DNA of 64,000 bases from Dolomitihabitans soli (GTDB taxonomy: Bacteria > Actinomycetota > Actinomycetes > Streptosporangiales > Streptosporangiaceae): assembly GCF_022213955.1 (NCBI RefSeq), contig NZ_JAKNTW010000003.1, positions 1 to 64,000 of the forward strand, in the 5' to 3' direction. Position numbers and translations under genes: made by a program. The notes below the pieces were generated by a model. The model was not told the origin of the DNA, did no database searches, and worked only from the letters and a program-made list of their open reading frames with translations. Shown here in pieces: positions 1-64,000 of this stretch (position 1 is the stretch's first letter; every line of letters starts with the position of its first letter).

Positions 1-367
1 CACGACGGATGCCCCTGCGGCCTGCCACATGGCGATCGCCAGCCGTGGTGCGCGGTCGGCCCACGCCGTGCGATCCAGCAGTCGGGGGAGGAAGAGCGGC
101 AGACCCTCGTCGCGAAGACGGCAATGACCGATGCCGACCTCGATGTGTTGCGAAGCCCCTCTGCGGGGGCTGCTCGTGGCCGTCGCACTGTCTGCATACA
201 AGCCGTCCGGCATGACCCGCCACGGAGTCCGCGAGCAGGAGCGGCGGCCCGTCGTGCTCATGCCGTGGCGCCGTCCACTGGGACCGGCGTGCCCCACTGA
301 CGCCGAAGGCGGCTGTTCACACTTCCGTCTACTATGTTTATTAGTTGTATGAGTCGCGAGGGAGGAG
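1..367. other. Left edge, no supported gene
   Basis: No complete gene is visible. A protein-like reading frame without a clear start runs on the minus strand off the left edge (about 1-160) and could be the start of a truncated gene, but I recognise no family. The last 60 bases before 368 are AT-richer than their surroundings and probably hold the promoter of the DUF6153 gene. Confidence 0.3.
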
Positions 368-790
368 ATGATGGGCAGAGCCGGTCCGCGTGGAGCGTCA
401 CGGGCATCGCGATGGCTGTTGCTGGTCATCCTGGCTCTCGGCGTCTGCGGAATGCACACGCTCGGGCACCTCGACTCCGGGCACGGGCGTGTTGGTGGGG
501 CCACGATGGCGGCGCATGGCTTTCCGGCCGACGAGGCCATCGCGCCTATGAGTTTCCCGGCGGCTGACTTCTCGACGCCGGTTCCGCGGATGCCTGAGCT
601 TGATCCGACCTCTGTCTGCGTGGCCGTTCTCACCTCGCTCCTCCTGCTGGCGCTCGCCACACTCCGGACACGTGCCCGCCGCATCGCACACGGTCTGACG
701 GATTCCGCGCTGTCCGTACTGGGCGTCACCCGGCCGCCGCCACGGAGTCCGGCCGAACGGCTGGCGCAGCTCTCGGTTCTGCGCTTATAG
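368..790 (+). CDS. DUF6153-like small membrane protein
   Basis: This 140-residue protein of unknown biochemical function has an N-terminal hydrophobic segment (about residues 15-30) that contains the short motif GMHTLGH. A second hydrophobic helix (about 84-97, LTSLLLLALATL) is followed by a basic, proline-rich tail. This two-helix layout and the His/Met-containing middle resemble the actinobacterial DUF6153 family, which I know as a frequent neighbour of DUF305 genes, and a DUF305 gene follows directly. A strong GGGAGGAG ribosome-binding site sits just upstream. The two consecutive Met codons make 368 or 371 equally possible as the start. A role with the downstream lipoprotein at the membrane is inferred from context only. 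Confidence 0.6.
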   Translation: MMGRAGPRGASRASRWLLLVILALGVCGMHTLGHLDSGHGRVGGATMAAHGFPADEAIAPMSFPAADFSTPVPRMPELDPTSVCVAVLTSLLLLALATLRTRARRIAHGLTDSALSVLGVTRPPPRSPAERLAQLSVLRL

Positions 791-871
791 GCCGATCTTG
801 CCCGCGGACGGCTTTTGAGCCGCCTCACGGAGAGTCCAGCAGATTCAGCTACCGAGAGAGTTCAGATCACC

Positions 872-1480
872 ATGCACACCGACCGATTCATCATTCGACG
901 ACTCACGCTCACCGCTGCGGCGGCGGGATCATTTCTCCTGCTCACTGCCTGCGGCGGCGGCAACGACTCGATGGCGGGGCACGAGGGCATGAGCAGCAGC
1001 GCTCCGGCGACCACCACCGCCAGCGCTCAGTTCAACGACGCGGATGTGGCGTTCGCGCAAATGATGATCCCCCACCACGAGCAGGCCGTCGAGATGGCCG
1101 AACTGGCCGAGACCCGAGCGTCCGACGAAGAGGTCAAGGTCCTGGCCGCCAAGATAAAGGCCGCCCAGGACCCGGAGATCCAGACGATGCAGGGCTGGTT
1201 GTCCGCCTGGGGCAAGCCAGCGTCCCCTGGCGAAATGGGACACGACATGCCCGGAATCCTGTCCCAAGAGGACATGAATGATCTGGAGGCGGCAAAGGGC
1301 GCGAACTTCGACAAGCGGTTCGCCGAACTGATGCTCGCCCATCACAACGGGGCGATCGAGATGGCGCGCACCGAGCAGGACCAAGGTGCGGATCCCAAGG
1401 CCAAGGAACTGGCCAAGGCTATCGAGAGCGCTCAGCAAGCTGAAGTCGCGCAGTTGCGGAAGATCGTCGACCGTCTCTGA
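872..1480 (+). CDS. DUF305 domain lipoprotein
   Basis: A 202-residue predicted lipoprotein. The N-terminus has basic residues, a hydrophobic core and a lipobox LTAC with the lipidated Cys at about residue 27, followed by a Gly/Ser/Thr-rich linker. The mature part is a DUF305 domain, a ferritin-like four-helix bundle, with the two family hallmarks MMIPHHEQA (about 64-72) and MLAHHNGAIEMA (about 150-161). The His and Met residues of these motifs suggest metal binding. The family is often found in copper or other metal-handling loci, but no copper gene is adjacent here. An upstream in-frame TTG would add 19 residues without a signal peptide, so the ATG at 872 is preferred. It lies about 80 bases after the DUF6153 gene and is probably co-transcribed with it. 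Confidence 0.85.
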   Translation: MHTDRFIIRRLTLTAAAAGSFLLLTACGGGNDSMAGHEGMSSSAPATTTASAQFNDADVAFAQMMIPHHEQAVEMAELAETRASDEEVKVLAAKIKAAQDPEIQTMQGWLSAWGKPASPGEMGHDMPGILSQEDMNDLEAAKGANFDKRFAELMLAHHNGAIEMARTEQDQGADPKAKELAKAIESAQQAEVAQLRKIVDRL

Positions 1481-1486
1481 CCGTAC

Positions 1487-1518
1487 GTGATGCCCGGGCG
1501 TCGCTGCCCGGGCATCAC
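1487..1518. terminator. Bidirectional terminator hairpin
   Basis: A perfect 13-bp stem, GTGATGCCCGGGC paired with its complement, encloses a 6-base loop. It lies exactly between the ends of the convergent DUF305 and XRE-cupin genes. There is no U-tract, as is usual for actinomycete terminators. Confidence 0.75.
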
Positions 1519-1525
1519 CCGAGGC

Positions 1526-2125
1526 TCACCGCGCAGGAGAGCCCGCTCGTCGTGTGCGTGCGCGTACGTGGGCACGTTCGCCTTGGGGGCCGAAGAGAAC
1601 CAGCAGTTCCACGGCATGTCCGTCGCCTGAGCCCAGCCAGTGGGGCAGTGCGGTGTCGAACTCGGCGGCTTCGCCTGCCGGAAGGATTAGGTCGCGGTCA
1701 CCGATCAGCAGCCGCAGCCGTCCGGTGAGGACGTAGACCCATTCGTAGCCGCCGTGCGTCTGCGGGGTCGGTTCGGCCGGCTCAGGGCGGCTCGGAATGA
1801 GCATCTTGTACGCCTGCAGCCCGCCCGCTCGGCGGGTGAGCGGAATGAAGGTCATGCCGTGGCGGTGGATGGGGCGCAGGTGGATCCGCGGGTCGCCGGT
1901 GCGGGGTGCGCCGACGAGGTCGTCGAGCGGTACATCGTAGGTACGGGCCAGCGGCAGCAGCAGCTCCAGATTGGGACGCCGCCCGCCGCTTTCCAGGCGG
2001 GACAGGGTGCTCTCCGAAATCCCCGTGGATGCCGACAGGTCGGCCAGGGTGATTCCTCTGCGCTTCCGCAGCGCCCGCAACCGAGGCCCGACTGCGTCCA
2101 GTACATCATCCATGTCCTCGCTCAT
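1526..2125 (-). CDS. XRE family regulator with C-terminal cupin domain
   Basis: A 199-residue two-domain regulator. Residues about 9-63 form an XRE helix-turn-helix (GITLADLSASTGISESTL followed by SRLESGGRRP). The C-terminal half is a small cupin barrel (about 110-180) with the pattern GGYEWVYVLTGRLRLLIGD and a later PHWLG. Such proteins usually sense a small ligand in the cupin and repress nearby genes. The gene is divergent from the methyltransferase/DinB pair at 2218, the obvious target. Two ATG codons at 2125 and 2134 are possible starts. The earlier reading of the frame, back to 2203, adds a Cys-rich stretch unlike the family, so I chose 2125. Confidence 0.85.
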   Translation of the reverse strand: MSEDMDDVLDAVGPRLRALRKRRGITLADLSASTGISESTLSRLESGGRRPNLELLLPLARTYDVPLDDLVGAPRTGDPRIHLRPIHRHGMTFIPLTRRAGGLQAYKMLIPSRPEPAEPTPQTHGGYEWVYVLTGRLRLLIGDRDLILPAGEAAEFDTALPHWLGSGDGHAVELLVLFGPQGERAHVRARTRRAGSPAR

Positions 2126-2217
2126 GGCGCCCATCTTGCCGGTCCAGCAAGTTTTCGTGCACTGCGCTGCGCCCGGCGGGACAGTGGTGCCGAAGCAGTC
2201 CACACGAGAGCGAAACC

Positions 2218-2850
2218 ATGACTTCTACGAACGAACCTGCGCACTTCTGGGACGAGCACTACCGCACACACCGCGCCTCGGATGTACGAGTGAACCCCTT
2301 GCTCGCCGAGGTCGCTACGCCGTGCCCCCCGGGTGCCGCACTTGATCTGGGATGCGGCGGTGGAGGCGACGCGCTGTGGCTGGCCCGGCACGGGTGGCGG
2401 GTCACTGCTGTCGACATCTCCTGCACGGCGGTGCACACACTGCGGCAGCGGGCCGACGCTGACGGGCTGCCGATCGTCGCGGTGTGCATGGATGTGGCCC
2501 TTGAGTTCCCCGAGGGGGCTTTCGACCTGATCTCCGCGCAGTACTTCCACACACCTTTCGACCTTCCGCGGGCGCAGGTGCTGCGCACTGCCGCGTACGC
2601 CCTGCGCCCGGGTGGGCGGCTGGTGATCGTCGATCACGGATCTACCGCGCCGTGGTCCTGGAACCAGGATCCAGGCGTGCATTACCCGACACCGGCGGAG
2701 GTGGCCACGGAACTCGATCTGGAGCTCCGCGAGTGGTCGATCGTGCGCGCGGACATGCCTCAGCGCCACGCCACCGGACCTGCGGGCCGGACCGCGATCG
2801 TCACCGACAACGTGCTGGTCATCCGGCGGAACCCTGGAGGCCAACGATGA
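2218..2850 (+). CDS. Class I SAM-dependent methyltransferase
   Basis: A 210-residue cytosolic enzyme with a Rossmann-type methyltransferase fold. It starts with the HFWDEHY motif common in TehB/thiopurine-like methyltransferases, followed by motif I DLGCGGGGDALWLA (about residues 43-56), the acidic motif II TAVDIS and motif IV FDLISAQYFHTPF. It ends with the usual LRPGGRLVIVDHG strand. The substrate cannot be read from sequence. It is divergent from an XRE-cupin regulator, an arrangement common in actinomycetes. Its stop codon overlaps the ATG of the following DinB gene (ATGA), so the two are translationally coupled. Confidence 0.88.
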   Translation: MTSTNEPAHFWDEHYRTHRASDVRVNPLLAEVATPCPPGAALDLGCGGGGDALWLARHGWRVTAVDISCTAVHTLRQRADADGLPIVAVCMDVALEFPEGAFDLISAQYFHTPFDLPRAQVLRTAAYALRPGGRLVIVDHGSTAPWSWNQDPGVHYPTPAEVATELDLELREWSIVRADMPQRHATGPAGRTAIVTDNVLVIRRNPGGQR

Positions 2851-3338
2851 GCGGGACGCGCCGGCGCGATACCGGTCCGCCGGCGACCGGCCCCACCGAG
2901 AAGGACGTGCTGTGGGGGTTCCTCGATTATCTGCGCACCTCGGTGGCCGCCAAGGTCGAGGGCGTCCGCGAACCGCAAGTCCGCACCCCAGGTGTGGCCT
3001 CGGGGACGAACCTGCTCGGCCTGATCACACACCTGACCCACGTCGAGCGGCACTGGCTGCTGGGCCATCCGGTCCGCGATTGGAAAGCCACGTTCCAGCC
3101 CGGTCCGCAGGAGACCGCCGAGGCAGTCCTGGCCGCCTACCGCGAGACGACCGCGCGAGCGGACAAGGCGATCGCCGCCTGCACCGACCTGAACATGCCT
3201 GGCCCGCGCCCGGCCTCCCACGGCCGCAGTGCCCCTTCCTGGCGCTGGACGCTGGCGCATCTGATCGAAGAGACCGGCAGGCACGCCGGGCACGCCGACA
3301 TCCTGCGTGAACTCATCGACGGCGCCACCGGCCGCTGA
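2847..3338 (+). CDS. DinB superfamily protein (DUF664-like)
   Basis: A 163-residue four-helix-bundle protein of the DinB/YfiT/DUF664 type. It shows the N-terminal helix EKDVLWGFLDYLRTSV, the conserved LLGLITHLTHVERHWL helix with its metal-binding His, and the C-terminal RWTLAHLIEETGRHAGHADILRE. Three His residues (THLTHVE, AHLIEE, GRHAGH) are placed as expected for the divalent-metal site. Many relatives are mycothiol- or bacillithiol-dependent transferases. Whether this one uses mycothiol is unknown. The ATG overlaps the methyltransferase stop codon. Confidence 0.82.
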   Translation: MSGTRRRDTGPPATGPTEKDVLWGFLDYLRTSVAAKVEGVREPQVRTPGVASGTNLLGLITHLTHVERHWLLGHPVRDWKATFQPGPQETAEAVLAAYRETTARADKAIAACTDLNMPGPRPASHGRSAPSWRWTLAHLIEETGRHAGHADILRELIDGATGR

Positions 3339-3430
3339 AGGACACATCTCATGGCGAGCATCCGCACCGTCCCCCGCTGGACCGCTGATCTACGTTCATG
3401 CTCCACGTTCCCGAATGCATAGCGGAGCTA

Positions 3431-3446
3431 CTACGTTATACCGTAG
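3431..3446. promoter_or_regulatory. Small inverted repeat upstream of NlpC/P60 gene
   Basis: CTACG and CGTAG flank a 6-base AT-rich spacer about 125 bases upstream of the NlpC/P60 start. The surrounding 50 bases are AT-richer than the genes. It could be an operator or part of a promoter, but the arms are short. Confidence 0.25.
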
Positions 3447-3572
3447 AAAGATCACAGTGCTGGGATGCTGGAGGCAGTCGGTTTGCTTGGCTCAATTACG
3501 GAGCAAGGCGTAGTTCTGCCCGTCGCCGCTCTGGAGCATTCCGCGCAGATCCGGAATCGGGAAGGTGTTGTA

Positions 3573-4574
3573 GTGGCCAAGGTGGGCATCTCGGTGAGGT
3601 TCGGGCGAGTCCCGTGGGCCGTGGGATGTGTGATCGCTGCGCTCCTGCTTCCACTCGACTCGGCGGTTGCCGAACCCCGGCCGACGATTCCGCAGGCCAA
3701 GGCCAAGCTGTCGAAGCTCAACGACGAGGCCGGCGTGATCGTCGACCGTTTCAACCTGGCCGACGAGCGGTGGAAGAAGGCCGGGAAGCGATACGACCGG
3801 TTGAACATCCTCTACACGCGGCAGCGCGCGGTGGTCGACAGCTTGCGCAGAGATCTCGTCGCGGTAGCCGTCAACAGTTACCAGTACGGCGGGCTGACCA
3901 GCGGAGAAGGGCTCGCTGCGCACAATGATCCCCGTTCCGTCCTGGGCGGCATGGCAGCCCTCGACCAGATCACGGCTGGTCGGGCAGAGTCGCTGCGCGC
4001 CTTCGATGACGCGAACCGGGCATTGAAAGAGCAGTACCGGAAGGCCGAGGATGCGCTGAGCGATGCGGACAAGGCGCGAGACGTCCTGGCCAAGGAGAAG
4101 TCGAAAGCCGAACGCACGGTCGCCGAGCAGGCAAAGCTACTACGCAGGCTAGGAGCCTTTCGCGCGGGCGATCCGAACAGCACCGGCGTCACCTACACCG
4201 GCCCGGCCTCGGGCAACGCCCGGCAAGTGATGGAGTTCGCCTACAAGCAGATCGGTAAGCCGTACCAGTGGGGCGGTGAGGGCCCGGGATCGTATGACTG
4301 CTCCGGTCTGACCCAGGCGTCGTGGCGCGGCGCCGGTGTCAGCCTTCCGCGTACCACCTGGGAGCAGTGGAGCTGGGGAGCGCGCCGGCGAGTGCCACTG
4401 GAACTGGACCGGCTCCAACCCGGCGATCTGCTGTTCAGCAAGGGGCTCGGCCATATGGGCATGTACGCGGGAGGCGGGAAGATGGTCCACGCCCCACGAA
4501 CCGGCGACATCATCAAAGTGGTCGACCTGGACGACTACTGGTGGGGACGGCTCCTCGGCGCCGTACGCCCCTGA
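3573..4574 (+). CDS. Secreted NlpC/P60 (C40) peptidoglycan endopeptidase
   Basis: A 333-residue secreted cell-wall hydrolase. The GTG at 3573 is chosen because GGGAAGG lies 7 bases upstream and the frame then begins with a signal peptide (basic start, hydrophobic core about residues 12-25, cleavage after AVA). Residues about 30-180 are rich in Ala, Lys, Glu and Arg with coiled-coil character, as in RipA/RpfB-type hydrolases. The last 120 residues form the NlpC/P60 domain with nucleophile Cys243 in YDCSGL, His294 in GHMGMYAG and third catalytic residue His306 in MVHAPRTGD. Family members cut the D-Glu to diaminopimelate bond in stem peptides. No cell-division gene is adjacent. Confidence 0.9.
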   Translation: MAKVGISVRFGRVPWAVGCVIAALLLPLDSAVAEPRPTIPQAKAKLSKLNDEAGVIVDRFNLADERWKKAGKRYDRLNILYTRQRAVVDSLRRDLVAVAVNSYQYGGLTSGEGLAAHNDPRSVLGGMAALDQITAGRAESLRAFDDANRALKEQYRKAEDALSDADKARDVLAKEKSKAERTVAEQAKLLRRLGAFRAGDPNSTGVTYTGPASGNARQVMEFAYKQIGKPYQWGGEGPGSYDCSGLTQASWRGAGVSLPRTTWEQWSWGARRRVPLELDRLQPGDLLFSKGLGHMGMYAGGGKMVHAPRTGDIIKVVDLDDYWWGRLLGAVRP

Positions 4575-4594
4575 CGACTCGCTTGCTCTATCCC

Positions 4595-4607
4595 CTATCG
4601 AAGATAG
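4595..4607. promoter_or_regulatory. Small palindrome upstream of DUF4396 gene
   Basis: CTATC and GATAG surround a GAA spacer in an AT-rich 60-base segment between the NlpC/P60 stop codon and the DUF4396 region. It may be an operator or promoter element. No ligand or regulator can be assigned. Confidence 0.25.
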
Positions 4608-4648
4608 TAGAGTCTCCTCTCGCAGCGTTATAGGCGAATTGAGGGTCA

Positions 4649-5165
4649 ATGTCCAAATCAGCTGACCACGTGGATCATGGTGAGCAGCACAGCCATGCCG
4701 CGTCTGCCCATTCGGGGCACTCGGCGAAACGTGACGTGGGGGATGGCGGCGTCGGCGACGTTGCACTGCCTCACCGGTTGCGCGATCGGTGAGGTGCTGG
4801 GCATGGTGATCGGCACCGCTTTGGGCTGGTCGACTGTGCCGACAATCGTGCTGGCCGTCGCTCTGGCGTTCTTCTTCGGCTACGCGTTGACCCTGGTGGG
4901 CCTGCGCCGGGCCGGAGTGAACTGGCGCATGGCCGTACGGCTGGCACTCGCCGCCGACACCCTCTCCATCGTCGTGATGGAGATCGTCGACAACGCGGTG
5001 ATGGTCGCGGTGCCGGGTGCCATGGACGCCGGGCTCGCCTCTGGCCTCTTCTGGGGGGCCCTGGCCTTCGCCCTCCTGGTCGCCTTCCTGGTCACCTGGC
5101 CGGTGAACAAATGGATCATTGGCCGAGGCAAGGGACACGCCGTGGTTCACGCTTACCATCACTGA
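4649..5165 (+). CDS. DUF4396 membrane protein, apparent +1 frameshift near 4730
   Basis: The body, read from about 4731 to 5165, is a DUF4396 membrane protein: TWGMAASATLHCLTGCAIGE, then several hydrophobic helices, the motif EIVDNAVMVAVPGAMDAGL and a C-terminal VNKWIIGRGKGHAVVHAYHH. Family members usually carry a His-rich cytosolic N-terminus. Here that N-terminus is present in the neighbouring frame: the ATG at 4649 opens MSKSADHVDHGEQHSHAASA and continues HSGHSAK, with six His. That frame stops near 4790. Going from the first frame to the second requires skipping one base between about 4725 and 4745. The continuous second frame can also start at the ATG at 4677, but this yields an atypical N-terminus. 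A sequencing error, a real mutation or programmed frameshifting are all possible. Confidence 0.7.
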
Positions 5166-5339
5166 GATCATCTCGGCCTGCCGCCGATTCCCGACGGCAG
5201 GAGGTGCGCCTTGGGCCGGAGAAGCCTGTGGTGGGCGTCGAGCTGATGACAGTGCCCGGCCGCCCTCCGGACATGGGCCGCCGGGCTCATCCGTCCGGAA
5301 TCCGGTCCGGTCAGCCGACCGGGTTCGCGTGTCGGGCCA

Positions 5340-5876
5340 CTACCTGAGGCAGTTCTGCGTGGTCCGGATCAAGACCACGCCCACGACCATGTTCTTCGAC
5401 ACGAGGAAGATGTAGGACGCCTTGGGGTTGCCCGGCACGGTGGCGAAGGTCCCGTACAACGAATTCTGCTTAAGTTTCGGGTAGGCGGCCCTCAATTGCG
5501 CGGGGGTGGAGCCCCTACCGATGCCCTGAGGCGTCTTGACGTTGCCGGGCGCGGAGATCGTGACCACGCCCTGCTTCTTGGAGATGAACACCCCTGCCCG
5601 GTCGCCGCCGTACCGATGTCCCTTCAAGTCCCAGGTCGAGCACGTGGTGGGGGCATCGATGTCCTTGCGGACGATCTTCCCGGTCGCCTTGGCCCGCGCG
5701 GCGGACATCCCGAGCTTCAGGCTGCCGTACCCGAATGGCCCGATCGTCATCTTCTGGGCTGCGGGGGCAGCTGAGGCGGCGTTCGCGGCGGGCGCGACAC
5801 CGGCCACGGGAACCCCTCCGGCCAGCGCCATCACGAGTGCCGACCGGCCGATCCGCAGGCCTATGGTCTGTTTCAT
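5340..5876 (-). CDS. Secreted hypothetical protein
   Basis: A 178-residue protein with a clear signal peptide (KQTIGLRIGRSALVMALAGG, cleavage probably after ANA or ASA near residue 35-39). The mature domain repeats features seen in small secreted actinobacterial proteins: IGPFGYGSLKLGMSAARAKATG, two conserved Cys (TCSTWDL and the C-terminal QNCLR) that could form a disulfide, and the segment GRGSTPAQLRAAYP. This resembles the substrate-like repeats of secreted Streptomyces proteins with a G-x-L-x-x-G-M-S core, whose function is unknown. The ATG at 5876 has a strong GGAGG ribosome-binding site 7 bases upstream, and longer readings of this frame have none. Confidence 0.7.
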   Translation of the reverse strand: MKQTIGLRIGRSALVMALAGGVPVAGVAPAANAASAAPAAQKMTIGPFGYGSLKLGMSAARAKATGKIVRKDIDAPTTCSTWDLKGHRYGGDRAGVFISKKQGVVTISAPGNVKTPQGIGRGSTPAQLRAAYPKLKQNSLYGTFATVPGNPKASYIFLVSKNMVVGVVLIRTTQNCLR

Positions 5877-6047
5877 AGTATTTCCTCCATGATCATGAGT
5901 TCCACACCATAGTTCGGGTGCGGGTCCGCTCGTGAAGGATTCACACGATTGACCTCCTCCTGGTGACCGGCGGTCCAGCAGCGCCGCCGCGACACTCCGC
6001 CCGCGCGACGTTGTCCACCACGAGGTCCTCGACACGGCCCCCGCTCG

Positions 6048-6146
6048 GGTCGGTGCCACCAGCCGCAGCACGTCGGCGTTGGCGAAGAACAGCGGCGCGT
6101 CGAAGCGGTAGACGATGAGCCCCGGCAGGGTCTCGGCGTCGCGGTA
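6048..6146 (-). pseudogene. Relic of SulP sulfate permease (STAS linker region)
   Basis: The minus strand encodes 33 residues reading YRDAETLPGLIVYRFDAPLF and continuing FANADVLRLVAP. This is the signature joining the membrane part to the STAS domain of SulP-family anion transporters, where TLPGLLVYRFDAPLFFANA-like sequences are nearly invariant. There is no start codon or membrane domain, and the frame turns into non-homologous sequence within 40 residues. It is a degraded remnant squeezed between the secreted-protein gene and the proline racemase homologue. Confidence 0.55.
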
Positions 6147-6167
6147 TGCATCCAGGGCGGATGTCGA

Positions 6168-7187
6168 TCATCGCAGGACGAAGCCTGGGAAGAGTTCGTC
6201 GGCGGGATCGACGACGAACAGGTGCTCGCCGGTCTTGTGGGCGGTCCCGGAGACGACGGGGATGACGGCGAGCCGTCCGTCGGCGGTCACGTGATGGAGG
6301 ACCCGGGCGTGGAAGCGGGATCCCACGATGGAGTCGTGCACGAGCCGGCGATCGTCGCGCAGGCGGCCGGCGGCACTGAGCATGGCGACGCGGGATGCGG
6401 TGCCCGACCCGCAGGGGGACCGGTCGACCTGCCCGTCCGCGAAGATCGTGACGTTGCGCTGGTGCGGGTTGCCCTCGCCGTCGTCGCCCAGGTCGTCATA
6501 GAAGATCGTGCCGTAGATGCCGCTGAGCCGTTCGTCGCCGGGGTGCCGGGCGTGCTCGCTGTCGTTGAGCGTCCGCTTGATCTCACGGCCGAGGGCGATG
6601 AGCCGGTCGATGTGGCGCGGTTCCACGGCCAGCCCGGCCGCTGAGGCCGCCACGTGCGCGTAGATGGCGCCGCCGTAGGCGATGTCCGCCCGGACCTCGC
6701 CGCGCGTGGTCGGCACGGGAACGTTCTCGGCGATCATGTAGCTGGGCACGTTGACGAAGTCGACGCCCGACACCCGGCCGTCTGCGGTGTGCACGCGCGC
6801 CGTCACCCGGCCGGACGGCACGTCGATCACGACGTCCGTGACCCCACTGGAGTCGGCCTCGATCAGACCTGACTCCACGGCCCACGTCCCGAGCGCGATC
6901 GTGCCGTGCCCGCAGGCGGTGGAGAAGCCGTCCTTGTGCCAGAACAGCACGCCGAACAGCGCCCCGTCGTCGTCGGGCGGGGTGATGAATCCCCCGTACA
7001 TGTCGGCGTGCCCGCGCGGCTCGAAGCACAGCATCCGGCGCAGCCCGTCGACGGCCGGGTCCGAGATCGCCACGACCCTGCGCTCGGCCACCGCCCCGCC
7101 GCCGATGGCGACCGGCGGCTCCGCGACGATACGGAAGGGCTCACCACCGGTGTGGTAATCGACGGTACGGACATCGGATTGCGCCAT
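6168..7187 (-). CDS. Proline racemase family enzyme (likely 4-hydroxyproline epimerase type)
   Basis: A 339-residue cytosolic enzyme. It carries the N-terminal motif DYHTGGEPFRIV, the first catalytic site STACGHGTIALG with Cys92, and the second site DRSPCGSGTASR with Cys259. Both positions being Cys fits a racemase or epimerase (proline racemase, 4-hydroxyproline 2-epimerase). The related trans-3-hydroxy-L-proline dehydratases have Thr at the second site. Other motifs such as RGHADMYGGFITPP and GIYGTIFY are typical of the family. The gene stands alone, without the hydroxyproline oxidase, dihydrodipicolinate-synthase-like deaminase or dehydrogenase that usually accompany the epimerase, so the substrate remains open. 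The ATG at 7187 begins the family-typical N-terminus. Confidence 0.85.
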   Translation of the reverse strand: MAQSDVRTVDYHTGGEPFRIVAEPPVAIGGGAVAERRVVAISDPAVDGLRRMLCFEPRGHADMYGGFITPPDDDGALFGVLFWHKDGFSTACGHGTIALGTWAVESGLIEADSSGVTDVVIDVPSGRVTARVHTADGRVSGVDFVNVPSYMIAENVPVPTTRGEVRADIAYGGAIYAHVAASAAGLAVEPRHIDRLIALGREIKRTLNDSEHARHPGDERLSGIYGTIFYDDLGDDGEGNPHQRNVTIFADGQVDRSPCGSGTASRVAMLSAAGRLRDDRRLVHDSIVGSRFHARVLHHVTADGRLAVIPVVSGTAHKTGEHLFVVDPADELFPGFVLR

Positions 7188-7388
7188 CGCAAAAGCCCAT
7201 CTACTAGCAAAACGTGGGTGAGCTGAACGGCCTTTGCCACGAGTCACGCCGGCGGCTCTTCAGTTGCGGCCGTCGTGTCGGCCTTTGCCGGCTACTGCTG
7301 GGCAGCGTGAGTCATGAGCCGCGGCGCCGCCGCCATCACACCGTGCCGCGGAGTGGATCGGAGGCGCGCCGTCCCCGGTCTGGTCACG

Positions 7389-8111
7389 CTATCGGGGGGT
7401 CAACACACAGAACTCATGGCCATCGGGATCGGCCATGACCACCCAGCTGACCTCGCCCTGACCGATGTCGATGCGCGTTGCCCCCAGGGAGATGAGACGG
7501 TCGACCTCCGCTTGCTGATCGCCGTCGGCGGGTGGAGCGAGGTCGAAATGCAGCCGGTACTTCCCGGTCTTCGGCATCAGTGGCGGACCGCCCCAGGTGA
7601 TCTTCGGACCGCCGTGCGGCGAGCGAATCGCGGTCTCTTGGTCCTGATCCCAGACCAACGGCCAGCCCAGCGCTTCGCTCCAGAAGTACCCGACCTCCTG
7701 CGAACCGTCGCTCGCAAGCGCTCCGATGAATCCGCAGTCGGCGAGGAACTCGTTGCCCGGCTCGATGACGCAGAACTCGTTGCCGTCGGGGTCGGCGAGC
7801 ACGACATGACCCTCCTCCGGACGTTGCCCGATGTCGATGTGCTGGGCGCCGAGCCCGAGCGACCTCGCCACCGTCTGCTGCTGGTCCTCGAGGGACGTGC
7901 TCGTCAGATCGAAGTGCATCTGGTTCTCGCCGGTCTTCTGCTCCTGGGTCGGAAGAAATCGGATCCGGAACCCGGTGTCATCGCTCGGCAGGAGCGCGAT
8001 GCCGTCGTGGGGGTCGTCGGCCATCTCCCAGTCCAGGACTCCGGCCCAGAAGCGCGCGAGGCGGAGCGGGTCGTTCGCATCGAAGCAGAGCGCGACGAGC
8101 TGAGAAGTCAT
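7389..8111 (-). CDS. VOC (glyoxalase/bleomycin-resistance) protein with two domains
   Basis: A 240-residue protein made of two vicinal-oxygen-chelate units. The first (about 1-120) begins VALCFDANDPLRLARFWAGV and ends VVLADPDGNEFCVIEP. The second (about 125-240) contains EVGYFWSEALGWPLVWDQDQ and ends VVMADPDGHEFCVLTPR. In each unit the MHFDL/LHFDL and NEFCV/HEFCV strands supply His and Glu candidates for metal binding. Function within the family ranges from dioxygenases to antibiotic sequestration and cannot be decided. The ATG at 8111 has a GGAGATGCGGG ribosome-binding site. The N-terminal extension in the same frame is Cys-rich and not family-like. Confidence 0.82.
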   Translation of the reverse strand: MTSQLVALCFDANDPLRLARFWAGVLDWEMADDPHDGIALLPSDDTGFRIRFLPTQEQKTGENQMHFDLTSTSLEDQQQTVARSLGLGAQHIDIGQRPEEGHVVLADPDGNEFCVIEPGNEFLADCGFIGALASDGSQEVGYFWSEALGWPLVWDQDQETAIRSPHGGPKITWGGPPLMPKTGKYRLHFDLAPPADGDQQAEVDRLISLGATRIDIGQGEVSWVVMADPDGHEFCVLTPR

Positions 8112-8498
8112 CCCGCATCTCCAATCAGCTGACTCACAGGCGCAGACAGGGCAAGTCCTCCTGGCGCATGACGGAAGCAACGCTAGCCCGATCGAGGACT
8201 GCGACGCCAACGCTTATCAGTCAGAGGGCGACGCTTCCGGCGCACGATCGGCAGGCGGCCGGGCGTGATCGACGCCGGTCCGCTCGGCCGGCGCGGCGAG
8301 CATCGCCGCCGGCGGATCATCATCGAGAACCTCCGGCACGCTCAGATCGAGCAGGTCGAGATTCTGCGTGAGCAGCGCCCGCGTCCTGCTCGACACGTAC
8401 GCCGGGCTCGACTTCCGCCGCCGCTCACCTCGGCGACGCCGAAGTGCTCATCATGGCAAGCAATGGCGGGGCCTTGGCCACCGCCGCCGCGCTGCTCC
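8112..8498. other. Gap with unrecognised protein-like runs
   Basis: No intact gene. On the minus strand about 8217-8395 reads protein-like (for example ALLTQNLDLLDLSVPEVLDD), and on the plus strand about 8430-8520 another run reads LGDAEVLIMASNGGALATAA. Neither has a start or a family I recognise. They look like decayed coding sequence. Confidence 0.3.
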
Positions 8499-9488
8499 TT
8501 ATGGCTCAGGGCGTTGGTGGTGTTGCCCGCTGTCGTTCGGGCCGGGGCGGGTCCGTGAGCGGAAGGTGCGGCGGTAGGTGTCCGGCGGCACGCCGACCGT
8601 GCGGTTGAAGTGCCGGCGCAGCGTCGTCGCGGTGCCCATGCCGGTGGCCGCCGCGATGGTGTCGACGCTGTCGTCGGTGGTCTCCAGCAACTCCTGGGCG
8701 TGACGGATCCGCTGGGTCAGCAGCCATTGCAGCGGGGTGGTGCCGGTCGCCGACCTGAAGTGGCGGCCCAGGTTGCGTGAGCTCATGTTCGCCTGGCGCG
8801 CCAGGTCCTCCACGCTCAGCGGGTGATCCAGCCGTTCGATCACCCAGGGGAACAGTTCGGCGAGCGGGTGGTTGTCCGAGGCGGGCACCGGGGTGGTCAC
8901 GAACTGGGCCTGGCCGCCGTCCCGGTGCGGGGGGACGACCAGGCGGCGGGCGACCGTGTTGGCGATCGACGAACCGTGGTCGAGGCGGACGAGGTGCAGG
9001 CACAGGTCCATGGCGGCGGCTTTGCCGGCGGAGGTGAGAACGCGGCCGTTGTCCACGTAGAGGACGTCCGGGTCCACCTTCACCTGCGGGTAGCGGTCGG
9101 CCAGGGCTCGGGTGTGCGCCCAGTGCGTGGTCGCTCGCCGCCCGTCCAGCAGACCGGCGGCGGCCAGCACGAACGCGCCCGTGCAGAGGGAGGCCACGCG
9201 TGCGCCTGCCTCGTGGGCCGCGCGCACCGCGTCGACCAGGTCGGCGGGTGGGTCCTCGTCGACGTCGGCCCAGCCCGGGATGATCACGGTGTCGGCGCGC
9301 GGGAGTTGGTCGAGCCCGTGGTCGGGCTCCAGCTGGAACCGGCCGACCCGTACGGCGCCCGGCCCGCAGACGACGACGCTGTACCAGGGGTCGGCCATGC
9401 CGGTCAGGCCGGCCCCGAAGACCTCGTACGCCAAGGACAACTCGAAGTGCAGCATCCCGTCGGTGACGGCCAGCGCGACAGTGTTCAC
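8499..9488 (-). CDS. GlxA family AraC-type regulator (DJ-1/PfpI plus HTH)
   Basis: A 329-residue regulator. Residues about 1-190 form a DJ-1/PfpI domain (VALAVTDGMLHFELSLAYEV, the nucleophile-elbow region VASLCTGAFVLAAAGLLDG with its Cys, and ATTHWAH). Residues about 215-315 form two AraC/XylS helix-turn-helix motifs (LSVEDLARQANMSSRNLGRH then DTIAAATGMGTATTLRRHF). The GTG at 9488 fits the family N-terminus NTVALAV. The gene is divergent from the reductase at 9596 with about 107 bases between, so control of that gene is likely. Known relatives regulate amino-acid or carnitine catabolism, but no effector can be predicted here. Confidence 0.88.
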   Translation of the reverse strand: MNTVALAVTDGMLHFELSLAYEVFGAGLTGMADPWYSVVVCGPGAVRVGRFQLEPDHGLDQLPRADTVIIPGWADVDEDPPADLVDAVRAAHEAGARVASLCTGAFVLAAAGLLDGRRATTHWAHTRALADRYPQVKVDPDVLYVDNGRVLTSAGKAAAMDLCLHLVRLDHGSSIANTVARRLVVPPHRDGGQAQFVTTPVPASDNHPLAELFPWVIERLDHPLSVEDLARQANMSSRNLGRHFRSATGTTPLQWLLTQRIRHAQELLETTDDSVDTIAAATGMGTATTLRRHFNRTVGVPPDTYRRTFRSRTRPGPNDSGQHHQRPEP

Positions 9489-9595
9489 GTCCGGAATTGT
9501 ACGGGTCTTGGCGTTCCGGACACTCGCGTGGGGCACCCGCCCTCGCCAGGATGTCCGAGACAGATCGCAGCAGATATTGAGCACGGGGGAGAACC

Positions 9596-10627
9596 ATGGG
9601 ATCGGGACTTACGGTGGCGGTGTTCGGCGCGTACGGCCACACTGGACGCTTTGTGGTGGCACAGCTGCGGGATCGCGGGTTTGTCCCGGTTCTCTCCGGC
9701 CGCGACGCCGCCAAGCTGAGGGTGCTGGCGGCGTCCGATCCGGACCTGGACGCCCGCCCGGCGTCGGTCGACGATCCGGCCTCGCTCGACCGCGCACTGG
9801 CTGGTGCGGCGGCCGTGATCAACTGTGCCGGGCCGTTCGCCACGACGGCCGCCCCCGTGATCGAGGCGGCACTGCGCGCGGGGATCCCGTATGTGGATGT
9901 GGCGGCCGAGATTGAGGCCAACCTTGACACGTTCACGCACTTCACGGACCGCGCCCGCGCCGCAGGAACGGTGATCGTCCCTGCGATGGCCTTCTATGGC
10001 GGCCTCGGGGACCTGCTGGCCACCGCCGCGATGGGCGACTGGACGGCGGCCGACGAGGCGCACATCGCGTACGGGCTGAGCAGTTGGCACCCCACCGCCG
10101 GGACGCGTGCCGCGGGGGCGGTCTCCCGGCAGCGGCGGGGCGGTCGACGTGTCCGTTACACGAACGGGCGGCTGGAGTACCGCCATGACGACCCGCCGAC
10201 CCTGGAGTGGCCCTTTCCCGACCCGATGGGCCCTCGGGCCGTCATCGGGGAGTTCACCATGGCTGACGTCGTCACCGTTCCCAGCCACCTGTCCATCCCC
10301 GAAGTGCGTACCTACATGACGGTCGAGGCGGCCAGGGATGTGTCGGCCCCGGACGCACCGACGCCGACCGCGGCCGACGAGCGCGGCCGGTCCGCACAGA
10401 CGTTCCTCGTCGACGTCGTCGTGCGCTCCGGCGGCATCGAACGGCGCGCTGTGGCAAGGGGTCAGGACATCTACGCCGTCACCGCGCCGCTCGTGGTGGA
10501 AGCGGTCGACCGTATCCTCACGGGACGGACCAGGACGGTCGGGGTCGCCTCAGCCGGTGAACTCTTCGACGCGCCCGACTTCCTCCGCGCGATGTCCTCG
10601 CACATCTCCCTGGAACTGCGCCTTTGA
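9596..10627 (+). CDS. Saccharopine dehydrogenase-like NAD(P)-binding protein
   Basis: A 343-residue protein with an N-terminal Rossmann fold (VAVFGAYGHTGRFVVAQLRD, a variant GxYGxTG motif as in saccharopine-dehydrogenase-like and trans-acting enoyl reductases). It is followed by VINCAGPF and IPYVDVAAE, both typical of the family. The C-terminal part contains the conserved FYGGLGDLLA and a final VRSGGIERRAVARGQDIYAV strand. The exact reaction is unknown. Relatives act in lysine metabolism or as enoyl reductases for lipid synthases, but no partner synthase is nearby. A GGGGGAGA ribosome-binding site precedes the ATG. Divergence from the GlxA-type gene suggests regulation by it. Confidence 0.78.
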   Translation: MGSGLTVAVFGAYGHTGRFVVAQLRDRGFVPVLSGRDAAKLRVLAASDPDLDARPASVDDPASLDRALAGAAAVINCAGPFATTAAPVIEAALRAGIPYVDVAAEIEANLDTFTHFTDRARAAGTVIVPAMAFYGGLGDLLATAAMGDWTAADEAHIAYGLSSWHPTAGTRAAGAVSRQRRGGRRVRYTNGRLEYRHDDPPTLEWPFPDPMGPRAVIGEFTMADVVTVPSHLSIPEVRTYMTVEAARDVSAPDAPTPTAADERGRSAQTFLVDVVVRSGGIERRAVARGQDIYAVTAPLVVEAVDRILTGRTRTVGVASAGELFDAPDFLRAMSSHISLELRL

Positions 10628-10680
10628 CGCGCTCCCCGGAGTGAACGCCGGGCGGGATTCAGCCTGGTGGCATGCTCCGC

Positions 10681-10725
10681 TACTCGGTGGTACCGTATAG
10701 TGGTACTCGATACCACCGAGTACCA
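10681..10725. promoter_or_regulatory. Nested inverted repeats, probable PadR operator/promoter
   Basis: TACTCGGTGGTA (10681-10692) and its exact complement TACCACCGAGTA (10711-10722) form a 12-bp inverted repeat. Inside it, TGGTACTCG (10701-10709) pairs with CGAGTACCA (10717-10725), giving a second overlapping dyad. They end about 25 bases before the padR start codon, a position expected for an autoregulatory operator. Confidence 0.7.
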
Positions 10726-10748
10726 GGAGTGACCGAAGAGGACGCACG

Positions 10749-11075
10749 ATGGACAACCTGACGGAGATGCTGAAGGGCACGCTTGAGGGCTGCGTGCTTG
10801 AAATCATCGGCAGCGAGGAGACCTACGGGTATGCCATCACGCGTCGGCTGAACGAACTCGGCTTCGCCGACGTCGTCGAGGGGACGGTTTACACCATCCT
10901 GCTGCGACTGGAGAAGAACGGGCTCGTCCAGGTGACGAAACGACCGTCCGGGCTGGGCCCGCCGCGCAAGTTCTATGCGCTCAACGACGCGGGGCGCGAA
11001 GAACTCGTGACGTTCTGGGCGAAATGGGCGTACATCACATCACGGATCGACAAGCTCAAGGAGGGCGGGAGATGA
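10749..11075 (+). CDS. PadR family transcriptional regulator
   Basis: A 108-residue winged-helix regulator of the short PadR type (PadR-s2 size). Visible motifs are LKGTLEGCVLEIIGSEETYG, the recognition region YAITRRLNELGFADVVEGTV and the wing LEKNGLVQVTKRPSGLGPP, followed by RKFYALNDAGREEL. Such proteins bind a palindrome in their own promoter and release it when a phenolic or drug-like ligand binds. The nested inverted repeat immediately upstream is the likely site. The stop codon overlaps the ATG of the first DUF1048 gene. Confidence 0.92.
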   Translation: MDNLTEMLKGTLEGCVLEIIGSEETYGYAITRRLNELGFADVVEGTVYTILLRLEKNGLVQVTKRPSGLGPPRKFYALNDAGREELVTFWAKWAYITSRIDKLKEGGR

Positions 11076-11428
11076 ACTTCTGGGAGACCATTACTGGCAG
11101 CGATCTCACCAGGGAATGGAAGGCGTTCGAAGCTCGGGCAGGGGCGTTGCCGGCCGACTACCGGGCGGCGTGGGAGCAGATCAAGGCCCACCTCTTCCCC
11201 TACGGGGACTTCACGGGTCGCAACCTGATGCCGCTTCTCGACAATGCTCTGGGGCTGCTCGAAGAGACAGCGGCCGATGGGCAGGGCATTCACGAGGTGC
11301 TGGGCGACGACATCCAGGGCTTCTGCGCGGCGCTGGCCGGCGAAGAAGGGGCCCGGAGCCATCGCGACCGGTGGCGCGATCAGTTGAACAGGAACGTCGC
11401 AAGGAAATTGGACCGGCTGGGAGGCTGA
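11072..11428 (+). CDS. DUF1048 protein, first copy
   Basis: A 118-residue helical protein of the DUF1048 family, whose fold is a small bundle resembling a ferritin-like or DNA-binding adaptor. Its role is unknown, but members are almost always encoded beside PadR regulators. The features seen are WKAFEARAGALPADYRAAWEQ, followed by a variable middle and VLGDDIQGFCAALAGEE. The start at 11072 overlaps the padR stop (ATGA), so translation is coupled. The next gene is a paralogue that starts one base after this stop codon. Confidence 0.85.
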   Translation: MNFWETITGSDLTREWKAFEARAGALPADYRAAWEQIKAHLFPYGDFTGRNLMPLLDNALGLLEETAADGQGIHEVLGDDIQGFCAALAGEEGARSHRDRWRDQLNRNVARKLDRLGG

Positions 11429-11429
11429 C

Positions 11430-11756
11430 GTGGGCATCCAAGACATCATCGAGGGCAAGAAGCAGTGGCGGGCGCACCTGGCGCGGGTCAAGGCGCTCCC
11501 GCCGGACTACCAGATCGTCTACAAGGAGATGCAGAAGTACTTCTTCAAGATCGGACCGATCGACTTGCCTGACGGGACCCTGCTCTCAGGGATCGTCGAC
11601 TTCTTCGAGGAGGGCGTCGCGGCCGGCAAGGGAGTCCTGGAACTCATCGGCGACGACGTCGCTGCCTTCTGCGACGACCTGGTCAAGGACTCGCGCACCT
11701 ACGCGGACATCTATCAGGAGTCCATCAGAGGGGAACCCGGCACGGCCGAGAAGTAA
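11430..11756 (+). CDS. DUF1048 protein, second copy
   Basis: A 108-residue paralogue of the preceding protein with the same landmarks: KKQWRAHLARVKALPPDYQI, then EMQKYFFKIGPIDLPDG and ELIGDDVAAFCDDLVKDS. It starts with GTG one base after the previous stop. PadR followed by two DUF1048 genes is a recurring actinobacterial and firmicute operon, and the pair may form a heteromer. No enzymatic residues stand out. Confidence 0.85.
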   Translation: MGIQDIIEGKKQWRAHLARVKALPPDYQIVYKEMQKYFFKIGPIDLPDGTLLSGIVDFFEEGVAAGKGVLELIGDDVAAFCDDLVKDSRTYADIYQESIRGEPGTAEK

Positions 11757-12408
11757 CACCCGTCGACCCGGCCCTATACCGCTTGATCAGCGCCGGCGCC
11801 TGCATCATCGGCGCATGCACGGTGTCGGTCGACCCGAACTCCAGCGCCTCTTCGACCTGGTGATCGGCGCCGACGGGTCGCACTCCAACACCCTCGGCCT
11901 GCGGAGCGCAACCAGGCCCTCGCCACGGAGGGCGGCGGCGTGGTCGCCCCGCGCACCCGGCAGCACCTCGACACGCGGAACGCGATCTTGCGCAGCCGTA
12001 CGGCGCTGCCGTCCAGCACCGAGGGCCGTGCCGCCCACACCGCCTTCGACCTGCCCGACTACGAACACGCCCTCATGGACGGCGGAACCTGGTAGTGCTT
12101 GCCTGGAACTCGACGGGGTCGGGACGGGCCGACGTGCGGCAGGCTGACGCCGATGCGACCGGGGCGTTCTCCCACACCGGCCGGCCGCCGACCAGGGCGC
12201 GCCCCGCGGTGGCCTTCCGTGGCAGGTTCATTCCTCTGCTCCAGTGATGGCCGCTGGGCATGGAACGCCCAGGTCAGGCGCCTTCGCGACATAGGTGGAG
12301 CGGGCGGGAGATTCTTTCGGTCCGTACCGCAAGAATGCGGCACCGGCTCCGACTTCATGGTGAACGGCGCCTTCGGGGGCGCCGCCCGACCATTGAAGGA
12401 GACGGCGC
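11757..12408. other. Gap with gene relics
   Basis: No intact gene in about 650 bases. Near 11845-11890 on the plus strand the reading FDLVIGADGSHSNT matches the second FAD-binding signature of aromatic-ring monooxygenases, without the rest of such an enzyme. Near 12000-12095 a frame ending AFDLPDYEHALMDGGTW also looks coding but is unassigned. The last 100 bases hold the leader of the YciI gene with a small GGCGCC stem (12366-12383). Confidence 0.4.
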
Positions 12409-12777
12409 ATGAAGTTCATGTTGATCATGCACAACAACCCGCAGATCTGGGACGCGCTGACCGAGGAGGAGCGCAACGAGGTGATGAGCGGCCACGGCCC
12501 GTTCATGGAGACCGTCAAGAAGTCCGGGGAGATGATCAGCACCACCGCGCTGGCCGACCCGTCGCAGAGCGCCGTGGTCAGGGTCCGGGGCGGCGTCCCG
12601 GCGGTGACGGACGGGCCCTACCTTGAGGCCAAGGAGTACCTCGGCGGCTATTACATGGTGGAATGCGACAGCCGGGAGCGCGCCCTGGAGCTGGCCGCGC
12701 TCATCCCGGACGCCGGCGTCGAGGGCCTCGGCATCGAGGTGCGGCCGGTGCTCTTCGCGGGCACGGCCGACGGCTGA
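12409..12777 (+). CDS. YciI/DGPF family protein, first copy
   Basis: A 122-residue YciI-like (DGPF, PF03795-type) protein with a ferredoxin-like fold. It shows the start MKFMLIMHNNP, the family-naming motif in the form VTDGPYLEAKEYLGGYYMVE, and ALELAALIPDAGVEGLGIEV. Its function is unknown. DGPF genes are the standard genomic partners of ECF42-type sigma factors, and one lies two genes downstream in the same operon. The ATG has a GAAGGAGA ribosome-binding site. Confidence 0.9.
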   Translation: MKFMLIMHNNPQIWDALTEEERNEVMSGHGPFMETVKKSGEMISTTALADPSQSAVVRVRGGVPAVTDGPYLEAKEYLGGYYMVECDSRERALELAALIPDAGVEGLGIEVRPVLFAGTADG

Positions 12778-12784
12778 GCACACG

Positions 12785-13123
12785 GTGAAGTTCCTGCTGA
12801 ATCTCTATCGGAGGGCCGTGGCCCTACCCGGGGAAAGGCTCGACCATGAGGAGTTCCTGGCCACGGCCGGGCAGGCAGGGGAACTGGTCAGCGCTCACGT
12901 GTTCGCCGATCCGTCCATCAGCGCCGTCGTATGGGCTCGGGACGGCGTGGTGACCGTGACCGAGGGCCCGTACTCGCAGACCCCGGATCATGTCGCCGGC
13001 CAGTACGTGGTCGACTGCGAGAGCCGCGAGCGCGCCGTGGAACTGGCCGCCCTGATAGCCGGCGGTCAGGTCGGCGGCGTGGAGGTGCGGCCGCTGATGG
13101 ACTCCGCCGGGATGGAGATGTGA
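12785..13123 (+). CDS. YciI/DGPF family protein, second copy
   Basis: A 112-residue paralogue of the upstream YciI protein. Motifs are VKFLLNLYRR at the start, VTVTEGPYSQTPDHVAGQYV (the DGP core is changed to EGP) and AVELAALIAGG. The GTG start at 12785 lies 7 bases after the first copy's stop codon. The stop overlaps the GTG of the sigma factor (GTGA). It is shorter than the first copy and lacks the exact DGPY motif, so it may be a diverged subunit. Confidence 0.82.
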   Translation: MKFLLNLYRRAVALPGERLDHEEFLATAGQAGELVSAHVFADPSISAVVWARDGVVTVTEGPYSQTPDHVAGQYVVDCESRERAVELAALIAGGQVGGVEVRPLMDSAGMEM

Positions 13124-14364
13124 GCACGACCGAACGCCTCGGGGACCTGCTGCGCGAACTGGCGCCGCAGGTTCTCGGCCTGCTCCTGCGTCGCCATGGC
13201 GGGTTCGAGGAGTGCGAGGACGCGGTCCAGGAGGCGTTGCTCGTCGCGGCGACGCGGTGGCCCGCCGGGGACATCCCGGAAAACCCGCGTTCCTGGCTGG
13301 TCACCGTCGCCTCCCGCCGCCTGGTCGATCAGATACGCAGCGAGCAGGCGCGCCGCCGCCGGGAGGTCACCGCGGCGGTACGGGAGGCGCCGGACGCCGC
13401 CGTCGCGCCGGCGCCCGGCGAGGAAGGCCCGGGCGCCCGGGACGACACGCTCGCGCTGCTGTTCCTGTGCTGCCATCCGGGGCTGACCCCCGCCTCTCAG
13501 GTGGCGCTCACGCTGCGCGCCGTCGGCGGGCTCACCACCGTCGAGGTGGCGCGGGCATTCCTCGTGCCGGAGGCCACCATGGCGCCGCGGATCAGCCGCG
13601 CCAAGCAGCGGATCAGAACCGCCGGCGCATCGTTCGAGATGCCGCCGCCCCAGGAGCGGGCCATACGGCTGGACGCCGTCCTGCACGTGCTCTACCTGAT
13701 CTTCAACGAGGGCTACACCGCCAGCTCCGGACCTGACCTGCACCGCGGCGACCTCACCGGAGAGGCGATCCGGCTCACCCGGATGGTGCACCGGTCCTTG
13801 CCGGATGACGGTGAAGTCGCCGCGCTTCTGGCGCTGATGTTGCTGACCGATGCCCGCCGTACGGCCCGCACCGGCCCGGACGGCGGCCTCATGCCGCTGG
13901 CCGAGCAGGACCGGAAGCGGTGGGACGCCGCCATGATCGAAGAGGGCGCAGCGCTGGTCACCGACGCCATGTCCGTCTCACCCCTCGGCCCTTACCAGCT
14001 TCAGGCGGCGATCGCCGCGCTGCACGTCCAGGCGCCGCGGGCCGAGGACACCGACTGGGAACAGATCCGCGTCCTGTACGGGATCCTCGCCCGGATCGCG
14101 CCGAACCCCATGGTCACGCTCAATCACGCCGTCGCGGTCGCGATGACCCGCGGGCCCCAGGCCGGGCTCGAACTGCTGGAGAGCCTGGACTGCGACCCCC
14201 GGATCGCCCGCCACCACCGCCTCTACGCCGTGCGCGCCCACCTCCAGGAGCTGGTCGGCGAGTACGCCGCCGCACGGGAGAACTACCTGCTGGCGGCCCG
14301 GTGTGCCACGAGCCTCCCCGAACAGCGCTACCTGCGAGACAGGGCAGGCAAGCTAGAGCGATAG
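13120..14364 (+). CDS. ECF RNA polymerase sigma factor, ECF42-type
   Basis: A 414-residue extracytoplasmic-function sigma factor with a long C-terminal extension. Region sigma-2 is at about 10-75 (GGFEECEDAVQEALLVAATR, NPRSWLVTVASRRLVDQIRS) and sigma-4 at about 110-170 (LTTVEVARAFLVPEATMAPR). The extension of about 230 residues has the hallmarks of group ECF42: YLIFNEGYTASSGPDL, a DGGLMPLAEQDR version of the conserved DGGFMPL motif, and TPR-like helices at the end. In this group the extension, not an anti-sigma factor, controls activity, and DGPF genes are the known targets. Both features agree with the two upstream genes. GTG start overlapping the preceding stop. Confidence 0.92.
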   Translation: MSTTERLGDLLRELAPQVLGLLLRRHGGFEECEDAVQEALLVAATRWPAGDIPENPRSWLVTVASRRLVDQIRSEQARRRREVTAAVREAPDAAVAPAPGEEGPGARDDTLALLFLCCHPGLTPASQVALTLRAVGGLTTVEVARAFLVPEATMAPRISRAKQRIRTAGASFEMPPPQERAIRLDAVLHVLYLIFNEGYTASSGPDLHRGDLTGEAIRLTRMVHRSLPDDGEVAALLALMLLTDARRTARTGPDGGLMPLAEQDRKRWDAAMIEEGAALVTDAMSVSPLGPYQLQAAIAALHVQAPRAEDTDWEQIRVLYGILARIAPNPMVTLNHAVAVAMTRGPQAGLELLESLDCDPRIARHHRLYAVRAHLQELVGEYAAARENYLLAARCATSLPEQRYLRDRAGKLER

Positions 14365-14387
14365 CAGCCGGTGAGAGCGCCGGGTGT

Positions 14388-14419
14388 CCCCGCGCCGGCC
14401 ATCCGATGGCGACGCGGGG
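14388..14419. terminator. Bidirectional terminator between convergent genes
   Basis: CCCCGCG (14388-14394) pairs with CGCGGGG (14413-14419), and CCATC/GATGG extend the stem inside. It lies between the ends of the sigma factor and MFS genes. Confidence 0.6.
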
Positions 14420-14427
14420 GTCGCGTC

Positions 14428-15744
14428 TCAGCGGGCGGTGACGGGCAACGGTGCGACCTCGCGGATGACGAAGGCGTAGTTGAGCGCGCCCAGCAGCGCG
14501 ATGCCGCCGATGACGCACAGCGGCGCGACGAAGGAGCCGGTGGTGTCCACGAGATAGCCGATGAGGATCGGCGTGATGATGCCCGCGAAGTTGGAGGCGA
14601 AGTTCTGCAGGCCGCCGATGGAGCCGACGTGACGCGAGCTCGGCGCGACGTCGGCGGGCAGCGCCCAGATGCCGGTGGCGGCGAAGGTGAGGCTGGAGTA
14701 GGAGAGTGCGAGCAGCGCCAGCGCCATCCACGCCTCGGGGACCAGCACCGCCAGGATGATCACCGACCCGCCGATCATGCCGCTCACGATGACGGTCTTG
14801 CGCACCTTGGTGACCGGGACGCCACGCCGGATGGCGCGGTCGGCGACGTATCCGCCGAGCCAGCCGCTCAGCACCGCGCAGATTCCCGGAAGCGCTCCGA
14901 AGAAGCCCAGTTTGAGCAGCCCGAAGCCACGCTCGGTGACGAGGTAGGTCGGGAAGAAGGTGATGAAGAAGTAGATGACGCTGTTCAGGCAGAAGAAGCC
15001 CAGCATCATGCCGATGACCGTCCGGTAGCGGAACAGCTTGCGCCACGGCAGGGCGGCGGCGTCCTCGGTGTCGGTGTCCGCCGATCGGGCGCCGCCGGCC
15101 CTGATGTAGGCGAGCTCGGCCTCGCTCACCCGCGGGTGCTCCCCGGGGTCGCGGTAGAACCGCCACCACAGGGCCGCCCAGATCAGCCCCAGCGCGCCGA
15201 TGACGACGAACACCAGATGCCACCCGGTCAGCGCGACGATGGCGGTCACGATCGGGATCGCGATTACGGCCCCCACCCGGGAGCCGGAGTCCCAGATGCC
15301 GGTCGCCAGGCCGCGCTCCTGGACGGGGAACCAGGTCGCGACGACCTTGGCGCTGGCCGCCGGCGCCGGGCTCTCTCCGACGCCGAGCAGGAAACGGGCG
15401 GCGAACAGGCTCCAGAAACCCCGTGCGGCGGAGGTCAGCATCGTGAACAGCGACCACCACACGGCCGCGATCGTGAACGCCCGGCGGGCGCCGACCTTGT
15501 CGACGTACCAGCCCGCGGCGAGCTGGCAGAAGTCGTACGCCCAGAAGAACGCGGCGAAGATCATGCCCTGCTGGGTGGCCGACAGGGTGAACTCCTCGCC
15601 CATGAAGGGGAGGGCGACGCCGAGGCTGGACCGGTCGAGATAGTTGATCGACAAACCGGCGAAGGCGAGCCAGATGATCATCCATCGGGTTCGCCCGACG
15701 CCGCGTGGAGTCACGGCACTAGTGGGGGTGGGGGTGGGGGCCAT
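14428..15744 (-). CDS. MFS transporter, anion:cation symporter (acid-sugar) type
   Basis: A 438-residue, 12-helix permease of the major facilitator superfamily. The sequence GLSINYLDRSSLGVALPFMG, the loop AGWYVDKVGARRAF (motif A) and LLGVGESPAPAASAKVVATW place it in the ACS family with galactonate, glucarate and hexuronate transporters. A charged central loop lies at about 210-235. It is directly downstream of the enolase-superfamily dehydratase on the same strand but has its own copy of the palindrome TCCTATAGGA 36 bases upstream, so both are likely controlled by the adjacent GntR regulator. The joint role is uptake and dehydration of an aldonic or hexuronic acid. Confidence 0.9.
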   Translation of the reverse strand: MAPTPTPTSAVTPRGVGRTRWMIIWLAFAGLSINYLDRSSLGVALPFMGEEFTLSATQQGMIFAAFFWAYDFCQLAAGWYVDKVGARRAFTIAAVWWSLFTMLTSAARGFWSLFAARFLLGVGESPAPAASAKVVATWFPVQERGLATGIWDSGSRVGAVIAIPIVTAIVALTGWHLVFVVIGALGLIWAALWWRFYRDPGEHPRVSEAELAYIRAGGARSADTDTEDAAALPWRKLFRYRTVIGMMLGFFCLNSVIYFFITFFPTYLVTERGFGLLKLGFFGALPGICAVLSGWLGGYVADRAIRRGVPVTKVRKTVIVSGMIGGSVIILAVLVPEAWMALALLALSYSSLTFAATGIWALPADVAPSSRHVGSIGGLQNFASNFAGIITPILIGYLVDTTGSFVAPLCVIGGIALLGALNYAFVIREVAPLPVTAR

Positions 15745-15780
15745 CCGAAGTCCTCTGCTGAGCTTTCGAGCTTTGATATT

Positions 15781-15790
15781 TCCTATAGGA
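15781..15790. promoter_or_regulatory. Palindromic operator, copy 1 (MFS promoter)
   Basis: Perfect 10-bp palindrome TCCTATAGGA within ATTTCCTATAGGAT, located between the end of the dehydratase gene and the start of the MFS gene. The identical 14-mer occurs at 16922-16931 in inverted orientation, upstream of the GntR regulator and the dehydratase. Confidence 0.75.
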
Positions 15791-15813
15791 TTGCTGCGCC
15801 GCAGGTCAAGGGG

Positions 15814-16902
15814 TTACGCGACCCGGCGGATGTCCATCGCGTCCCGATCCCAGGCGATTCCCAGGCCGGGAACGTCCGGCGCGACCGCGTGCCCCTCCTC
15901 GATCCGCATCTCCTGCAGGGTGATCGCTCGCAGCTGGGGGATGTGCTCGACGTACATCCCGTTGGGGATCGCGGCCACCAGGCTGACGTGCAACTCCATC
16001 AGGAAGTGCGGGCAGACCATGACGTTGAACGTCTCGGCCAGATGCGCGACCTTCAGCCACGGGGTGATGCCGCCCACCCGTGCCACGTCGACCTGCACGA
16101 TGGAGGCAGCGCCCCGCTGGAGGTAGTCGCGGAACTGGGCGGGGGAGTACATCGACTCGCCCACCGCGACGGGGATCGAGGTCGAGCGGGCCAGTCGCAG
16201 GTGTCCGGCGACGTCGTCGGCCGGCAACGGCTCCTCGAACCAGAAGACGCCTGCCTGCTCGTAGAGCGCCGCCCGGCGGATCGCCTCGGCGGCCGTCATC
16301 GACTGGTTGGCGTCCACCATGATGTCCAGGTCCGCCCCGACGGCCTGCCGTACGGCCAGCAGCCGTTCGAGGTCGTGGTGGGCGCGGGGCTTGCCGACCT
16401 TGAGCTTCACGCCCGGCCAGCCGGCGTCGCGTGCGGCGACGGCGCCGGTGACGAGTTCGCCGGTGGACAGGTGCAGCCAGCCGCCCTCGGTGTCGTAGAG
16501 CGGGACGCGCTCGCGGTGGCCGCCGGCCAGCATCCACAACGGCTCGCCCGCCCGTTTGGCGCGCAGGTCCCACAGGGCGGTGTCGACCGCCGCCAGCGCG
16601 AGGGAGGTGATCGCCCCGACGGACGTGGCCCGGGTGGCGGCGAACAGGTCCTGCCACGCCGCCTCCACCAGCCGGGAGTCCCGCCCGATCAGCCGGCCGA
16701 TGAGGTGCTCGCGCAGCAGCGACAGCACCGCCCGGCCGCCGGTTCCGATGGTGTAGGAGTAGCCGAGGCCGGTGAGGCCGTCGTCGCAGGTCACCTCGAC
16801 GAAGATGGTCTCCTGCTTCACGAAGGACTGCACCGCGTCGGTGCGGACCGTCTCGACCTCCAGGTCCACCAGGAACGCCTCGGCATTGACGATCGTCGCC
16901 AC
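15814..16902 (-). CDS. Mandelate racemase/enolase superfamily acid-sugar dehydratase
   Basis: A 362-residue enzyme with the enolase-superfamily architecture: an N-terminal capping domain with ETIFVEVTCDDGLTGLGYSY and a (beta/alpha)-barrel. The catalytic KxK motif is seen in GVKLKVGKP. Metal ligands are in IMVDANQ (Asp), WFEEPLP (Glu) and AVGESMY (Glu). CPHFLMELHVSL supplies a later His. This pattern fits the mandelate racemase subgroup, whose members dehydrate galactonate, glucarate, tartrate and similar acids, or racemise. The substrate is probably an acid sugar given the adjacent ACS-family transporter. The gene starts with GTG at 16902 behind AGAGGTGAGG and faces away from its likely regulator. 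Confidence 0.9.
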   Translation of the reverse strand: MATIVNAEAFLVDLEVETVRTDAVQSFVKQETIFVEVTCDDGLTGLGYSYTIGTGGRAVLSLLREHLIGRLIGRDSRLVEAAWQDLFAATRATSVGAITSLALAAVDTALWDLRAKRAGEPLWMLAGGHRERVPLYDTEGGWLHLSTGELVTGAVAARDAGWPGVKLKVGKPRAHHDLERLLAVRQAVGADLDIMVDANQSMTAAEAIRRAALYEQAGVFWFEEPLPADDVAGHLRLARSTSIPVAVGESMYSPAQFRDYLQRGAASIVQVDVARVGGITPWLKVAHLAETFNVMVCPHFLMELHVSLVAAIPNGMYVEHIPQLRAITLQEMRIEEGHAVAPDVPGLGIAWDRDAMDIRRVA

Positions 16903-16921
16903 GCCTCACCTCTTTCATAGA

Positions 16922-16931
16922 TCCTATAGGA
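16922..16931. promoter_or_regulatory. Palindromic operator, copy 2 (divergent promoter)
   Basis: Perfect palindrome TCCTATAGGA lying between the divergent dehydratase and gntR genes. On the minus strand it is part of the same 14-base sequence ATTTCCTATAGGAT found upstream of the MFS gene. Confidence 0.75.
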
Positions 16932-16989
16932 AATCTCCCAGTAGGATCCTGGGTGAAAGGCCGCCACCCCGTCAAGAGGAAGGCCCAGC

Positions 16990-17676
16990 ATGCCGTCTAC
17001 GCAGCAGCCCGAGGGCCGTGCAGCGCGCCTACCCCGGCGGCAGATCCTCACCGACGAGGTCTACGAGACGCTCAAAGCAATGATCATGAACTCGGAGATC
17101 ACCGCAGGGGCGCGTGTCAACATCGACGCGCTCGCCCGCGACCTGCGGGTCTCCCAGACGCCGCTGCGCGAGGCCCTGGCCCGGCTCGAATCCGACGGGC
17201 TGGTCACCAAGGCGGCGCTGAAGGGCTACTCGGTCTCCCAGGTCCTCACCCGCGCCGAGTTCGAGGACCTGTACGAGCTGCGCCGATTGCTCGAACCCTG
17301 GGCCGCCGCCCGGTGCGCCGAGCGCGCGGGCCGCGCGGGCCGGGCGAGGCTCCAGGCGGAGATGTCCTCGTGCCGGGAGCCCGCCCCCGCCGGCGGTTAC
17401 CAGAGTTACCGCCGGATGACCGAGCACGACCAGCGCTTCCACGGTCTGATCACCGAGCTGGCGGGAAACCGCGCCGTCCAGGCGTCCTTCGAGCGGACCC
17501 ACTGCCACCTGCACCTGTTCCGGATCTCCTACGCCGACCGGCTCGGCACGCAGACCCTTCTGGAGCACCACCGCATCCTCGACGCCCTGCTCGCCGGCGA
17601 TCCCGAGCAGGCCGCGGCGGCCATGCTGGCGCACCTCGACGCCTCCCGCGCCCGTCTGTCCGCCCACCTGCCGTGA
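16990..17676 (+). CDS. GntR family regulator, FadR/FCD subfamily
   Basis: A 228-residue regulator. The N-terminal winged helix (about 18-85) reads ILTDEVYETLKAMIMNSEIT and LRVSQTPLREALARLESDGL. The C-terminal part is an all-helical FCD ligand domain with EFEDLYELRRLLEPWAA, the metal-binding region EHDQRFHGLI and a final HHRILDALLAGD. FCD regulators typically respond to organic or sugar acids, which suits the neighbouring dehydratase and transporter. The two identical palindromes at 15781 and 16922 are the probable operators. SD AGAGGAAGG precedes the ATG. Confidence 0.92.
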   Translation: MPSTQQPEGRAARLPRRQILTDEVYETLKAMIMNSEITAGARVNIDALARDLRVSQTPLREALARLESDGLVTKAALKGYSVSQVLTRAEFEDLYELRRLLEPWAAARCAERAGRAGRARLQAEMSSCREPAPAGGYQSYRRMTEHDQRFHGLITELAGNRAVQASFERTHCHLHLFRISYADRLGTQTLLEHHRILDALLAGDPEQAAAAMLAHLDASRARLSAHLP

Positions 17677-18031
17677 CACCGGCCGCACGCGTGCTCGGCC
17701 CACGGTGTCCAGAGGCGTAGGTACTCCAGCCGCACTTCTTGCTCTGATCAAGGCTCACGCCTTGGCCGCGCGGAAATCGTCTTGTTCCCCGGCCAGGCGT
17801 TGAAGGCCTGCGAGTTCCACGCGATAGGAGGAGGCGTATCAACCCGGCCGAGGTCGAGCGCCTCGGAGGGCCTGCCGTCGCGCAGCTGTGCCGTACGACC
17901 GGAGGTGGCCTCCAGAACCCGGTGCCCGGAAGCCGCCCGGCGTACCGGTTCAAGCAGCATACCGTCGGTATACCGCCGATCCGTAAAATGCTCCGCCGAG
18001 CGAGTACCCAAATCTACAAGGTGAGGCAGGC
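17677..18031. other. Gap without a supported gene
   Basis: About 350 bases without a convincing gene. A minus-strand frame (about 17750-18040) is open but has no family match that I recognise. The final 60 bases probably contain the promoter of the LamG protein gene. Confidence 0.35.
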
Positions 18032-19660
18032 ATGGTGCTGGCAAGACCCGGCCGAGGCGCGGCGAGCAACCGGTGTGCCCTGGCGGTAAGCATGTGCGTC
18101 ATCCTGCTGATGCTGGCAGCGGCCGTCACCGTCCCAGAATCTGCGTTGGCTCGGTCAGCTAGTTTGAGCTCGTATGACCAAGTAGTCCTCTCGGACCGCC
18201 CGGTCGCGTACTGGCGGCTGTCGCACCCGTCGCGCGGCAAGGAGACCGACCAGACCGGCAATGATCACGTCGGCACCTTCCGCGGCGTCACCAGTACGGT
18301 GAGGCTCCCGAACCAGGACGGCGCGTCGGTTTTCAACGGGTCGTCGGGATACTTCCAGGTGCCCAGCGCCAAGCAGTTCCACATCTCCACCAAGGGCAAG
18401 TTCACCGTAGAAGCGTGGATCATGCCGCAGACGCTGCAGTTCGCCAAGCAGGAGCAGACGGGCTACGTCTACTTCATGGGCAAGGGCACAAAATCGGGCG
18501 CCGGGGGAGACCGCGAATGGGCGGGCCGCATGTACTCCAAGACGAACACCGAGAACCGTCCCAATCGCATATCCGGCTACGCCTGGAACCTTGACGGCGG
18601 CTACGGAGCCGGGGCGTACTTTCAGCAGTCGGTGAAGGTCAACCAGTGGATCCATTACGCGATCACCTATGACACCGCGGAGGGCAGTTACGGGAAGGTG
18701 CGCATTTACCGGAACGGCGTGCTCGCGGGTACCGACCACCTGGCCTACCGCCCTGGCACGGGCGACGAGGTCATCGTCAAACCCAAGCCAGGATCCGCCC
18801 CCGTCCGTGTCGGCACTCGGGACGGGAAGTCGTACTTCAAGGGGGCGATCGGAAAGTTCGCCATCTATGATCGCGAACTCTCGGAAACAGAGCTCAGATC
18901 ACACTATGCCGCGATGACGGGATCGAGTCCGCAAGGCCCGGATTTCAATTCGGATGGCGTGGGTGACATCTTCTCGGCCGCCACCGGCACTTTGAACATC
19001 TGGAACGGCAGGGGCGCCAACAACTTCACCAGCCGCATCGAGGTCGGCGCCAACTGGGCGGCCTACAGCAAGCCCATCGGTGGCGACTTCAACGGCGACG
19101 GCATCGGTGACCTGATGGCCGTCAAGGATGGCGTCCTCCACATCTGGAACGGCAAGGGCAGCAACAACTTCACCAGCGCCATCGCCCTCGGCGCGGGCTG
19201 GACCCAGTACGCCGCCACTTTGATGTCACTCGGCGACATCAACGGCGACGGCCACACCGACATCGCCGCAGTCGCCAACGACCACCTGCAAATCTGGAAC
19301 GGCAAAGGCGCCAACAACTTCTCCAACCACATTGAGGCCGGCGCCAACTGGGAGGCCTACAGCAAGCCCATCGGTGGCGACTTCAACGGCGACGGCATCG
19401 GTGACCTGATGGCCGTCAAGGATGGCGTCCTCCACATCTGGAACGGCAAGGGCAGCAACAACTTCACCGGCGCCATCGCCCTCGGCCCGGGCTGGACCCA
19501 GTACGCCGCCACTTTGATGTCACTCGGCGACATCAACGGCGACGGCCACACCGACATCGCCGCCATCGCCAACGACCACCTGCAAATCTGGAACGGCAAA
19601 GGCGCCAACAACTTCACCAGCCGCATCGAACTCGGTCCCGGCTGGACGCAGTACTTCTAA
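18032..19660 (+). CDS. Secreted LamG-domain protein with FG-GAP/VCBS-like repeats
   Basis: A 542-residue exported protein. A long N-terminal signal sequence (hydrophobic core about 18-33, cleavage after ALA) is followed by a LamG/concanavalin-like domain (about 45-300: PVAYWRLSH, DGASVFNGSSGYFQVPS, FTVEAWIMPQ, KVRIYRNGVLAG, KGAIGKFAIYDRELSETEL). The rest (about 305-542) is a row of 48-50-residue FG-GAP/VCBS-type blades, each with a calcium-loop motif such as DFNGDGIGD or DINGDGHTD and an IWNGKG strand. LamG and such propeller repeats bind carbohydrates or surface ligands. No catalytic domain is visible. Two 294-base units are almost identical (separate entry). Confidence 0.88.
   Translation: MVLARPGRGAASNRCALAVSMCVILLMLAAAVTVPESALARSASLSSYDQVVLSDRPVAYWRLSHPSRGKETDQTGNDHVGTFRGVTSTVRLPNQDGASVFNGSSGYFQVPSAKQFHISTKGKFTVEAWIMPQTLQFAKQEQTGYVYFMGKGTKSGAGGDREWAGRMYSKTNTENRPNRISGYAWNLDGGYGAGAYFQQSVKVNQWIHYAITYDTAEGSYGKVRIYRNGVLAGTDHLAYRPGTGDEVIVKPKPGSAPVRVGTRDGKSYFKGAIGKFAIYDRELSETELRSHYAAMTGSSPQGPDFNSDGVGDIFSAATGTLNIWNGRGANNFTSRIEVGANWAAYSKPIGGDFNGDGIGDLMAVKDGVLHIWNGKGSNNFTSAIALGAGWTQYAATLMSLGDINGDGHTDIAAVANDHLQIWNGKGANNFSNHIEAGANWEAYSKPIGGDFNGDGIGDLMAVKDGVLHIWNGKGSNNFTGAIALGPGWTQYAATLMSLGDINGDGHTDIAAIANDHLQIWNGKGANNFTSRIELGPGWTQYF
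19045..19632 (+). repeat. Two near-identical 294-bp tandem units inside the FG-GAP region
   Basis: The unit that contains TGGCGACTTCAACGGCGACG at 19081 recurs 294 bases later at 19375, with only a handful of substitutions over the whole length. Each unit encodes 98 residues, two propeller blades. Near-identity at the DNA level, including silent positions, indicates recent duplication or gene conversion. Confidence 0.85.
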
Positions 19661-19972
19661 AAGGTGTCCCGCTCGAAATGGGATTCCGCCCGGCACGCTC
19701 GGCTTCGGCATCCACTTCACGCATGCGCAGTTCGGGCGACGGGTCGGCGACGGGGGACACCCATGACGGTCGTTGCCCAAAGGTTGCTGGGCAAAGGCTC
19801 AGGGCGGGTGGTCGATCGCCGGGCTGGTCTGTATCGAACCGGGGATGCGCACGAGGCGGTCACGCCGGTGACCCTGCCCGGCTGAGCGCGGCCCGGTCGC
19901 ACCCCTGGCGCTGGTCCCGCCCGTCGGCATACCGGAGGACCGCGCCGAAAGTCGGCAAGGCGGGACCGAGTC
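19661..19972. other. Gap without a supported gene
   Basis: About 310 bases between the secreted LamG protein and the end of the lrp gene. I see no family-like frame, no clear hairpin terminator and no strong promoter here. Confidence 0.4.
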
Positions 19973-20455
19973 TCACTCCAGGGGCAGGGGGCGGCGTGGC
20001 ACGGGCGCAGTGTGGATGAGAGACGTGGTCGTGTGACCGTACGGGGTGAACAGGTCGAGGATCGGTTCGAGCTCGTTGACCGCCCGCAGGTGCATCGTGA
20101 AGTAGAAGCAGTCGTCGCCGGTCATTCTGTAGCATTCGACGATCTGGGGAACCTCCTGGGCGATCTTGGAGATGCGTTGGAGTTCCCGGATCGCCGGGCG
20201 GATTCGAACCATCACTGTGACCGGAAAGCCCAGGGCCCGCGGGTCGACCTCGGCGCGATAGCCGGTGATCACTCCGGCCTCCTCCAGCCGCTGCACCCGG
20301 TCGGCCACCGCGGGGGCTGACAGGGCGACCCGGCGGCCCAGCTCGGCGAAGCTCACTCTGGCGTCGACCTGCAGCTCGGCGAGAATACGAAGGTCGAGGG
20401 CGTCGATTCCCTTTGGTTCGTAGGTCCGCTCGGGTCTGATCTTTCGATTCGCCAT
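19973..20455 (-). CDS. Lrp/AsnC family transcriptional regulator
   Basis: A 160-residue feast/famine regulator. The AsnC-type helix-turn-helix covers about 18-75 (IDALDLRILAELQVDARVSF, then LGRRVALSAPAVADRVQRLE). The C-terminal RAM domain contains ITGYRAEVDPRALGFPV and VECYRMTGDDCFYFTMHLR, where amino acids usually bind. Its start codon is only 34 bases from that of the divergent EamA exporter, so it almost certainly controls exporter and aldo/keto reductase, probably in response to an amino acid. AGGAG sits unusually close to the ATG (about one base). Confidence 0.92.
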   Translation of the reverse strand: MANRKIRPERTYEPKGIDALDLRILAELQVDARVSFAELGRRVALSAPAVADRVQRLEEAGVITGYRAEVDPRALGFPVTVMVRIRPAIRELQRISKIAQEVPQIVECYRMTGDDCFYFTMHLRAVNELEPILDLFTPYGHTTTSLIHTAPVPRRPLPLE

Positions 20456-20489
20456 TCTCCTAAATTACGGGTTGGCCGACGATGGCATC

Positions 20490-21403
20490 ATGCCGCCTAC
20501 CGGCCCTCGCGCTGTCCTCTCCGCGGCGCCTCCATGGACCTACTTCATCGGGAGCGCCGTCTTCCACTACCTCGGCCCGGCCTTCGCCGTGCTCCTGTTC
20601 AACAGGCTCGCCCCGCTCGGGGTCGCGGCATTGAGGATCTGGAGCGCAGCACTTGTTCTCGCGCTCTGGCGTCGCCCCTGGCGAACCCTCGCCCGGCTCG
20701 ACGCCGAGGGGCGTCGTACGCTCACCGCCTGGGGCGCGGTGCTCGCGGCCATGAACGTCTGTTTCTATCTGGCGATTGAACGCGTACCCCTGGGAACCGT
20801 CGCCGCGATCGAGTTTCTGCCGGTCATCGTGCTGGCCGCGCTCGGTGCCCGTACGGCACGTAACCTCGTGGCACTCGTGGCAGCCGTCGGCGGTGTCTAC
20901 GTGCTGACCGGCATCCGGCTGGCCGGGGAGCCGCTGGGGTTGGTGTTCGCCTTCGCCAACGCGGTGCTGTTCGCCGCCTACATCGTGCTGGCCCACCGTA
21001 CGGCTCGGCGTCTGCGCGGCATCAGCGGCATCGACGGGCTGGCCGCCGCCATGCTCATCGCCTGCGTGTTCGTCGCGCCGGTGACCGTTTGGCAGGCCGC
21101 TCCCGCGGTGATCGACCCAGTCACACTCGCCGCAGGGATCGGGGTGGGGATCTGTTCGTCTGTGATCCCGTACGTGTGCGATCAACTCGCCATGGCACGC
21201 ATGGCTCGGTCCACGTACGCGTTGCTGGTGGCGCTGCTTCCGGCCGCGGCGACGGTGATCGGCATCGTGGTGCTCCGGCAGCTCCCCTCACTCGCCGAGC
21301 TCGCCGGAGTCGGGCTCGTGGTGCTCTCAGTCGCGCTCCATCGGGAACTTCGGCCTCTTCCAGCCGCGGTGAAGACCACGCTCTCACAAGAAGGTAAGGC
21401 GAA

Positions 21404-21416
<13 letters not shown>
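20490..21416 (+). CDS. EamA/DMT family exporter
   Basis: A 308-residue, ten-helix inner-membrane transporter with two EamA repeats. The first has VFHYLGPAFAVLLFNRLAPL and AAMNVCFYLAIERVPLGTV followed by AAIEFLPVIVLA. The second starts near LGLVFAFANAVLFAAYIVLA. The pattern resembles RhtA-type threonine/homoserine exporters, and control by an Lrp-type regulator supports amino-acid efflux. The ATG at 20490 has no clear ribosome-binding site, and an in-frame TTG at 20472 is an alternative. The intergenic gap is so short that a leaderless transcript is plausible. Its end overlaps the aldo/keto reductase start by 13 bases. Confidence 0.88.
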
Positions 21417-22384
<968 letters not shown>

Positions 22385-22456
22385 ACGGGGCCTTGGCGGC
22401 GGCCGAGACCTCGTTGGCGTCTTTCGATGCCGCCAGCCGTTCCGTTGCCGATCAAG

Positions 22457-22498
22457 CCCCTGCTCGCGGCGGCCCCCGGGGGACGTCGCGAGCAGGGG
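22457..22498. terminator. Bidirectional terminator hairpin
   Basis: CCCCTGCTCGCG (22457-22468) and its exact complement CGCGAGCAGGGG (22487-22498) form a 12-bp stem between the convergent aldo/keto reductase and serine hydrolase genes. Confidence 0.75.
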
Positions 22499-22511
22499 GC
22501 GGGCAGCGTGC

Positions 22512-23657
22512 TTACGCACCCATGGAGATGCCGAACTCCGCTTCGATGATCTTGAACATGGGGTCCCAGGTCTTCCATTCGGTGTTGGTGTGGACGGCGA
22601 TGGTGTGTCGGCCGTCGGGGGTGCCGACCGCGAAGAACCAGGATCCCCAGAGGCTGCCGCCCACGCCGCGCAGCGTCCGGCCGCCCGTCGCCTGCTCGTC
22701 GAACTCGAACAGGCCGAGGCCGTAGCGGGCGTGCGGCATCCAGTGAGCACCCTCGGTGGAGACCGTGGTCCACATCTGCCGGTGCTGGGCCGGCGGCAGC
22801 AGGCTGCCGCCGGCCATCGCGCTGATGAAGCGGATCATGTCGCCGGTGGTGGAGACGACATTGCCGGCCGACCAGGCCGGGGAGGAGTTGAACTCGGTGA
22901 CGTCCAGGGGCGGGAGGCCGGGCTCCTCGATCATCGATTCCCAGTTCTCCGAGGTGACCGCCGCCGGGTCGGCGCCGTCCTTGAAGAACAGGTTGGAGTA
23001 CGCCCGCGGGTGCGGATCGGGGTACCCGGTGTCCTGGGCGGGGCGTACGCGGGTGTGGGTCAGGCCGAGCGGCTGGATGACCCTGCGCGCGACCTCCTCG
23101 GCGTAGCTGCTGCCGGTGAGCTTCTCGATGATCGCCCCGGCGAGGTAGAAGCCGCCGTTGGCGTACTCGAAGCGTTCGCCGGGCTCTCCGACCGGCGGCT
23201 GGGACACCGCCACCCTCAGCAGTTCCTCGGTGGTGAAGGTGTCGAAGCGATGCTTGACGAACCCGGAGCGGGTGGCGTAACGGTGGCTGATCTCCGGTGC
23301 CAGGCCGGTGGCGAACAGGCCACTGGTGTTGCTGAGCAGGTGCCTGATGGTGATCTTGTTGCCGTCGTAGCCGTTGACGTCCAGTGCGCCGGGCAGGTGT
23401 GCGTTCACCGTGTCGTCGAGGCTCAGCCGGCCCTCGGCCTCCAGGGCCAGAAGTACGGCGGCGGTGAAGGCCTTGCCGCTGCTGCCGGTGTGCATGTGCT
23501 CCCCCGGCCGACGCGGGGAGCCGGTCTGGATGTCGGCCACGCCGGCGGTGCCGAACCAGGTCCGGTCGCCGTCCTTGACATCGGCGACGATGCCGGGGAT
23601 GCCGACCTCGGCCACTGCCCAGTCGAGCACCTGCTGCACGTTCTCGTTCGTTGCCAT
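22512..23657 (-). CDS. Serine hydrolase, class C beta-lactamase/PBP-like
   Basis: A 381-residue member of the beta-lactamase-related serine hydrolases. The nucleophile motif SSGK (in HTGSSGKAFTAAVLLALEAE) and the second motif YANGG (FEYANGGFYLAGAIIEKLTG) are clear. The third KTG-type motif is degenerate (VGGSLWG). There is no signal peptide, so the enzyme is predicted to be cytosolic and more likely an esterase or D-aminopeptidase-like hydrolase than a resistance enzyme. The ATG at 23657 has GAAAGGCAG upstream. The gene is divergent from the AfsR-type regulator at 23879, and a second serine hydrolase follows that regulator. Confidence 0.85.
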   Translation of the reverse strand: MATNENVQQVLDWAVAEVGIPGIVADVKDGDRTWFGTAGVADIQTGSPRRPGEHMHTGSSGKAFTAAVLLALEAEGRLSLDDTVNAHLPGALDVNGYDGNKITIRHLLSNTSGLFATGLAPEISHRYATRSGFVKHRFDTFTTEELLRVAVSQPPVGEPGERFEYANGGFYLAGAIIEKLTGSSYAEEVARRVIQPLGLTHTRVRPAQDTGYPDPHPRAYSNLFFKDGADPAAVTSENWESMIEEPGLPPLDVTEFNSSPAWSAGNVVSTTGDMIRFISAMAGGSLLPPAQHRQMWTTVSTEGAHWMPHARYGLGLFEFDEQATGGRTLRGVGGSLWGSWFFAVGTPDGRHTIAVHTNTEWKTWDPMFKIIEAEFGISMGA

Positions 23658-23878
23658 CGCACTGCCTTTCGGACGTTTCTTCCGTACGTCCTCCACGATG
23701 TCCGGCGGCTCTGACAGGCGGCTTATAACGCTCTTCCAGCCGGCACCGGCTTGATGTAAGGGGGTTATCAGGACGGCGGATGCGCATGGTGGCGGGCACG
23801 ACTCGGGACCGAGCTCCTCCCGGCCGGCTGTGACTCACCGGTGCTTGATCGGGTTCCTTGCCCGTTAGCCTGTTGAGC

Positions 23879-26800
23879 ATGCGGATTGCGGTGCTGGGGC
23901 CGGTCCGGGCCTATGCCGACGACGGCGCGCCGATCGATCTCGGCGGCACCAGGGTTCGCGCGCTGCTGGCCCGGCTGGCACTGGCCGGGGGCGAAGTGGT
24001 ATCGGTCGATTCGCTGCTCCACGGCCTGTGGGGGGAACGCCCGTCCGGGGACACCGTCAACGCGTTGCACGCGCTGGTGCATCGGCTGCGCAGGGCCCTG
24101 GGCGGGGCCGGGGTCGTGGAGACGGTGGCCGGCGGGTACCGCCTGCACGTACGCACCGAGCACGTCGACGCGGTCCGGTTCGAGGAGCTGGCGAAGCGGG
24201 GCGCTCGCGAACTGGCCGCGGGCGCCGCGCAGCGGGCGGCCTCGCTGCTGCGCGATGCGCTGGGGATGTGGCGGGGAGACGCGCTGGCCGATGTGCGCGA
24301 TATCCCTTTTGCCGGTACGGCCGGCGCGCGCCTGGACGAACTGCGCGTGGGGGCCGCCGAAGACCGCTTCGAGGCGGAGTTGCGGCTTGGGCGCCATGGC
24401 GAGATCTTGGCCGATGTGGAGGCGGCGGCCGCGGACCATCCGCTGCGGGAACGCCTGGCCGGGCTGCGGATGCGGGCCTTGCATGCGGCGGGCCGCCAGT
24501 CCGACGCGCTGGCCGTGTTCGCGGAGGTCCGCGGCACGCTCGCCGAGGAGCTGGGCGTCGACCCCTCCGAGGAACTGCGGAAGACGCACCTCGCCGTGTT
24601 ACGGGGTGAGCTGGAGATCCCCGAGGCGGAACAGGCTCGGCCGGAGGCGGTGCGAGGACGTCTGCCGGCCCAGCTGACCAGCTTCGTCGGCCGGGAGGAG
24701 GAGCTGAGGTTGCTGGCCGGGTTGCTGGAGACCTCCCGGCTGGTCACCGTCGTGGGGCCCGGGGGAGTGGGCAAGACCCGGCTGACCGTGGAGGCGGCGA
24801 GCCGGCATCGGGCCCATCGGCGCGGCCGGGTCTGGCTCGTCTCCCTGGCCGGGGTGAACACGGCCGACGGGCTGCCGGAGGCGGTGCTGGGCACGCTCAG
24901 CGTCGCCGACGCCCAGCCGTCGGGCACGCCGTTGGAGCGGGTGGTCAATCTGCTTGCCGGTGGTGAAGGCGTGCTGGTGCTGGACAACTGCGAACAGATC
25001 TCCGGACCCGTCGCGGAGTTCGCCGGGCATCTGCTGGAGCGCCAGCCGTACCTGAGCATTCTGGCCACGAGCCGGGAACCGCTGGAGGTCATGGGTGAGG
25101 CGCTGTGCCGTCTGGGCCCGCTCGACCTGCCGCCGGCCCACGCCGATCCCGTTCGCGCCCGCGAATCGGCCGCGGTGCTGCTGTTCCTCGATCGGGCGGC
25201 AGCCGTACAGCCCGGCTTCGTACTGGACGCGCCCACGACAGGGCCGGTGGTGGACATCGTGCGCCGGCTGGACGGGCTGCCGCTGGCCTTGGAGCTGGCC
25301 GCGGCGCGACTGCGGACCATGGGCGCCGACCAGATCGTCCGGCGGCTGGATGATCGCTTCCGGCTGCTCAGCACCGGCAACCGGACCGCCCAGCCCCGCC
25401 AGCAGACCCTTCATGCGGTCATCGAGTGGAGCTGGGATCTCCTCACCGATCAGGAACGGACGCTGGCCCGCCGAATGTCGATATTTCCGGCGAGAACCGG
25501 TATCGCGGCGATTGGGGCGGTCTGTTCGGATGAGACGCTTCCCGCGGGCGAGGTCATCTATCTGCTGGACTCCCTGGTCGACAAGTCCATCGTGGAGCGG
25601 GCCGGCGACGGGTATCGGATGCTGGAGACCATCCGAGCCCATGCGGCGGAGAAGCTCCGGCTCGCGGGGGAAGACAAAGCCGTCCTGCACAGACTCACGC
25701 GGCACTTCGCCGACCTGGCCGAGGAACACGAGCCGCTGCTGCGGTCGGACCAGCAGGTGGAGTCGCTGCGGCTGTTCGAGGCCGAGTACGACAACCTGAT
25801 GTACGCCCTGCAAACGGTCATCGACGGCGGCGACGCCGAGGCGGCGGCCCGGATTCTCGGGCCGCTGTACTGGTACTGGGTCATGCTCCGCTACGACGGT
25901 CGGGCCGATGCCTACGTGTCCAGGGTCCTGGAGTTCGGCGACGCGCTGCCCGCGGACGCCCGGGCCGCGTTCACCGCGTTTCACCTGGTGGGCGGCGAGG
26001 GAGGGCCGATCACCGACCCCGCGCGGCTGCGCGCGCTCATCGACGACTGCGCGCGCACGGGTGCGCTGCGGCGTTATCCGATGCTGCTGACGATGGCGCT
26101 GGTGATGGCGGCGATACTCGGGCTGGATGAGCTGATCGATCGGGAGATCGCCCGGGTGCGGAGCGGCTCGGACCGTTGGGCGATCGCCTGCACCTTCGTG
26201 ATGGAATTCGTGCGGTGGCGCGAACGGGGCGACTGGGAGGGCTCCGCAACCGCGATGGCAGCGGCGTTGCACGCGTTCGAGGAGGTGGGCGACCGATGGT
26301 GGACGGCGAAGGTGCTGTACGGCATGGCGCGGATCCACGCCTTCCGCGGTGAGCACGACGAGGCGATCGCCGCCTATGAGCGCAGCATCGCGATGGCCAC
26401 CGACCTCGGCTCGCAGGATGAGGTCTCAACCCGGCTCGGTCTCGCCACCGCACGCATGCGCGGCGGCGACCTGAAGGGCGCCCGATACGACATCGAAACC
26501 GCCGAACGAGCGGTCTGGGAGCGCGGTCAGCCCATGCTGGAGATCGAGGTCCTGGACAGCCTGGCCGAGCTGTACCGTCGCTCCGGAGAGGTCGAACGCG
26601 CAGGTCAAGAACTCGACCGGATGGAGACGCTCGCCCGCAAGCTGCCCCTCCAGGCCGAGACGATGCAGAACCAGCTGGTCCCCGCCAGGATGGCGAACCT
26701 CCTCACCGCCGGGGACGCCGTCCGCGCACGCCAGCTGCTGCCCCGCGCCGTCCAAGCGGCGCAGGCGAACATGGACGCCCCCTCGGCCGCTCAACTCCTG

Positions 26801-27025
26801 GCCCGGCTGCTGTTCCTGGAGGGTGATCCGGCCGGTGCGGCCACCGCGCTCGGCCTGAGCCAGGCCATCCGCGGCACCTTCGACCACGGCGACACCGAAC
26901 TGCGCTCCCTTGCGGAGACGCTCGCGGAACGGCTCGGCCGTACCGAATACGACACCGCCTACCGCCAAGGCGCCGCCATGACACCACACGAGGCCATCGA
27001 CCGGCTGACAAAGCTGCGCGTATAA
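23879..27025 (+). CDS. AfsR/SARP-type regulator (BTAD, NB-ARC ATPase, TPR)
   Basis: A 1048-residue regulator. An OmpR-like winged helix (about 1-95: RIAVLGPVRAYADDGAPIDL, GDTVNALHALVHRLRRALG) and BTAD domain (about 98-245) form the SARP part. Next comes an NB-ARC-type ATPase (about 265-600) with P-loop GPGGVGKTR, VLVLDNCEQ (Walker B) and DGLPLALELAAARLRTMG. The C-terminal 400 residues are TPR-like helices. It presumably activates nearby serine hydrolase genes or a distant pathway by binding direct repeats. Codon 241 (24599-24601) is TTA, rare in such genomes, which would make expression depend on the bldA leucyl-tRNA. The ATG at 23879 fits the family start MRIAVLGP. Confidence 0.92.
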   Translation: MRIAVLGPVRAYADDGAPIDLGGTRVRALLARLALAGGEVVSVDSLLHGLWGERPSGDTVNALHALVHRLRRALGGAGVVETVAGGYRLHVRTEHVDAVRFEELAKRGARELAAGAAQRAASLLRDALGMWRGDALADVRDIPFAGTAGARLDELRVGAAEDRFEAELRLGRHGEILADVEAAAADHPLRERLAGLRMRALHAAGRQSDALAVFAEVRGTLAEELGVDPSEELRKTHLAVLRGELEIPEAEQARPEAVRGRLPAQLTSFVGREEELRLLAGLLETSRLVTVVGPGGVGKTRLTVEAASRHRAHRRGRVWLVSLAGVNTADGLPEAVLGTLSVADAQPSGTPLERVVNLLAGGEGVLVLDNCEQISGPVAEFAGHLLERQPYLSILATSREPLEVMGEALCRLGPLDLPPAHADPVRARESAAVLLFLDRAAAVQPGFVLDAPTTGPVVDIVRRLDGLPLALELAAARLRTMGADQIVRRLDDRFRLLSTGNRTAQPRQQTLHAVIEWSWDLLTDQERTLARRMSIFPARTGIAAIGAVCSDETLPAGEVIYLLDSLVDKSIVERAGDGYRMLETIRAHAAEKLRLAGEDKAVLHRLTRHFADLAEEHEPLLRSDQQVESLRLFEAEYDNLMYALQTVIDGGDAEAAARILGPLYWYWVMLRYDGRADAYVSRVLEFGDALPADARAAFTAFHLVGGEGGPITDPARLRALIDDCARTGALRRYPMLLTMALVMAAILGLDELIDREIARVRSGSDRWAIACTFVMEFVRWRERGDWEGSATAMAAALHAFEEVGDRWWTAKVLYGMARIHAFRGEHDEAIAAYERSIAMATDLGSQDEVSTRLGLATARMRGGDLKGARYDIETAERAVWERGQPMLEIEVLDSLAELYRRSGEVERAGQELDRMETLARKLPLQAETMQNQLVPARMANLLTAGDAVRARQLLPRAVQAAQANMDAPSAAQLLARLLFLEGDPAGAATALGLSQAIRGTFDHGDTELRSLAETLAERLGRTEYDTAYRQGAAMTPHEAIDRLTKLRV

Positions 27026-27140
27026 GGCCGCGGGCGGGCATCGTCGTGGGCCAAGCAACCGCGATCTCCAACTACAACGGGGTCAACGACTACATCCGCT
27101 TCGGCAGGAGAATCGCTGTGAGCTAGATCACGGTTGAGGT

Positions 27141-27153
27141 TGACCTTGGGTCA
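27141..27153. promoter_or_regulatory. Inverted repeat upstream of serine hydrolase
   Basis: TGACCTTGGGTCA is an interrupted palindrome about 67 bases before the start codon, within a longer GGTTGAGGTTGACC segment. Such dyads resemble MerR-type operators, and a MerR gene follows the hydrolase. The assignment is tentative. Confidence 0.35.
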
Positions 27154-27219
27154 GGGTGGAAGCTCGTCGCAGCGGCACGACGCCGACCGGACATAACAGA
27201 TTTAACGGAGCAAATCACC

Positions 27220-28434
27220 ATGCCCATCAGCCTTTCCGACCAGGACATCACGGCCGAGATGGCCCGCAAGATCACCGCCGGGGTGGCCACTGCTGACAGT
27301 GGGGCGGTTGCTGCCGGGCAGGATCGCCCGGAGCTGCAGAAGGCGATCGAGGAGATCGTCGATTCCGGTTTCGTCGGGGTGTCGCTGCGCGTGCACGATG
27401 AGCGGGGCGAGTGGGTCGGCAGCGCCGGGGCGGCCGAACTGGGCGGGGCCGCGAAGCCGCCGACGAACGGGCATGTCCGGATCGGCAGCAACACCAAGAC
27501 CTTCACCGCGACCCTGGTGCTGCAACTGGTGGCCGAGGGCAAGGTCGAGCTGGACACCCCGGCGGCGGACTACCTGCCCGAGTTCGGGCTGGACGAGCGG
27601 ATCACGGTGCGGATGCTGTTGCAGCACACCAGCGGGGTGTTCAACTTCACCGGCGAGGTCTACGACGACGGGACGTTCGCGCCGGGGATCCCCATCCCCT
27701 ACAGCACCACGGGCAAAGAGTGGCTGGACGACCGGTTCAAGACCTACCGGCCGCAGGAGCTGGTGGAGCTGGCGTTGTCCAAGCCGCCGCGGTTCGAGCC
27801 GGGGACGGGCTGGAGCTACTCCAACACCAACTACGTGCTGGCCAGGCTGCTGATCGAGAAGGTCACCGGCCGTTCGGTCGCCGCGGAGATGCAGCGGCTG
27901 ATCCTGGGGCCGCTCGGGCTGTCGGGCACCGTGGTGCCGGACGCCTCGCCGGAGATCCCCGAGCCGCACGCCCACGCCTACTACCGGTACGAGGAGGACG
28001 GCGAGCAGAAGACGATCGACGTCACCCGCCAGAACCCCTCCTGGATCTCCAGCGGCGGTGACATGATCTCGACCACCCAGGACCTGCACACGTTCATCTC
28101 CGCGTTGCTGGGCGGCAAGCTCCTGCCGGCCCCGCTGCTGGCCGAGATGTGCACCCCGCACCCGACGGGCATCCCGAACATGGACTACGGCCTGGGAGTG
28201 TTCGTGGTGAACACGGCCGGCGGCGGCACCGTCATCTCCCACAACGGCGCCGCCGTGGGCCACGCGGCGCTGATGTACAGCACACCCGACGGCAGCAAGA
28301 CCCTGACCGCCGCGCTGAACTGCGTGGACGACGCCGACCTGTCCATCGCGACAGCATTCCAGAACGCCCAGCAAAGGCTCGTCAACGAGGTGTTCTGCGG
28401 TGGGCAGGCCGATCCGGCTCAGCCGACGGACTGA
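27220..28434 (+). CDS. Serine hydrolase, class C beta-lactamase/PBP-like
   Basis: A 404-residue homologue of the hydrolase at 22512. All three family motifs are good: SNTK (VRIGSNTKTFTATLVLQLVA), YSN (GWSYSNTNYVLARLLIEKV) and HNG (TVISHNGAAVGHAALM). No signal peptide is evident at the N-terminus, which is polar for 35 residues. D-alanyl-D-alanine carboxypeptidase-like proteins, esterases and peptidases share this pattern. It is preceded by a possible MerR-type operator and followed by a strong hairpin. Confidence 0.87.
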   Translation: MPISLSDQDITAEMARKITAGVATADSGAVAAGQDRPELQKAIEEIVDSGFVGVSLRVHDERGEWVGSAGAAELGGAAKPPTNGHVRIGSNTKTFTATLVLQLVAEGKVELDTPAADYLPEFGLDERITVRMLLQHTSGVFNFTGEVYDDGTFAPGIPIPYSTTGKEWLDDRFKTYRPQELVELALSKPPRFEPGTGWSYSNTNYVLARLLIEKVTGRSVAAEMQRLILGPLGLSGTVVPDASPEIPEPHAHAYYRYEEDGEQKTIDVTRQNPSWISSGGDMISTTQDLHTFISALLGGKLLPAPLLAEMCTPHPTGIPNMDYGLGVFVVNTAGGGTVISHNGAAVGHAALMYSTPDGSKTLTAALNCVDDADLSIATAFQNAQQRLVNEVFCGGQADPAQPTD

Positions 28435-28501
28435 GCACCTGTGACCCGTGCGCCTCGAGGGGCGACCCCTTCCGGTCGTGCATCAGGTAGAACGTGAACC
28501 G

Positions 28502-28536
28502 GGGCCACGCCGAGCTCAACGGGCTCGGCGTGGCCC
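28502..28536. terminator. Terminator hairpin
   Basis: A perfect 14-bp stem (GGGCCACGCCGAGC and complement) with a 7-base loop, about 70 bases after the serine hydrolase stop and before the MerR gene. Confidence 0.8.
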
Positions 28537-28598
28537 GTCCATATGCTCGGCTGTGATGCGCGTAGTCGCCGGGCTCGAGCACAAGGCAGGCTGGGCAG

Positions 28599-29384
28599 AT
28601 GAGGAACGGAGTCACGATCGGGCAGGCGGCGGCATTCGTCGGCGTCACGGTGAAGACCGTGCGGCACTACCACAAGCTCGGCCTGGTCGAGGAGCCGGAA
28701 CGGGACAGCTCCGGCTACCGGCGGTACGGATCGGCCGATCTGTTGCGGCTGGTGCAGGTCCGGACGCTGGCCGCCGCCGGGGTGCCGCTGGCCGAGATCG
28801 GGCCCCTGCTCGACGCCGATGCCGCGCTGTTCGCCGCCGCGCTCGCCGACGTCGAGCGGCAGCTCACCGAACGGATCGAGGAGTTGATCGCGCGGCGTGA
28901 CACGCTGCATCGGCTCGCCGATGGTGACCGGGCTCTGCTGCCCGACCGCGCTGTGGCGCTGCTGGAGCGGATGCTCGGCCGCGGATTCCCCGCGGACGAG
29001 GTGGCGGCCACCAGGGAGGGCTGGGTGCTGGCCAAGGCCCTGGTCCCAGAAGGCTTCGACGACTACCTCACCCATTTCGAGCACGCCCTCGAAGACACCC
29101 GGCTCGTCGCCTTGGCCAAGCGCACAGCCGAAGCCGCGGCCTGGGAACCGGACGACCCCCGCATCGCCGAGCTCGCCACCGCCGCGGCCGACCACTACCT
29201 CGCCAACCCCGCACTGCTGAAGACCGTGACCGGCCTGCAAGCCCGCACCGAGGCCGCGACCCGGTACACGCTGATCGCCCACCACGGCGAAGAGCAGACG
29301 CCGGCCGCTTCGCGGCTGGCCGCGCTTTTCGAGACCAAGCTCCGCGCCGCCGGCATCCACATCCCCAGACCAGACTCCCACTGA
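28599..29384 (+). CDS. MerR family transcriptional regulator
   Basis: A 261-residue regulator. The N-terminal MerR domain (about 4-72) reads VTIGQAAAFVGVTVKTVRHY, HKLGLVEEPERDSSGYRRYG and LRLVQVRTLAAAGVPLAEIG, followed by a dimerisation helix. The C-terminal 150 residues are helical and contain no Cys-based metal site and no recognisable TipAS or GyrI-like fold, so the inducer is unknown. A terminator separates it from the preceding serine hydrolase. Its own promoter must lie in the 60 bases after the hairpin. Confidence 0.9.
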   Translation: MRNGVTIGQAAAFVGVTVKTVRHYHKLGLVEEPERDSSGYRRYGSADLLRLVQVRTLAAAGVPLAEIGPLLDADAALFAAALADVERQLTERIEELIARRDTLHRLADGDRALLPDRAVALLERMLGRGFPADEVAATREGWVLAKALVPEGFDDYLTHFEHALEDTRLVALAKRTAEAAAWEPDDPRIAELATAAADHYLANPALLKTVTGLQARTEAATRYTLIAHHGEEQTPAASRLAALFETKLRAAGIHIPRPDSH

Positions 29385-29824
29385 CCGCCCCGAGCGCAGC
29401 GCCTTCACGGTCACGTGCTGACCTGGGATCGCGACTGGCGGCACCGGCCCGGCCTCGTGCCGAGCGAACCGTCGGCGGCGGGTTGACTGATGGCGTCACT
29501 GGGCGATCACCCTTCTGGAGTTCGCCCCCGGCGAGCCGGGGCGTTACACGACTGACACATTCCGGCCGTTGGCGTGTCTTCTTCGTTAACGGTTAACCAG
29601 CACGTGGATCGCGGGAAGGCAAACCTCTATCGGTCGTCCTCGGGTTTGGTTCCGTGACAGGTCCGGCCGCCACCGCAGCGTCCGGGTCGTCATCGGTCAT
29701 CGAGAGGGGGTTGATGGTGACCCGGCTGGAGTCGCCGTCGGGTCTCACGCCCTGACCCGCGGCTCATTGCCCCGTGAGGTGAGTCTGGGCGGCCTGGGTC
29801 AGCCCGTTCGGCACGCATCCGGAG
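29385..29824. other. Gap without a supported gene
   Basis: About 440 bases. A short open run near 29415-29485 reads LTWDRDWRHRPGLVPSEP before a stop but matches no family I recognise. A small CCCCGG/CCGGGG hairpin near 29526-29541 may terminate the MerR transcript. Confidence 0.35.
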
Positions 29825-29864
29825 TTGCTGGTCACGGTCCTCATCGAAGGACTGTGACCAGCAA
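29825..29864 (-). terminator. Terminator hairpin downstream of SRPBCC gene
   Basis: A 17-bp stem with one G-U pair, TTGCTGGTCACGGTCCT against AGGACTGTGACCAGCAA, and a 6-base loop, 14 bases after the end of the minus-strand SRPBCC gene. Confidence 0.8.
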
Positions 29865-29877
29865 TGACGCAACCGAC

Positions 29878-30297
29878 CTAGCGGAGGCGCGCGCTGGGGG
29901 ACTCCACCGTCTGCTTGAAGATGCTCAGGCCGTGGTCCATTACGGCGCTCATCGGGATGGTGAGGTCGTCCGGTTGCACGTCGTGGATCCATACGAACCG
30001 GCTGCGGCCGTCCCCGTGGGAGACGACTTGCATCGACGCGTTGTCGTGTGTCGGCTGCATGGTGTCGCCGATGACGGAGAAGACGAGCCGACGCCTCTCC
30101 TCGTCGAGCGTGATGAGCCGCTCACGCGCCACGGTTCCGTCGGCGAACGTGACGACCCTGACGTCCGGCTCGTCGAGCCGGCTGTCGGTTACCAAGCCCG
30201 GAACCATCCGGACGGGCCCGTCGGTGAAGTCGCCGATGATCGCCCATACGTCCGCGGGGTCGGCTTCGATGATGATCTCTTTGTGCACGGTGGCCAT
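29878..30297 (-). CDS. SRPBCC family (START-like) protein
   Basis: A 139-residue protein with the SRPBCC/polyketide-cyclase-like fold: the N-terminal strand VHKEIIIEADPADVWAIIGD, FADGTVARERLITLDEERRR and the C-terminal helix MSAVMDHGLSIFKQTVE. These proteins have a hydrophobic ligand pocket. Functions range from lipid binding to aromatase/cyclase. The ATG at 30297 follows GAAGAGG. It lies downstream of a VOC gene on the same strand, so both are probably one transcript repressed or activated by the divergent CGNR regulator. Confidence 0.82.
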   Translation of the reverse strand: MATVHKEIIIEADPADVWAIIGDFTDGPVRMVPGLVTDSRLDEPDVRVVTFADGTVARERLITLDEERRRLVFSVIGDTMQPTHDNASMQVVSHGDGRSRFVWIHDVQPDDLTIPMSAVMDHGLSIFKQTVESPSARLR

Positions 30298-30350
30298 GTC
30301 TTGCCTCTTCTGTAGTGGTGGGAAACCGACGGCGCGAGCCCCGGGCACGT

Positions 30351-30692
30351 CTAAGTGGCGACGACGCAGAACTGGTTGCCCTCGGGGTCGGCCAGCACGA
30401 CCCATCCGCCGTCATCGAAGCGCTGCACTTCGGTCGCGCCGAGGGCCCGAATCCGGTCGACCTCGCCTGCGAGGTCATCGGTGAACAGGTCCAGGTGTAG
30501 CCGGTTCTTGCCCTCCCGGCCTTCGGGCACGGCCTGCAGGGACAGGCTCACGCCGCTCTTGTCTGAGTCCTCCAGGTAGGTGGTGCCCTCGTCCGTGGAA
30601 GCAACCTGGTATCCGGTGACCGCTTGCCAGAAGGCGGTGCCGCCTGCCAGGTCGTTGGTGTCGATGCAGATGTTGCCGATGTTGACGCTCAA
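30351..30692 (-). CDS. VOC (glyoxalase-like) protein, single domain
   Basis: A 113-residue VOC unit with INIGNICIDTNDLAGG-like start (MSVNIGNICIDTNDLAGGTA), LHLDLFTDD and the closing strand WVVLADPEGNQFCVV. As a single domain it would act as a dimer. Its substrate is unknown. It heads a two-gene unit with the SRPBCC protein and starts 85 bases from the divergent CGNR gene, with an inverted repeat between them. Confidence 0.85.
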   Translation of the reverse strand: MSVNIGNICIDTNDLAGGTAFWQAVTGYQVASTDEGTTYLEDSDKSGVSLSLQAVPEGREGKNRLHLDLFTDDLAGEVDRIRALGATEVQRFDDGGWVVLADPEGNQFCVVAT

Positions 30693-30710
30693 CGGTGAAC
30701 CTTTCTGATC

Positions 30711-30737
30711 TAACTGACGTAGGCGTTACGTCGGTTA
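30711..30737. promoter_or_regulatory. Inverted repeat between divergent VOC and CGNR genes
   Basis: TAACTGACGTA (30711-30721) and TACGTCGGTTA (30727-30737) are complementary at 10 of 11 positions around a 5-base spacer. The place between divergent promoters suggests an operator for the CGNR regulator. Confidence 0.55.
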
Positions 30738-30776
30738 CGTACCTTACCATCGTCGATAGCTGGTTAGAATTGAGGC

Positions 30777-31379
30777 ATGGCGAATGAGCGTGCTGCGTCG
30801 GACAACCTCGTGGCTGCACCGGCGCCGATGCCGTTGTGTGTGATCGAGGAGTTCATCAACACTCGCCGCCGGGACAGCGACGAGATCGGAACTCCGCAAC
30901 AGCTGGCGGAGTGGTTGCGCGCCCGCGGTTTGATACCTGGCGACGCGGTGGTGAACGCTGAGCAGCGCGACCGTGCCGGATGGATACGCGAGGGACTGCG
31001 CGCGCTGATCGCCGAGAACAACGCCGAGCCGGTCTCGAGCCCACGTCCGGACGGCCTCGACCCCGCTGCCCGCGCCGAACTCGCCGAACTCGCTCGCGAC
31101 TTCCCGCTGATGCTCGACGTGACTGTGCTTCCGCCCCGGCTGGTGGCCCGCGCCCTGATGCCCGTGGATGCGGCGCTGGCCGGGCTGCTCGCCGTCGTCG
31201 CCGAGGCCGTGGCGGCCGGCACGTGGACGCGGCTCAAGGCCTGCCGGGAGCCGAGCTGCCGGTGGGCCTACTACGACTACTCCCGCAATCGGCGCCGGAC
31301 CTGGTGCTCAATGGACATTTGCGGGAACCGCGCCAAAGCCCGCGCCTCTCACCATCGCAAATCCACCGCGCGCCCTTGA
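30777..31379 (+). CDS. CGNR zinc finger (ABATE-domain) regulator
   Basis: A 200-residue protein with the stress-induced ABATE domain (about 15-140, beginning LCVIEEFINTRRRDSDEIGT) and a C-terminal CGNR zinc finger: LKACREPSCRWAYYDYSRNR followed by WCSMDICGNRAKARA. The four Cys of the finger are intact. Such proteins are thought to be DNA-binding regulators of nearby stress or detoxification genes. It is divergent from the VOC/SRPBCC pair, with an inverted repeat in between. Confidence 0.9.
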   Translation: MANERAASDNLVAAPAPMPLCVIEEFINTRRRDSDEIGTPQQLAEWLRARGLIPGDAVVNAEQRDRAGWIREGLRALIAENNAEPVSSPRPDGLDPAARAELAELARDFPLMLDVTVLPPRLVARALMPVDAALAGLLAVVAEAVAAGTWTRLKACREPSCRWAYYDYSRNRRRTWCSMDICGNRAKARASHHRKSTARP

Positions 31380-31549
31380 TCGCGAGCCGGCCCCACGCGC
31401 GGATCAGCGTAGGCGCGCGGCGGCACTCTGGCGGCTGTCACACACGCGCCAGCGCGAGCGGCGCTGTGCCGGCCCACACGATGGTTGATGCCATCCTCGA
31501 CGTCCGCTCGATGGTCGTTCGCATGGCGGGATTGGGATCAACACCCCTG

Positions 31550-31651
31550 CTGACGGGCTCGTACGGCGCGCCTGTCGTGCTGGCCGGCGGAGATGACGCG
31601 ACGTGCGAGGAGCTCAGCGCACAGGTGCCGCAGGCCGTCACCCGGCGGTGA
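31550..31651 (+). pseudogene. Possible relic of M55 (DppA-like) D-aminopeptidase
   Basis: A short plus-strand run reads TGSYGAPVVLAGGDDATCEE and continues to VPQAVTRR before a stop. The G-x-P-V-V-L-x-x-G-D-D-x-x-C-E-E pattern is characteristic of zinc D-aminopeptidases of family M55. Upstream sequence does not continue the homology, so this is at most a C-terminal remnant. The rest of 31380-31720 holds nothing else recognisable. Confidence 0.4.
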
Positions 31652-31720
31652 GTAGCCCGCACCCCTTCTCGCGAGCGGTGCGTCGCACTCGGTCGCTCGT
31701 CTGACGGGCGAGTTCCGGTC

Positions 31721-32179
31721 TCACCTGTCAGGGTCGAAGATGGGCCTGTTCTCCCCGCCTGCCACCAGCTCGTCGTCGGGCACGCCGATGTTCTGGCAGG
31801 CGGTTAGACGCCACTGGCCGTCTTCCTTCGCCATGATCCACAGCGGAGAGCCCACGTCCGGTCCGTCGGGTGTCTGGTATATCTGGCGCAGCTTGACGGC
31901 GGCGACGTCGGGGCGGATGAACAGCACGTGTTCCAGCTCGAACGTGATCGTCAGGCCCTGCATCCCACCGGGAAGCACCTGGTACGTGAATGTCGAGATC
32001 TCATCGAGGCCGTAGAGGCGCTTGCCACCGCCCGTCGTCCAGATCGCATCGGGCCGGAACAGGCGGAGGAACTCGTCGGGAAGCTCGTTGTTCTGGGCGT
32101 GCTCGACCGTGGCGACCACCTGCTTGATCGCGTCGATCTCGGCCTCGCGTGTTTGTGGATCGATGTCCGTTGCGCTCAT
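31721..32179 (-). CDS. SgcJ/EcaC-like NTF2-fold protein
   Basis: A 152-residue protein with the SnoaL/NTF2-like cone fold of the SgcJ/EcaC family: IDAIKQVVATVEHAQNNELP, FLRLFRPDAIWTTGGGKRLY, GLDEISTFTYQVLPG and a C-terminal WIMAKEDGQWRLTACQN. Some members occur in polyketide clusters, and others act as small-molecule isomerases or have no known reaction. No biosynthetic neighbours are present here. No strong ribosome-binding site precedes the ATG. Confidence 0.82.
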   Translation of the reverse strand: MSATDIDPQTREAEIDAIKQVVATVEHAQNNELPDEFLRLFRPDAIWTTGGGKRLYGLDEISTFTYQVLPGGMQGLTITFELEHVLFIRPDVAAVKLRQIYQTPDGPDVGSPLWIMAKEDGQWRLTACQNIGVPDDELVAGGENRPIFDPDR

Positions 32180-32441
32180 GAAGATAACTCTGGAACATCA
32201 AGCAAACTTGAGGTCAAGGGCCGAGTGGGAGCCGTTCTCGGTTGCGCCCTGGGTGGCCTCATCGGGGCCATTCTGAGCATCCAGCGCGAAGGGCGCTCGC
32301 TGCATAATGACAAATGGTGATATGTGCCGGACGATTATCGGAATCTCGCGTCTTGCCTGATGGGAGGGCGTTTACCTGGCAATAGAGTGCGGGATGATTT
32401 CTTCATCCAAGGGAAACTCTTGAAACGGGAAAGGAATTCCC

Positions 32442-32681
32442 ATGTCCGGAAGAAATGTGCATGCGGTGGCTCTCGCTGAGCCGACGGCGGCCGAGCGGGG
32501 CGAGGTGTACGCGCTGATCGGCGCCGGGGAGGTGCCTCACTGTCCCCCGCCGGGGTCGGAGAAGGGCATCCCTGTGCTGGTGGTCGCACTGCTGCTGTCG
32601 GCCGACCCCCAGCAGGACGAGCCGGTCGAGGACGCCTTCGGTGGCGCGCTGCAGAACCTGGCGTGCGCGGTCGCGTTCTGA
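32442..32681 (+). CDS. 79-residue peptide of unknown function heading a four-gene operon
   Basis: A short gene with AAAGGA before its ATG and a stop 5 bases before the next gene. The product has a polar N-terminal part (SGRNVHAVALAEPTAAERGE), Cys at position 34 in PHCPPP, a hydrophobic stretch GIPVLVVALLLSA (about 42-54), an acidic spacer QQDEPVED and a hydrophobic tail FGGALQNLACAVAF with the second Cys. There is no signal peptide and no zinc-finger or toxin motif. Size, leader-like front and short distinct tail permit a RiPP precursor or a small partner protein of the downstream genes. I recognise no homologous family. Tight coupling to three downstream genes supports that it is real. Confidence 0.6.
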   Translation: MSGRNVHAVALAEPTAAERGEVYALIGAGEVPHCPPPGSEKGIPVLVVALLLSADPQQDEPVEDAFGGALQNLACAVAF

Positions 32682-32686
32682 GGCCG

Positions 32687-33385
32687 ATGCCGACCACGCC
32701 GGCTCCGGGTACGGTGGCGCCCGCCGTCCACCTGCTGGCAGGCGCGCTGAGACGAGCGCTGCTGGAGGAGGGCGGCGGGTTCCGGCTGGCACGCGTCCTG
32801 CCAGGTCGCGAGGACTCCTGCGCCGGGCTGGCCGCTGTGCGGGTGCTGGGTGCCGACGCGCTCGCGCCGTTCGTGGTGAAAGGGCTCGCCCTGCCGGCGC
32901 AGGACGCGGCACTGATCCGGGCTGCGGTGCGGGCTCACCCCGCGCCGCAGGAGCCCGAGCGCCAGGTCCTGCTCTGGGGGATCAGAGACGCGGCGCTGGT
33001 ACGCGGGCTGGCCGTGTCGGGGGTGGACGCCACCGGCTGGGAGGGACTCGCCCCCGCGGGGTCGACCGCCCATCTCCTGAGGCTGCCGTGGGTGGCGATG
33101 GCCGCCGAATTGGTGCGGGTGGCCGGTGCGGCGCCCCCGTTCGCCGAGGAGGCCGTGCACGCGCAGTTGGCCCGCAGCCATCTTGACATCAGCCGCGGAC
33201 TGGTTCGAGCGCTGCTACGCCGGGACCTGCCCAGCGCCGCCTGCCTGACCCGCTGGCTGGCGCCCGCCGGCGAGCAGCTGACGACTCCGGCCCTGGACTA
33301 CCTGGAAATCGCCGGAGCGGACGACCCCCGCGTGTCCCTGGACACCGCCATCGCCAGGCGCCTGACGACCGGCACATCGCCATGA
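32687..33385 (+). CDS. Hypothetical protein, second gene of the peptide operon
   Basis: A 232-residue Ala/Leu-rich, mostly helical protein of no recognised family. It contains LAGALRRALLEEGGGFRLAR, then a central region VLLWGIRDAALVRGLAVSGV and a C-terminal YLEIAGADDPRVSLDTAIAR. There is no signal peptide or membrane helix, so it is probably cytosolic. The only Cys residues are in DSCAGL and AACLTRW. The ATG at 32687 lies 5 bases after the peptide's stop codon, and a GTG eight codons earlier is the alternative. Its stop overlaps the ATG of the third gene. Confidence 0.75.
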   Translation: MPTTPAPGTVAPAVHLLAGALRRALLEEGGGFRLARVLPGREDSCAGLAAVRVLGADALAPFVVKGLALPAQDAALIRAAVRAHPAPQEPERQVLLWGIRDAALVRGLAVSGVDATGWEGLAPAGSTAHLLRLPWVAMAAELVRVAGAAPPFAEEAVHAQLARSHLDISRGLVRALLRRDLPSAACLTRWLAPAGEQLTTPALDYLEIAGADDPRVSLDTAIARRLTTGTSP

Positions 33386-34392
33386 CGCGCGCGAACACCC
33401 CCATCAGCCCGCAAGGCGACCACGACGATGCGGCAGATCGGAGCCGGAACGTGGAAACGGAGACCGACGCCGCGGCGGCACGTCTGGCCCACCAGGTCGG
33501 CGAGCGGGCACTGGCCTGGCTGGAGTGCATGCGCGGCAGCTTCGCCCTGACCGCCGAGACGCCCGACGACCACGTCGAGGGACAGGCGCTGAAGTCGCTG
33601 GCCGAACTGGCGCTCGCGGCCGGCATGGTGCGCCGCGAGGCGATCGCCGGGCCGCAGTGCGCGGACACCGCCGGCAGACTGCTGGACTTCGGCTGGCGGC
33701 AGGTCGGGCGGGGCGACCTGTTGTACCGGCTGCAGGCGCGCACCCCCGCGGCGACCTATCCGATGGAGATTTACGCGCCGTTCGCCGCCGCCGGCTACCG
33801 CCACGAGCGTATGGACCGGCTGGCCGCTCATCTTCTCGGCCTGCGCGCGTCCCGGGTGATCGAGCACGTGCCCAACCGCCGCCTGGCCGTGGTGGCCGCC
33901 GCCGCCACGATCGGCGTAACGGTCCCGGACGACGTCGCCGCCATGATCGGTCAGACCTGGCTCGGCGGCACCCCGGAACCCTGGATGCTGGACGCCGGCA
34001 ACGCCTACGGCGTCACACACACCGTCTTCCACCTGACCGACTGGGGCGGGCGCCCCGAAGGACTGCCGCAACGGCTTCAGGACTACCTTCACCAGTGGCT
34101 GCCGGTGTGGGCGGAGGTGTTCTGCGAGACCCGGCTGTGGGACCTGCTGCTCGAAATGCTGATCGTCGGCACCTGCCTGCAGCGGCCGCTGTTCTTCCCC
34201 GCCGTCTGGGAACGTGTCGCCGCCGCCCAGCGCGCCGACGGCATGATGCCCAATGGCCTAACCACGCCCCCCGCCGACCCGCACGCCGCCTGGCGCAACC
34301 ACCACCATCCCACCATCGTCGCCGTCGTGGCCGGAACCCTGACCCTCTCGCGCGCCATCTCCCACGCGACCACCGCCGGAGGCGAGGCGTGA
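33382..34392 (+). CDS. Hypothetical helical-repeat protein, third gene of the peptide operon
   Basis: A 336-residue protein that looks like an alpha/alpha-repeat domain. Notable segments are GERALAWLECMRGSFALTAE, YPMEIYAPFAAAGYRHERMD, VIEHVPNRRLAVVAAAATIG, MLDAGNAYGVTHTVFHLTDW and a second half with LWDLLLEMLIVGTCLQ. The His, Asp, Glu and Cys residues in these last motifs could form a metal or active site, as in terpene-cyclase or lanthionine-synthetase-like toroids, but I cannot assign a family with confidence (it may be the RefSeq DUF6895 group). ATG overlaps the preceding stop, and its own stop overlaps the next GTG. Confidence 0.75.
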   Translation: MTRANTPISPQGDHDDAADRSRNVETETDAAAARLAHQVGERALAWLECMRGSFALTAETPDDHVEGQALKSLAELALAAGMVRREAIAGPQCADTAGRLLDFGWRQVGRGDLLYRLQARTPAATYPMEIYAPFAAAGYRHERMDRLAAHLLGLRASRVIEHVPNRRLAVVAAAATIGVTVPDDVAAMIGQTWLGGTPEPWMLDAGNAYGVTHTVFHLTDWGGRPEGLPQRLQDYLHQWLPVWAEVFCETRLWDLLLEMLIVGTCLQRPLFFPAVWERVAAAQRADGMMPNGLTTPPADPHAAWRNHHHPTIVAVVAGTLTLSRAISHATTAGGEA

Positions 34393-35483
34393 GCGAAGCC
34401 CCCTCGCTCACCGACCTCCTCTGCGGAGAGGTCCACACACTCGTCGAGTCCGGGCACGCCCCCGCCGCGATCGGCGTCGCCCTACGCGGGTCCGACCAGG
34501 CCATCGTCACCGCCGGCCACCGCGCCCACCCGCGCAGCCGGCCCGCTGTCCCGGCCGGTAGAGCCGCAGGAACAGCAGCCGAAACAGCGGGCGGGGTGGG
34601 GCCCGGCACGCTGTTCGCGCTGGGCTCGATCACCAAGACGTTCACCACGCTGCTGCTCGCCGAGATGGCCGCCACGGGTGCCGTCTCCTACGACGACCCG
34701 ATCGGCGCCCACCTGCCCGCCGAGGCCATGCCCCGCAGCAGCGCGTCCGCCATCACGCTGGGCCAGCTCGCCACGCACAGCGCCGGCCTGCCGCGCCTGC
34801 CGCGTGGCTTCCGCCGCCACAGCCTGCCGTACCTGCTGTCCGACCCCTATGCCCGCTACCGCGTCGAGGACCTCCACCGGGCCACCTCCCGCCTCAACCC
34901 ACCTCGCGACCCGCCGCAGGTGCGCTACTCCACCTTCGGCATCGCCCTGCTCGGCCACCTCCTCGCCCGCGCCGCCGGCACGCCCTACCCCGAACTCCTC
35001 GCTGTACGGATCCTCACCCCGCTCGGCATGCGCGACACCCTCGTCCCGTCCAAGGAGGCGCTGGCCCACCAGGCCGCCCGTGGGCACCGCCGCAGCATGC
35101 CCGTCCCGCACTGGCACTTCGACGCGCTGGCGGCGGCGGGCGCCCTGTACTCCACGGGGGCGGACCTGCTGCGCTACCTGCACGCCCAGCTCCACCCCGG
35201 CATCGCGCCGGCCCCACTGGCCGCCGCTATCCTCGCCGGTCACCAGCCCCGCCACCGCTGGCCGCAGGGGGCCGGCAGTGTGAGCCTAGGCTGGAACGTC
35301 CGAGACATGCGAGGCCGCACGTTGCTGTGGCACAGCGGAGGCACCGGCGGGTTCACCGCCTTCACCGGCTTCAGCCCGGACGCCGCAGCGGGCGTGGCGG
35401 TCCTGGCCAACACCGCCCCGACACTGCGCCAACCCGTCATCCACACCGCCCGCCGCCTCTTTCAAGCCGTGGTCTTCGGGTGA
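34389..35483 (+). CDS. Serine hydrolase (class C beta-lactamase-like), fourth gene of the peptide operon
   Basis: A 364-residue hydrolase starting at GTG 34389, which overlaps the previous stop. The nucleophile motif is SITK (LFALGSITKTFTTLLLAEMA). The second motif is YST in VRYSTFGIALLGHLL, where most relatives have YxN. The third is HSG in LLWHSGGTGGFTAFTGFSP. No signal peptide is seen, so it acts inside the cell. Relatives include peptidases, esterases and the PBP-type cyclases that release or cyclise peptides. In this operon it could process or cyclise the product of the first gene. This last point is inference. Confidence 0.85.
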   Translation: MSEAPSLTDLLCGEVHTLVESGHAPAAIGVALRGSDQAIVTAGHRAHPRSRPAVPAGRAAGTAAETAGGVGPGTLFALGSITKTFTTLLLAEMAATGAVSYDDPIGAHLPAEAMPRSSASAITLGQLATHSAGLPRLPRGFRRHSLPYLLSDPYARYRVEDLHRATSRLNPPRDPPQVRYSTFGIALLGHLLARAAGTPYPELLAVRILTPLGMRDTLVPSKEALAHQAARGHRRSMPVPHWHFDALAAAGALYSTGADLLRYLHAQLHPGIAPAPLAAAILAGHQPRHRWPQGAGSVSLGWNVRDMRGRTLLWHSGGTGGFTAFTGFSPDAAAGVAVLANTAPTLRQPVIHTARRLFQAVVFG

Positions 35484-35571
35484 CCGGCTCCGCCCTTTCA
35501 GAGCCCCCTCCGCCGCCGCCGCTGTCGGCCGAGTCCCGGCGCACCTATAACGAGTGCAGGAGTTGTTCGTA

Positions 35572-35880
35572 TCAGGTGGGCGGCCAGTGCCGTAGGGCCA
35601 TGTCGGCCACCATGTGGAGGTCGTCGCGGGTGGCGCCACCGGCGGCCTGAACGGCGATGCCGTTGGCCACGGCCATGAGGTATCGGGCGAGCAGGCCGGG
35701 ATCGGTCCCTGCGGGAAGGTCGCCCTCATCGACGGCCCGCTGGAACCGCTCCTGTAGGAGCGAGATGCCGTTGTTGCGCCAGGCTGCCAACCGGCTCGAT
35801 CCGCTCGATGGTGGTCCGGGTGCCGGTGGAGGCCGTGAGCAGTGCCTCGATCTCGGAGGATGCGGGGAAGGGCGACGTCC
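35572..35880 (-). pseudogene. Truncated and frameshifted TetR family regulator
   Basis: The minus strand encodes a normal TetR C-terminal domain ending: NNGISLLQERFQRAVDEGDL, PAGTDPGLLARYLMAVANGI and MVADMALRHW. Directly upstream, in another frame, lies PASSEIEALLTASTGTRTTI, which is the preceding helix of the same family. The helix between them (the usual ML-to-RDHLAAWR section) is missing and the frame changes at about 35793. The N-terminal DNA-binding helix-turn-helix is absent. The gene cannot make a functional repressor. Confidence 0.65.
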
Positions 35881-36095
35881 AGAGGTGGGGGTATCGGGGG
35901 ATACTCGCACGGCCAGGGCCAAGATTATGCAGAATCCTGCGCCCACCGCGTGACGTTCCATGCGCAACGCCGATGTTGCCCCATTACCCGCGTTGACCTG
36001 GACGATGTCATATCTATGGGGGACCTGCTGCACTCCCTGGCAACGGCAGGCACAAGGCCGACGGTCCCAGGAGACGCGATCAGGGAGGTGGAGCC

Positions 36096-36398
36096 GTGGA
36101 GTTGGGTATCGGGAGCGTGATCGTGCTCGGGCTCTTGTACGCCAACTGGGAGGCGATCGTGAGCGCACGACCGGCATCCGATATCACCGGCACCCTCCAG
36201 GAGATGCGCGACTGGATGCACGCCACCTCCACACGCAAGGCGCTCCCCGTAGGGGACAACTGCGCCTACTGCGTCACGGACTCGGACGGCTTGCAGACGC
36301 GATCGAACTTCGCAAACTTGATCTCATCTCGATGGCCCAAATCCTCCGTCCCCTTTTGGAACACCCGTCTGGTCGTGGACTTCTTCTTGACTACATAG
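36096..36398 (+). CDS. Possible small membrane protein
   Basis: A GTG-initiated frame of 100 codons behind GGGAGGTGGAGCC. It begins with a hydrophobic helix (LGIGSVIVLGLLYANW) followed by a helical stretch and two Cys (CAYCVTD). The last 44 codons are antisense to the better supported gene at 36266-36613, so the natural protein may be truncated or the frame not real. No family recognised. Confidence 0.3.
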   Translation: MELGIGSVIVLGLLYANWEAIVSARPASDITGTLQEMRDWMHATSTRKALPVGDNCAYCVTDSDGLQTRSNFANLISSRWPKSSVPFWNTRLVVDFFLTT

Positions 36399-36613
36399 TC
36401 GATCTTGATCACGATGCAGTTGTTCCCGGAGTGGGTATACAGGGCAGATTTCTCATCTTTCCAGAAGCCGCAGTTTCCGGAGGGCCCGCAGTCTCTGTAA
36501 TCCTTGATGAGAGTCACGTAGAGGGCTGCTGCCGCAACGAGCACTGCAAGGACTGCGGCAACAGCCTGGATCCGCCCAGGGAGATCGTTCCACTTGTCTC
36601 GCACTGACGACAT
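36266..36613 (-). CDS. Small single-pass membrane protein, hypothetical
   Basis: A 115-residue protein with one N-terminal transmembrane helix (AVAAVLAVLVAAAALYVTLI) preceded by a basic segment, and a C-terminal domain predicted outside the membrane with four Cys (CGPSGNCGFW, NNCIVIK, RVCKPSE). The composition (many Lys, Asp, Ser) and lower GC differ from the neighbours, suggesting recent acquisition. The ATG at 36613 is chosen because it places the helix near the N-terminus. An extension in the same frame to 36697 exists. No family recognised. Confidence 0.55.
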   Translation of the reverse strand: MSSVRDKWNDLPGRIQAVAAVLAVLVAAAALYVTLIKDYRDCGPSGNCGFWKDEKSALYTHSGNNCIVIKIDYVVKKKSTTRRVFQKGTEDLGHRDEIKFAKFDRVCKPSESVTQ

Positions 36614-36728
36614 GCCCGCATCCCTTTTATGTGTGGGGCGTTGCCGCTGAGGTTCATCATCATCTACCTGATCACTGCCCCAAAGAGTCAACGCCACCTT
36701 GGGCGAGAGGGTTCCCGCGCTGGAGCGT

Positions 36729-37047
36729 CTATCGGGCCTCGCCGAGCAGAAGCTTCAGCCACAAGTGGCGGGCCTCGGAATGGTGCCAGTTGCCCGCGAA
36801 GGTGTGCTCCGGGTGGTCGAGTTGAATAACCTTGTGGATCAGGTAGTGCCCGCCGTGTGAGATCAGCTCGAAGACCACCGCAGTGCACGGGCAGGTGAAG
36901 TCGTGCACGCGGTAGCGGTCCGGTGCCTGAGGCGTCCAAGAGCTGTACGTGCCCGGGTCGTACGCGGGCGACATGCACCGCCAGCCCGGTGCACTCCCAG
37001 TCGGGGTAGTCCAAGGGGACGCACAGGTCGGATCGAGAAGTCGTCAT
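36729..37047 (-). pseudogene. Hypothetical gene, apparently frameshifted near 36970
   Basis: From the ATG at 37047 (SD GGAGTGCG) the frame reads TTSRSDLCVPLDYPDWECTG and LAVHVAR, which looks genuine. It then becomes Arg/Pro-rich. At the same place another frame opens with YDPGTYSSWTPQAPDRYRVH and continues to FELISHGGHYLIHKVIQLDH and a natural end at LLLGEAR. I infer one conserved gene of about 105 codons with a frameshift, or two overlapping genes. The 81-codon frame alone (36729-36974) lacks a good ribosome-binding site. Its function is unknown. It is divergent from the small GntR gene. Confidence 0.4.
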
Positions 37048-37065
37048 CGCACTCCATGATTGCTC

Positions 37066-37077
37066 TATTACGTAATA
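37066..37077. promoter_or_regulatory. Palindrome between divergent small genes, probable GntR operator
   Basis: Perfect 12-bp palindrome TATTACGTAATA followed by a partial repeat ACGTAA, 43 bases before the gntR GTG. The AT-rich sequence stands out from its surroundings. Confidence 0.55.
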
Positions 37078-37119
37078 ACGTAAAAGTGCAGCAGGGTAAT
37101 AGCGCCTGAATCATGGAAC

Positions 37120-37419
37120 GTGCAAGTTGATCCGCAGTCGTTCACGCCGCTGTACCGCCAGGTGGCGGACTTCCTACGCGCTCAGATCGAGGAGGGCCGC
37201 CTCGGGCCGGGGGAGAAGCTCAAGAACGAGGATCTTCTGGCCGAGGAGTACGGCACCGGCAAGGCCACGATCCGTCAGGCCCTGCGACTCCTCCGCACCG
37301 AAGGCCTCATTGACACTGAGAACAGGCGTGGAAGCTGGGTCCGGCCCAGGCCGGAGCTGACGGTGGTGAGTCTCCGAGGGCGAGCCCAGATCACCACACG
37401 CATGCCGACCGCCCTATGA
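37120..37419 (+). CDS. Minimal GntR family regulator (winged helix only)
   Basis: A 99-residue protein that consists of a GntR winged helix: PLYRQVADFLRAQIEEGRLG, LLAEEYGTGKATIRQALRLL and RTEGLIDTENRRGSWVRPRP. A ligand-binding domain (UTRA, FCD or aminotransferase type) is missing. Only about 15 residues follow the wing. Such short GntR proteins occur in actinomycete mobile elements and may act as constitutive repressors. Whether it was truncated cannot be told. It starts with GTG close to a perfect palindrome. Confidence 0.8.
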   Translation: MQVDPQSFTPLYRQVADFLRAQIEEGRLGPGEKLKNEDLLAEEYGTGKATIRQALRLLRTEGLIDTENRRGSWVRPRPELTVVSLRGRAQITTRMPTAL

Positions 37420-37603
37420 GCCGTGACACGGCGGCATGGCTCGGCCGACTCCTCCGCTTCCAAGAGGCGATCCGTTTTCGTGAACCGCTCCCCGTCCTGC
37501 GTCAGGTCGCGGCCATAGACGCCACGGACAAAGGACGGAGTGTGTGCGCTGATGTGAGGTAGCAGTCGCCACTCGCCTCGGCCGCGTCGAGCTTTCTTGA
37601 ACA

Positions 37604-38874
37604 TCAGGTGCGCAGGGAAACGGCTGTCTCTTTGAGCGCGGTCACTTCCAGCTGAAACTGGGTGACTACCGTCGCCTTCGGGTAAATGTGCTCCAGCGTG
37701 GCGCCGAGACTGGAACTGCGGGCCACGATCGCTGACGAATAGCGCGGGGTGGAGATTGCGGTCAGGCCGTGAGCGACCGCCCGCTCTGGATCACCCAGCC
37801 GTGCGCAGGCGATGCCCAGGTCCAACGCGGTGATCGCTCGCCTGGTCGGTGAGATCCGCAGGTCCCGTCCATACACCTCCATCGCCTGTTCGGCGAAGGT
37901 GTGGGCCTGCTTGTCGTGACCGAGCCACAGACTGGTCGTGGCGGCCACCGACCATGTACGTGCGGCGTCGCTGCTGAACAACCCCCTCGCGTGTGGAGCT
38001 TGCTCCTCGGCTTGGCCACGCAACAGCTTGAGCGCATCGGAGGCTGGATCGGTATGGCCGAGCCGGGCATGCGTGCGAGCCAGTTGCCCCACCAACCGCG
38101 TCTGGGCGACACTTCCCGCCGGCGCCCGAGCAGCACCCTGCCGGGCGGCGCGCAGCGCCTGCTCGGGTTTGTCGTCATACAGCCAGGTCGTGGTCTCCAC
38201 ATCCCAGGCCCACGCCACTGCCTCATCGTGGTTGGCCTGGTCGGCGTGATGACGGGCATCGGCGGCAAAGGCGATCGCGGCTCGCACGTCTCCACGATCG
38301 TGAGCGGCCCAGGCCAGCACCAGCGATAGCCACGCCGCGGTGATGTACACCTCCCGACGCTGTGCGAGCGACATGCGCATACGCAGGAGATCGGCGACGT
38401 GGCGGCGGTCGCCGAGCGCAGCCTGCCACAGCTGATCGGCGCTGTAGCGGGAGTAGTGGTGCCCGTAATCTCCGACGACCTGGTGGAGATGCTCGAGACC
38501 ACTTGGCCCCAGGTCGGTCTCCTCACTGCGGCGGGTCAGTTCGCGGGCCTCGTGTCCCGCCGTCGTGAACAGCCCGGGAGCGATGACGACGGCGGCCCCC
38601 ATCCGTAGAACATCACGACGGTTCGTATGATCACTCCCTGCTGCGTGCGGGGCGTAGTCGGTAGCGAATCCGAGCGCCACCGGTCCGGTTTCGAACAGCC
38701 GGGCGAGCCGGTCTTGGTAGTCGTTGTGAGGGTGACACTCGCTTTCCCGCCGGCGCCAGGTCCGTTCGTCGGCTCTGCGTGAAGGCAGACCGGCTGTCTG
38801 GGTAACGGTGGTGAGTTTTCGATGGCCTCGGGGACGGTCCATCCGCGGGCGAGTCGCGCGCTTTTGAGAAGGCT
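37604..38874 (-). pseudogene. XRE/TPR-type regulator with frameshift in the DNA-binding region
   Basis: The long frame encodes the conserved part of actinomycete regulators of this kind: DYQDRLARLFETGPVALGFA, then a Tat-like motif TNRRDVLRMGAAVVIAPGLF and a TPR domain of about 300 residues. The expected N-terminal recognition part SLLKSARLARGWTVPEAIEN lies in the neighbouring frame (38874 to about 38815), and AGLPSRRADERTWRRRESEC continues it in the main frame. No start codon precedes the first part. I infer a former XRE regulator broken by a frameshift around 38805-38818. The TPR part might still be made from an internal start. Confidence 0.6.
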
Positions 38875-39298
38875 GCGCCCGCAGCAGGCGTGGATTGCCT
38901 GCGCGATGTCGTGCAAGACGTGCGCCTGCTCCGAGGCGGCGGCATGTGCGATCAGCAGCCGGGTGCGGATTGTGACGGCGCATCGTGTGGCGTGAGTCGG
39001 GCGGTGAGCCAGGGGCTGCGACACGGTGGCCTCTTTGTATGCGAGGAGCGGATTCTCACGATCTCTTGTGTGGCTGGGCATGGCAAGGACGCTCGGTGTC
39101 CTTTACGCGGGTTGCAATTGCCCGGTCCCCGTGGTGCGAGAAGGCGGGCTCAGCAGGTGTCGTCACGGCAGGGCGAGCGAACGCGACGATGTCGGTGAGG
39201 GTGGGCTGGTAGCAATGTGAGGTGTCCACGATGAGGGTGGGCATGTCCGTGCGGATCGGGACGTGGGATTCGAGGTTGTGGTCTCTTGCGGCGATCGC
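38875..39298. other. Gap without a supported gene
   Basis: About 420 bases. Several short frames exist on both strands, none with a family-like composition or a good ribosome-binding site. The stretch around 39030-39110 is AT-richer. Confidence 0.35.
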
Positions 39299-40576
39299 CT
39301 ACAGCAGGTCGCGGTCACCGTGGGTGGCCCGGTGCGTCTCCCGGGGTCTGCGGCCGTGGAAGGTGCGGCGCAGGTCGCTCACCCAGGCGTCGGGGTTCTC
39401 CCAGGGGATGAAGTGACCGCCGTGGTCGTGGGCGTTGACGTTGACGTGGTTGAACCAATCGGCCTGCGGGCCGGTCTTGAACGCCCGGACGCGCTCGGCG
39501 GCGGTGTGGATGCCGGGCGGGTTCTCGTACGTGACGAAGGTGAGGCCGACCGGGGCCTGCACGACCGGGGTGCGGTCGTGGGCGGGGGTCCAGGGGTAGC
39601 GGTTGGCATTGGCGTAATAACGCATCGACGTGGCGATGGAGTTGTTCACCCAGTAGATCGTGGCGTGGGTGAGCAGGTCGTCCTTGGTGAAGACGGACTC
39701 GACGTCGCCGCCGTTGTCGCTCCAGGCGTTCCAGCGCTCCAGCAGCCAGGCGAGCAGTCCGGCGGGTGAGTCGCTCAGCCCGTGGGCCAGGGTGGCGCCG
39801 TCGAGCATGTGCACGGCGAGGTGGGACGCCGAGCGGTGGTCCAGCTCGATGATGCGGGCGCGGACGTCGGCGGGCTGGTCGTCGGTGAGGGGCCGATTCC
39901 GGGCGAAGTCCCAGGCGCGGTGGCCGGTGAAGAAGTCGAGCGGCAGCCCGGAGCCGATGTGGATGCCGTACAGCTCGTCGGCGTACTTGTGGCCGAGTTG
40001 GCTGGAGACGATCCCGCCGATGTCGCAGCCCCCGGCGGCGTACTTCTCGTATCCCAGGGTCTCGGTCATCAGGGTGTGCCAGAGGTCGGAGACCTTCCAG
40101 AAGTTGACGTCCGAAAAGCCGGTGAGCGGGCCGGGAAAACCGAAGCCGGGCAGGGACGGCACGATGACGTCGAACGCGTCGGCGGGGTCACCGCCGAACG
40201 CGGCGGGGTCGGCGAGCGGGTCGATCACCTTCGACCAGTGCCAGAACGTCCACGGCCAGCCGTGGGTGAGGATCAACGGGATCGGGCGGGGGCCGCGGCC
40301 AAGCTTGCGCATGAAGTGCACTGGGACACCGGCGACGCTCACCTGGTAGTGCTCGTAGGCGTTGATGGCGGCCTCGGCCTTGCGCCAGTCGTAGCCGTCC
40401 CGCCAGTAGGCGACCAGCTCACGGAGATAGCTGTCCGGGACGCCGTAGGACCAGTCCCCGTTCCCCTCGTCCAGCGGCGGCCGGGTCAATGTGAGACGGG
40501 CGCGCAGGTCATCGAGGACCTTGTCGGGCACATGGATCGGGGTGGGCGCCAGGGGGGAGGCGTGCGGGGTGGTCAT
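39299..40576 (-). CDS. Epoxide hydrolase (alpha/beta hydrolase, EHN domain)
   Basis: A 425-residue enzyme. The N-terminal EHN region (PIHVPDKVLDDLRARLTLTR) is typical of microsomal-type epoxide hydrolases. The oxyanion motif is LTHGWPWTFWHW, and the nucleophile elbow GGCDIGGIVSSQLG carries the Asp. The lid region contains RYYANANRYPW with the ring-opening Tyr candidate, and the catalytic His is in AHDHGGHFIPWE. The reaction is hydrolysis of an epoxide to a diol. The substrate is unknown. The ATG at 40576 has AAGGAA upstream. The gene stands between two decayed regions. Confidence 0.88.
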   Translation of the reverse strand: MTTPHASPLAPTPIHVPDKVLDDLRARLTLTRPPLDEGNGDWSYGVPDSYLRELVAYWRDGYDWRKAEAAINAYEHYQVSVAGVPVHFMRKLGRGPRPIPLILTHGWPWTFWHWSKVIDPLADPAAFGGDPADAFDVIVPSLPGFGFPGPLTGFSDVNFWKVSDLWHTLMTETLGYEKYAAGGCDIGGIVSSQLGHKYADELYGIHIGSGLPLDFFTGHRAWDFARNRPLTDDQPADVRARIIELDHRSASHLAVHMLDGATLAHGLSDSPAGLLAWLLERWNAWSDNGGDVESVFTKDDLLTHATIYWVNNSIATSMRYYANANRYPWTPAHDRTPVVQAPVGLTFVTYENPPGIHTAAERVRAFKTGPQADWFNHVNVNAHDHGGHFIPWENPDAWVSDLRRTFHGRRPRETHRATHGDRDLL

Positions 40577-40779
40577 GGCGTGGTTCCTTACTGGGTCGGG
40601 GAAGCGGTGTCGTCGGCCTGTTGGGTGGTTGGGCGGCGACACCGCGCGATCTCAAGACGTGCGGGCAGCGACGCGGCGAGTGCCTGCCGGTGGTGCGGGT
40701 CGACCAGGCGACCGATGCGCTCCTTTCGCCGCGACGCGACCACCTTGGCACCAGCGCGGACACTCAACGGCTCCAACGA

Positions 40780-41030
40780 TAGGACGCCTACCGGAGGATG
40801 ATCGGCACCCAGCTCAACATCGGTGAGTTCCGCAACCTGGCCCGCCGCGTCTTCTTCGGCGATCTCGGCCGCCTGACGCGCGGTTATGAAAGCGGGGATG
40901 GAGAACCGGCTCAGCGCTCTCGGTCTCGGCCTGAACGCGATCACCTGGGCGCCGCCGTCGACCGGCTGGAGGTCGGTGCCGCCCAGCGGCGCGAACCGGA
41001 GAGTCCAGATCCTGCGGCTCTTCCGATGAG
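40780..41030 (+). pseudogene. Relic of Tn3 family transposase C-terminus
   Basis: The plus strand reads AYRRMIGTQLNIGEFRNLAR and RVFFGDLGRLTRGYE, the conserved C-terminal region of Tn3-type transposases. After a +1 shift near 40890 the neighbouring frame continues AGMENRLSALGLGLNAIT, which is the next conserved block. The WNT motif and the end are degraded. No inverted terminal repeats or resolvase are visible. It is the only transposase remnant found and marks a former insertion in this accessory zone. The rest of 40577-41195 holds nothing recognisable. Confidence 0.6.
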
Positions 41031-41195
41031 GCGGGCCGCTGCGACCTGCGCCGTCCGGCCGACTGTGGACGTTGTGGAGCAACACCGCGCCGGGCGCCAT
41101 CGCGTCGCCGACCGTGCGTGTAAATAAACTTTGACATGGTGTCCGGCACGCTTTACATTGGTTGATGTCAGCTTTGTTTTACATGAGGAGCGGGC

Positions 41196-41627
41196 ATGGC
41201 CTTCGAGGAGAAGAGCGCCTGGGTGATGATCGTGGTCTCCGTCGGCGCGTACACGATCTACCTGGCGACCGTCCTGGGCCGGGCCGGCGACGGCCCGCTC
41301 GCCGACGTCGCCTACGCGGGGACTCTGCTGTGGACCATCGGCGGCGCCATCGTCGCCGGGATCGTGGCCCACATCGCGATGGCTATCGCGGGCGGCCACG
41401 GCGCCGACCGCACCGACGAGCGCGACCGTGAGATCAACCAGGTCAGTGAGCGCATCGGGCAGTCGATCGTCATCATCGGCGCGCTCGCCGCACTGATCAT
41501 GGCCATCGCCGAGCTGCGCCACTTCTGGATCGCCAACGCCGTCTACCTGGCGTTCGTGCTGTCCTCGGTGCTCAGCTCGTTTGCCAAGATCATGGCGTAC
41601 CGCAAGGGCGGCTTCCAGACGTGGTGA
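41196..41627 (+). CDS. Small membrane protein, four helices, hypothetical
   Basis: A 143-residue inner-membrane protein with four hydrophobic helices (about 7-28, 43-66, 88-108 and 113-131). A cytosolic loop DRTDERDREINQVSERIGQS lies between helices two and three. Such proteins are often encoded directly upstream of a small XRE-type HTH gene, as here, and are thought to work with it in membrane signalling. No enzymatic motif. Its stop overlaps the start of the HTH gene. Confidence 0.75.
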   Translation: MAFEEKSAWVMIVVSVGAYTIYLATVLGRAGDGPLADVAYAGTLLWTIGGAIVAGIVAHIAMAIAGGHGADRTDERDREINQVSERIGQSIVIIGALAALIMAIAELRHFWIANAVYLAFVLSSVLSSFAKIMAYRKGGFQTW

Positions 41628-41854
41628 AGCCGACGCAGGTCACCAACGCGATCCGGGCCCTGCGGTTCGCACACGACGAGATGACCCAGGCCGAACTGGC
41701 CGACCGGGTCGGCGTCACCCGCCAGACCATCATCGCGATCGAACAGGGTCGCTACTCTCCCTCGCTGGAGATGGCGTTCCGCATCGCCCGGGTGTTCCGG
41801 GTCGGACTCGATGACGTCTTCCAGTACCCCGACACCGAAGGAGACCCCTTATGA
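41624..41854 (+). CDS. Small XRE-type helix-turn-helix regulator
   Basis: A 76-residue YozG/SinR-like repressor that is almost entirely one HTH domain: LRFAHDEMTQAELADRVGVT and RQTIIAIEQGRYSPSLEMAF, then RVFRVGLDDVFQYPD. Small proteins of this pattern repress their own operon together with an adjacent membrane protein. GTG codons at 41621 and 41624 are both possible. 41624 gives the GTGA overlap with the previous stop. Its own stop overlaps the oxidoreductase ATG. Confidence 0.88.
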   Translation: MKPTQVTNAIRALRFAHDEMTQAELADRVGVTRQTIIAIEQGRYSPSLEMAFRIARVFRVGLDDVFQYPDTEGDPL

Positions 41855-42804
41855 GGGCAATCGTCCAGGACGAGTACGGCCCGCCGCACATGCTGAACCT
41901 CGGCGAGGTCCCGATCCCGACGCCCGGCGCCGGCGATGTGCTGATCCAGGTGCACGCGGCCGGCGTCGACTACGGCGTGTGGCACGTCATGACCGGGCTG
42001 CCGCTCATCGGCCGCCTCGGCTTCGGCCTGCGCCGGCCCCGCAACCGCGTGCCGGGCATGGACGTGGCCGGCGTCGTGGAGTCCGTCGGCGCCAACGTGA
42101 CCGCGTTTCGCCCCGGCGACGAGGTGTACGGCGCGGCGACCGGAGCGTACGCGGAGTTCGCGCTCGCCCGCCCGGGCAAGCTCGCCCGCAAGCCCGCCAA
42201 CCTGAGCTTCACCGAAGCGGCGGCCGTACCCGTGTCAGGGGTGACCGCGTTGCGGGCCGTCGGCCAGGTCACCGCCGGCGAGAAGGTGCTGGTCATCGGC
42301 GCCGGCGGCGGAGTGGGCAGCTTCGCGACGCAACTCGCGGTCGTCGGCGGCGCCCACGTCACCGCCGTGTGCAGCACAGCCAAGGCCGACCTCGTCCGGT
42401 CGCTGGGCGCCCAGGCCGTCATCGACTACACGCGCGAGCCGCTCACCGGGACGTACGATCTGATCATCGACATCGCGGGCATCCGGCCGCTGGCCCTGCT
42501 GCGCGGGCTGCTCACCGAGCGCGGCCGGCTCGCCATCGTCGGCGGCGAGGGCGGCGGTCGGTGGTTCGGCGGGCTCAGCCGGCTGCTGGCCGCCCGGCTG
42601 ATCACCCCGTTCACGCGCCAGCGCCTGGACGCGCAGATCGCGCTGACCCGCACCGCCGACCTGGACGCGCTGCGTGACCTCATCGAGGCCGGGGCCGTGC
42701 GACCGGCCGTCGGGCGCACGTACTCCCTGGCGGAGGCCTCCACCGCGGTGGGTGACCTGGCGGCGGGCAACGCGCCCGGAAAGCTCGTCATCACGGTTGA
42801 TTGA
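41851..42804 (+). CDS. NAD(P)-dependent MDR oxidoreductase (quinone reductase-like)
   Basis: A 317-residue medium-chain dehydrogenase/reductase. The N-terminal GroES-like part contains MRAIVQDEYGPPHMLNLGEV, and PGMDVAGVVESVGANVTAF is the family motif. The Rossmann part has VLVIGAGGGVGSFATQLAVV. The structural and catalytic zinc Cys/His ligands of alcohol dehydrogenases are missing, so a zinc-independent quinone or enone reductase is more likely. Third gene of an overlapping operon with the membrane protein and HTH repressor. Confidence 0.87.
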   Translation: MRAIVQDEYGPPHMLNLGEVPIPTPGAGDVLIQVHAAGVDYGVWHVMTGLPLIGRLGFGLRRPRNRVPGMDVAGVVESVGANVTAFRPGDEVYGAATGAYAEFALARPGKLARKPANLSFTEAAAVPVSGVTALRAVGQVTAGEKVLVIGAGGGVGSFATQLAVVGGAHVTAVCSTAKADLVRSLGAQAVIDYTREPLTGTYDLIIDIAGIRPLALLRGLLTERGRLAIVGGEGGGRWFGGLSRLLAARLITPFTRQRLDAQIALTRTADLDALRDLIEAGAVRPAVGRTYSLAEASTAVGDLAAGNAPGKLVITVD

Positions 42805-42836
42805 CCCCGGAGCGCCTGGGCAGAGAGGTGCATCCG

Positions 42837-42947
42837 ATGACGGTCGACAGCCCCGAGGTGACGGCCGATGGTTGGTCGCGAGGGCGCCGGGAACGCACCG
42901 GTTGGTACATGTACGACTGGGCCAACAGCGCCTTCTCGACGACCGTG
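42837..42947 (+). pseudogene. N-terminal relic of UMF1-type MFS transporter
   Basis: From the ATG at 42837 about 37 codons read TVDSPEVTADGWSRGRRERT and GWYMYDWANSAFSTTV. The segment WYMYDWANSAFSTTV is the diagnostic first helix region of Atg22/UMF1-type major facilitators. The homology stops abruptly, and a long hairpin follows. The remainder of the transporter has been deleted. Confidence 0.65.
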
Positions 42948-42976
42948 GCGCCCGGGACACCACCGTGTGCGGCACC

Positions 42977-43022
42977 GGGCGACGGGGTGAGGGCGTCTGG
43001 TTCGCCCTTACCCCCGTCGCCC
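42977..43022. terminator. Strong bidirectional hairpin
   Basis: Left arm 42977-42995 and right arm 43003-43022 pair over about 18 bases with one wobble and one bulge (GGGCGAC at one end, GGGCG/CGCCC at the loop). It lies between the oxidoreductase operon with the MFS relic and the end of the minus-strand TPR gene. Confidence 0.7.
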
Positions 43023-43065
43023 GTAGGAGCCGGCAGCTCCTATGACGCCCGTGCAGTCGCGGCGA

Positions 43066-44388
43066 TCAGGCGGCCGCGCCGCGGGCGATGTAGAGGTTCA
43101 TGTCGGTGAAGTCGACGGTGATGTTGTAGGGCTTCCAGAAGCAGTGGGAAAACCAGCCCATCGTGTCGAACCCTGTCCCATAGGGCAGGGGCACGTTGAC
43201 CGGCTGGTTTGGGTTCGTGTAGCAGTAGACCTCCTTGGCGACGGCGTTGCCGAGGCGGATCTCCTTCGGGTAGCAGGGGTAGACGACGGCCGGGTGGCTT
43301 TGGGCAAAAGTCCCGATCTGGCGGTCGTAGTCGGTGCGGATCCCCAACTGCTCGGCCGTTTCCCCGCGCATGCCCGCGGCGATCTCGCTGCCTCCGCCGA
43401 AGTTCACGCCCACCACCCCTGTGCGGGAGCCGGCGACGCCGGCGAAGCTGCCCGTGCTGTGCAGGTATTGCTCACGGGCCAGCCACAGCGGCAGGGGTTC
43501 GGTGCCCGCCCGTGTGGCGGCGGCGCGTGCCTTCCTGGCCGTTTCGGGGGTGCGGCGGCGCAGGATCAGTTGCCGGCCCGCGTAGGCGAAGGTGGTCAGC
43601 AAGTGGTAGAAGACCCACATGCCGATCAGGCCGTCGCTGTCGGTGCCGACATCTTCGCCCGACTCCGTTGCCGACCAGCCCACGGGGATGTTGCGCAGTT
43701 CGATGCCGCCCAGCTTGAACGACTCCAGCACCCCGTAGTGTGCCCATACGGTGCCGCCCTCGAAATCGATCTTCTGACTGGCGACGGGGCTCAGCCCGGC
43801 CTCCTCGGCCACCGTCGAGGTCAAGCCAAGATTCGGGGCGCCGGTGTAGAACGTGAAGCGCTTCGGCGGTCCGCCGTTGACCGAGGCCTCTACCAGCGGA
43901 ATCGGGTCCATCTGCTGGAATGGCAGCCGCGCGATGTCGCCGTGGACCTGATAGGCCTCGCCGCGGACTGCCGCGAACCATTTGGCGTAGGCTTCTTCGC
44001 CGGCCGCTTGCCAGTGTGGTGCGGAGAGGGCGAGTTTGTCCTGCCGGATGTAGCAGTCGCCCAGGAAGTAGTTGGCGTCCTTGTCGCCGGGCGCCAGCTG
44101 GATGGCCATCTTGAGATACTTTTCGGCGTCGGGGAACTTGTTGGCCAGCAGCCCGACATAGCCGCGCCGGCGGGCCGCGTGCACATTCTTGGGATCTGTT
44201 TTCAGGATCTCCTCGTACGCGCGGCCGGCCTGCTCGAACTTCCCGGCCTTGAACAGCGCGTCCGCGTCACCGCTGCCGGCCAGCGCCGTGGCCGCCCCGC
44301 CCAGCAGCGGCGCGGTCGCGGCGGCACCGGCCAGGACGGCGGCGCCCCGCAACAGCGAACGCCGGTCCCACTCTCCGTTATTGGCCAC
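43066..44388 (-). CDS. Tat-exported TPR protein with retropepsin-like domain lacking the catalytic Asp
   Basis: A 440-residue exported protein. The GTG at 44388 (SD AAGGAG) opens a Tat signal (DRRSLLRGAAVLAGAAATAP, cleavage near ALA). Residues about 38-130 form two or three TPRs (DALFKAGKFEQAGRAYEEIL, NKFPDAEKYLKMAIQLAPGD). The rest resembles an aspartyl protease-like fold of bacterial retropepsins: VEASVNGGPPKRFTFYTGAP, where the usual catalytic DTGA is YTGA, and DSDGLIGMWVFYHLLTTFAY, the usual second half of the fold. Without the Asp no proteolysis is expected. It may be a binding or scaffolding derivative. The C-terminal 110 residues are unassigned. Confidence 0.78.
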   Translation of the reverse strand: MANNGEWDRRSLLRGAAVLAGAAATAPLLGGAATALAGSGDADALFKAGKFEQAGRAYEEILKTDPKNVHAARRRGYVGLLANKFPDAEKYLKMAIQLAPGDKDANYFLGDCYIRQDKLALSAPHWQAAGEEAYAKWFAAVRGEAYQVHGDIARLPFQQMDPIPLVEASVNGGPPKRFTFYTGAPNLGLTSTVAEEAGLSPVASQKIDFEGGTVWAHYGVLESFKLGGIELRNIPVGWSATESGEDVGTDSDGLIGMWVFYHLLTTFAYAGRQLILRRRTPETARKARAAATRAGTEPLPLWLAREQYLHSTGSFAGVAGSRTGVVGVNFGGGSEIAAGMRGETAEQLGIRTDYDRQIGTFAQSHPAVVYPCYPKEIRLGNAVAKEVYCYTNPNQPVNVPLPYGTGFDTMGWFSHCFWKPYNITVDFTDMNLYIARGAAA

Positions 44389-44982
44389 GCCTTCTCCTTT
44401 TCGTGATCGCCTTCGTCGTGACGTTCTGTCCCAGCGGACGGTCACAGCAGCTCCGGCCGGTTCGTCTCGCCCTGCTTGATGAGGGCGACGCCGGAGTTGC
44501 CGGGGCCACCCGGGCCTTGAAGCGTCGTCCCGATGCGGGCGGCCGGATCGGTGGCCTTGCGCCGGGCCATGAACTCGCCCGTAACTCGCCCGCCGGGCAA
44601 CCCGTCCACTGTCGGCTGGCCGTGTCCCCGCCTCGTTCGCGCCGTGTCATGGTTGCGTCACAGTCGCGCCGGCGGTGGCCGCCGTCGAGAAACCGTGACC
44701 TACGGCAGACGCGCGCATTCGCCGCCAAGCGTGGTTCGTCATGAACGAGGCCGGGGCGCTGAAGTACGGCCACTGCCGAACACGACTCCGCCGAACCCGC
44801 TGATCAAGACGTAGTCGAGCAACTCCACACGGTTCAGGGCTCCGAACACGTTTCTTACAGCGACGCCCAACCCTCACCTGTAATTGCCTCCACCACCGAA
44901 TGAATGGGTACATCATGAGCAAGGTTTGGTTCATCACCGTTTCGTCGGAGGAGAACACGCGGTCTGCAGATGCCTGGAGCGT
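44389..44982. other. Gap with short SDR relic
   Basis: About 590 bases without an intact gene. At 44915 an ATG opens MSKVWFITVSSEENTR, which matches the N-terminus of short-chain dehydrogenases (normally MSKVWFITGASRG) for about nine residues and then diverges. It is a truncated relic. The remainder shows nothing recognisable. Confidence 0.45.
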
Positions 44983-45801
44983 TCAGCGTCCTCTGCGCAT
45001 GTAGGCGCGGAGTGACAGCGGGACGAAGATCACCAGCAGCGCGGCCGACCAGAGCAGGACGGTGGTCACCGGATGCGCGAGTGGCCAGGCCACGTTTCCG
45101 GACGGGGCGCCCGGGTTGCCGAACAGCTCGCGGGAGGCGGCGGTGAGCGTGCTCACCGGGTTCCAGTCGGCCAGGAAGCGCAGCCAGCCCGGCATGCCGT
45201 CGGTCGGGACGAACGCGTTCGACAGCATCGTGAACGGCAGGCCCAGCGGCACCATCGCGTCGGCGACCTGGTCGTTCTTCACCGCCAGGCCCACATAGAC
45301 GCCCACCCAGCTCAGCGCGTACCGCAGTACGATCATCAGCAGGAACGCCTGGGCCGTGGGGATCAGGCCGCGGTGCGGCTGCCAGCCCACCAGCAGGCCC
45401 GCGACCACCATGATGGCCAGCATCAGCAGGCCGGTCAGCAGGTCGGCGCCGGTCTGCCCGAACGGCACCGCCAAGCGCGCCATCGGCATGGAGCGGAACC
45501 GGTCCATCACACCGCGGGAGGCGTCGGTGGCCATCCGCGTCATGACCCCCATCACCGCGGAGAAGGTCACCATCGCGAACAGGCCGGGCATGAGGTACTC
45601 GCGGTAGTCGCCGCCGTCCGGCACCTGGATCGCGCTGCCGAAGACGTACCCGAACAGCACGACCATGATGACCGGGAAGATCAGCGCGGCGATGATCTGC
45701 CCGGGCTCTTGCCGCAGCCGTCCCAGCTCGCGGCCGACCAGGGTCAGCCCGTCGGTGAGCGTCCAGCGCAGGCGGACCAGTGGCGAGGTGAGGGCGGTCA
45801 T
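44983..45801 (-). CDS. drrB: ABC-2 type permease, DrrB family
   Basis: A 272-residue integral membrane subunit with six hydrophobic helices of the ABC-2 class. It contains QEPGQIIAALIFPVIMVVLF, GYVFGSAIQVPDGGDYREYL and LMPGLFAMVTFSAVMGV, typical of daunorubicin-resistance (DrrB-like) exporters. Its start overlaps the stop of the ATPase gene (ATGA), so both are made together. The pair would export a hydrophobic compound. The adjacent TetR regulator and tandem operators suggest drug-inducible control. The gene symbol refers to the family. Confidence 0.88.
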   Translation of the reverse strand: MTALTSPLVRLRWTLTDGLTLVGRELGRLRQEPGQIIAALIFPVIMVVLFGYVFGSAIQVPDGGDYREYLMPGLFAMVTFSAVMGVMTRMATDASRGVMDRFRSMPMARLAVPFGQTGADLLTGLLMLAIMVVAGLLVGWQPHRGLIPTAQAFLLMIVLRYALSWVGVYVGLAVKNDQVADAMVPLGLPFTMLSNAFVPTDGMPGWLRFLADWNPVSTLTAASRELFGNPGAPSGNVAWPLAHPVTTVLLWSAALLVIFVPLSLRAYMRRGR

Positions 45802-46742
45802 CGGACGGGCTCCTTGTGGTCGGTGAGGCGCAGGAAGACCTCGTCGAGGGTGGGGCGGCGCAGGCTCACGTCGGCGGCGGCGACACCGGCGTGGTCGAGC
45901 TTGCGCACGATGTCGGCGAGGCGGAGGCCGGTGGCGGGCAGGGCGACGGTGAGCCGGTCGGCGTCGGTCGTCGTGGGTTCGGTGCCGGCCAGGGTGTTCA
46001 GGACGGTCGCCGCCTCAGGCATCGCGGCGGGGTCTTCGAGGGTGACGTCGAGGCGGTCCCCGATCGTGGCCTTCAGCTCGTCGGGCGTGCCGGTGGCGAT
46101 CACCTGCCCGTGGTCGATGACGGCGATGTCGTCGGCCAGGTGGTCGGCTTCGTCCAGATACTGCGTGGTGAGCAGCACCGTGGTGCCGTCGGCCACCAGC
46201 TCGCGGATGCTGTCCCAGATCTCGCCGCGGCTGCGCGGGTCCAGGCCGGTGGTGGGCTCGTCCAGGAAGAGCACGTCGGGGCGCAGGATGAGGCAGGTGA
46301 TCAGGTCGAGTCGGCGGCGCATGCCGCCGGAGTAGCCGGCGACCGGACGATCGGCGGCGTCCATCAGGCCGAAGCGGTCGAGCAGCTCGTCGGCCCGCCG
46401 GTGCGCCTGGCGGCGGGGCAGGTGGTAGAGGCGCCCGAACATGCGCAGGTTGCCACGGCCGGTGAGCTTCTCGTCCACGGCGGCGTACTGGCCCGCGAGC
46501 CCGATCCGCTCACGCACTTTGCCGGCCTCGCGAACGACGTCGTATCCGGCGATGCGGGCGTGCCCGGCATCGGGATCGGACAGGGTCGCCAGGATGCGCA
46601 CCGCGGTCGTCTTCCCCGCGCCGTTCGGCCCGAGCACGCCGCAGACCGTCCCTCCCGGGACGCTCAGGTCCAGGCCCCGCAGAGCATGGGCGCCGCCGAA
46701 GGACTTGTGCAGCCCCTCGGCGATCACGATCGGATCAGACAT
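45798..46742 (-). CDS. drrA: ABC transporter ATPase, DrrA family
   Basis: A 314-residue ATP-binding subunit. Walker A GPNGAGKTTAVRILATL, Q-loop GLAGQYAAVD, signature YSGGMRRRLDL, Walker B VLFLDEPTTGLD and the H-loop TTQYLDEADHLADD are all intact. The C-terminal extension ending LRRPTLDEVFLRLTD is the DrrA-type hallmark. It energises the overlapping DrrB-like permease. The ATG at 46742 has GGAGGGG upstream and is divergent from the TetR gene. Confidence 0.93.
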   Translation of the reverse strand: MSDPIVIAEGLHKSFGGAHALRGLDLSVPGGTVCGVLGPNGAGKTTAVRILATLSDPDAGHARIAGYDVVREAGKVRERIGLAGQYAAVDEKLTGRGNLRMFGRLYHLPRRQAHRRADELLDRFGLMDAADRPVAGYSGGMRRRLDLITCLILRPDVLFLDEPTTGLDPRSRGEIWDSIRELVADGTTVLLTTQYLDEADHLADDIAVIDHGQVIATGTPDELKATIGDRLDVTLEDPAAMPEAATVLNTLAGTEPTTTDADRLTVALPATGLRLADIVRKLDHAGVAAADVSLRRPTLDEVFLRLTDHKEPVR

Positions 46743-46754
46743 GACCCCTCCACT

Positions 46755-46809
46755 GGGTACGTTGTACGCGGTTGTGGGGTCAGGCTAAATTACTGGGTAC
46801 TATGTACGC
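46755..46809. promoter_or_regulatory. Two direct copies of a palindromic TetR operator
   Basis: GGGTACGTTGTACGC (46755-46769) and GGGTACTATGTACGC (46795-46809) each contain GTAC-NNN-GTAC dyads. The copies are 40 bases apart, nearly four helical turns, between divergent drrA and tetR. Confidence 0.7.
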
Positions 46810-46827
46810 AACTTGGGGGAGGAGACG

Positions 46828-47616
46828 GTGACCGACGCCGAGTACGTGAACATCTGGATGCGGCCCGAACGCCCGGCCCGCGGGCCGAAGCCCACCTACA
46901 GCCGCGCGCAGATCACCGAGGCGGCGATCCGGATCGCCGACGCCGAGGGGCTGGAGGCCGCCACCATGCGGCGGATCGCCGCTGAGATCGGCGCGGGCGC
47001 GATGTCCCTCTACCGGTACGTCCCGAGCCGCGACAACCTGGTCGAGCTCATGACCGACCGGCTACAGGGCGAGATCGACGTCGCGGGCATGCCCTCGGGC
47101 GACTGGCGCACGGACCTGACCCGCTACGCCGACGGGCTGCGGGCCATGTGGCTGAGGCACCCGTGGATCGCCACCGTGCAGCGGTCACTCCCCAGCTTCG
47201 GCCCCAACCAACTGCTCTTGATCGAACGGCTGATGGGAGTGCTCGACGCCTTCGTCTCCATCGACGAGAACCTCGGCCTCATGGCCATGCTGAACGGCTA
47301 CATCGAGGGCACCGTCCGCGAGGAGATCAGCTCGGCCAAGGAAGTCCGCCGCAGCGGGCTCAGCGAGTCGGAGTGGATGGCGCGGAGCTACCCGTACGTC
47401 GACCGGCTGGTGAAGAGCGGGGAGTACCCGATCTTCACCAAGATCGTGATGGAGGCGCGCCACCCGCACCTGAGCCGCGACGACCAGTTCCGGTACGGGC
47501 TCCAGCGCGTCCTCGACTGCATCGCCGCGGCCCTCCCATCAACGGCCGAGTCTCCGATGTCGGCGCACCGAGAAGGGCGGAAAGAACAGGACGGGCCAGG
47601 GCGGGCTCGTAGTTAA
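46828..47616 (+). CDS. TetR/AcrR family transcriptional regulator
   Basis: A 262-residue repressor. The helix-turn-helix (about 20-66) reads AQITEAAIRIADAEGLEAAT, MRRIAAEIGAGAMSLYRYVP and SRDNLVELMTD. The C-terminal domain with PYVDRLVKSGEYPIFTKIVM resembles TetR_C_1-type (tetracycline/actinorhodin repressor class) domains. GTG 46828 follows GGGGGAGGAG. Divergent from the DrrAB pair with two operators between, so it most likely represses the exporter and itself. Confidence 0.9.
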   Translation: MTDAEYVNIWMRPERPARGPKPTYSRAQITEAAIRIADAEGLEAATMRRIAAEIGAGAMSLYRYVPSRDNLVELMTDRLQGEIDVAGMPSGDWRTDLTRYADGLRAMWLRHPWIATVQRSLPSFGPNQLLLIERLMGVLDAFVSIDENLGLMAMLNGYIEGTVREEISSAKEVRRSGLSESEWMARSYPYVDRLVKSGEYPIFTKIVMEARHPHLSRDDQFRYGLQRVLDCIAAALPSTAESPMSAHREGRKEQDGPGRARS

Positions 47617-47822
47617 CCATCCGAGAAGGCATCAAGAGCGAGATAGACGCACAAGCCATGCCTAAATGCGCAGCGGCGGCCCGTACCTGGTCACGGGTGG
47701 AGTCCGGGGCTTGCCGATGCCGGGGTATTCCCCGACGAGGATGGGCTGGACGCCTTCCGATGGTCAGTCGCTACTGGCCGTTCCGATCCTTCTCACGGGC
47801 CTTTTCGGTTGCTCAGGCGAAA

Positions 47823-49858
<2,036 letters not shown>

Positions 49859-49984
49859 GAGCGGAACGACTGCTGGGTGTTCTCCGGCACTCAGTACATG
49901 AAGATCCGCGTCACCGATGGCGCCTACGATGACACGGTGCTCGAGGGCCCCAAGCCCCTCCGCGACTGGGCCGCCCTCCGCTGA
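49859..49984 (+). pseudogene. Relic of hemopexin-repeat protein C-terminus
   Basis: A 41-codon run reads ERNDCWVFSGTQYMKIRVTD and GAYDDTVLEGPKPLRDWAAL before a stop. The WVFSGTQYMKI strand and the following loop match hemopexin-type repeats of secreted actinobacterial proteins. No upstream blades or start remain in frame. Confidence 0.45.
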
Positions 49985-50003
49985 CCATTCCGTCGCCGGG
50001 ATC

Positions 50004-51485
50004 TCAGCGGTCGGCGCCGAAGCCGGTCACTCCTCGCGACTGGTCGAACTGGTGGATCCGGGTCAGCGGCCATTCCGCGTAGGGGAAGGTCCGCAGCACG
50101 TCGCCGTCGAAGGCCTCGGTCACGCCCTCGGCTCGGAGATGCTCGGCCAACACCGCCGTCAGCCGGTCGGCGTCCCCCGGCCGCTCCGCCTGCACCGGCT
50201 CGATCTCGTGCGGATCGGCCGCGAGATCGAACAGCAGCCGGTGCCCGCCGTTGGCCAGCCAGATCAGCTTCAGGCGGCCTTGCCGGACCATCGCCTTGAA
50301 CCGCCGGGTGCCAGGTCGCCCGTGGTAGCCGAACAGCGTTTCCCGGGGCTGCGCCGTACCGGTCAGCAGGCCGAGCAGGTCACTGCCCTGCCGCAGCTCC
50401 GGCTGCCCGGCGGCGGAGGTGGCCAGGCCGAACAGGTCGGTCAGGCAGACCAGCTCGGATCGTCGATCGCCGGCTGCGATCCGCCCCGGCCAGGAAATCA
50501 GGAACGGGACCCGAGCGGACGCCTCGAAGAAACTCTCCTTCTGCCAGCCATGATGATCACCGAGCAGATCGCCGTGATCGGCGAAGAAGCAGATCACGGT
50601 GTTGTCCGCGTCCGGTCTTCGCTCCACCGCGTCCAGCAGGTCGCCGATACAGCCGTCGATGTAGCTGATCTCGCCGTAGTACCGGGCCTTCAGCGTCCGG
50701 GCCCGGTGCGGGTCGACGTCCTCGGCGTAGACCAGGTGGTTCATCCAGGGAATGTGCTGATCGAGGTGATCGATGTCGCGAGCGCCGCACACCGGGTCGG
50801 GCATCCGGTCCGGGTCGTACATCCGGTTGTACGGCAGCGGCGGCGCGAACGGAGGATGAGGGCCGATGTAGGACACGACTCCGAACCAGGGCCGGTCGTC
50901 GTCGTCGGCCATCAGCCCGATCGCCTCCCGGGTGGCCCAGGACTCGACCGTGCAGTCCGCCGGCAATGGGCTGAGCTGCGGCATGTAGTACATGTCGGTC
51001 CGCTCGCCCATCAGCGCCTCGATCCAGTCGTACTCGGGATGTTCGGCCGCGATCCACGACGCGTAGGCGTCCCCGGCCCGCTGTTCGGGGCTGGCGTAGA
51101 ACTCCTCGCTGTGGCGCTGCACTTCGTAGCCGACCGGCGCGTCCCAGGGCGCGGTGTGGAACTTGCCGACTCCCCAGGTGCGATACCCACGGTGGCCCAT
51201 CGCCTCGGCCAGGTAAGGGCCGCAGCATTCCCGGATCGCGGCGTGCCCCCCGTCCGGGACGGTGTTGTCGTACACCCCGGTCCGGGTTGGTTCGCATCCG
51301 CTGCGCAGCGTGTATCGAGCCGGAACGCAGACCGGGGAACTGGAGTACGCGCTGGTGAAGGTGGTCCCGCGAGCGACCAGTCGATCAATGTTGGGCGTCG
51401 CGAGATCGGTGTTGCCGAGCGCCGCGATCGTGTCGAACCGCTGCTGGTCGGTCATCACGAACAGCACATTCGGGCGGGGGGACAT
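50004..51485 (-). CDS. Sulfatase (formylglycine-dependent), type I
   Basis: A 493-residue cytosolic hydrolase of the alkaline phosphatase/sulfatase superfamily. Metal-binding motif NVLFVMTDQQRFDTIAALGN, the modification signature CVPAR in SSPVCVPARYTLRSG (Cys to be oxidised to formylglycine), GVGKFHTAP and the second metal motif FFADHGDLLGDHHGW are intact. It would remove a sulfate ester from a carbohydrate. No signal peptide, so the substrate is desulfated after import. The formylglycine-generating enzyme is not in this window. ATG 51485 lies 25 bases after the upstream sulfatase gene's stop. Last gene of the LacI-controlled operon. Confidence 0.9.
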   Translation of the reverse strand: MSPRPNVLFVMTDQQRFDTIAALGNTDLATPNIDRLVARGTTFTSAYSSSPVCVPARYTLRSGCEPTRTGVYDNTVPDGGHAAIRECCGPYLAEAMGHRGYRTWGVGKFHTAPWDAPVGYEVQRHSEEFYASPEQRAGDAYASWIAAEHPEYDWIEALMGERTDMYYMPQLSPLPADCTVESWATREAIGLMADDDDRPWFGVVSYIGPHPPFAPPLPYNRMYDPDRMPDPVCGARDIDHLDQHIPWMNHLVYAEDVDPHRARTLKARYYGEISYIDGCIGDLLDAVERRPDADNTVICFFADHGDLLGDHHGWQKESFFEASARVPFLISWPGRIAAGDRRSELVCLTDLFGLATSAAGQPELRQGSDLLGLLTGTAQPRETLFGYHGRPGTRRFKAMVRQGRLKLIWLANGGHRLLFDLAADPHEIEPVQAERPGDADRLTAVLAEHLRAEGVTEAFDGDVLRTFPYAEWPLTRIHQFDQSRGVTGFGADR

Positions 51486-51510
51486 GAATGGGTCTCTCCT
51501 CACAGAGCGG

Positions 51511-52869
51511 TCATCGCGTCGGCAGCAGCCGAGCCCGGTCGCCCCGCAGGGCGGACTCGCGGGCGTTCCAGTCATCGACCAGGCCGAGTTCGGTCAGCAG
51601 CCGGTCGCCAGGCGGGAACGCGTCTGCGGATTCCGCCAGCAGCGCGGTCAGCCGGGCGTCGGCCTCGGCGACCCGGCCGGCCGACGCCGGGTCGGCGACG
51701 AGGTTGTCCAGCTGCCAGGGGTCGGTCCGGTGGTCGAACAGCAGCCAGGGCCGGCCGTCAACGGCACGTGCGTAGGTCCACTCGTCGGTGACCATGCCCC
51801 GCCATTCGCCGATCCCCTGGTCGTACCCGTTGTCGAAGCTGACCCAGTTACCGATCAGCAGCTCAGAACGCAGCGACCGGCCGGATCGGAGCCGATCACT
51901 CAGGTCGCGGCCGTACGCCCCGATCGGGGGCAGCCCGAGCAGTCCGAGCAGGGTCGGAGCTAGATCGACCAGACCTAGGAGGCCGGCCGGGCGGTACGCC
52001 GGAACACCGGGCCCATTGATCACCATCGGCACCCGGACGGCCTCCGCGTACGGGCTCTGCTTGGCCCGCAGGCCGTGCGCGCCGAGCATGTCGCCATGAT
52101 CGGAGGTGACCACGATGATCGTGTTCTGGCGTAGCCCGAGCCGGTCCAGTTCCGCCACGATCCGGCCGATCTGCGTGTCCACCGCCGTGATCGCGCTCCA
52201 GTAGAGCCGCTGCACCTCGCGCTGCGCGTCGCTGTCGGGCGTGTTCGGCGGCACCGTCACCCGGTCGATCGGGTAGCCGGCCCGAAGACGCACCGGCACC
52301 GAGTCGTACGGGTCGTGTGGCGGGTTGTAGGAGACCGTGAGAAAGAAAGGAGCCTGCTGCTCGCCGAGGAACTCCAGTGCGAGGTCGGTCTGCACCTCAG
52401 GCTCGTATCCGGTGAACTCGATCCTGGTCGGGCTCTCGGTGCCGACGTAGTAATGACCATCGACGTGATCATGAGAGCAGTCGACCCCGACCCAGTGGTC
52501 GATTCCCGGCCGGGCGGCAGGGGGCACCCATTTGTCGCGGGGCAGTCCGGCCAGATGCCACTTGCCGATCCAGCCGGTCCGGTATCCGGCGTCGGACAGC
52601 GCCGTGCCCAGGGTCTTCAGCCGCGGCGACAGCGGCAGGTCGTTGGCGACCACGCCGTGCTGGTGGGGCAGGCATCCGGTGAGCAGGCTGGCCCGGCTCG
52701 GCCCGCAGACCGGCGAGCTGGCGCAACCGCCGGCGATCGCGGCGCCACCGGCCGCCAGCCGATCGAGGTTCGGGGTGCGGACCTGGGAGACTCTTTCCCC
52801 TTCGAGCCAGCCCTGGTCCTGGCCCCGCCACTGATCGGCCAGCAGAACGACGACGTTGGGAGCTGTCAC
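51511..52869 (-). CDS. Sulfatase (formylglycine-dependent), type I, second enzyme
   Basis: A 452-residue sulfatase. Motifs are NVVVLLADQWRGQDQGWLEG (metal), SSPVCGPSRASLLTG with the CGPSR modification site, WIGKWHLAG and VTSDHGDMLGAHGLRAKQSP (metal). It differs clearly from the neighbouring sulfatase, so the two probably remove sulfate from different positions of one oligosaccharide. No signal peptide. The GTG at 52869 overlaps the stop of the substrate-binding protein gene, which fixes the start. Confidence 0.9.
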   Translation of the reverse strand: MTAPNVVVLLADQWRGQDQGWLEGERVSQVRTPNLDRLAAGGAAIAGGCASSPVCGPSRASLLTGCLPHQHGVVANDLPLSPRLKTLGTALSDAGYRTGWIGKWHLAGLPRDKWVPPAARPGIDHWVGVDCSHDHVDGHYYVGTESPTRIEFTGYEPEVQTDLALEFLGEQQAPFFLTVSYNPPHDPYDSVPVRLRAGYPIDRVTVPPNTPDSDAQREVQRLYWSAITAVDTQIGRIVAELDRLGLRQNTIIVVTSDHGDMLGAHGLRAKQSPYAEAVRVPMVINGPGVPAYRPAGLLGLVDLAPTLLGLLGLPPIGAYGRDLSDRLRSGRSLRSELLIGNWVSFDNGYDQGIGEWRGMVTDEWTYARAVDGRPWLLFDHRTDPWQLDNLVADPASAGRVAEADARLTALLAESADAFPPGDRLLTELGLVDDWNARESALRGDRARLLPTR

Positions 52870-54227
52870 GCCTGGAACTCCTGCGGGTCGACCTCGCCGC
52901 TCTGCACCGCGGCGTCGTAGGCCGTCTGCATCCGCCGGCGCATCGCGGTGAGCGCCGGTTCGAGCGCCGCCGACGGGTCGAGCAGCAGCTTTTCCACCGT
53001 CTGATCGACGCTCTCCCCGTCCACCTGCAGCAGGCCGCCAGGCGTCTTCGGCCACTGCCGATCGAGTTCGGCCGGTCGGAACTGCTGGAGGAGCGCGTTG
53101 TCCTTGATCGCGGCCGAGTCCCAGACGGCGGCGTTCAGCGGCGGCGCCGCCTTCGCCGCCAGCGCCTCCTGGATCCCGTTGCCGACCATCACCTCGAACA
53201 CCGCGGCGGCCTTCTCCGGGTTCTGTGTGGTAGACGAGATCGCGTACGGGTAGCCGGCGTTCATGGGCGAGCGCACCAGCCGCTGCCCGTCCGGCACCGG
53301 CAGCGGGACCGCGATCGCCTTGACCTTGCTGCCCAGATCGGCCAGCGAGGACACGACCGCGCTGCTGGCGATGTACATCCCGGCCTCTCCCTTGCCGAAG
53401 GCGTTGATCGCGACGTCGGCGGTCAGGGTCGCAGCGCCCGGATAGGCCGTCTTGTCGGTGATCATGCTCCGGTAGAGCTCCAGCAGGGGCGCGTACTTGG
53501 TCGACTCGTACTTCTGCGTGGCCGCGTTGAACAGCCCGAACTGGGCCAGCGCCGGGTCGCCCGCCAGCAGCGGAATGTCGACGCTCCACTGCCGGAACCC
53601 GGTCGCCTTGATCGGGATCAGCATGCCGTACGCGTCACCGTTGCCGATCTTGGTGATCGCGGCCGCTGCCCGCCGTACCTCGGAGAAGGTCGCAGGCGGC
53701 GAGTCCGGGTCCAGCCCGGCCTTCTCGAACAGGTCGACGTTGATCACCATCCGGTTGGTGAACGCGGTGGTCGGCACCGCGTACGGCACGCCGCCCCAGA
53801 CGAGCTCGCCGTTCTTCTGGTGGTACGGCGCGGCCTTGTCCAGCACGGCCTTGTCGACCAGATCCGGCAGTGGCTGGACCCACCCGGCCGCGACGAACGC
53901 GCCCAGCTGCGCCGACGGACTGTGGAACAGGTCGGGCGCCCGCTTGGTCTGGAAGCCGAGCCGGACGATCTCTTCGTACTTGTCCGTCGCCTGCGGCTCG
54001 TACCGCACCTCGATGCCGAGCGACTTGCCCTGCTGCTCGTTCCAGGTGCGGAAGAACTCCTGCCGGGCCTTGGCGTGCGCGCCGGCCCGATCCCAGACCA
54101 CGATCGTGGTCAGCTTGTTCGGATCGGCGGAACCGGTCGAGGAGCCGCCGCAGCCGACGAGGGAGACCGCGGCGCCGGCGGCGAGTGTGCCGAGGAAGCC
54201 GCGGCGGGTCAACGAGGAATCGATCAT
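52866..54227 (-). CDS. ABC transporter substrate-binding lipoprotein (carbohydrate)
   Basis: A 453-residue extracellular binding protein (family 1, MalE-like). It has a Tat-like signal LTRRGFLGTLAAGAAVSLVG with lipobox LVGC. The mature part follows the MalE pattern: LTTIVVWDRAGAHAKARQEF, YEEIVRLGFQTKRAPDLFHS, VPYAVPTTAFTNRMVINVDL, FGKGEAGMYIASSAVVSSL and GYPYAISSTTQNPEKAAAVF. It gives the importer its specificity, probably for a sulfated oligosaccharide given the two sulfatases that follow. Confidence 0.9.
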   Translation of the reverse strand: MIDSSLTRRGFLGTLAAGAAVSLVGCGGSSTGSADPNKLTTIVVWDRAGAHAKARQEFFRTWNEQQGKSLGIEVRYEPQATDKYEEIVRLGFQTKRAPDLFHSPSAQLGAFVAAGWVQPLPDLVDKAVLDKAAPYHQKNGELVWGGVPYAVPTTAFTNRMVINVDLFEKAGLDPDSPPATFSEVRRAAAAITKIGNGDAYGMLIPIKATGFRQWSVDIPLLAGDPALAQFGLFNAATQKYESTKYAPLLELYRSMITDKTAYPGAATLTADVAINAFGKGEAGMYIASSAVVSSLADLGSKVKAIAVPLPVPDGQRLVRSPMNAGYPYAISSTTQNPEKAAAVFEVMVGNGIQEALAAKAAPPLNAAVWDSAAIKDNALLQQFRPAELDRQWPKTPGGLLQVDGESVDQTVEKLLLDPSAALEPALTAMRRRMQTAYDAAVQSGEVDPQEFQA

Positions 54228-54240
54228 CAGGGGGCCTTTC

Positions 54241-54897
54241 TCAACCAGAACGAACCGGACCGGACCCGATCCGGCCAGTGGGGATGGTGTCTCGAACCGC
54301 GGCGGCTCGATCGCGAAGTGTGATCACGAAACTGGCCGTGGCCGCCGGCAGCGCGATCAGCAGCAGCGGCCCGAGGTACGGCACGCGGGTCGCCAGGAAG
54401 GGCCCGGCGCCGGCGGCGGCGATCACGGCCACCGTCGCGGCCACCGCCAGCTCGATCCGCGACAGCGCCAGCAGATAGGCCGTCCGCAGCGCCGCGACCG
54501 TACGGCCGGTGCGTTCGAGGCTCACCACCGACCACGGGGCGACCAGCAGCCAGGTCACTCCGGCCACCACGCTGGTGATCAACACCAGCTGGCCGTAGGG
54601 GCCACCGGGTGATGGCCCGAACAGGCCGACGAGCACCAGTACGGCGATGCCGAGATGGCAGCCGGCCAGCCGCAGGGCGGGCAGCAGCCAGCGGCCCAGG
54701 AACCGCAGCGTCTCGCCCGGTCCGAGGGCGGCCTCGCCGTCGGCGTGCCGGCGTTGCTGGGCGATCAGCCACAGGGTGGCCGCCGGCGCGGTGATCACGG
54801 GAAGGCTCAGCAGCACCCAGCAGCAGCTGGTCCAGGCCCAGAACCACCAGCGGGACCAGCCGCGGAGCAGGGCGCTGTCCGGGGCGAACAGGGTCAT
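54241..54897 (-). CDS. YesL/DUF624-like membrane protein
   Basis: A 218-residue protein with five hydrophobic helices. The N-terminus LLRGWSRWWFWAWTSCCWVL followed by LLSLPVITAPAATLWLI is typical for DUF624/YesL proteins, which are found in oligosaccharide uptake operons of Gram-positive bacteria and have no defined biochemical role. It overlaps the MalG-type permease (ATGA) and is followed 13 bases later by the binding protein gene. Confidence 0.78.
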   Translation of the reverse strand: MTLFAPDSALLRGWSRWWFWAWTSCCWVLLSLPVITAPAATLWLIAQQRRHADGEAALGPGETLRFLGRWLLPALRLAGCHLGIAVLVLVGLFGPSPGGPYGQLVLITSVVAGVTWLLVAPWSVVSLERTGRTVAALRTAYLLALSRIELAVAATVAVIAAAGAGPFLATRVPYLGPLLLIALPAATASFVITLRDRAAAVRDTIPTGRIGSGPVRSG

Positions 54898-55802
54898 CCC
54901 TTCACCGACCCGTCCGTCCAGCCGCGGACGAAGTGCCGCTGCAGCACGATGAAGATCACCACGATCGGCACCAGCGCCATGTTCGCGCCGGCCAGCACCG
55001 TGTTGTACGGCGTCATTCCCTCGGCGGCGTCATACTGCAGCGCGCTCACGCCCACGACCAGAGTGCGCAGGTCGGGGGCGGCGAGTGAGAACACCAACGG
55101 CACCTGGTAGTTGTTCCAGGACGCCTGGAAGCCGAGGATCACCGTGGTGGCGAGGATCGGCCGCATCATCGGGAAGGCGATCCGCCAGTAGGTGCCGAAC
55201 AGCCCGCAGCCGTCGACCCGGGCCGCGTCCTCCATCTCGGTGCCGAGGCCGAGCACGAACGCCTTGATCAGGAACACGTGCACCAGCATGATCCCGGCCA
55301 GCTGGACCAGCGCGATCCCGAGCAGGTTGTCCAGGCCCAGCGCCTCGGCGATCACGTACTGCGGGTAGAGCGTCGCCGTGGTCAGGCCGACGAACAGCGT
55401 GCCGACGTACAGGCCCTCGAGGAACCGCTGGCCGCGGAGCCGGCGCCGGGCCAGCACGTACCCGGTCATGCTGGAGGCGAGCGTGTCCAGCACCACGACC
55501 AGGGCCGTGACGATCAGGCTGTTGACGAAGTAGCGGGAGAAGTCGGCCGTGGTCCACGCCTGGAGGTAGGTGCCCCACTCCCAGACCCGGGGCAGGATTC
55601 CGCCGTTCCTGCTGAGGATCTGGTCCAGCGGCGACACCGAGGCGAACAGGCCGAAGATGAGTGGCGAAAGCATGATCAACGCCGCCGCGACCAGGATCAC
55701 GTGCAGCAGCACGGTCAGCGGGCGGATTCTGCGTCCGCGCCGGGCCGGCACGGCAGGGGCGACCGTCCGGCCGGCGGGTTCGGTGATGACGGGCGTGCTC
55801 AT
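54894..55802 (-). CDS. Carbohydrate ABC permease, MalG type
   Basis: A 302-residue permease with six membrane helices. The cytoplasmic EAA motif that docks with the ATPase is seen in EMEDAARVDGCGLFGTYWRI followed by AFPMMRPILATT. No ATPase gene lies in the operon. Actinomycete importers of this class usually share a global MsiK-type ATPase. Start 55802 overlaps the stop of the MalF-type gene. Confidence 0.92.
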   Translation of the reverse strand: MSTPVITEPAGRTVAPAVPARRGRRIRPLTVLLHVILVAAALIMLSPLIFGLFASVSPLDQILSRNGGILPRVWEWGTYLQAWTTADFSRYFVNSLIVTALVVVLDTLASSMTGYVLARRRLRGQRFLEGLYVGTLFVGLTTATLYPQYVIAEALGLDNLLGIALVQLAGIMLVHVFLIKAFVLGLGTEMEDAARVDGCGLFGTYWRIAFPMMRPILATTVILGFQASWNNYQVPLVFSLAAPDLRTLVVGVSALQYDAAEGMTPYNTVLAGANMALVPIVVIFIVLQRHFVRGWTDGSVKG

Positions 55803-56734
55803 GCCGCGGTCCTCCCGCTCCGGTTGATCCGCAGATAGGCCACGGAGATGATGCCGACGATCACGCTCGCGGTGATGCCGAGCGCGGCGGCGTACCCGAT
55901 CTGCGGCACCGATTCCGGCTCGAAGAAGAACCGGTAGAGGTAGGTGAACATCACCTCGGTACTCCCGGCCGGGCCACCGTCGGTGAGCGTCTTGACCAGG
56001 TCGAAGCTGCGCAGGGTGCCGATGATCGAGATCAGGATCACCACGCGCGTCACCGGGGCCAGCAACGGCAGCACGATGTGCCGCAGCGTCGACCGGTGAC
56101 CGGCGCCTTCCAGCGACGCGCTCTCCAGCAGCTCGTTCGGGATCGTCATCATGCCGGCGAAGAAGAGCAGCAGGTTGATCCCGAGGTGGGCCCAGACGCC
56201 GACCCCGATCAGGCTGACGAGCGCGCCGCCGGCCTCGCCCAGGAACCGGATCGGCTCCTCCAGCAGGCCAGACCCGGTGAGCAGCTGGTTGATCGGCCCG
56301 CCGGTCTCCCGCAGCAGGAAGACGAAGATGATGCCGATGATCGCCGGCGACAGCACGTGCGGCAGAAACAGGATCGTCCGGTACACGGTGCCGGCGCGAA
56401 CCCCACGGAAGAACACGTAGGCCAGCACCAGCGCCAGCGGGATCTCGATGACCAACCGGCCGAACCCGAACTTCAGCGTGTTCAGCACCGCCAGCCACCA
56501 CTGTTCGTCGCCGATCATCCGCTGATAGTTGGCCACCCCGGTGAACCGCAGCGCCGAGAACCCGTTCCACCGCTGGAAGCTGAACCACAACAGCCAGCCG
56601 ATCGGCAGCAGCGCGAAGGCGAGATACGGCAACAGGCTCGGCAGCAACATGAGACGACCGACACCGTCCTCGCGCCGGTGCCACTGCGCGCGACGCGGCG
56701 TGGACTGCCGTGGAGAGCGGACAACTGTGGACAT
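55799..56734 (-). CDS. Carbohydrate ABC permease, MalF type
   Basis: A 311-residue permease, partner of the MalG-type subunit. Six helices begin with LMLLPSLLPYLAFALLPIGW. The EAA loop is NELLESASLEGAGHRSTLRH, followed by IVLPLLAPVTR. It is the first gene of the importer/sulfatase operon. SD AAGGGG precedes the ATG, and the palindrome TTAGATCGATCTAA lies about 75 bases upstream. Confidence 0.92.
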   Translation of the reverse strand: MSTVVRSPRQSTPRRAQWHRREDGVGRLMLLPSLLPYLAFALLPIGWLLWFSFQRWNGFSALRFTGVANYQRMIGDEQWWLAVLNTLKFGFGRLVIEIPLALVLAYVFFRGVRAGTVYRTILFLPHVLSPAIIGIIFVFLLRETGGPINQLLTGSGLLEEPIRFLGEAGGALVSLIGVGVWAHLGINLLLFFAGMMTIPNELLESASLEGAGHRSTLRHIVLPLLAPVTRVVILISIIGTLRSFDLVKTLTDGGPAGSTEVMFTYLYRFFFEPESVPQIGYAAALGITASVIVGIISVAYLRINRSGRTAA

Positions 56735-56809
56735 CCGTGCCCCTTCCTTGGTCGAGTCCGCCGGTCGGGCTCGCGCCGATCCGGCCTCACCGACTCGGTT
56801 CGGGACAAC

Positions 56810-56823
56810 TTAGATCGATCTAA
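56810..56823. promoter_or_regulatory. Palindromic LacI-type operator of the importer operon
   Basis: Perfect 14-bp palindrome TTAGATCGATCTAA with a central CG, as in LacI-family operators, between lacI and the first permease gene. Two direct copies of GGTCAACCAT (56831-56840 and 56858-56867) lie on the side of the lacI gene and may be part of the promoter. Confidence 0.65.
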
Positions 56824-56904
56824 ATTGGCGGGTCAACCATATCGATAAAAACCGGTAGGTCAACCATGAAATAGGCGGGCCGGCTTACTGGCAGGCGAGA
56901 TCGC

Positions 56905-57945
56905 TCAGTGACAGCCGCAGGACGCGCGAGCGTGGATCTCGGGCGCCGGAGGGGTACAGCTGCCCTCGACCGGCATCCCCATCTCGGCCAGCAGCACCCG
57001 GCCGCAGACCCGGCCCAGCTCGACCGGGTCGGTGGCGACGCTGCTGATCGACGGGTTCCACATCGCCGACTGGTGGAGGTCGTCGATGCCGAGCACCGCA
57101 CAGGGCGCCGCGTCGGGGGTACCGAGCCGCAACGCCTTGGCCAGGCCGTAGGCCACGTTGTCGCTGTGACACAGCACCCCGTCGGGCGGCGGCCCGGCCG
57201 CGAGCAACTCGGCGGCACGGCGGTACGCGGCGTCCGGGGTCGCCTCCAGCGGCTCCGACCAGGTCGCGTCCCAGTCGGCAGCGGCTTCGGTGACCGCCCG
57301 CCGGAAGGTCTCCATCCGGCCGACCCGCGGCGAGGCCAGCGGGTCGCCGCCGAAGTAGGCCACCCGGCGGCAGCCGTGCACGGTGATCAGGTGCTCGGCA
57401 CCGAGCCGGCCGATCGCCGCCTCGTCGGTGCCGACGAACGGCAGTTCCACGCCGTCGATGTGCCGCAGCAGCAGCACCGTCGGCAGGCCGCTGCGGCGTA
57501 TGTCGGCGAAATGGTCCGCGGTCGAGGTCAGCGCGGGGATGGTGACCACGCCGGCCGCGCGGTGCCCCACCAGAGACCGGAGGATCTGCCGTTGCAGGTC
57601 CACCCGGTCCACCGTGTTGGCGATCATGACGAACAGGCCGACCTCCCCGAGCACCTCCTGCACGCCCAGCGACACCTCGGCGACGAACGGGTTCATCACG
57701 TCCGGCATCACCAGCCCGACCAGGTCGTTGCGCTGGGTCCGCAGGTTGGCGGCGGCCTGGTTGTAGATGTATCCCAGCCGCTCGGCCTCGACCAGGACAG
57801 CGCTCCGGGTCGCTTCTGACACCAGCGGGCTGTTCCGCATCACCAGCGAGACGGTGGCCCGGGACAGGCCGAGCGCGTTGGCCACATCGAGCATCCGTAC
57901 CCGGCGCGCACCGAGCCGGTCGTCCTGCTCCCCGTCTTCTCGCAT
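56905..57945 (-). CDS. LacI family transcriptional regulator
   Basis: A 346-residue repressor. The N-terminal LacI helix-turn-helix reads RMLDVANALGLSRATVSLVM, and the hinge region follows at YIYNQAAANLRTQRNDLVGL. The periplasmic-binding-protein-like domain includes LVMPDVMNPFVAEVSLGVQE and a final SISSVATDPVELGRVCGRVL. ATG 57945 has GGGAGGTG upstream. The C-terminal CGCH tail is unusual. It precedes the importer/sulfatase operon on the same strand. The palindrome after it is the probable target. Confidence 0.93.
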   Translation of the reverse strand: MREDGEQDDRLGARRVRMLDVANALGLSRATVSLVMRNSPLVSEATRSAVLVEAERLGYIYNQAAANLRTQRNDLVGLVMPDVMNPFVAEVSLGVQEVLGEVGLFVMIANTVDRVDLQRQILRSLVGHRAAGVVTIPALTSTADHFADIRRSGLPTVLLLRHIDGVELPFVGTDEAAIGRLGAEHLITVHGCRRVAYFGGDPLASPRVGRMETFRRAVTEAAADWDATWSEPLEATPDAAYRRAAELLAAGPPPDGVLCHSDNVAYGLAKALRLGTPDAAPCAVLGIDDLHQSAMWNPSISSVATDPVELGRVCGRVLLAEMGMPVEGSCTPPAPEIHARASCGCH

Positions 57946-58259
57946 GTCCCACCTCCCGCGCCGACCCGTACCGCGTCCATGGGCTGGAAGCACTGCCGCC
58001 GGACGGAACCACGTCCAATGATCATCACGTGCTCGGGCGGCCTCAGGATAGCCCTGATAGGCGAGAGTCGCGGAGGCACTACGCCGCCGTGCCCTGGAGT
58101 GCGATCAGGGCACGCGCATCCACGTGCCGCTGACCTGGCAGAAGCGGCGGTACGACCGGCCGCTCCTACTCCTTCACGGTGAACACGATCTTGCGGCGCT
58201 TGCCTGCGACCCCGTCATAGCCGATGGAGGCCACCCGGAGAATCGGGCCACGTGCCGAT
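57946..58259. other. Gap with possible relic
   Basis: About 310 bases. On the minus strand near 58166-58245 a frame ends SIGYDGVAGKRRKIVFTVKE and stop, which looks like the C-terminus of a larger protein, but nothing upstream continues it. No gene supported. Confidence 0.35.
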
Positions 58260-59570
58260 CTATCCGAGCACTGGGTAGTTCGCGCGGAACACGTTGTGCG
58301 GGTCACGGGCCCGCTTGATCTCCCGCAGCCGTGCGAGCGCGCTGCCGGAGAAGGACTTCGCCGCCGTGTCACCGGGGGACAGCATGGTGTACGGCTTGCG
58401 GCCGCTGATGTAGGCCTCCAGGTCGGCCACGACCTCGGCCTGCTTGGCGCGCGTCGCATCGGCCGCGTGCGGCAGGCCGAGACCCAGCAGGCCGAGCAGG
58501 TACGGCTCAGCCACCGCGCCGCTCGCACCGGCCCCGCCGCCCGGCTCGGCGAGCGCCCCGCCCAGGTGCCTGATCTGCACGTTGATAAGCGGTTCGACCG
58601 GGTTGGCCAGCAGGAGCTCCACCGCGTCCGCGTCCAGGCCGGTGAGCAGCTCCGCACGAGCGAGTGATGGGGCCGGATCGGTGGGTTCGGCGGCGATGTC
58701 ACCCAGGTCGGCAACCGGGACGACGCCGCGGCTGTCGGAGATCGCGCCCTCGATCTTGTCGATGCGCGCCAGCAGGTCCTTCCCCTGAGCCGCCTCACCC
58801 AGGTAGGCCAGATCCAGCGTGACCATCGGCGACGCGCCGGGGGGCTGGAGCCGGTTGATCCAGACACTGAGTTCACGCGGCGCCCCGGCGGTGATCTCCA
58901 GGAACGCGTCGTACACCTCCCTGGTCCGGTGCTCCGGCCAGATCACGCGCCCGCCGTACAGGACTGGCGCGGGATACAGCTCGAGTTCGAGGGCGGTCAC
59001 CACCGCGAAGTCCCCGCCACCGCCGCGCAGCGCCCAGAACAGCTCGGGATCGGACTCGGCGGTCACCCGGCCCGGCTCGCCATCGGCGTCCACGATGTCG
59101 ATAGCCCGCACGCTGTCGGAGGCGAAGCCGTACTTGCGGCTGAACCAGCCGACCCCACCGCCCAGGGTGTAGCCGGTCACGCTGACCCCCGGCGCGCTGC
59201 CGGACAGGCCGGTCAGACCCAGCGGACCGGCCGCCGCCAGCACCTGCCCCCACTTCACGCCCGCGCCCACCCGGACCACGCGCTCCTCCGCGCGTACCTC
59301 CACCTCGTTCAGCAGGCCCGTACGCAGCAGGATCAGGCCTTCCACATCACCGGAGGCGCCATGCCCGCTCGGCTGCGCGGTCACCGTCATACCCGCCCGC
59401 CGCGCGTAACGCACGAGCGTCGCCACGTCATCGGCATCCGCGGCCTCCGTCACGGCCGCCACCGGCTGCCTGACGGTCAGATTCCACGCGGTGGCCGCCT
59501 GTTCGAAGCCGTCCTCATCGGGCAGGAGCACGTGCCCCTTCAGGACACCGCGCAAATCGTTGATCGTCAT
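58260..59570 (-). CDS. FAD-binding (BBE/VAO-type) oxidoreductase
   Basis: A 436-residue flavoprotein. The PCMH-type FAD domain covers about 35-210 (VAAVTEAADADDVATLVRYA, the possible flavin-linking His in PSGHGASGDVEGLILL, and TLGGGVGWFSRKYGFASDSV followed by WALRGGGGDFAVVT). The C-terminal berberine-bridge (BBE) tail reads LREIKRARDPHNVFRANYPV. The Cys that forms the second flavin bond in bicovalent members is not obvious, so a single link through His is likely. The substrate is an alcohol, sugar or alkaloid-like compound, unknown here. ATG 59570 has AAGGAG upstream. No biosynthetic genes are adjacent. Confidence 0.88.
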   Translation of the reverse strand: MTINDLRGVLKGHVLLPDEDGFEQAATAWNLTVRQPVAAVTEAADADDVATLVRYARRAGMTVTAQPSGHGASGDVEGLILLRTGLLNEVEVRAEERVVRVGAGVKWGQVLAAAGPLGLTGLSGSAPGVSVTGYTLGGGVGWFSRKYGFASDSVRAIDIVDADGEPGRVTAESDPELFWALRGGGGDFAVVTALELELYPAPVLYGGRVIWPEHRTREVYDAFLEITAGAPRELSVWINRLQPPGASPMVTLDLAYLGEAAQGKDLLARIDKIEGAISDSRGVVPVADLGDIAAEPTDPAPSLARAELLTGLDADAVELLLANPVEPLINVQIRHLGGALAEPGGGAGASGAVAEPYLLGLLGLGLPHAADATRAKQAEVVADLEAYISGRKPYTMLSPGDTAAKSFSGSALARLREIKRARDPHNVFRANYPVLG

Positions 59571-59689
59571 CGTCGTCTCCTTTTTCGAGTTCTCACAAAT
59601 GCGGGGGAACACCGTTGCTGCGCCCTGACCGCGCTGTTCTGCTGCTGGATGGTGGGACGCTTCAAAGCGCTCCGGCCGCCGGACCGCGT

Positions 59690-59927
59690 GGTTTACGCGA
59701 TCGCAGGAGCGCGCTGATCGCCGTCATCACCGCGGCGATGGCGCCGTGGATGCCGTAGGGGACCGCTTTGGGACGTTGCCGCGCAGCACGATCACCGCGT
59801 CGCCGACGGGTATGGCGCCGGCAGCCGGCATGAACCAGCCCAGCAGGTGGGTCGTCCCGCCGGCCGGCACGATGAAGATGACCAGCCCTGAAGCGATGTC
59901 GCGCACGCGAACGCCGACACGCGCCAA
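59690..59927 (-). pseudogene. Decayed DUF4267 gene
   Basis: The minus strand reads GVRVRDIASGLVIFIVPAGG and GWFMPAAGAIPVGDAVIVLR, the central part of DUF4267 proteins. The continuation YGIHGAIAAVMTAISALLR is in the next frame, after a shift at about 59778. The first membrane helix is missing. It lies directly after an intact DUF4267 gene and is probably a degenerated tandem duplicate. Confidence 0.55.
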
Positions 59928-59934
59928 GGTGGCG

Positions 59935-60360
59935 TCAGGCGGGCTGCGGGGCGGGCGTCGCCGGAGCGGCCGCGACCTTGCGGGTCTCGCGCATCATCAG
60001 CAGGCCGTTGACCACCATCAGCGTCGCGGTCAGGCCGTGGACGCCGAGCGCGGTGGCCACGGAGCCGTGGTGGGCCAGCACGGTGGTCATGTCGCCGTAC
60101 GCGGCGAAGGCCTCCACCAGCAGCACCCAGCCCAGCGCCCGGCGGTGGCCCGTCACCAGCAGAATGCCCAGGACCAGGGCCAAGACGACGTCGCGGATTC
60201 CCTTGATGATCAGAAAGCCGCCGCCGTCGCCGGACGGCCAGCTCGGCAGGCCGAAGCCCGGCGCCGTCGTCTCCGGGCTCAGGATGAACTCCACCCCGAA
60301 CCAGAGGATGAAGAGGATGAAGGCGGCGGCCAGGACGGTGTTGATCTTCTTCAGCGACAT
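59935..60360 (-). CDS. DUF4267 membrane protein
   Basis: A 141-residue inner-membrane protein with four helices. Family landmarks are INTVLAAAFILFILWFGVEF, then FLIIKGIRDVVLALVLGILL and GWVLLVEAFAAYGDMTTVLA followed by VHGLTATLMVVNGLLMM. No function is known. ATG 60360 has AAGGGGAAG upstream. A broken copy lies downstream and a hemerythrin-domain gene upstream. Confidence 0.82.
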   Translation of the reverse strand: MSLKKINTVLAAAFILFILWFGVEFILSPETTAPGFGLPSWPSGDGGGFLIIKGIRDVVLALVLGILLVTGHRRALGWVLLVEAFAAYGDMTTVLAHHGSVATALGVHGLTATLMVVNGLLMMRETRKVAAAPATPAPQPA

Positions 60361-60413
60361 TGTTCTTCCCCTTGCGAGTCTTTGCGAGCTTGGTGAGCTT
60401 GGGAGTCGTGTGG

Positions 60414-61055
60414 TCAGGCGGCGCGGACGCGGCTGATGTGGCGGGCGTAGCGGGGGCGGCCGATGACGTGCCAGAGGCCGCGTACCGGAGCGGGAAGGGC
60501 GGACAGGAGCGTGGCGCGCTCGGCCGGGTTCGCATCCTCCAGGACGAGGCCGAAGAGAGTGAGCAGGGTGAACTTGGGCGTGTTGGCCACCAGGTGGTCG
60601 CCCAGGGAGGCCCATTCCTTTTCGGTGATGTGCTCGGCCGCGAGCGGAAGGAGAGTGGCCTCCTCGTCGTCGAGGTGCTCGAGAAGCACGGCCCGGTGGT
60701 CGGCTAGGGCGGCCACGAGCGTGTCGCGCTCGTCCGCCCCGGCGGCGGCCTCCCAGGCGGGGACCGCGGCGTCCAGCCTGGTCAGGGTGGCCGCGATGCG
60801 TTCGTGCTGGGCCTGCATGCGCAGGACGATGTCGGCCTCCAGATCCACCCGGGAAAGCAGCGGCGGCCACAGCAGCTCGTCCTCGCCCTCGTGATGGTTG
60901 TGCAGGCCCATGCGGTAGACGCGGAAGTGGTCGGCGATCACCTTGGCGCGAGCGGTGTCACCCGGGGTGACGGCCGCGACGAGCTCCACCAGCAGTCGTG
61001 ACTCACGGCGGAGCACGCGGTGGACGATCTCCATATCCTGGGTGTTGACGCTCAT
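60414..61055 (-). CDS. Hemerythrin HHE-domain protein
   Basis: A 213-residue helical protein with a hemerythrin-like cation-binding domain. The His/Glu ligands are seen in VYRMGLHNHHEGEDELLWPP (H-x-x-H-H-x-x-E-D-E pattern), MQAQHERI and AVLLEHLDDEEATLLPLAAE. Such proteins bind a di-iron centre and respond to oxygen, nitric oxide or iron. The C-terminal part ending GRPRYARHISRVRAA is basic and unassigned. Start at ATG 61055 behind AGGAACAG. It is divergent from the SARP-type regulator. Confidence 0.87.
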   Translation of the reverse strand: MSVNTQDMEIVHRVLRRESRLLVELVAAVTPGDTARAKVIADHFRVYRMGLHNHHEGEDELLWPPLLSRVDLEADIVLRMQAQHERIAATLTRLDAAVPAWEAAAGADERDTLVAALADHRAVLLEHLDDEEATLLPLAAEHITEKEWASLGDHLVANTPKFTLLTLFGLVLEDANPAERATLLSALPAPVRGLWHVIGRPRYARHISRVRAA

Positions 61056-61120
61056 CTGTTCCTGCCTCTGCTGGATTGCGACCGGGGCGGTTGCGATGTG
61101 TTCAGGCTGCTCCCGGGTAT

Positions 61121-61163
61121 TTGGAGGGGACTTGGAGCCGACTTGGAACCGTCCACGTATGAT
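61121..61163 (+). promoter_or_regulatory. Three 11-bp direct repeats plus -10, SARP-type operator/promoter
   Basis: TTGGAGGGGAC (61121), TTGGAGCCGAC (61132) and TTGGAACCGTC (61143) are consecutive 11-base units, the spacing bound by SARP proteins on one face of the helix. A -10-like TATGAT (61158-61163) follows the third unit. The start codon at 61173 would then be at or within a few bases of the transcription start. Confidence 0.7.
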
Positions 61164-61172
61164 GTGCGGATC

Positions 61173-64000
61173 ATGGTCTTCATCCGGGTGCTGGGCTCGT
61201 TCGCAGCCGAGGTGAACGGTGAGACCGTCCACCTCGGCGGGCCGCGGCAGCGGGGCGTGCTGGCGTTGCTGGTGGCGGCGCGTGGGCAGGTCGTGCCGGT
61301 CGACCGGATGATCGAGAATCTGTGGCGCGGGGAGCCACCCGCGCGGGCGCTGATGTCCCTGCAGGCGTACGTGTCCAACCTGCGCCGGCTGCTGGAGCCC
61401 GGACGTCCGCCGCGCACGCCGGCCCGGCTGCTGGTGAGCGCGTCGCCCGGTTATGCGCTGCGGCTGCCGCCGGAGTCGGTGGACGCGTGGCGGTTCGAGG
61501 ACCTGCTCGACCAGTCCCGTACGGACACCGACCCGCGCGTCGCCCAGGCTCGGCTCGCCGAGGCGCTCGGCCTGTGGCAGGGACCGGCGTTCGCCGAGGT
61601 CGTCGACGAGCTGTGGGCCGCCGCCGAGACGGCCCGGCTGAACGAGCTGCGCCTGGTCGCCACCGAACTGCACGTCGCGGCGGGTCTGCGAATCGGCGAC
61701 CCCGCCGCGGTGGTTCCCGAGGCCGAGCGGCTCACCCGCGACGAGCCCCTCCGCGAGGAGGGCTGGCGGCTGCACGCCCTGGCACTGTGGAGCAGCGGAC
61801 GCCAAGCCGACGCGCTGGCGACGCTCCGCCGCGCCCGCGGCATCATCGCCGAGGAGCTCGGGCTCGACCCTGGCCCGGACCTGACGGCGTTGGAGGAGGC
61901 GATTCTCACCCAGCGCACGGACGTCATGCGCGAGACCGTGCCCCCGCGACCGCCGACCGCACCGCTGCCGCGGCCGGCTCCGATCATCGAGGCGCCGTTC
62001 GTCGGACGCGAGGCACAGCTGTCGGCACTGGTCACGGCCGCCACCGAGGCCGCCACCGACGGCGCCCGCATCGCCCTCGTCACCGGCGAGGCCGGGCTCG
62101 GCAAGTCGACGCTGCTGGAACACCTCGGCAGGCGGCTCGAACGTGACGGGTGGCTGGTCGCCGTCGGCCGCTGCCCCGAGGTCGACAGCGCGCCGCCCGC
62201 GTGGGCCTGGACTGAGGCGCTGAGAGCCGCCGCCGCGACCACGTCCCCGGGCGAGTTCGCGGACGACCTCGCGCCGCTGCTAACCGACACCGGACCGGCG
62301 GACGACGACGCCACCGCCGGACGGTTCCGGCTGCGCCAAGCCGTGTGGAAGTGGCTCGCGGCGGTCGCCACGGAACGCCCGGTCGCCGTCGTGCTGGACG
62401 ACCTGCACTGGGCGGACGCCGCCACGCTGGAACTGCTCGGCGGCGGCCTCGGGATGCGGGCCCCGATCCTGGTCGTCGCCGCGTACCGCGCGGACGAGAG
62501 CGGGCACCTCACCGAAACGCTGGCCTCCCTCGCGCGCGCCACGCCCCTCCGCCTAGCGCTGCCGGGGCTGAACGACGAGGCCGTCGCGGAGCTCGTACGG
62601 ACCGAATGCGAGGCCGACGAGGAGACCATCGCAGGGATCGCCGAGCGCACCGGCGGCAACCCGTTCTACGTGCGCGAAAGCGCCCGGCTGCTGAACGGCG
62701 AAGGCGCGCTGGTCGCCCTCTCCGAGGTCCCCGAAGGCGTACGGGACGTCCTCCGCCGCCGGTTCGCGCGCCTGCCTGAAGGCGGCGTGTCCATCCTCCG
62801 GCTCGCCGCGGTCTCAGGCCGGGAAAGCTCAGTGGACGTCCTCGTAAAGGCCGCCGACACCGACGAGGACGGCGTGATGGACGCGCTGGACGCGGGCGTC
62901 ATCGCCGGGCTCCTCGACGAGCCCGCCCCAGGCCTCATCCGCTTCGTCCACGCCCTCGTCAGGGACACCCTCGTCGCCGACCTCAGCCGCCTCCGCACAG
63001 CCCGCATGCACGCCCGGATCGCCGCCGCTCTTGAAGGCACCGACGACATCGCGGCGCTGGCCCACCACTACGCGCGCGCCGGCTCACCGAAGGCCGTCGG
63101 CTACTGCGTCCAGGCCGCCGAGCTCGCCGAGGCCCGCTACGCCCACGACGTGGCGGCCGACCTCCTCACCGACGCCGTCACCAACTCGACCGGACCGGAC
63201 GAACGCGTCGAACTGCTCGGCAGGCTGCTGCGCGCGCAGATCCGGGCGGGAGCCGTCGGAGCCGCCCGCGAGACACGCCGTGAAGCCGTGGAGTACGCAG
63301 AGTCCCTGGGCCGCGACGACCTGATGATCGCCGCATTCACCGCGTGGACAGAGCCGACCCCCTGGCAGGCCCGTACGTACGGCACGGTGGACCGGGCCAT
63401 CGTCGACCGCCTGAGCCGCCTGCTGAAGCGCGAACTGACCCCTTCGGTGCGGTCCCGGCTCCTGACGGCGTACGCGCACGAACTGGTCGGCGAGGACGAC
63501 CCGACCGTTCTGGAGGCAGCGCAGGAGGCACTCGACCTCGCCACCGGACCCCGGCTGCGGGCCGCGGCACTCGAGATCCTGGCGGAAGTCCACGGCGACG
63601 CCGAGCTCTGCCGGGAGCTCGTGGAGATCGGCACCGAGCACGACCTGCCGGTCTACCGCATCACCGGGCTGCTCAACCATGCCGCCGTCGCCGCCGCCGC
63701 CAACGACTCGGTGACCATGCACCAGGTGACCACCGAGGCCCTGGAACTCGCGCGCACCTACCGAATGCGCGAGGCGATCGCCGTCGCCGAGATCATGCTG
63801 GCGACCCTGGCGCTCATCGAAGGCCGATTCGCCGACGCCGAACTCCTCTACATCAAGGCCGACGAGGGCATGCGGCGCGCCGGATCGGTGCACACGGGCT
63901 TTCTCCAACTCGCCCTGGCCACGATCTGGCTGAACGACGGCACGCTCGGTGCGCACCTGGACGACGTTCGCGCCCTCCACGCCGCGCTCGGCCCCATGAC
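61173..64000 (+). CDS. AfsR/SARP-type regulator with AAA ATPase, 3' end beyond window
   Basis: An open frame of at least 942 codons that runs off the right edge. The N-terminal OmpR-like winged helix (VFIRVLGSFAAEVNGETVHL, ARALMSLQAYVSNLRRLLEP) and BTAD domain (about 95-240, LGLWQGPAFAEVVDELWAAA) form a SARP unit. The central AAA/LuxR-type ATPase has P-loop ALVTGEAGLGKSTLLEHLG and Walker B VAVVLDDLHWADAATLELLG. The C-terminal part is TPR-like. A LuxR-type HTH may follow outside the window. Three SARP-type repeats directly upstream suggest autoregulation. Target genes are unknown. Confidence 0.9.
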   Translation, partial: MVFIRVLGSFAAEVNGETVHLGGPRQRGVLALLVAARGQVVPVDRMIENLWRGEPPARALMSLQAYVSNLRRLLEPGRPPRTPARLLVSASPGYALRLPPESVDAWRFEDLLDQSRTDTDPRVAQARLAEALGLWQGPAFAEVVDELWAAAETARLNELRLVATELHVAAGLRIGDPAAVVPEAERLTRDEPLREEGWRLHALALWSSGRQADALATLRRARGIIAEELGLDPGPDLTALEEAILTQRTDVMRETVPPRPPTAPLPRPAPIIEAPFVGREAQLSALVTAATEAATDGARIALVTGEAGLGKSTLLEHLGRRLERDGWLVAVGRCPEVDSAPPAWAWTEALRAAAATTSPGEFADDLAPLLTDTGPADDDATAGRFRLRQAVWKWLAAVATERPVAVVLDDLHWADAATLELLGGGLGMRAPILVVAAYRADESGHLTETLASLARATPLRLALPGLNDEAVAELVRTECEADEETIAGIAERTGGNPFYVRESARLLNGEGALVALSEVPEGVRDVLRRRFARLPEGGVSILRLAAVSGRESSVDVLVKAADTDEDGVMDALDAGVIAGLLDEPAPGLIRFVHALVRDTLVADLSRLRTARMHARIAAALEGTDDIAALAHHYARAGSPKAVGYCVQAAELAEARYAHDVAADLLTDAVTNSTGPDERVELLGRLLRAQIRAGAVGAARETRREAVEYAESLGRDDLMIAAFTAWTEPTPWQARTYGTVDRAIVDRLSRLLKRELTPSVRSRLLTAYAHELVGEDDPTVLEAAQEALDLATGPRLRAAALEILAEVHGDAELCRELVEIGTEHDLPVYRITGLLNHAAVAAAANDSVTMHQVTTEALELARTYRMREAIAVAEIMLATLALIEGRFADAELLYIKADEGMRRAGSVHTGFLQLALATIWLNDGTLGAHLDDVRALHAALGPM

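Follow-up and report, generated by a model that had tools for sequence, protein, structure and literature searches.

Most work on the use of sulfated polysaccharides concerns marine and gut bacteria, which remove the sulfate groups outside the cytosol. The endo-acting chondroitin 4-O-sulfatase BT3349 and BT1918, which belongs to the heparin/heparan pathway and acts on O3 of GlcNAc, are both described as periplasmic (PMC10154612), and the PL40 ulvan utilization loci of Alteromonas macleodii (with the lyase Uly1040) and Formosa agariphila are reported to hold several S1 sulfatases (PMC12915356). Intracellular sulfatases are described for Bifidobacterium breve UCC2003, where they act on GlcNAc-6-sulfate (Egan et al. 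2016, via the review PMC7326374).

A compact seven-gene cassette that combines uptake genes with two sulfatase genes was read from the sequence of Dolomitihabitans soli, on the minus strand between positions 57945 and 50004 of the window (the whole stretch of DNA analysed, 64,000 nucleotides). Its features are as follows:

57945-56905, minus strand: LacI-family repressor, 346 aa (Pfam LacI and Peripla_BP_3)
56807-56836, minus strand: putative promoter TTGACC-18-TAAGTT, overlapping the proposed operator, with a weak -10
56810-56823, no strand: TTAGATCGATCTAA, a perfect 14-bp palindrome and putative LacI operator, shared by all 10 operon loci
56734-55799, minus strand: ABC sugar permease 1, UgpA/MalF type (PF00528; NCBIfam UgpA-like, below cut-off)
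55802-54894, minus strand: ABC sugar permease 2, UgpE/MalG type (PF00528; NCBIfam UgpE-like, below cut-off)
54897-54241, minus strand: small membrane protein, 218 aa, conserved in 10 loci, weakly "YesL-like"
54227-52866, minus strand: substrate-binding lipoprotein of the SBP_bac_1 type (PF01547, 6.8e-30), twin-arginine signal
52869-51511, minus strand: SulfA, predicted cytosolic formylglycine-type sulfatase, CGPSR (PF00884; structure model)
51485-50004, minus strand: SulfB, predicted cytosolic formylglycine-type sulfatase, CVPAR (PF00884; structure model)

The coordinates, overlaps and domain matches bear out the set of overlapping uptake and sulfatase genes described in the earlier note. Four-base overlaps occur at three joints (permease 1 with permease 2, permease 2 with the membrane protein, and the binding protein with SulfA), with 13 bp ahead of the binding protein gene and 25 bp from SulfA to SulfB. 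The LacI gene, separated from permease 1 by a 170-bp spacer with the likely promoter and operator, is therefore probably a transcription unit of its own, apart from the permease-to-SulfB genes. Neither an ATPase nor a glycosidase was found within the cassette gene set. The operon thus lacks a glycosidase, as first described, and none was seen hidden inside or beside it in the flanks read by eye in eight of the nine other genomes that carry the cassette (seven loci plus L030, from the genome of L081).

The glycosulfatase clusters of B. breve UCC2003 share with the cassette an actinobacterial host and intracellular sulfatases, the sulfated sugar being gained by cross-feeding, and differ from it in the proposed substrate (PMC7326374). 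Import followed by desulfation, which the earlier note presented as a little-studied route, is thus not new in actinobacteria, and the cassette is a variant of it; this precedent came from a search, in literature that included few subscription papers, for the route and for actinobacterial ulvan systems (PMC7326374). The PL40 ulvan loci resemble the present system in that SulfB orthologues adjoin PL40-type lyases in two Opitutia, but the actinomycete cassette has no lyase, glycoside hydrolase or outer-membrane receptor, and its sulfatases look cytosolic.

Two PF00528 permeases and a PF01547 binding protein correspond to a CUT1-type ABC sugar importer, which agrees with the importer proposed earlier. 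The translation of the binding protein carries RRGFLG and a lipobox cysteine (LVGC), and the importer is presumably powered by a shared MsiK-type ATPase encoded elsewhere. The regulator and transporter types of the B. breve clusters presumably differ from those of the cassette. The label "YesL-like" for the membrane protein is weak, as the window protein has no match to YesL/DUF624 (PF04854) in Pfam, and only one of four orthologues scanned touches DUF624, below the cut-off (E 0.037; 14.7 bits against a gathering threshold of 24.2).

The palindrome ahead of permease 1 is likely the LacI operator, a prediction from gene position and from its conservation, and these two features also support the LacI control put forward in the earlier note. 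LacI itself is visible in nine of the 10 operon loci, the contig of the tenth (L037) starting only after it. The TTGAC and operator columns are unchanged across nine aligned loci, although a consensus promoter scan chose another site (56863-56836). The window holds a single palindrome site at a tolerance of up to 3 mismatches, and no additional site at up to 1 mismatch was found in 1.82 Mb of partly overlapping loci. A second operator flagging a distant glycosidase was rejected within the ~475 kb scanned of the 10.8-Mb genome outside the window, which covered its other 14 PF00884 matches, five GH78, the GH106 and four places of the formylglycine-generating enzyme (FGE), and which held no second site at up to 2 mismatches.

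Both sulfatases match PF00884 far above the gathering threshold of 25 bits (SulfA and SulfB, 7e-51 and 1.5e-42; 173.8 and 146.4 bits) and carry the CxPxR modification motif. The motif cysteine is unchanged in 26 aligned rows for SulfB (Cys53) and present in at least 90% of 37 rows for SulfA (Cys55). The genome contains four PF03781 (FGE) matches, the best of 5.2e-84 at C12, which locates the activating enzyme whose gene the earlier note asked for. Judged by eye, neither protein has a signal peptide: in both models the coding start lies only four or five residues ahead of the first strand, the ATG of SulfB at 51485 is preceded by GAGGAGAG, and starting SulfB further upstream, at 51575, would lengthen it by 30 residues that contain no hydrophobic stretch. 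Domain, motif and start position thus agree with the earlier description of two formylglycine-type sulfatases without signal peptides, and both enzymes look cytosolic.

That the enzymes are a choline sulfatase or phosphonate/phosphodiester hydrolases instead of sugar sulfatases is highly improbable, even though SulfB lies near choline sulfatases and phosphonate hydrolases in both sequence and fold. Phosphonate hydrolase is described as having Tyr105/Thr107 where sulfatases have Lys/His (PMC4014121, Table 2), and by this yardstick a phosphonate monoester hydrolase (S1_0) was rejected for both enzymes, the Lys/His pair being unchanged in 37 rows of SulfA (K103/H105) and 26 of SulfB (K108/H110). 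The choline-binding hairpin GW-X13-WYHN, described for choline sulfatases (PMC9063841), is absent from SulfB by eye, and choline sulfatase was rejected for this enzyme. SulfB is also well under the curated cut-offs for choline sulfatase (NCBIfam TIGR03417, 220.8 of 433.45 bits, with SulfA at 153.1), for PehA (152 of 900) and for the Enterococcus faecium-type manganese arylsulfatase (NF052527, 139.9 of 850). Residue pair, hairpin and cut-offs together place both enzymes outside the phosphonate hydrolases and SulfB outside the choline sulfatases, in keeping with the sugar sulfatases of the earlier note, although side activities may exist.

In the predicted models (pLDDT 94.0 for SulfA and 92.4 for SulfB), the closest folds to SulfA are 2qzu, the chondroitin 4-O-sulfatases 6j66, 6s21 and 8di0, and an S1_25 ulvan sulfatase module. 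Of these structures, 6s21 is taken by us to be BT3349 of S1_27. The top Foldseek match of SulfB is BT1918 (S1_46, PDB 7oz8), which is also the closest by sequence at 27-29% identity. These models could point to the same import-and-desulfate cassette acting on a sulfated fragment of amino-sugar or glycosaminoglycan type (GalNAc-4-sulfate, GlcNAc-3- or 6-sulfate) that the cell scavenges from glycans of animals or microbes, a reading to which the chondroitin/dermatan 4-O-sulfatase folds (modeled Z 46 to 47), the action of BT1918 on GlcNAc (PMC10154612) and the Bifidobacterium precedent (PMC7326374) lend weight. We regard it as unlikely, because the structural matches are only 25-32% identical, the ulvan S1_25 module scores nearly as well for SulfA (modeled Z 45.3), the selected neighbours that were scanned yielded no recognisable GAG lyase, GH88 is missing from 10 of 10 operon genomes, and several SulfB relatives sit among rhamnose/ulvan-lyase genes. 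The chondroitin 4-O-sulfatases share similar folds with SulfA at only 26-32% identity. SulfA looks cytosolic, in contrast to the periplasmic BT3349, as does SulfB in contrast to the periplasmic BT1918 (PMC10154612). The nearest solved structures overall are only 24-33% identical, and none is a rhamnose sulfatase. That they are GAG-type sulfatases, and for SulfB also an arylsulfatase, choline sulfatases and phosphonate hydrolases, speaks against a rhamnose substrate, as does the lack of a rhamnose gene or glycosidase in the cassette itself.

By VIA-align, the top match of the SulfB model is the E. faecium arylsulfatase 9koq (Z 45.6), so that the case for a sugar substrate is drawn from gene context and not from structure. 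In soils, free sulfate can be scarce, and a unit that encodes two sulfatases, one of them with this arylsulfatase match, but nothing for the catabolism of sugars might import a saccharide, aryl sulfate or other organosulfate mainly for its sulfate instead of its carbon. This is quite unlikely, given the LacI-type regulator and the sugar-type transporter, and given that none of the genes in the unit is a known responder to sulfate starvation.

What is new here is a SulfB clade that crosses phyla and its tie to rhamnose/ulvan-type gene clusters. The clade spans actinomycetes, five other bacterial phyla and one haloarchaeon, with a support of 100/100. Rhamnose/ulvan-type genes lie near SulfB in five of the eight non-actinomycete loci, and this favours a sulfated, rhamnose-containing saccharide as the substrate. 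In the two Opitutia loci, a PL40 ulvan-lyase homologue adjoins SulfB (E 4e-167 and 4e-168 to Uly1040); in the lyase of L128, the one of the two (L127 and L128) compared for catalytic residues, a hand count matched the catalytic base/acid pair His485 and Tyr305 of Uly1040, its His487 and Asp358 (PMC12915356), as well as Asn245, while Trp246 is replaced by His. Another locus has two GH106 genes and an L-rhamnonate-dehydratase-like gene, and a further one has a GH78 about 6 kb away. The archaeal locus, on the Halocatena marina plasmid NZ_CP109982, has a rhamnosidase fragment 3 kb from SulfB, and at 18-27 kb it has a GH78 and a homologue of rhamnose-glucuronate lyase. It resembles the cassette in its ABC transporter genes and in having a SulfB orthologue (56.5% identity) and a SulfA relative (42.7%), neither of which shows an evident signal peptide. 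It differs in being archaeal and spread over ~35 kb, with extra GH78, lyase-like and xylan/xylose genes, and its annotated transporter is of the dipeptide type, unlike the sugar type of the cassette. A literature search found nothing linking Halocatena to ulvan.

Three of the eight non-actinomycete loci have no rhamnosidase or PL40 within 10 kb. In seven bacterial genomes, such a gene lies within that distance of four of seven SulfB genes, compared with 5 of the 147 other sulfatases listed (p 0.0002), the latter being the 150 listed of 359 matches minus 3 inside SulfB clusters; the gene classes counted were picked after the loci were viewed, and the two from Opitutia are not independent of each other. 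For rhamnosidase alone the counts are 2/7 and 4/147 (p 0.024); a control that left out the two Opitutia genomes gave 2/5 and 1/70 (p 0.01). As for SulfA homologues, genes for L-rhamnose isomerase and rhamnulose-phosphate aldolase lie ~3 kb from one in an actinomycete, and tblastn placed GH106 near those at L098 and L108 and weak GH78 pieces near those at L056, L058, L071 and L093. A Phytoactinopolyspora gene (L031:5973-7118) considered as a rhamnonate dehydratase was unsupported, at 80 bits and with another isomerase as its best structure match.

We propose, as a somewhat probable reading overall, a LacI-repressed uptake-and-desulfation cassette for a saccharide, most likely one with sulfated L-rhamnose of the kind present in ulvan-like rhamnose-uronate polysaccharides. 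Outside the cell, the lipoprotein would capture a small saccharide bearing sulfate, which the two permeases, powered by the ATPase encoded elsewhere, would bring in. Once activated by the formylglycine-generating enzyme of the genome, SulfA and SulfB would strip sulfates in the cytosol, presumably at two different positions, and the desulfated sugar would pass into ordinary catabolism, while the ligand or a product may free LacI from TTAGATCGATCTAA. LacI control, the importer and the two cytosolic sulfatases of the earlier interpretation are retained in this proposal; the novelty of the route and the YesL label are not. Compact, Gram-positive and equipped with an operator of its own and two cytosolic sulfatases, such a cassette lends itself to direct testing; if true, the proposal would show what two groups of uncharacterised sulfatases act on, and it would hint that polymers of sulfated rhamnose serve as a carbon source on land.

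The cassette occurs in the same gene order in nine other genomes, seven of Nonomuraea and two of Microlunatus (10 loci in total), within surroundings that mostly differ. SulfB was found in one of 99 relatives, there within the same cassette, the remaining matches reaching at most 39% identity, and at 1e-80 in none of 395 further actinobacterial genomes. More tentatively, the cassette may be a self-contained unit, spread by horizontal transfer, with which soil actinomycetes feed on doubly sulfated ulvan-like rhamnose saccharides from land algae or cyanobacteria and desulfate them intracellularly, with SulfB representing a clade for this sugar common to bacteria and a haloarchaeon. Lyase-type degradation by the operon actinomycetes themselves was rejected: GH88/GH105 and PL40-like lyases are missing from all 10 operon genomes, which makes lyase-made unsaturated oligosaccharides an unlikely food. 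GH78 is common in these genomes, with two to eight matches each, and in the two operon-bearing Microlunatus a rhamnose isomerase adjoins a GH78. The two Microlunatus loci also share one small gene just downstream of the cassette (L039:13643-14143 and L042:12902-13399). The names of several of the cassette-bearing soil actinomycetes refer to deserts, caves or walls as habitats.

The seven-gene cassette, with its LacI gene, uptake genes and two formylglycine-type sulfatases (SulfA and SulfB), is tightly packed: three junctions overlap by 4 bases, the transport unit has two more with spacers of 13 and 25 bp, and 170 bp lie between the LacI gene and the rest. Its features in the window are as follows.

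57945 to 50004, minus strand: seven-gene cassette (LacI, two ABC sugar permeases, membrane protein, binding protein, SulfA, SulfB)
within the cassette: membrane protein, 218 residues
within the cassette: substrate-binding protein, Tat/lipoprotein type
52869 to 51511, minus strand: SulfA
51485 to 50004, minus strand: SulfB
56810 to 56823: perfect 14-base palindrome TTAGATCGATCTAA, in the LacI-permease gap

Neither an ATPase nor a glycosidase is found among the cassette genes. The earlier note had called one product YesL-like, a label taken from position and shape that Pfam did not confirm for the window protein. Its view of both sulfatases as lacking signal peptides holds up: SulfA and SulfB start four or five residues ahead of the first strand of their predicted structures, and the SulfB start has a clear ribosome-binding site, so that both enzymes, judged by eye, should be cytosolic. 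The cassette is flanked by genes resembling, by eye, FAD-linked oxidases and monooxygenases (58260 to 59612 and 47823 to 49463), which appear unrelated to it.

A four-sequence SulfA profile was run against 84,980 species, one genome each. Among the best 80 of 564 relatives, nine are at least 74% identical to SulfA, from seven Nonomuraea and two Microlunatus genomes, the nearest being that of Nonomuraea cypriaca (91%). All nine genomes carry the remaining cassette genes in unchanged order, with one contig (L037) beginning after LacI. The flanks, compared by eye in eight of these nine, differ among genomes, except for one small downstream gene common to both Microlunatus. Outside this group, a SulfB orthologue accompanies 1 of 99 other relatives, and a SulfB search at 1e-80 found none in 395 other actinobacterial genomes; by these sequence comparisons the cassette is rare. 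Because it occurs in two orders with different flanks, we infer that it has moved between genera.

The palindrome TTAGATCGATCTAA is present at all ten operon loci (the window and these nine), including the Microlunatus pair, though the rest of the gap has diverged there. It is the single site in the window at up to 3 mismatches (chance mean, 0.28), and no further sites were found at up to 1 mismatch in 1.82 Mb of partly overlapping loci or at up to 2 mismatches in approximately 475 kb of the window's own genome. It overlaps a plausible promoter, as a TTGAC box sits 17 to 18 bases ahead of TAARTT (TAAGGT in two loci); a consensus promoter scan picked a different site. The conserved palindrome is strong footprint evidence for repression by LacI, which would bind here.

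The predicted structures of the sulfatases are confident (pLDDT of 94.0 for SulfA and 92.4 for SulfB). SulfA aligns best with the Bacteroides fragilis sulfatase 2qzu (Z 48.9, 2.2 Å, 410 residues), with chondroitin 4-O-sulfatases at Z 46 to 47 and the ulvan-pathway S1_25 module 6hr5 at Z 45.3 (2.3 Å, 363 residues). For SulfB the top alignment is an Enterococcus faecium arylsulfatase (Z 45.6, 2.7 Å, 451 residues), with BT1918 (S1_46), ranked first by Foldseek, at Z 43.8 (2.5 Å, 441 residues). Since the best folds are mixed, structure alone does not settle the substrate. Phosphonate hydrolases, one of the groups that the earlier note had named as counting against its reading, come next for SulfB at Z 42 and lower; according to Table 2 of PMC4014121, they have Tyr105/Thr107 in place of the Lys/His of sulfatases. 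The Lys/His pair is present in all aligned rows for SulfA as well as SulfB, which rules this group out. Choline sulfatase is ruled out for SulfB by the absent choline-binding hairpin and a low score. The formylglycine-generating enzyme gene, whose location the note had left to be found, is represented by four PF03781 matches in the window's genome.

SulfB orthologues of 55 to 61% identity occur in 7 of 50 genomes having SulfA relatives, the 50 coming from an initial choice of 75 (Hydrogenedentota, two Acidobacteriota, Gemmatimonadota, Planctomycetota, and, in Verrucomicrobiota, two Opitutia), and another (56.5%; two near-identical records, counted once) lies on a haloarchaeal plasmid. Together with the cassette SulfB they form a single clade (100/100) containing an actinomycete subclade (100/100); other sulfatases in the alignment are at most 38% identical. 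In both Opitutia, SulfB directly adjoins a lyase gene matching the PL40 ulvan lyase Uly1040 over at least 800 residues, and one of these lyases keeps 5 of 6 named active-site residues (hand count). An Acidobacteria locus holds two GH106 genes, a SulfA relative and an L-rhamnonate-dehydratase-like gene (315 bits, below the curated cutoff of 393). At a Bryobacterales locus, GH78 lies approximately 6 kb off. On the archaeal plasmid, an N-terminal rhamnosidase fragment is found 3 kb from SulfB and, 18 kb off, GH78 adjoins a SulfA relative; this plasmid also carries a rhamnose-glucuronate lyase homologue (1e-30), GH10 and xylose dehydrogenase. Pfam searches of selected neighbors found no rhamnosidase or PL40 within 10 kb at 3 of 8 SulfB loci. 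In the seven bacterial genomes, 4 of 7 SulfB genes have such a gene within 10 kb, versus 5 of 147 other sulfatases among the matches listed (p = 0.0002), a value that serves as a guide because the sulfatase list covers 150 of 359 matches, the gene classes were picked after the loci were inspected and the two Opitutia are kin.

In G062, an actinomycete of the same order, a SulfA relative (46 to 47% identity) lies approximately 3 kb from genes for L-rhamnose isomerase and rhamnulose-phosphate aldolase/dehydrogenase, both exceeding curated cutoffs, with a LacI-like gene between; what by eye is the start of a binding-protein gene lies at the same distance. Rhamnose isomerase adjoins GH78 in the two operon-bearing Microlunatus, and GH78 matches occur in all ten operon genomes (2 to 8 each), none inside the cassette.

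Very probably, the binding protein would capture a sulfated saccharide, which would be imported, desulfated twice in the cytosol and passed to ordinary sugar catabolism, with the ligand releasing LacI. That this sugar contains sulfated rhamnose is favored by a narrow margin. GH88/GH105 and PL40-like lyases are absent from all ten operon genomes. This speaks for uptake of a saturated saccharide, or of a monosaccharide, that other organisms may have set free, and against lyase products as what these actinomycetes import.

Import of a sulfated sugar followed by internal desulfation is known from Bifidobacterium breve, according to a review (PMC7326374), and sulfated methyl-pentose use is described in marine Verrucomicrobiota (PMC8857213). 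As far as the literature searched shows, the new elements are the cassette with its proposed operator, both groups of sulfatases and a SulfB clade that spans several phyla in a rhamnose/ulvan context.

Other sulfatase clusters were seen. In the window's genome, the best PF03781 match adjoins a second set of LacI, binding protein, two permeases and sulfatase (contig C12, 1 to 16000), with an additional sulfatase at 522 to 2282, and contig C43 (approximately 111 to 123 kb, not part of the window) carries an SBP_bac_5 binding protein, a DHDPS-type aldolase, a sulfatase, a BNR/laminin-G protein, a GH106 rhamnosidase and a DUF6351 protein. In Microlunatus parietis (L042, 14685 to 20929), approximately 2 kb beyond the cassette, lie a further sulfatase, a regulator that by eye looks ROK-like, and a binding protein with two permeases. 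In Phytoactinopolyspora halophila a SulfA relative adjoins LacI, an enolase-superfamily dehydratase, a DHDPS-type aldolase, an SDR and importer genes, possibly an oxidative sugar route after desulfation. On the Halomontanus rarus plasmid NZ_CP119798, sulfatases make up 13 of 22 annotated features over approximately 31 kb.
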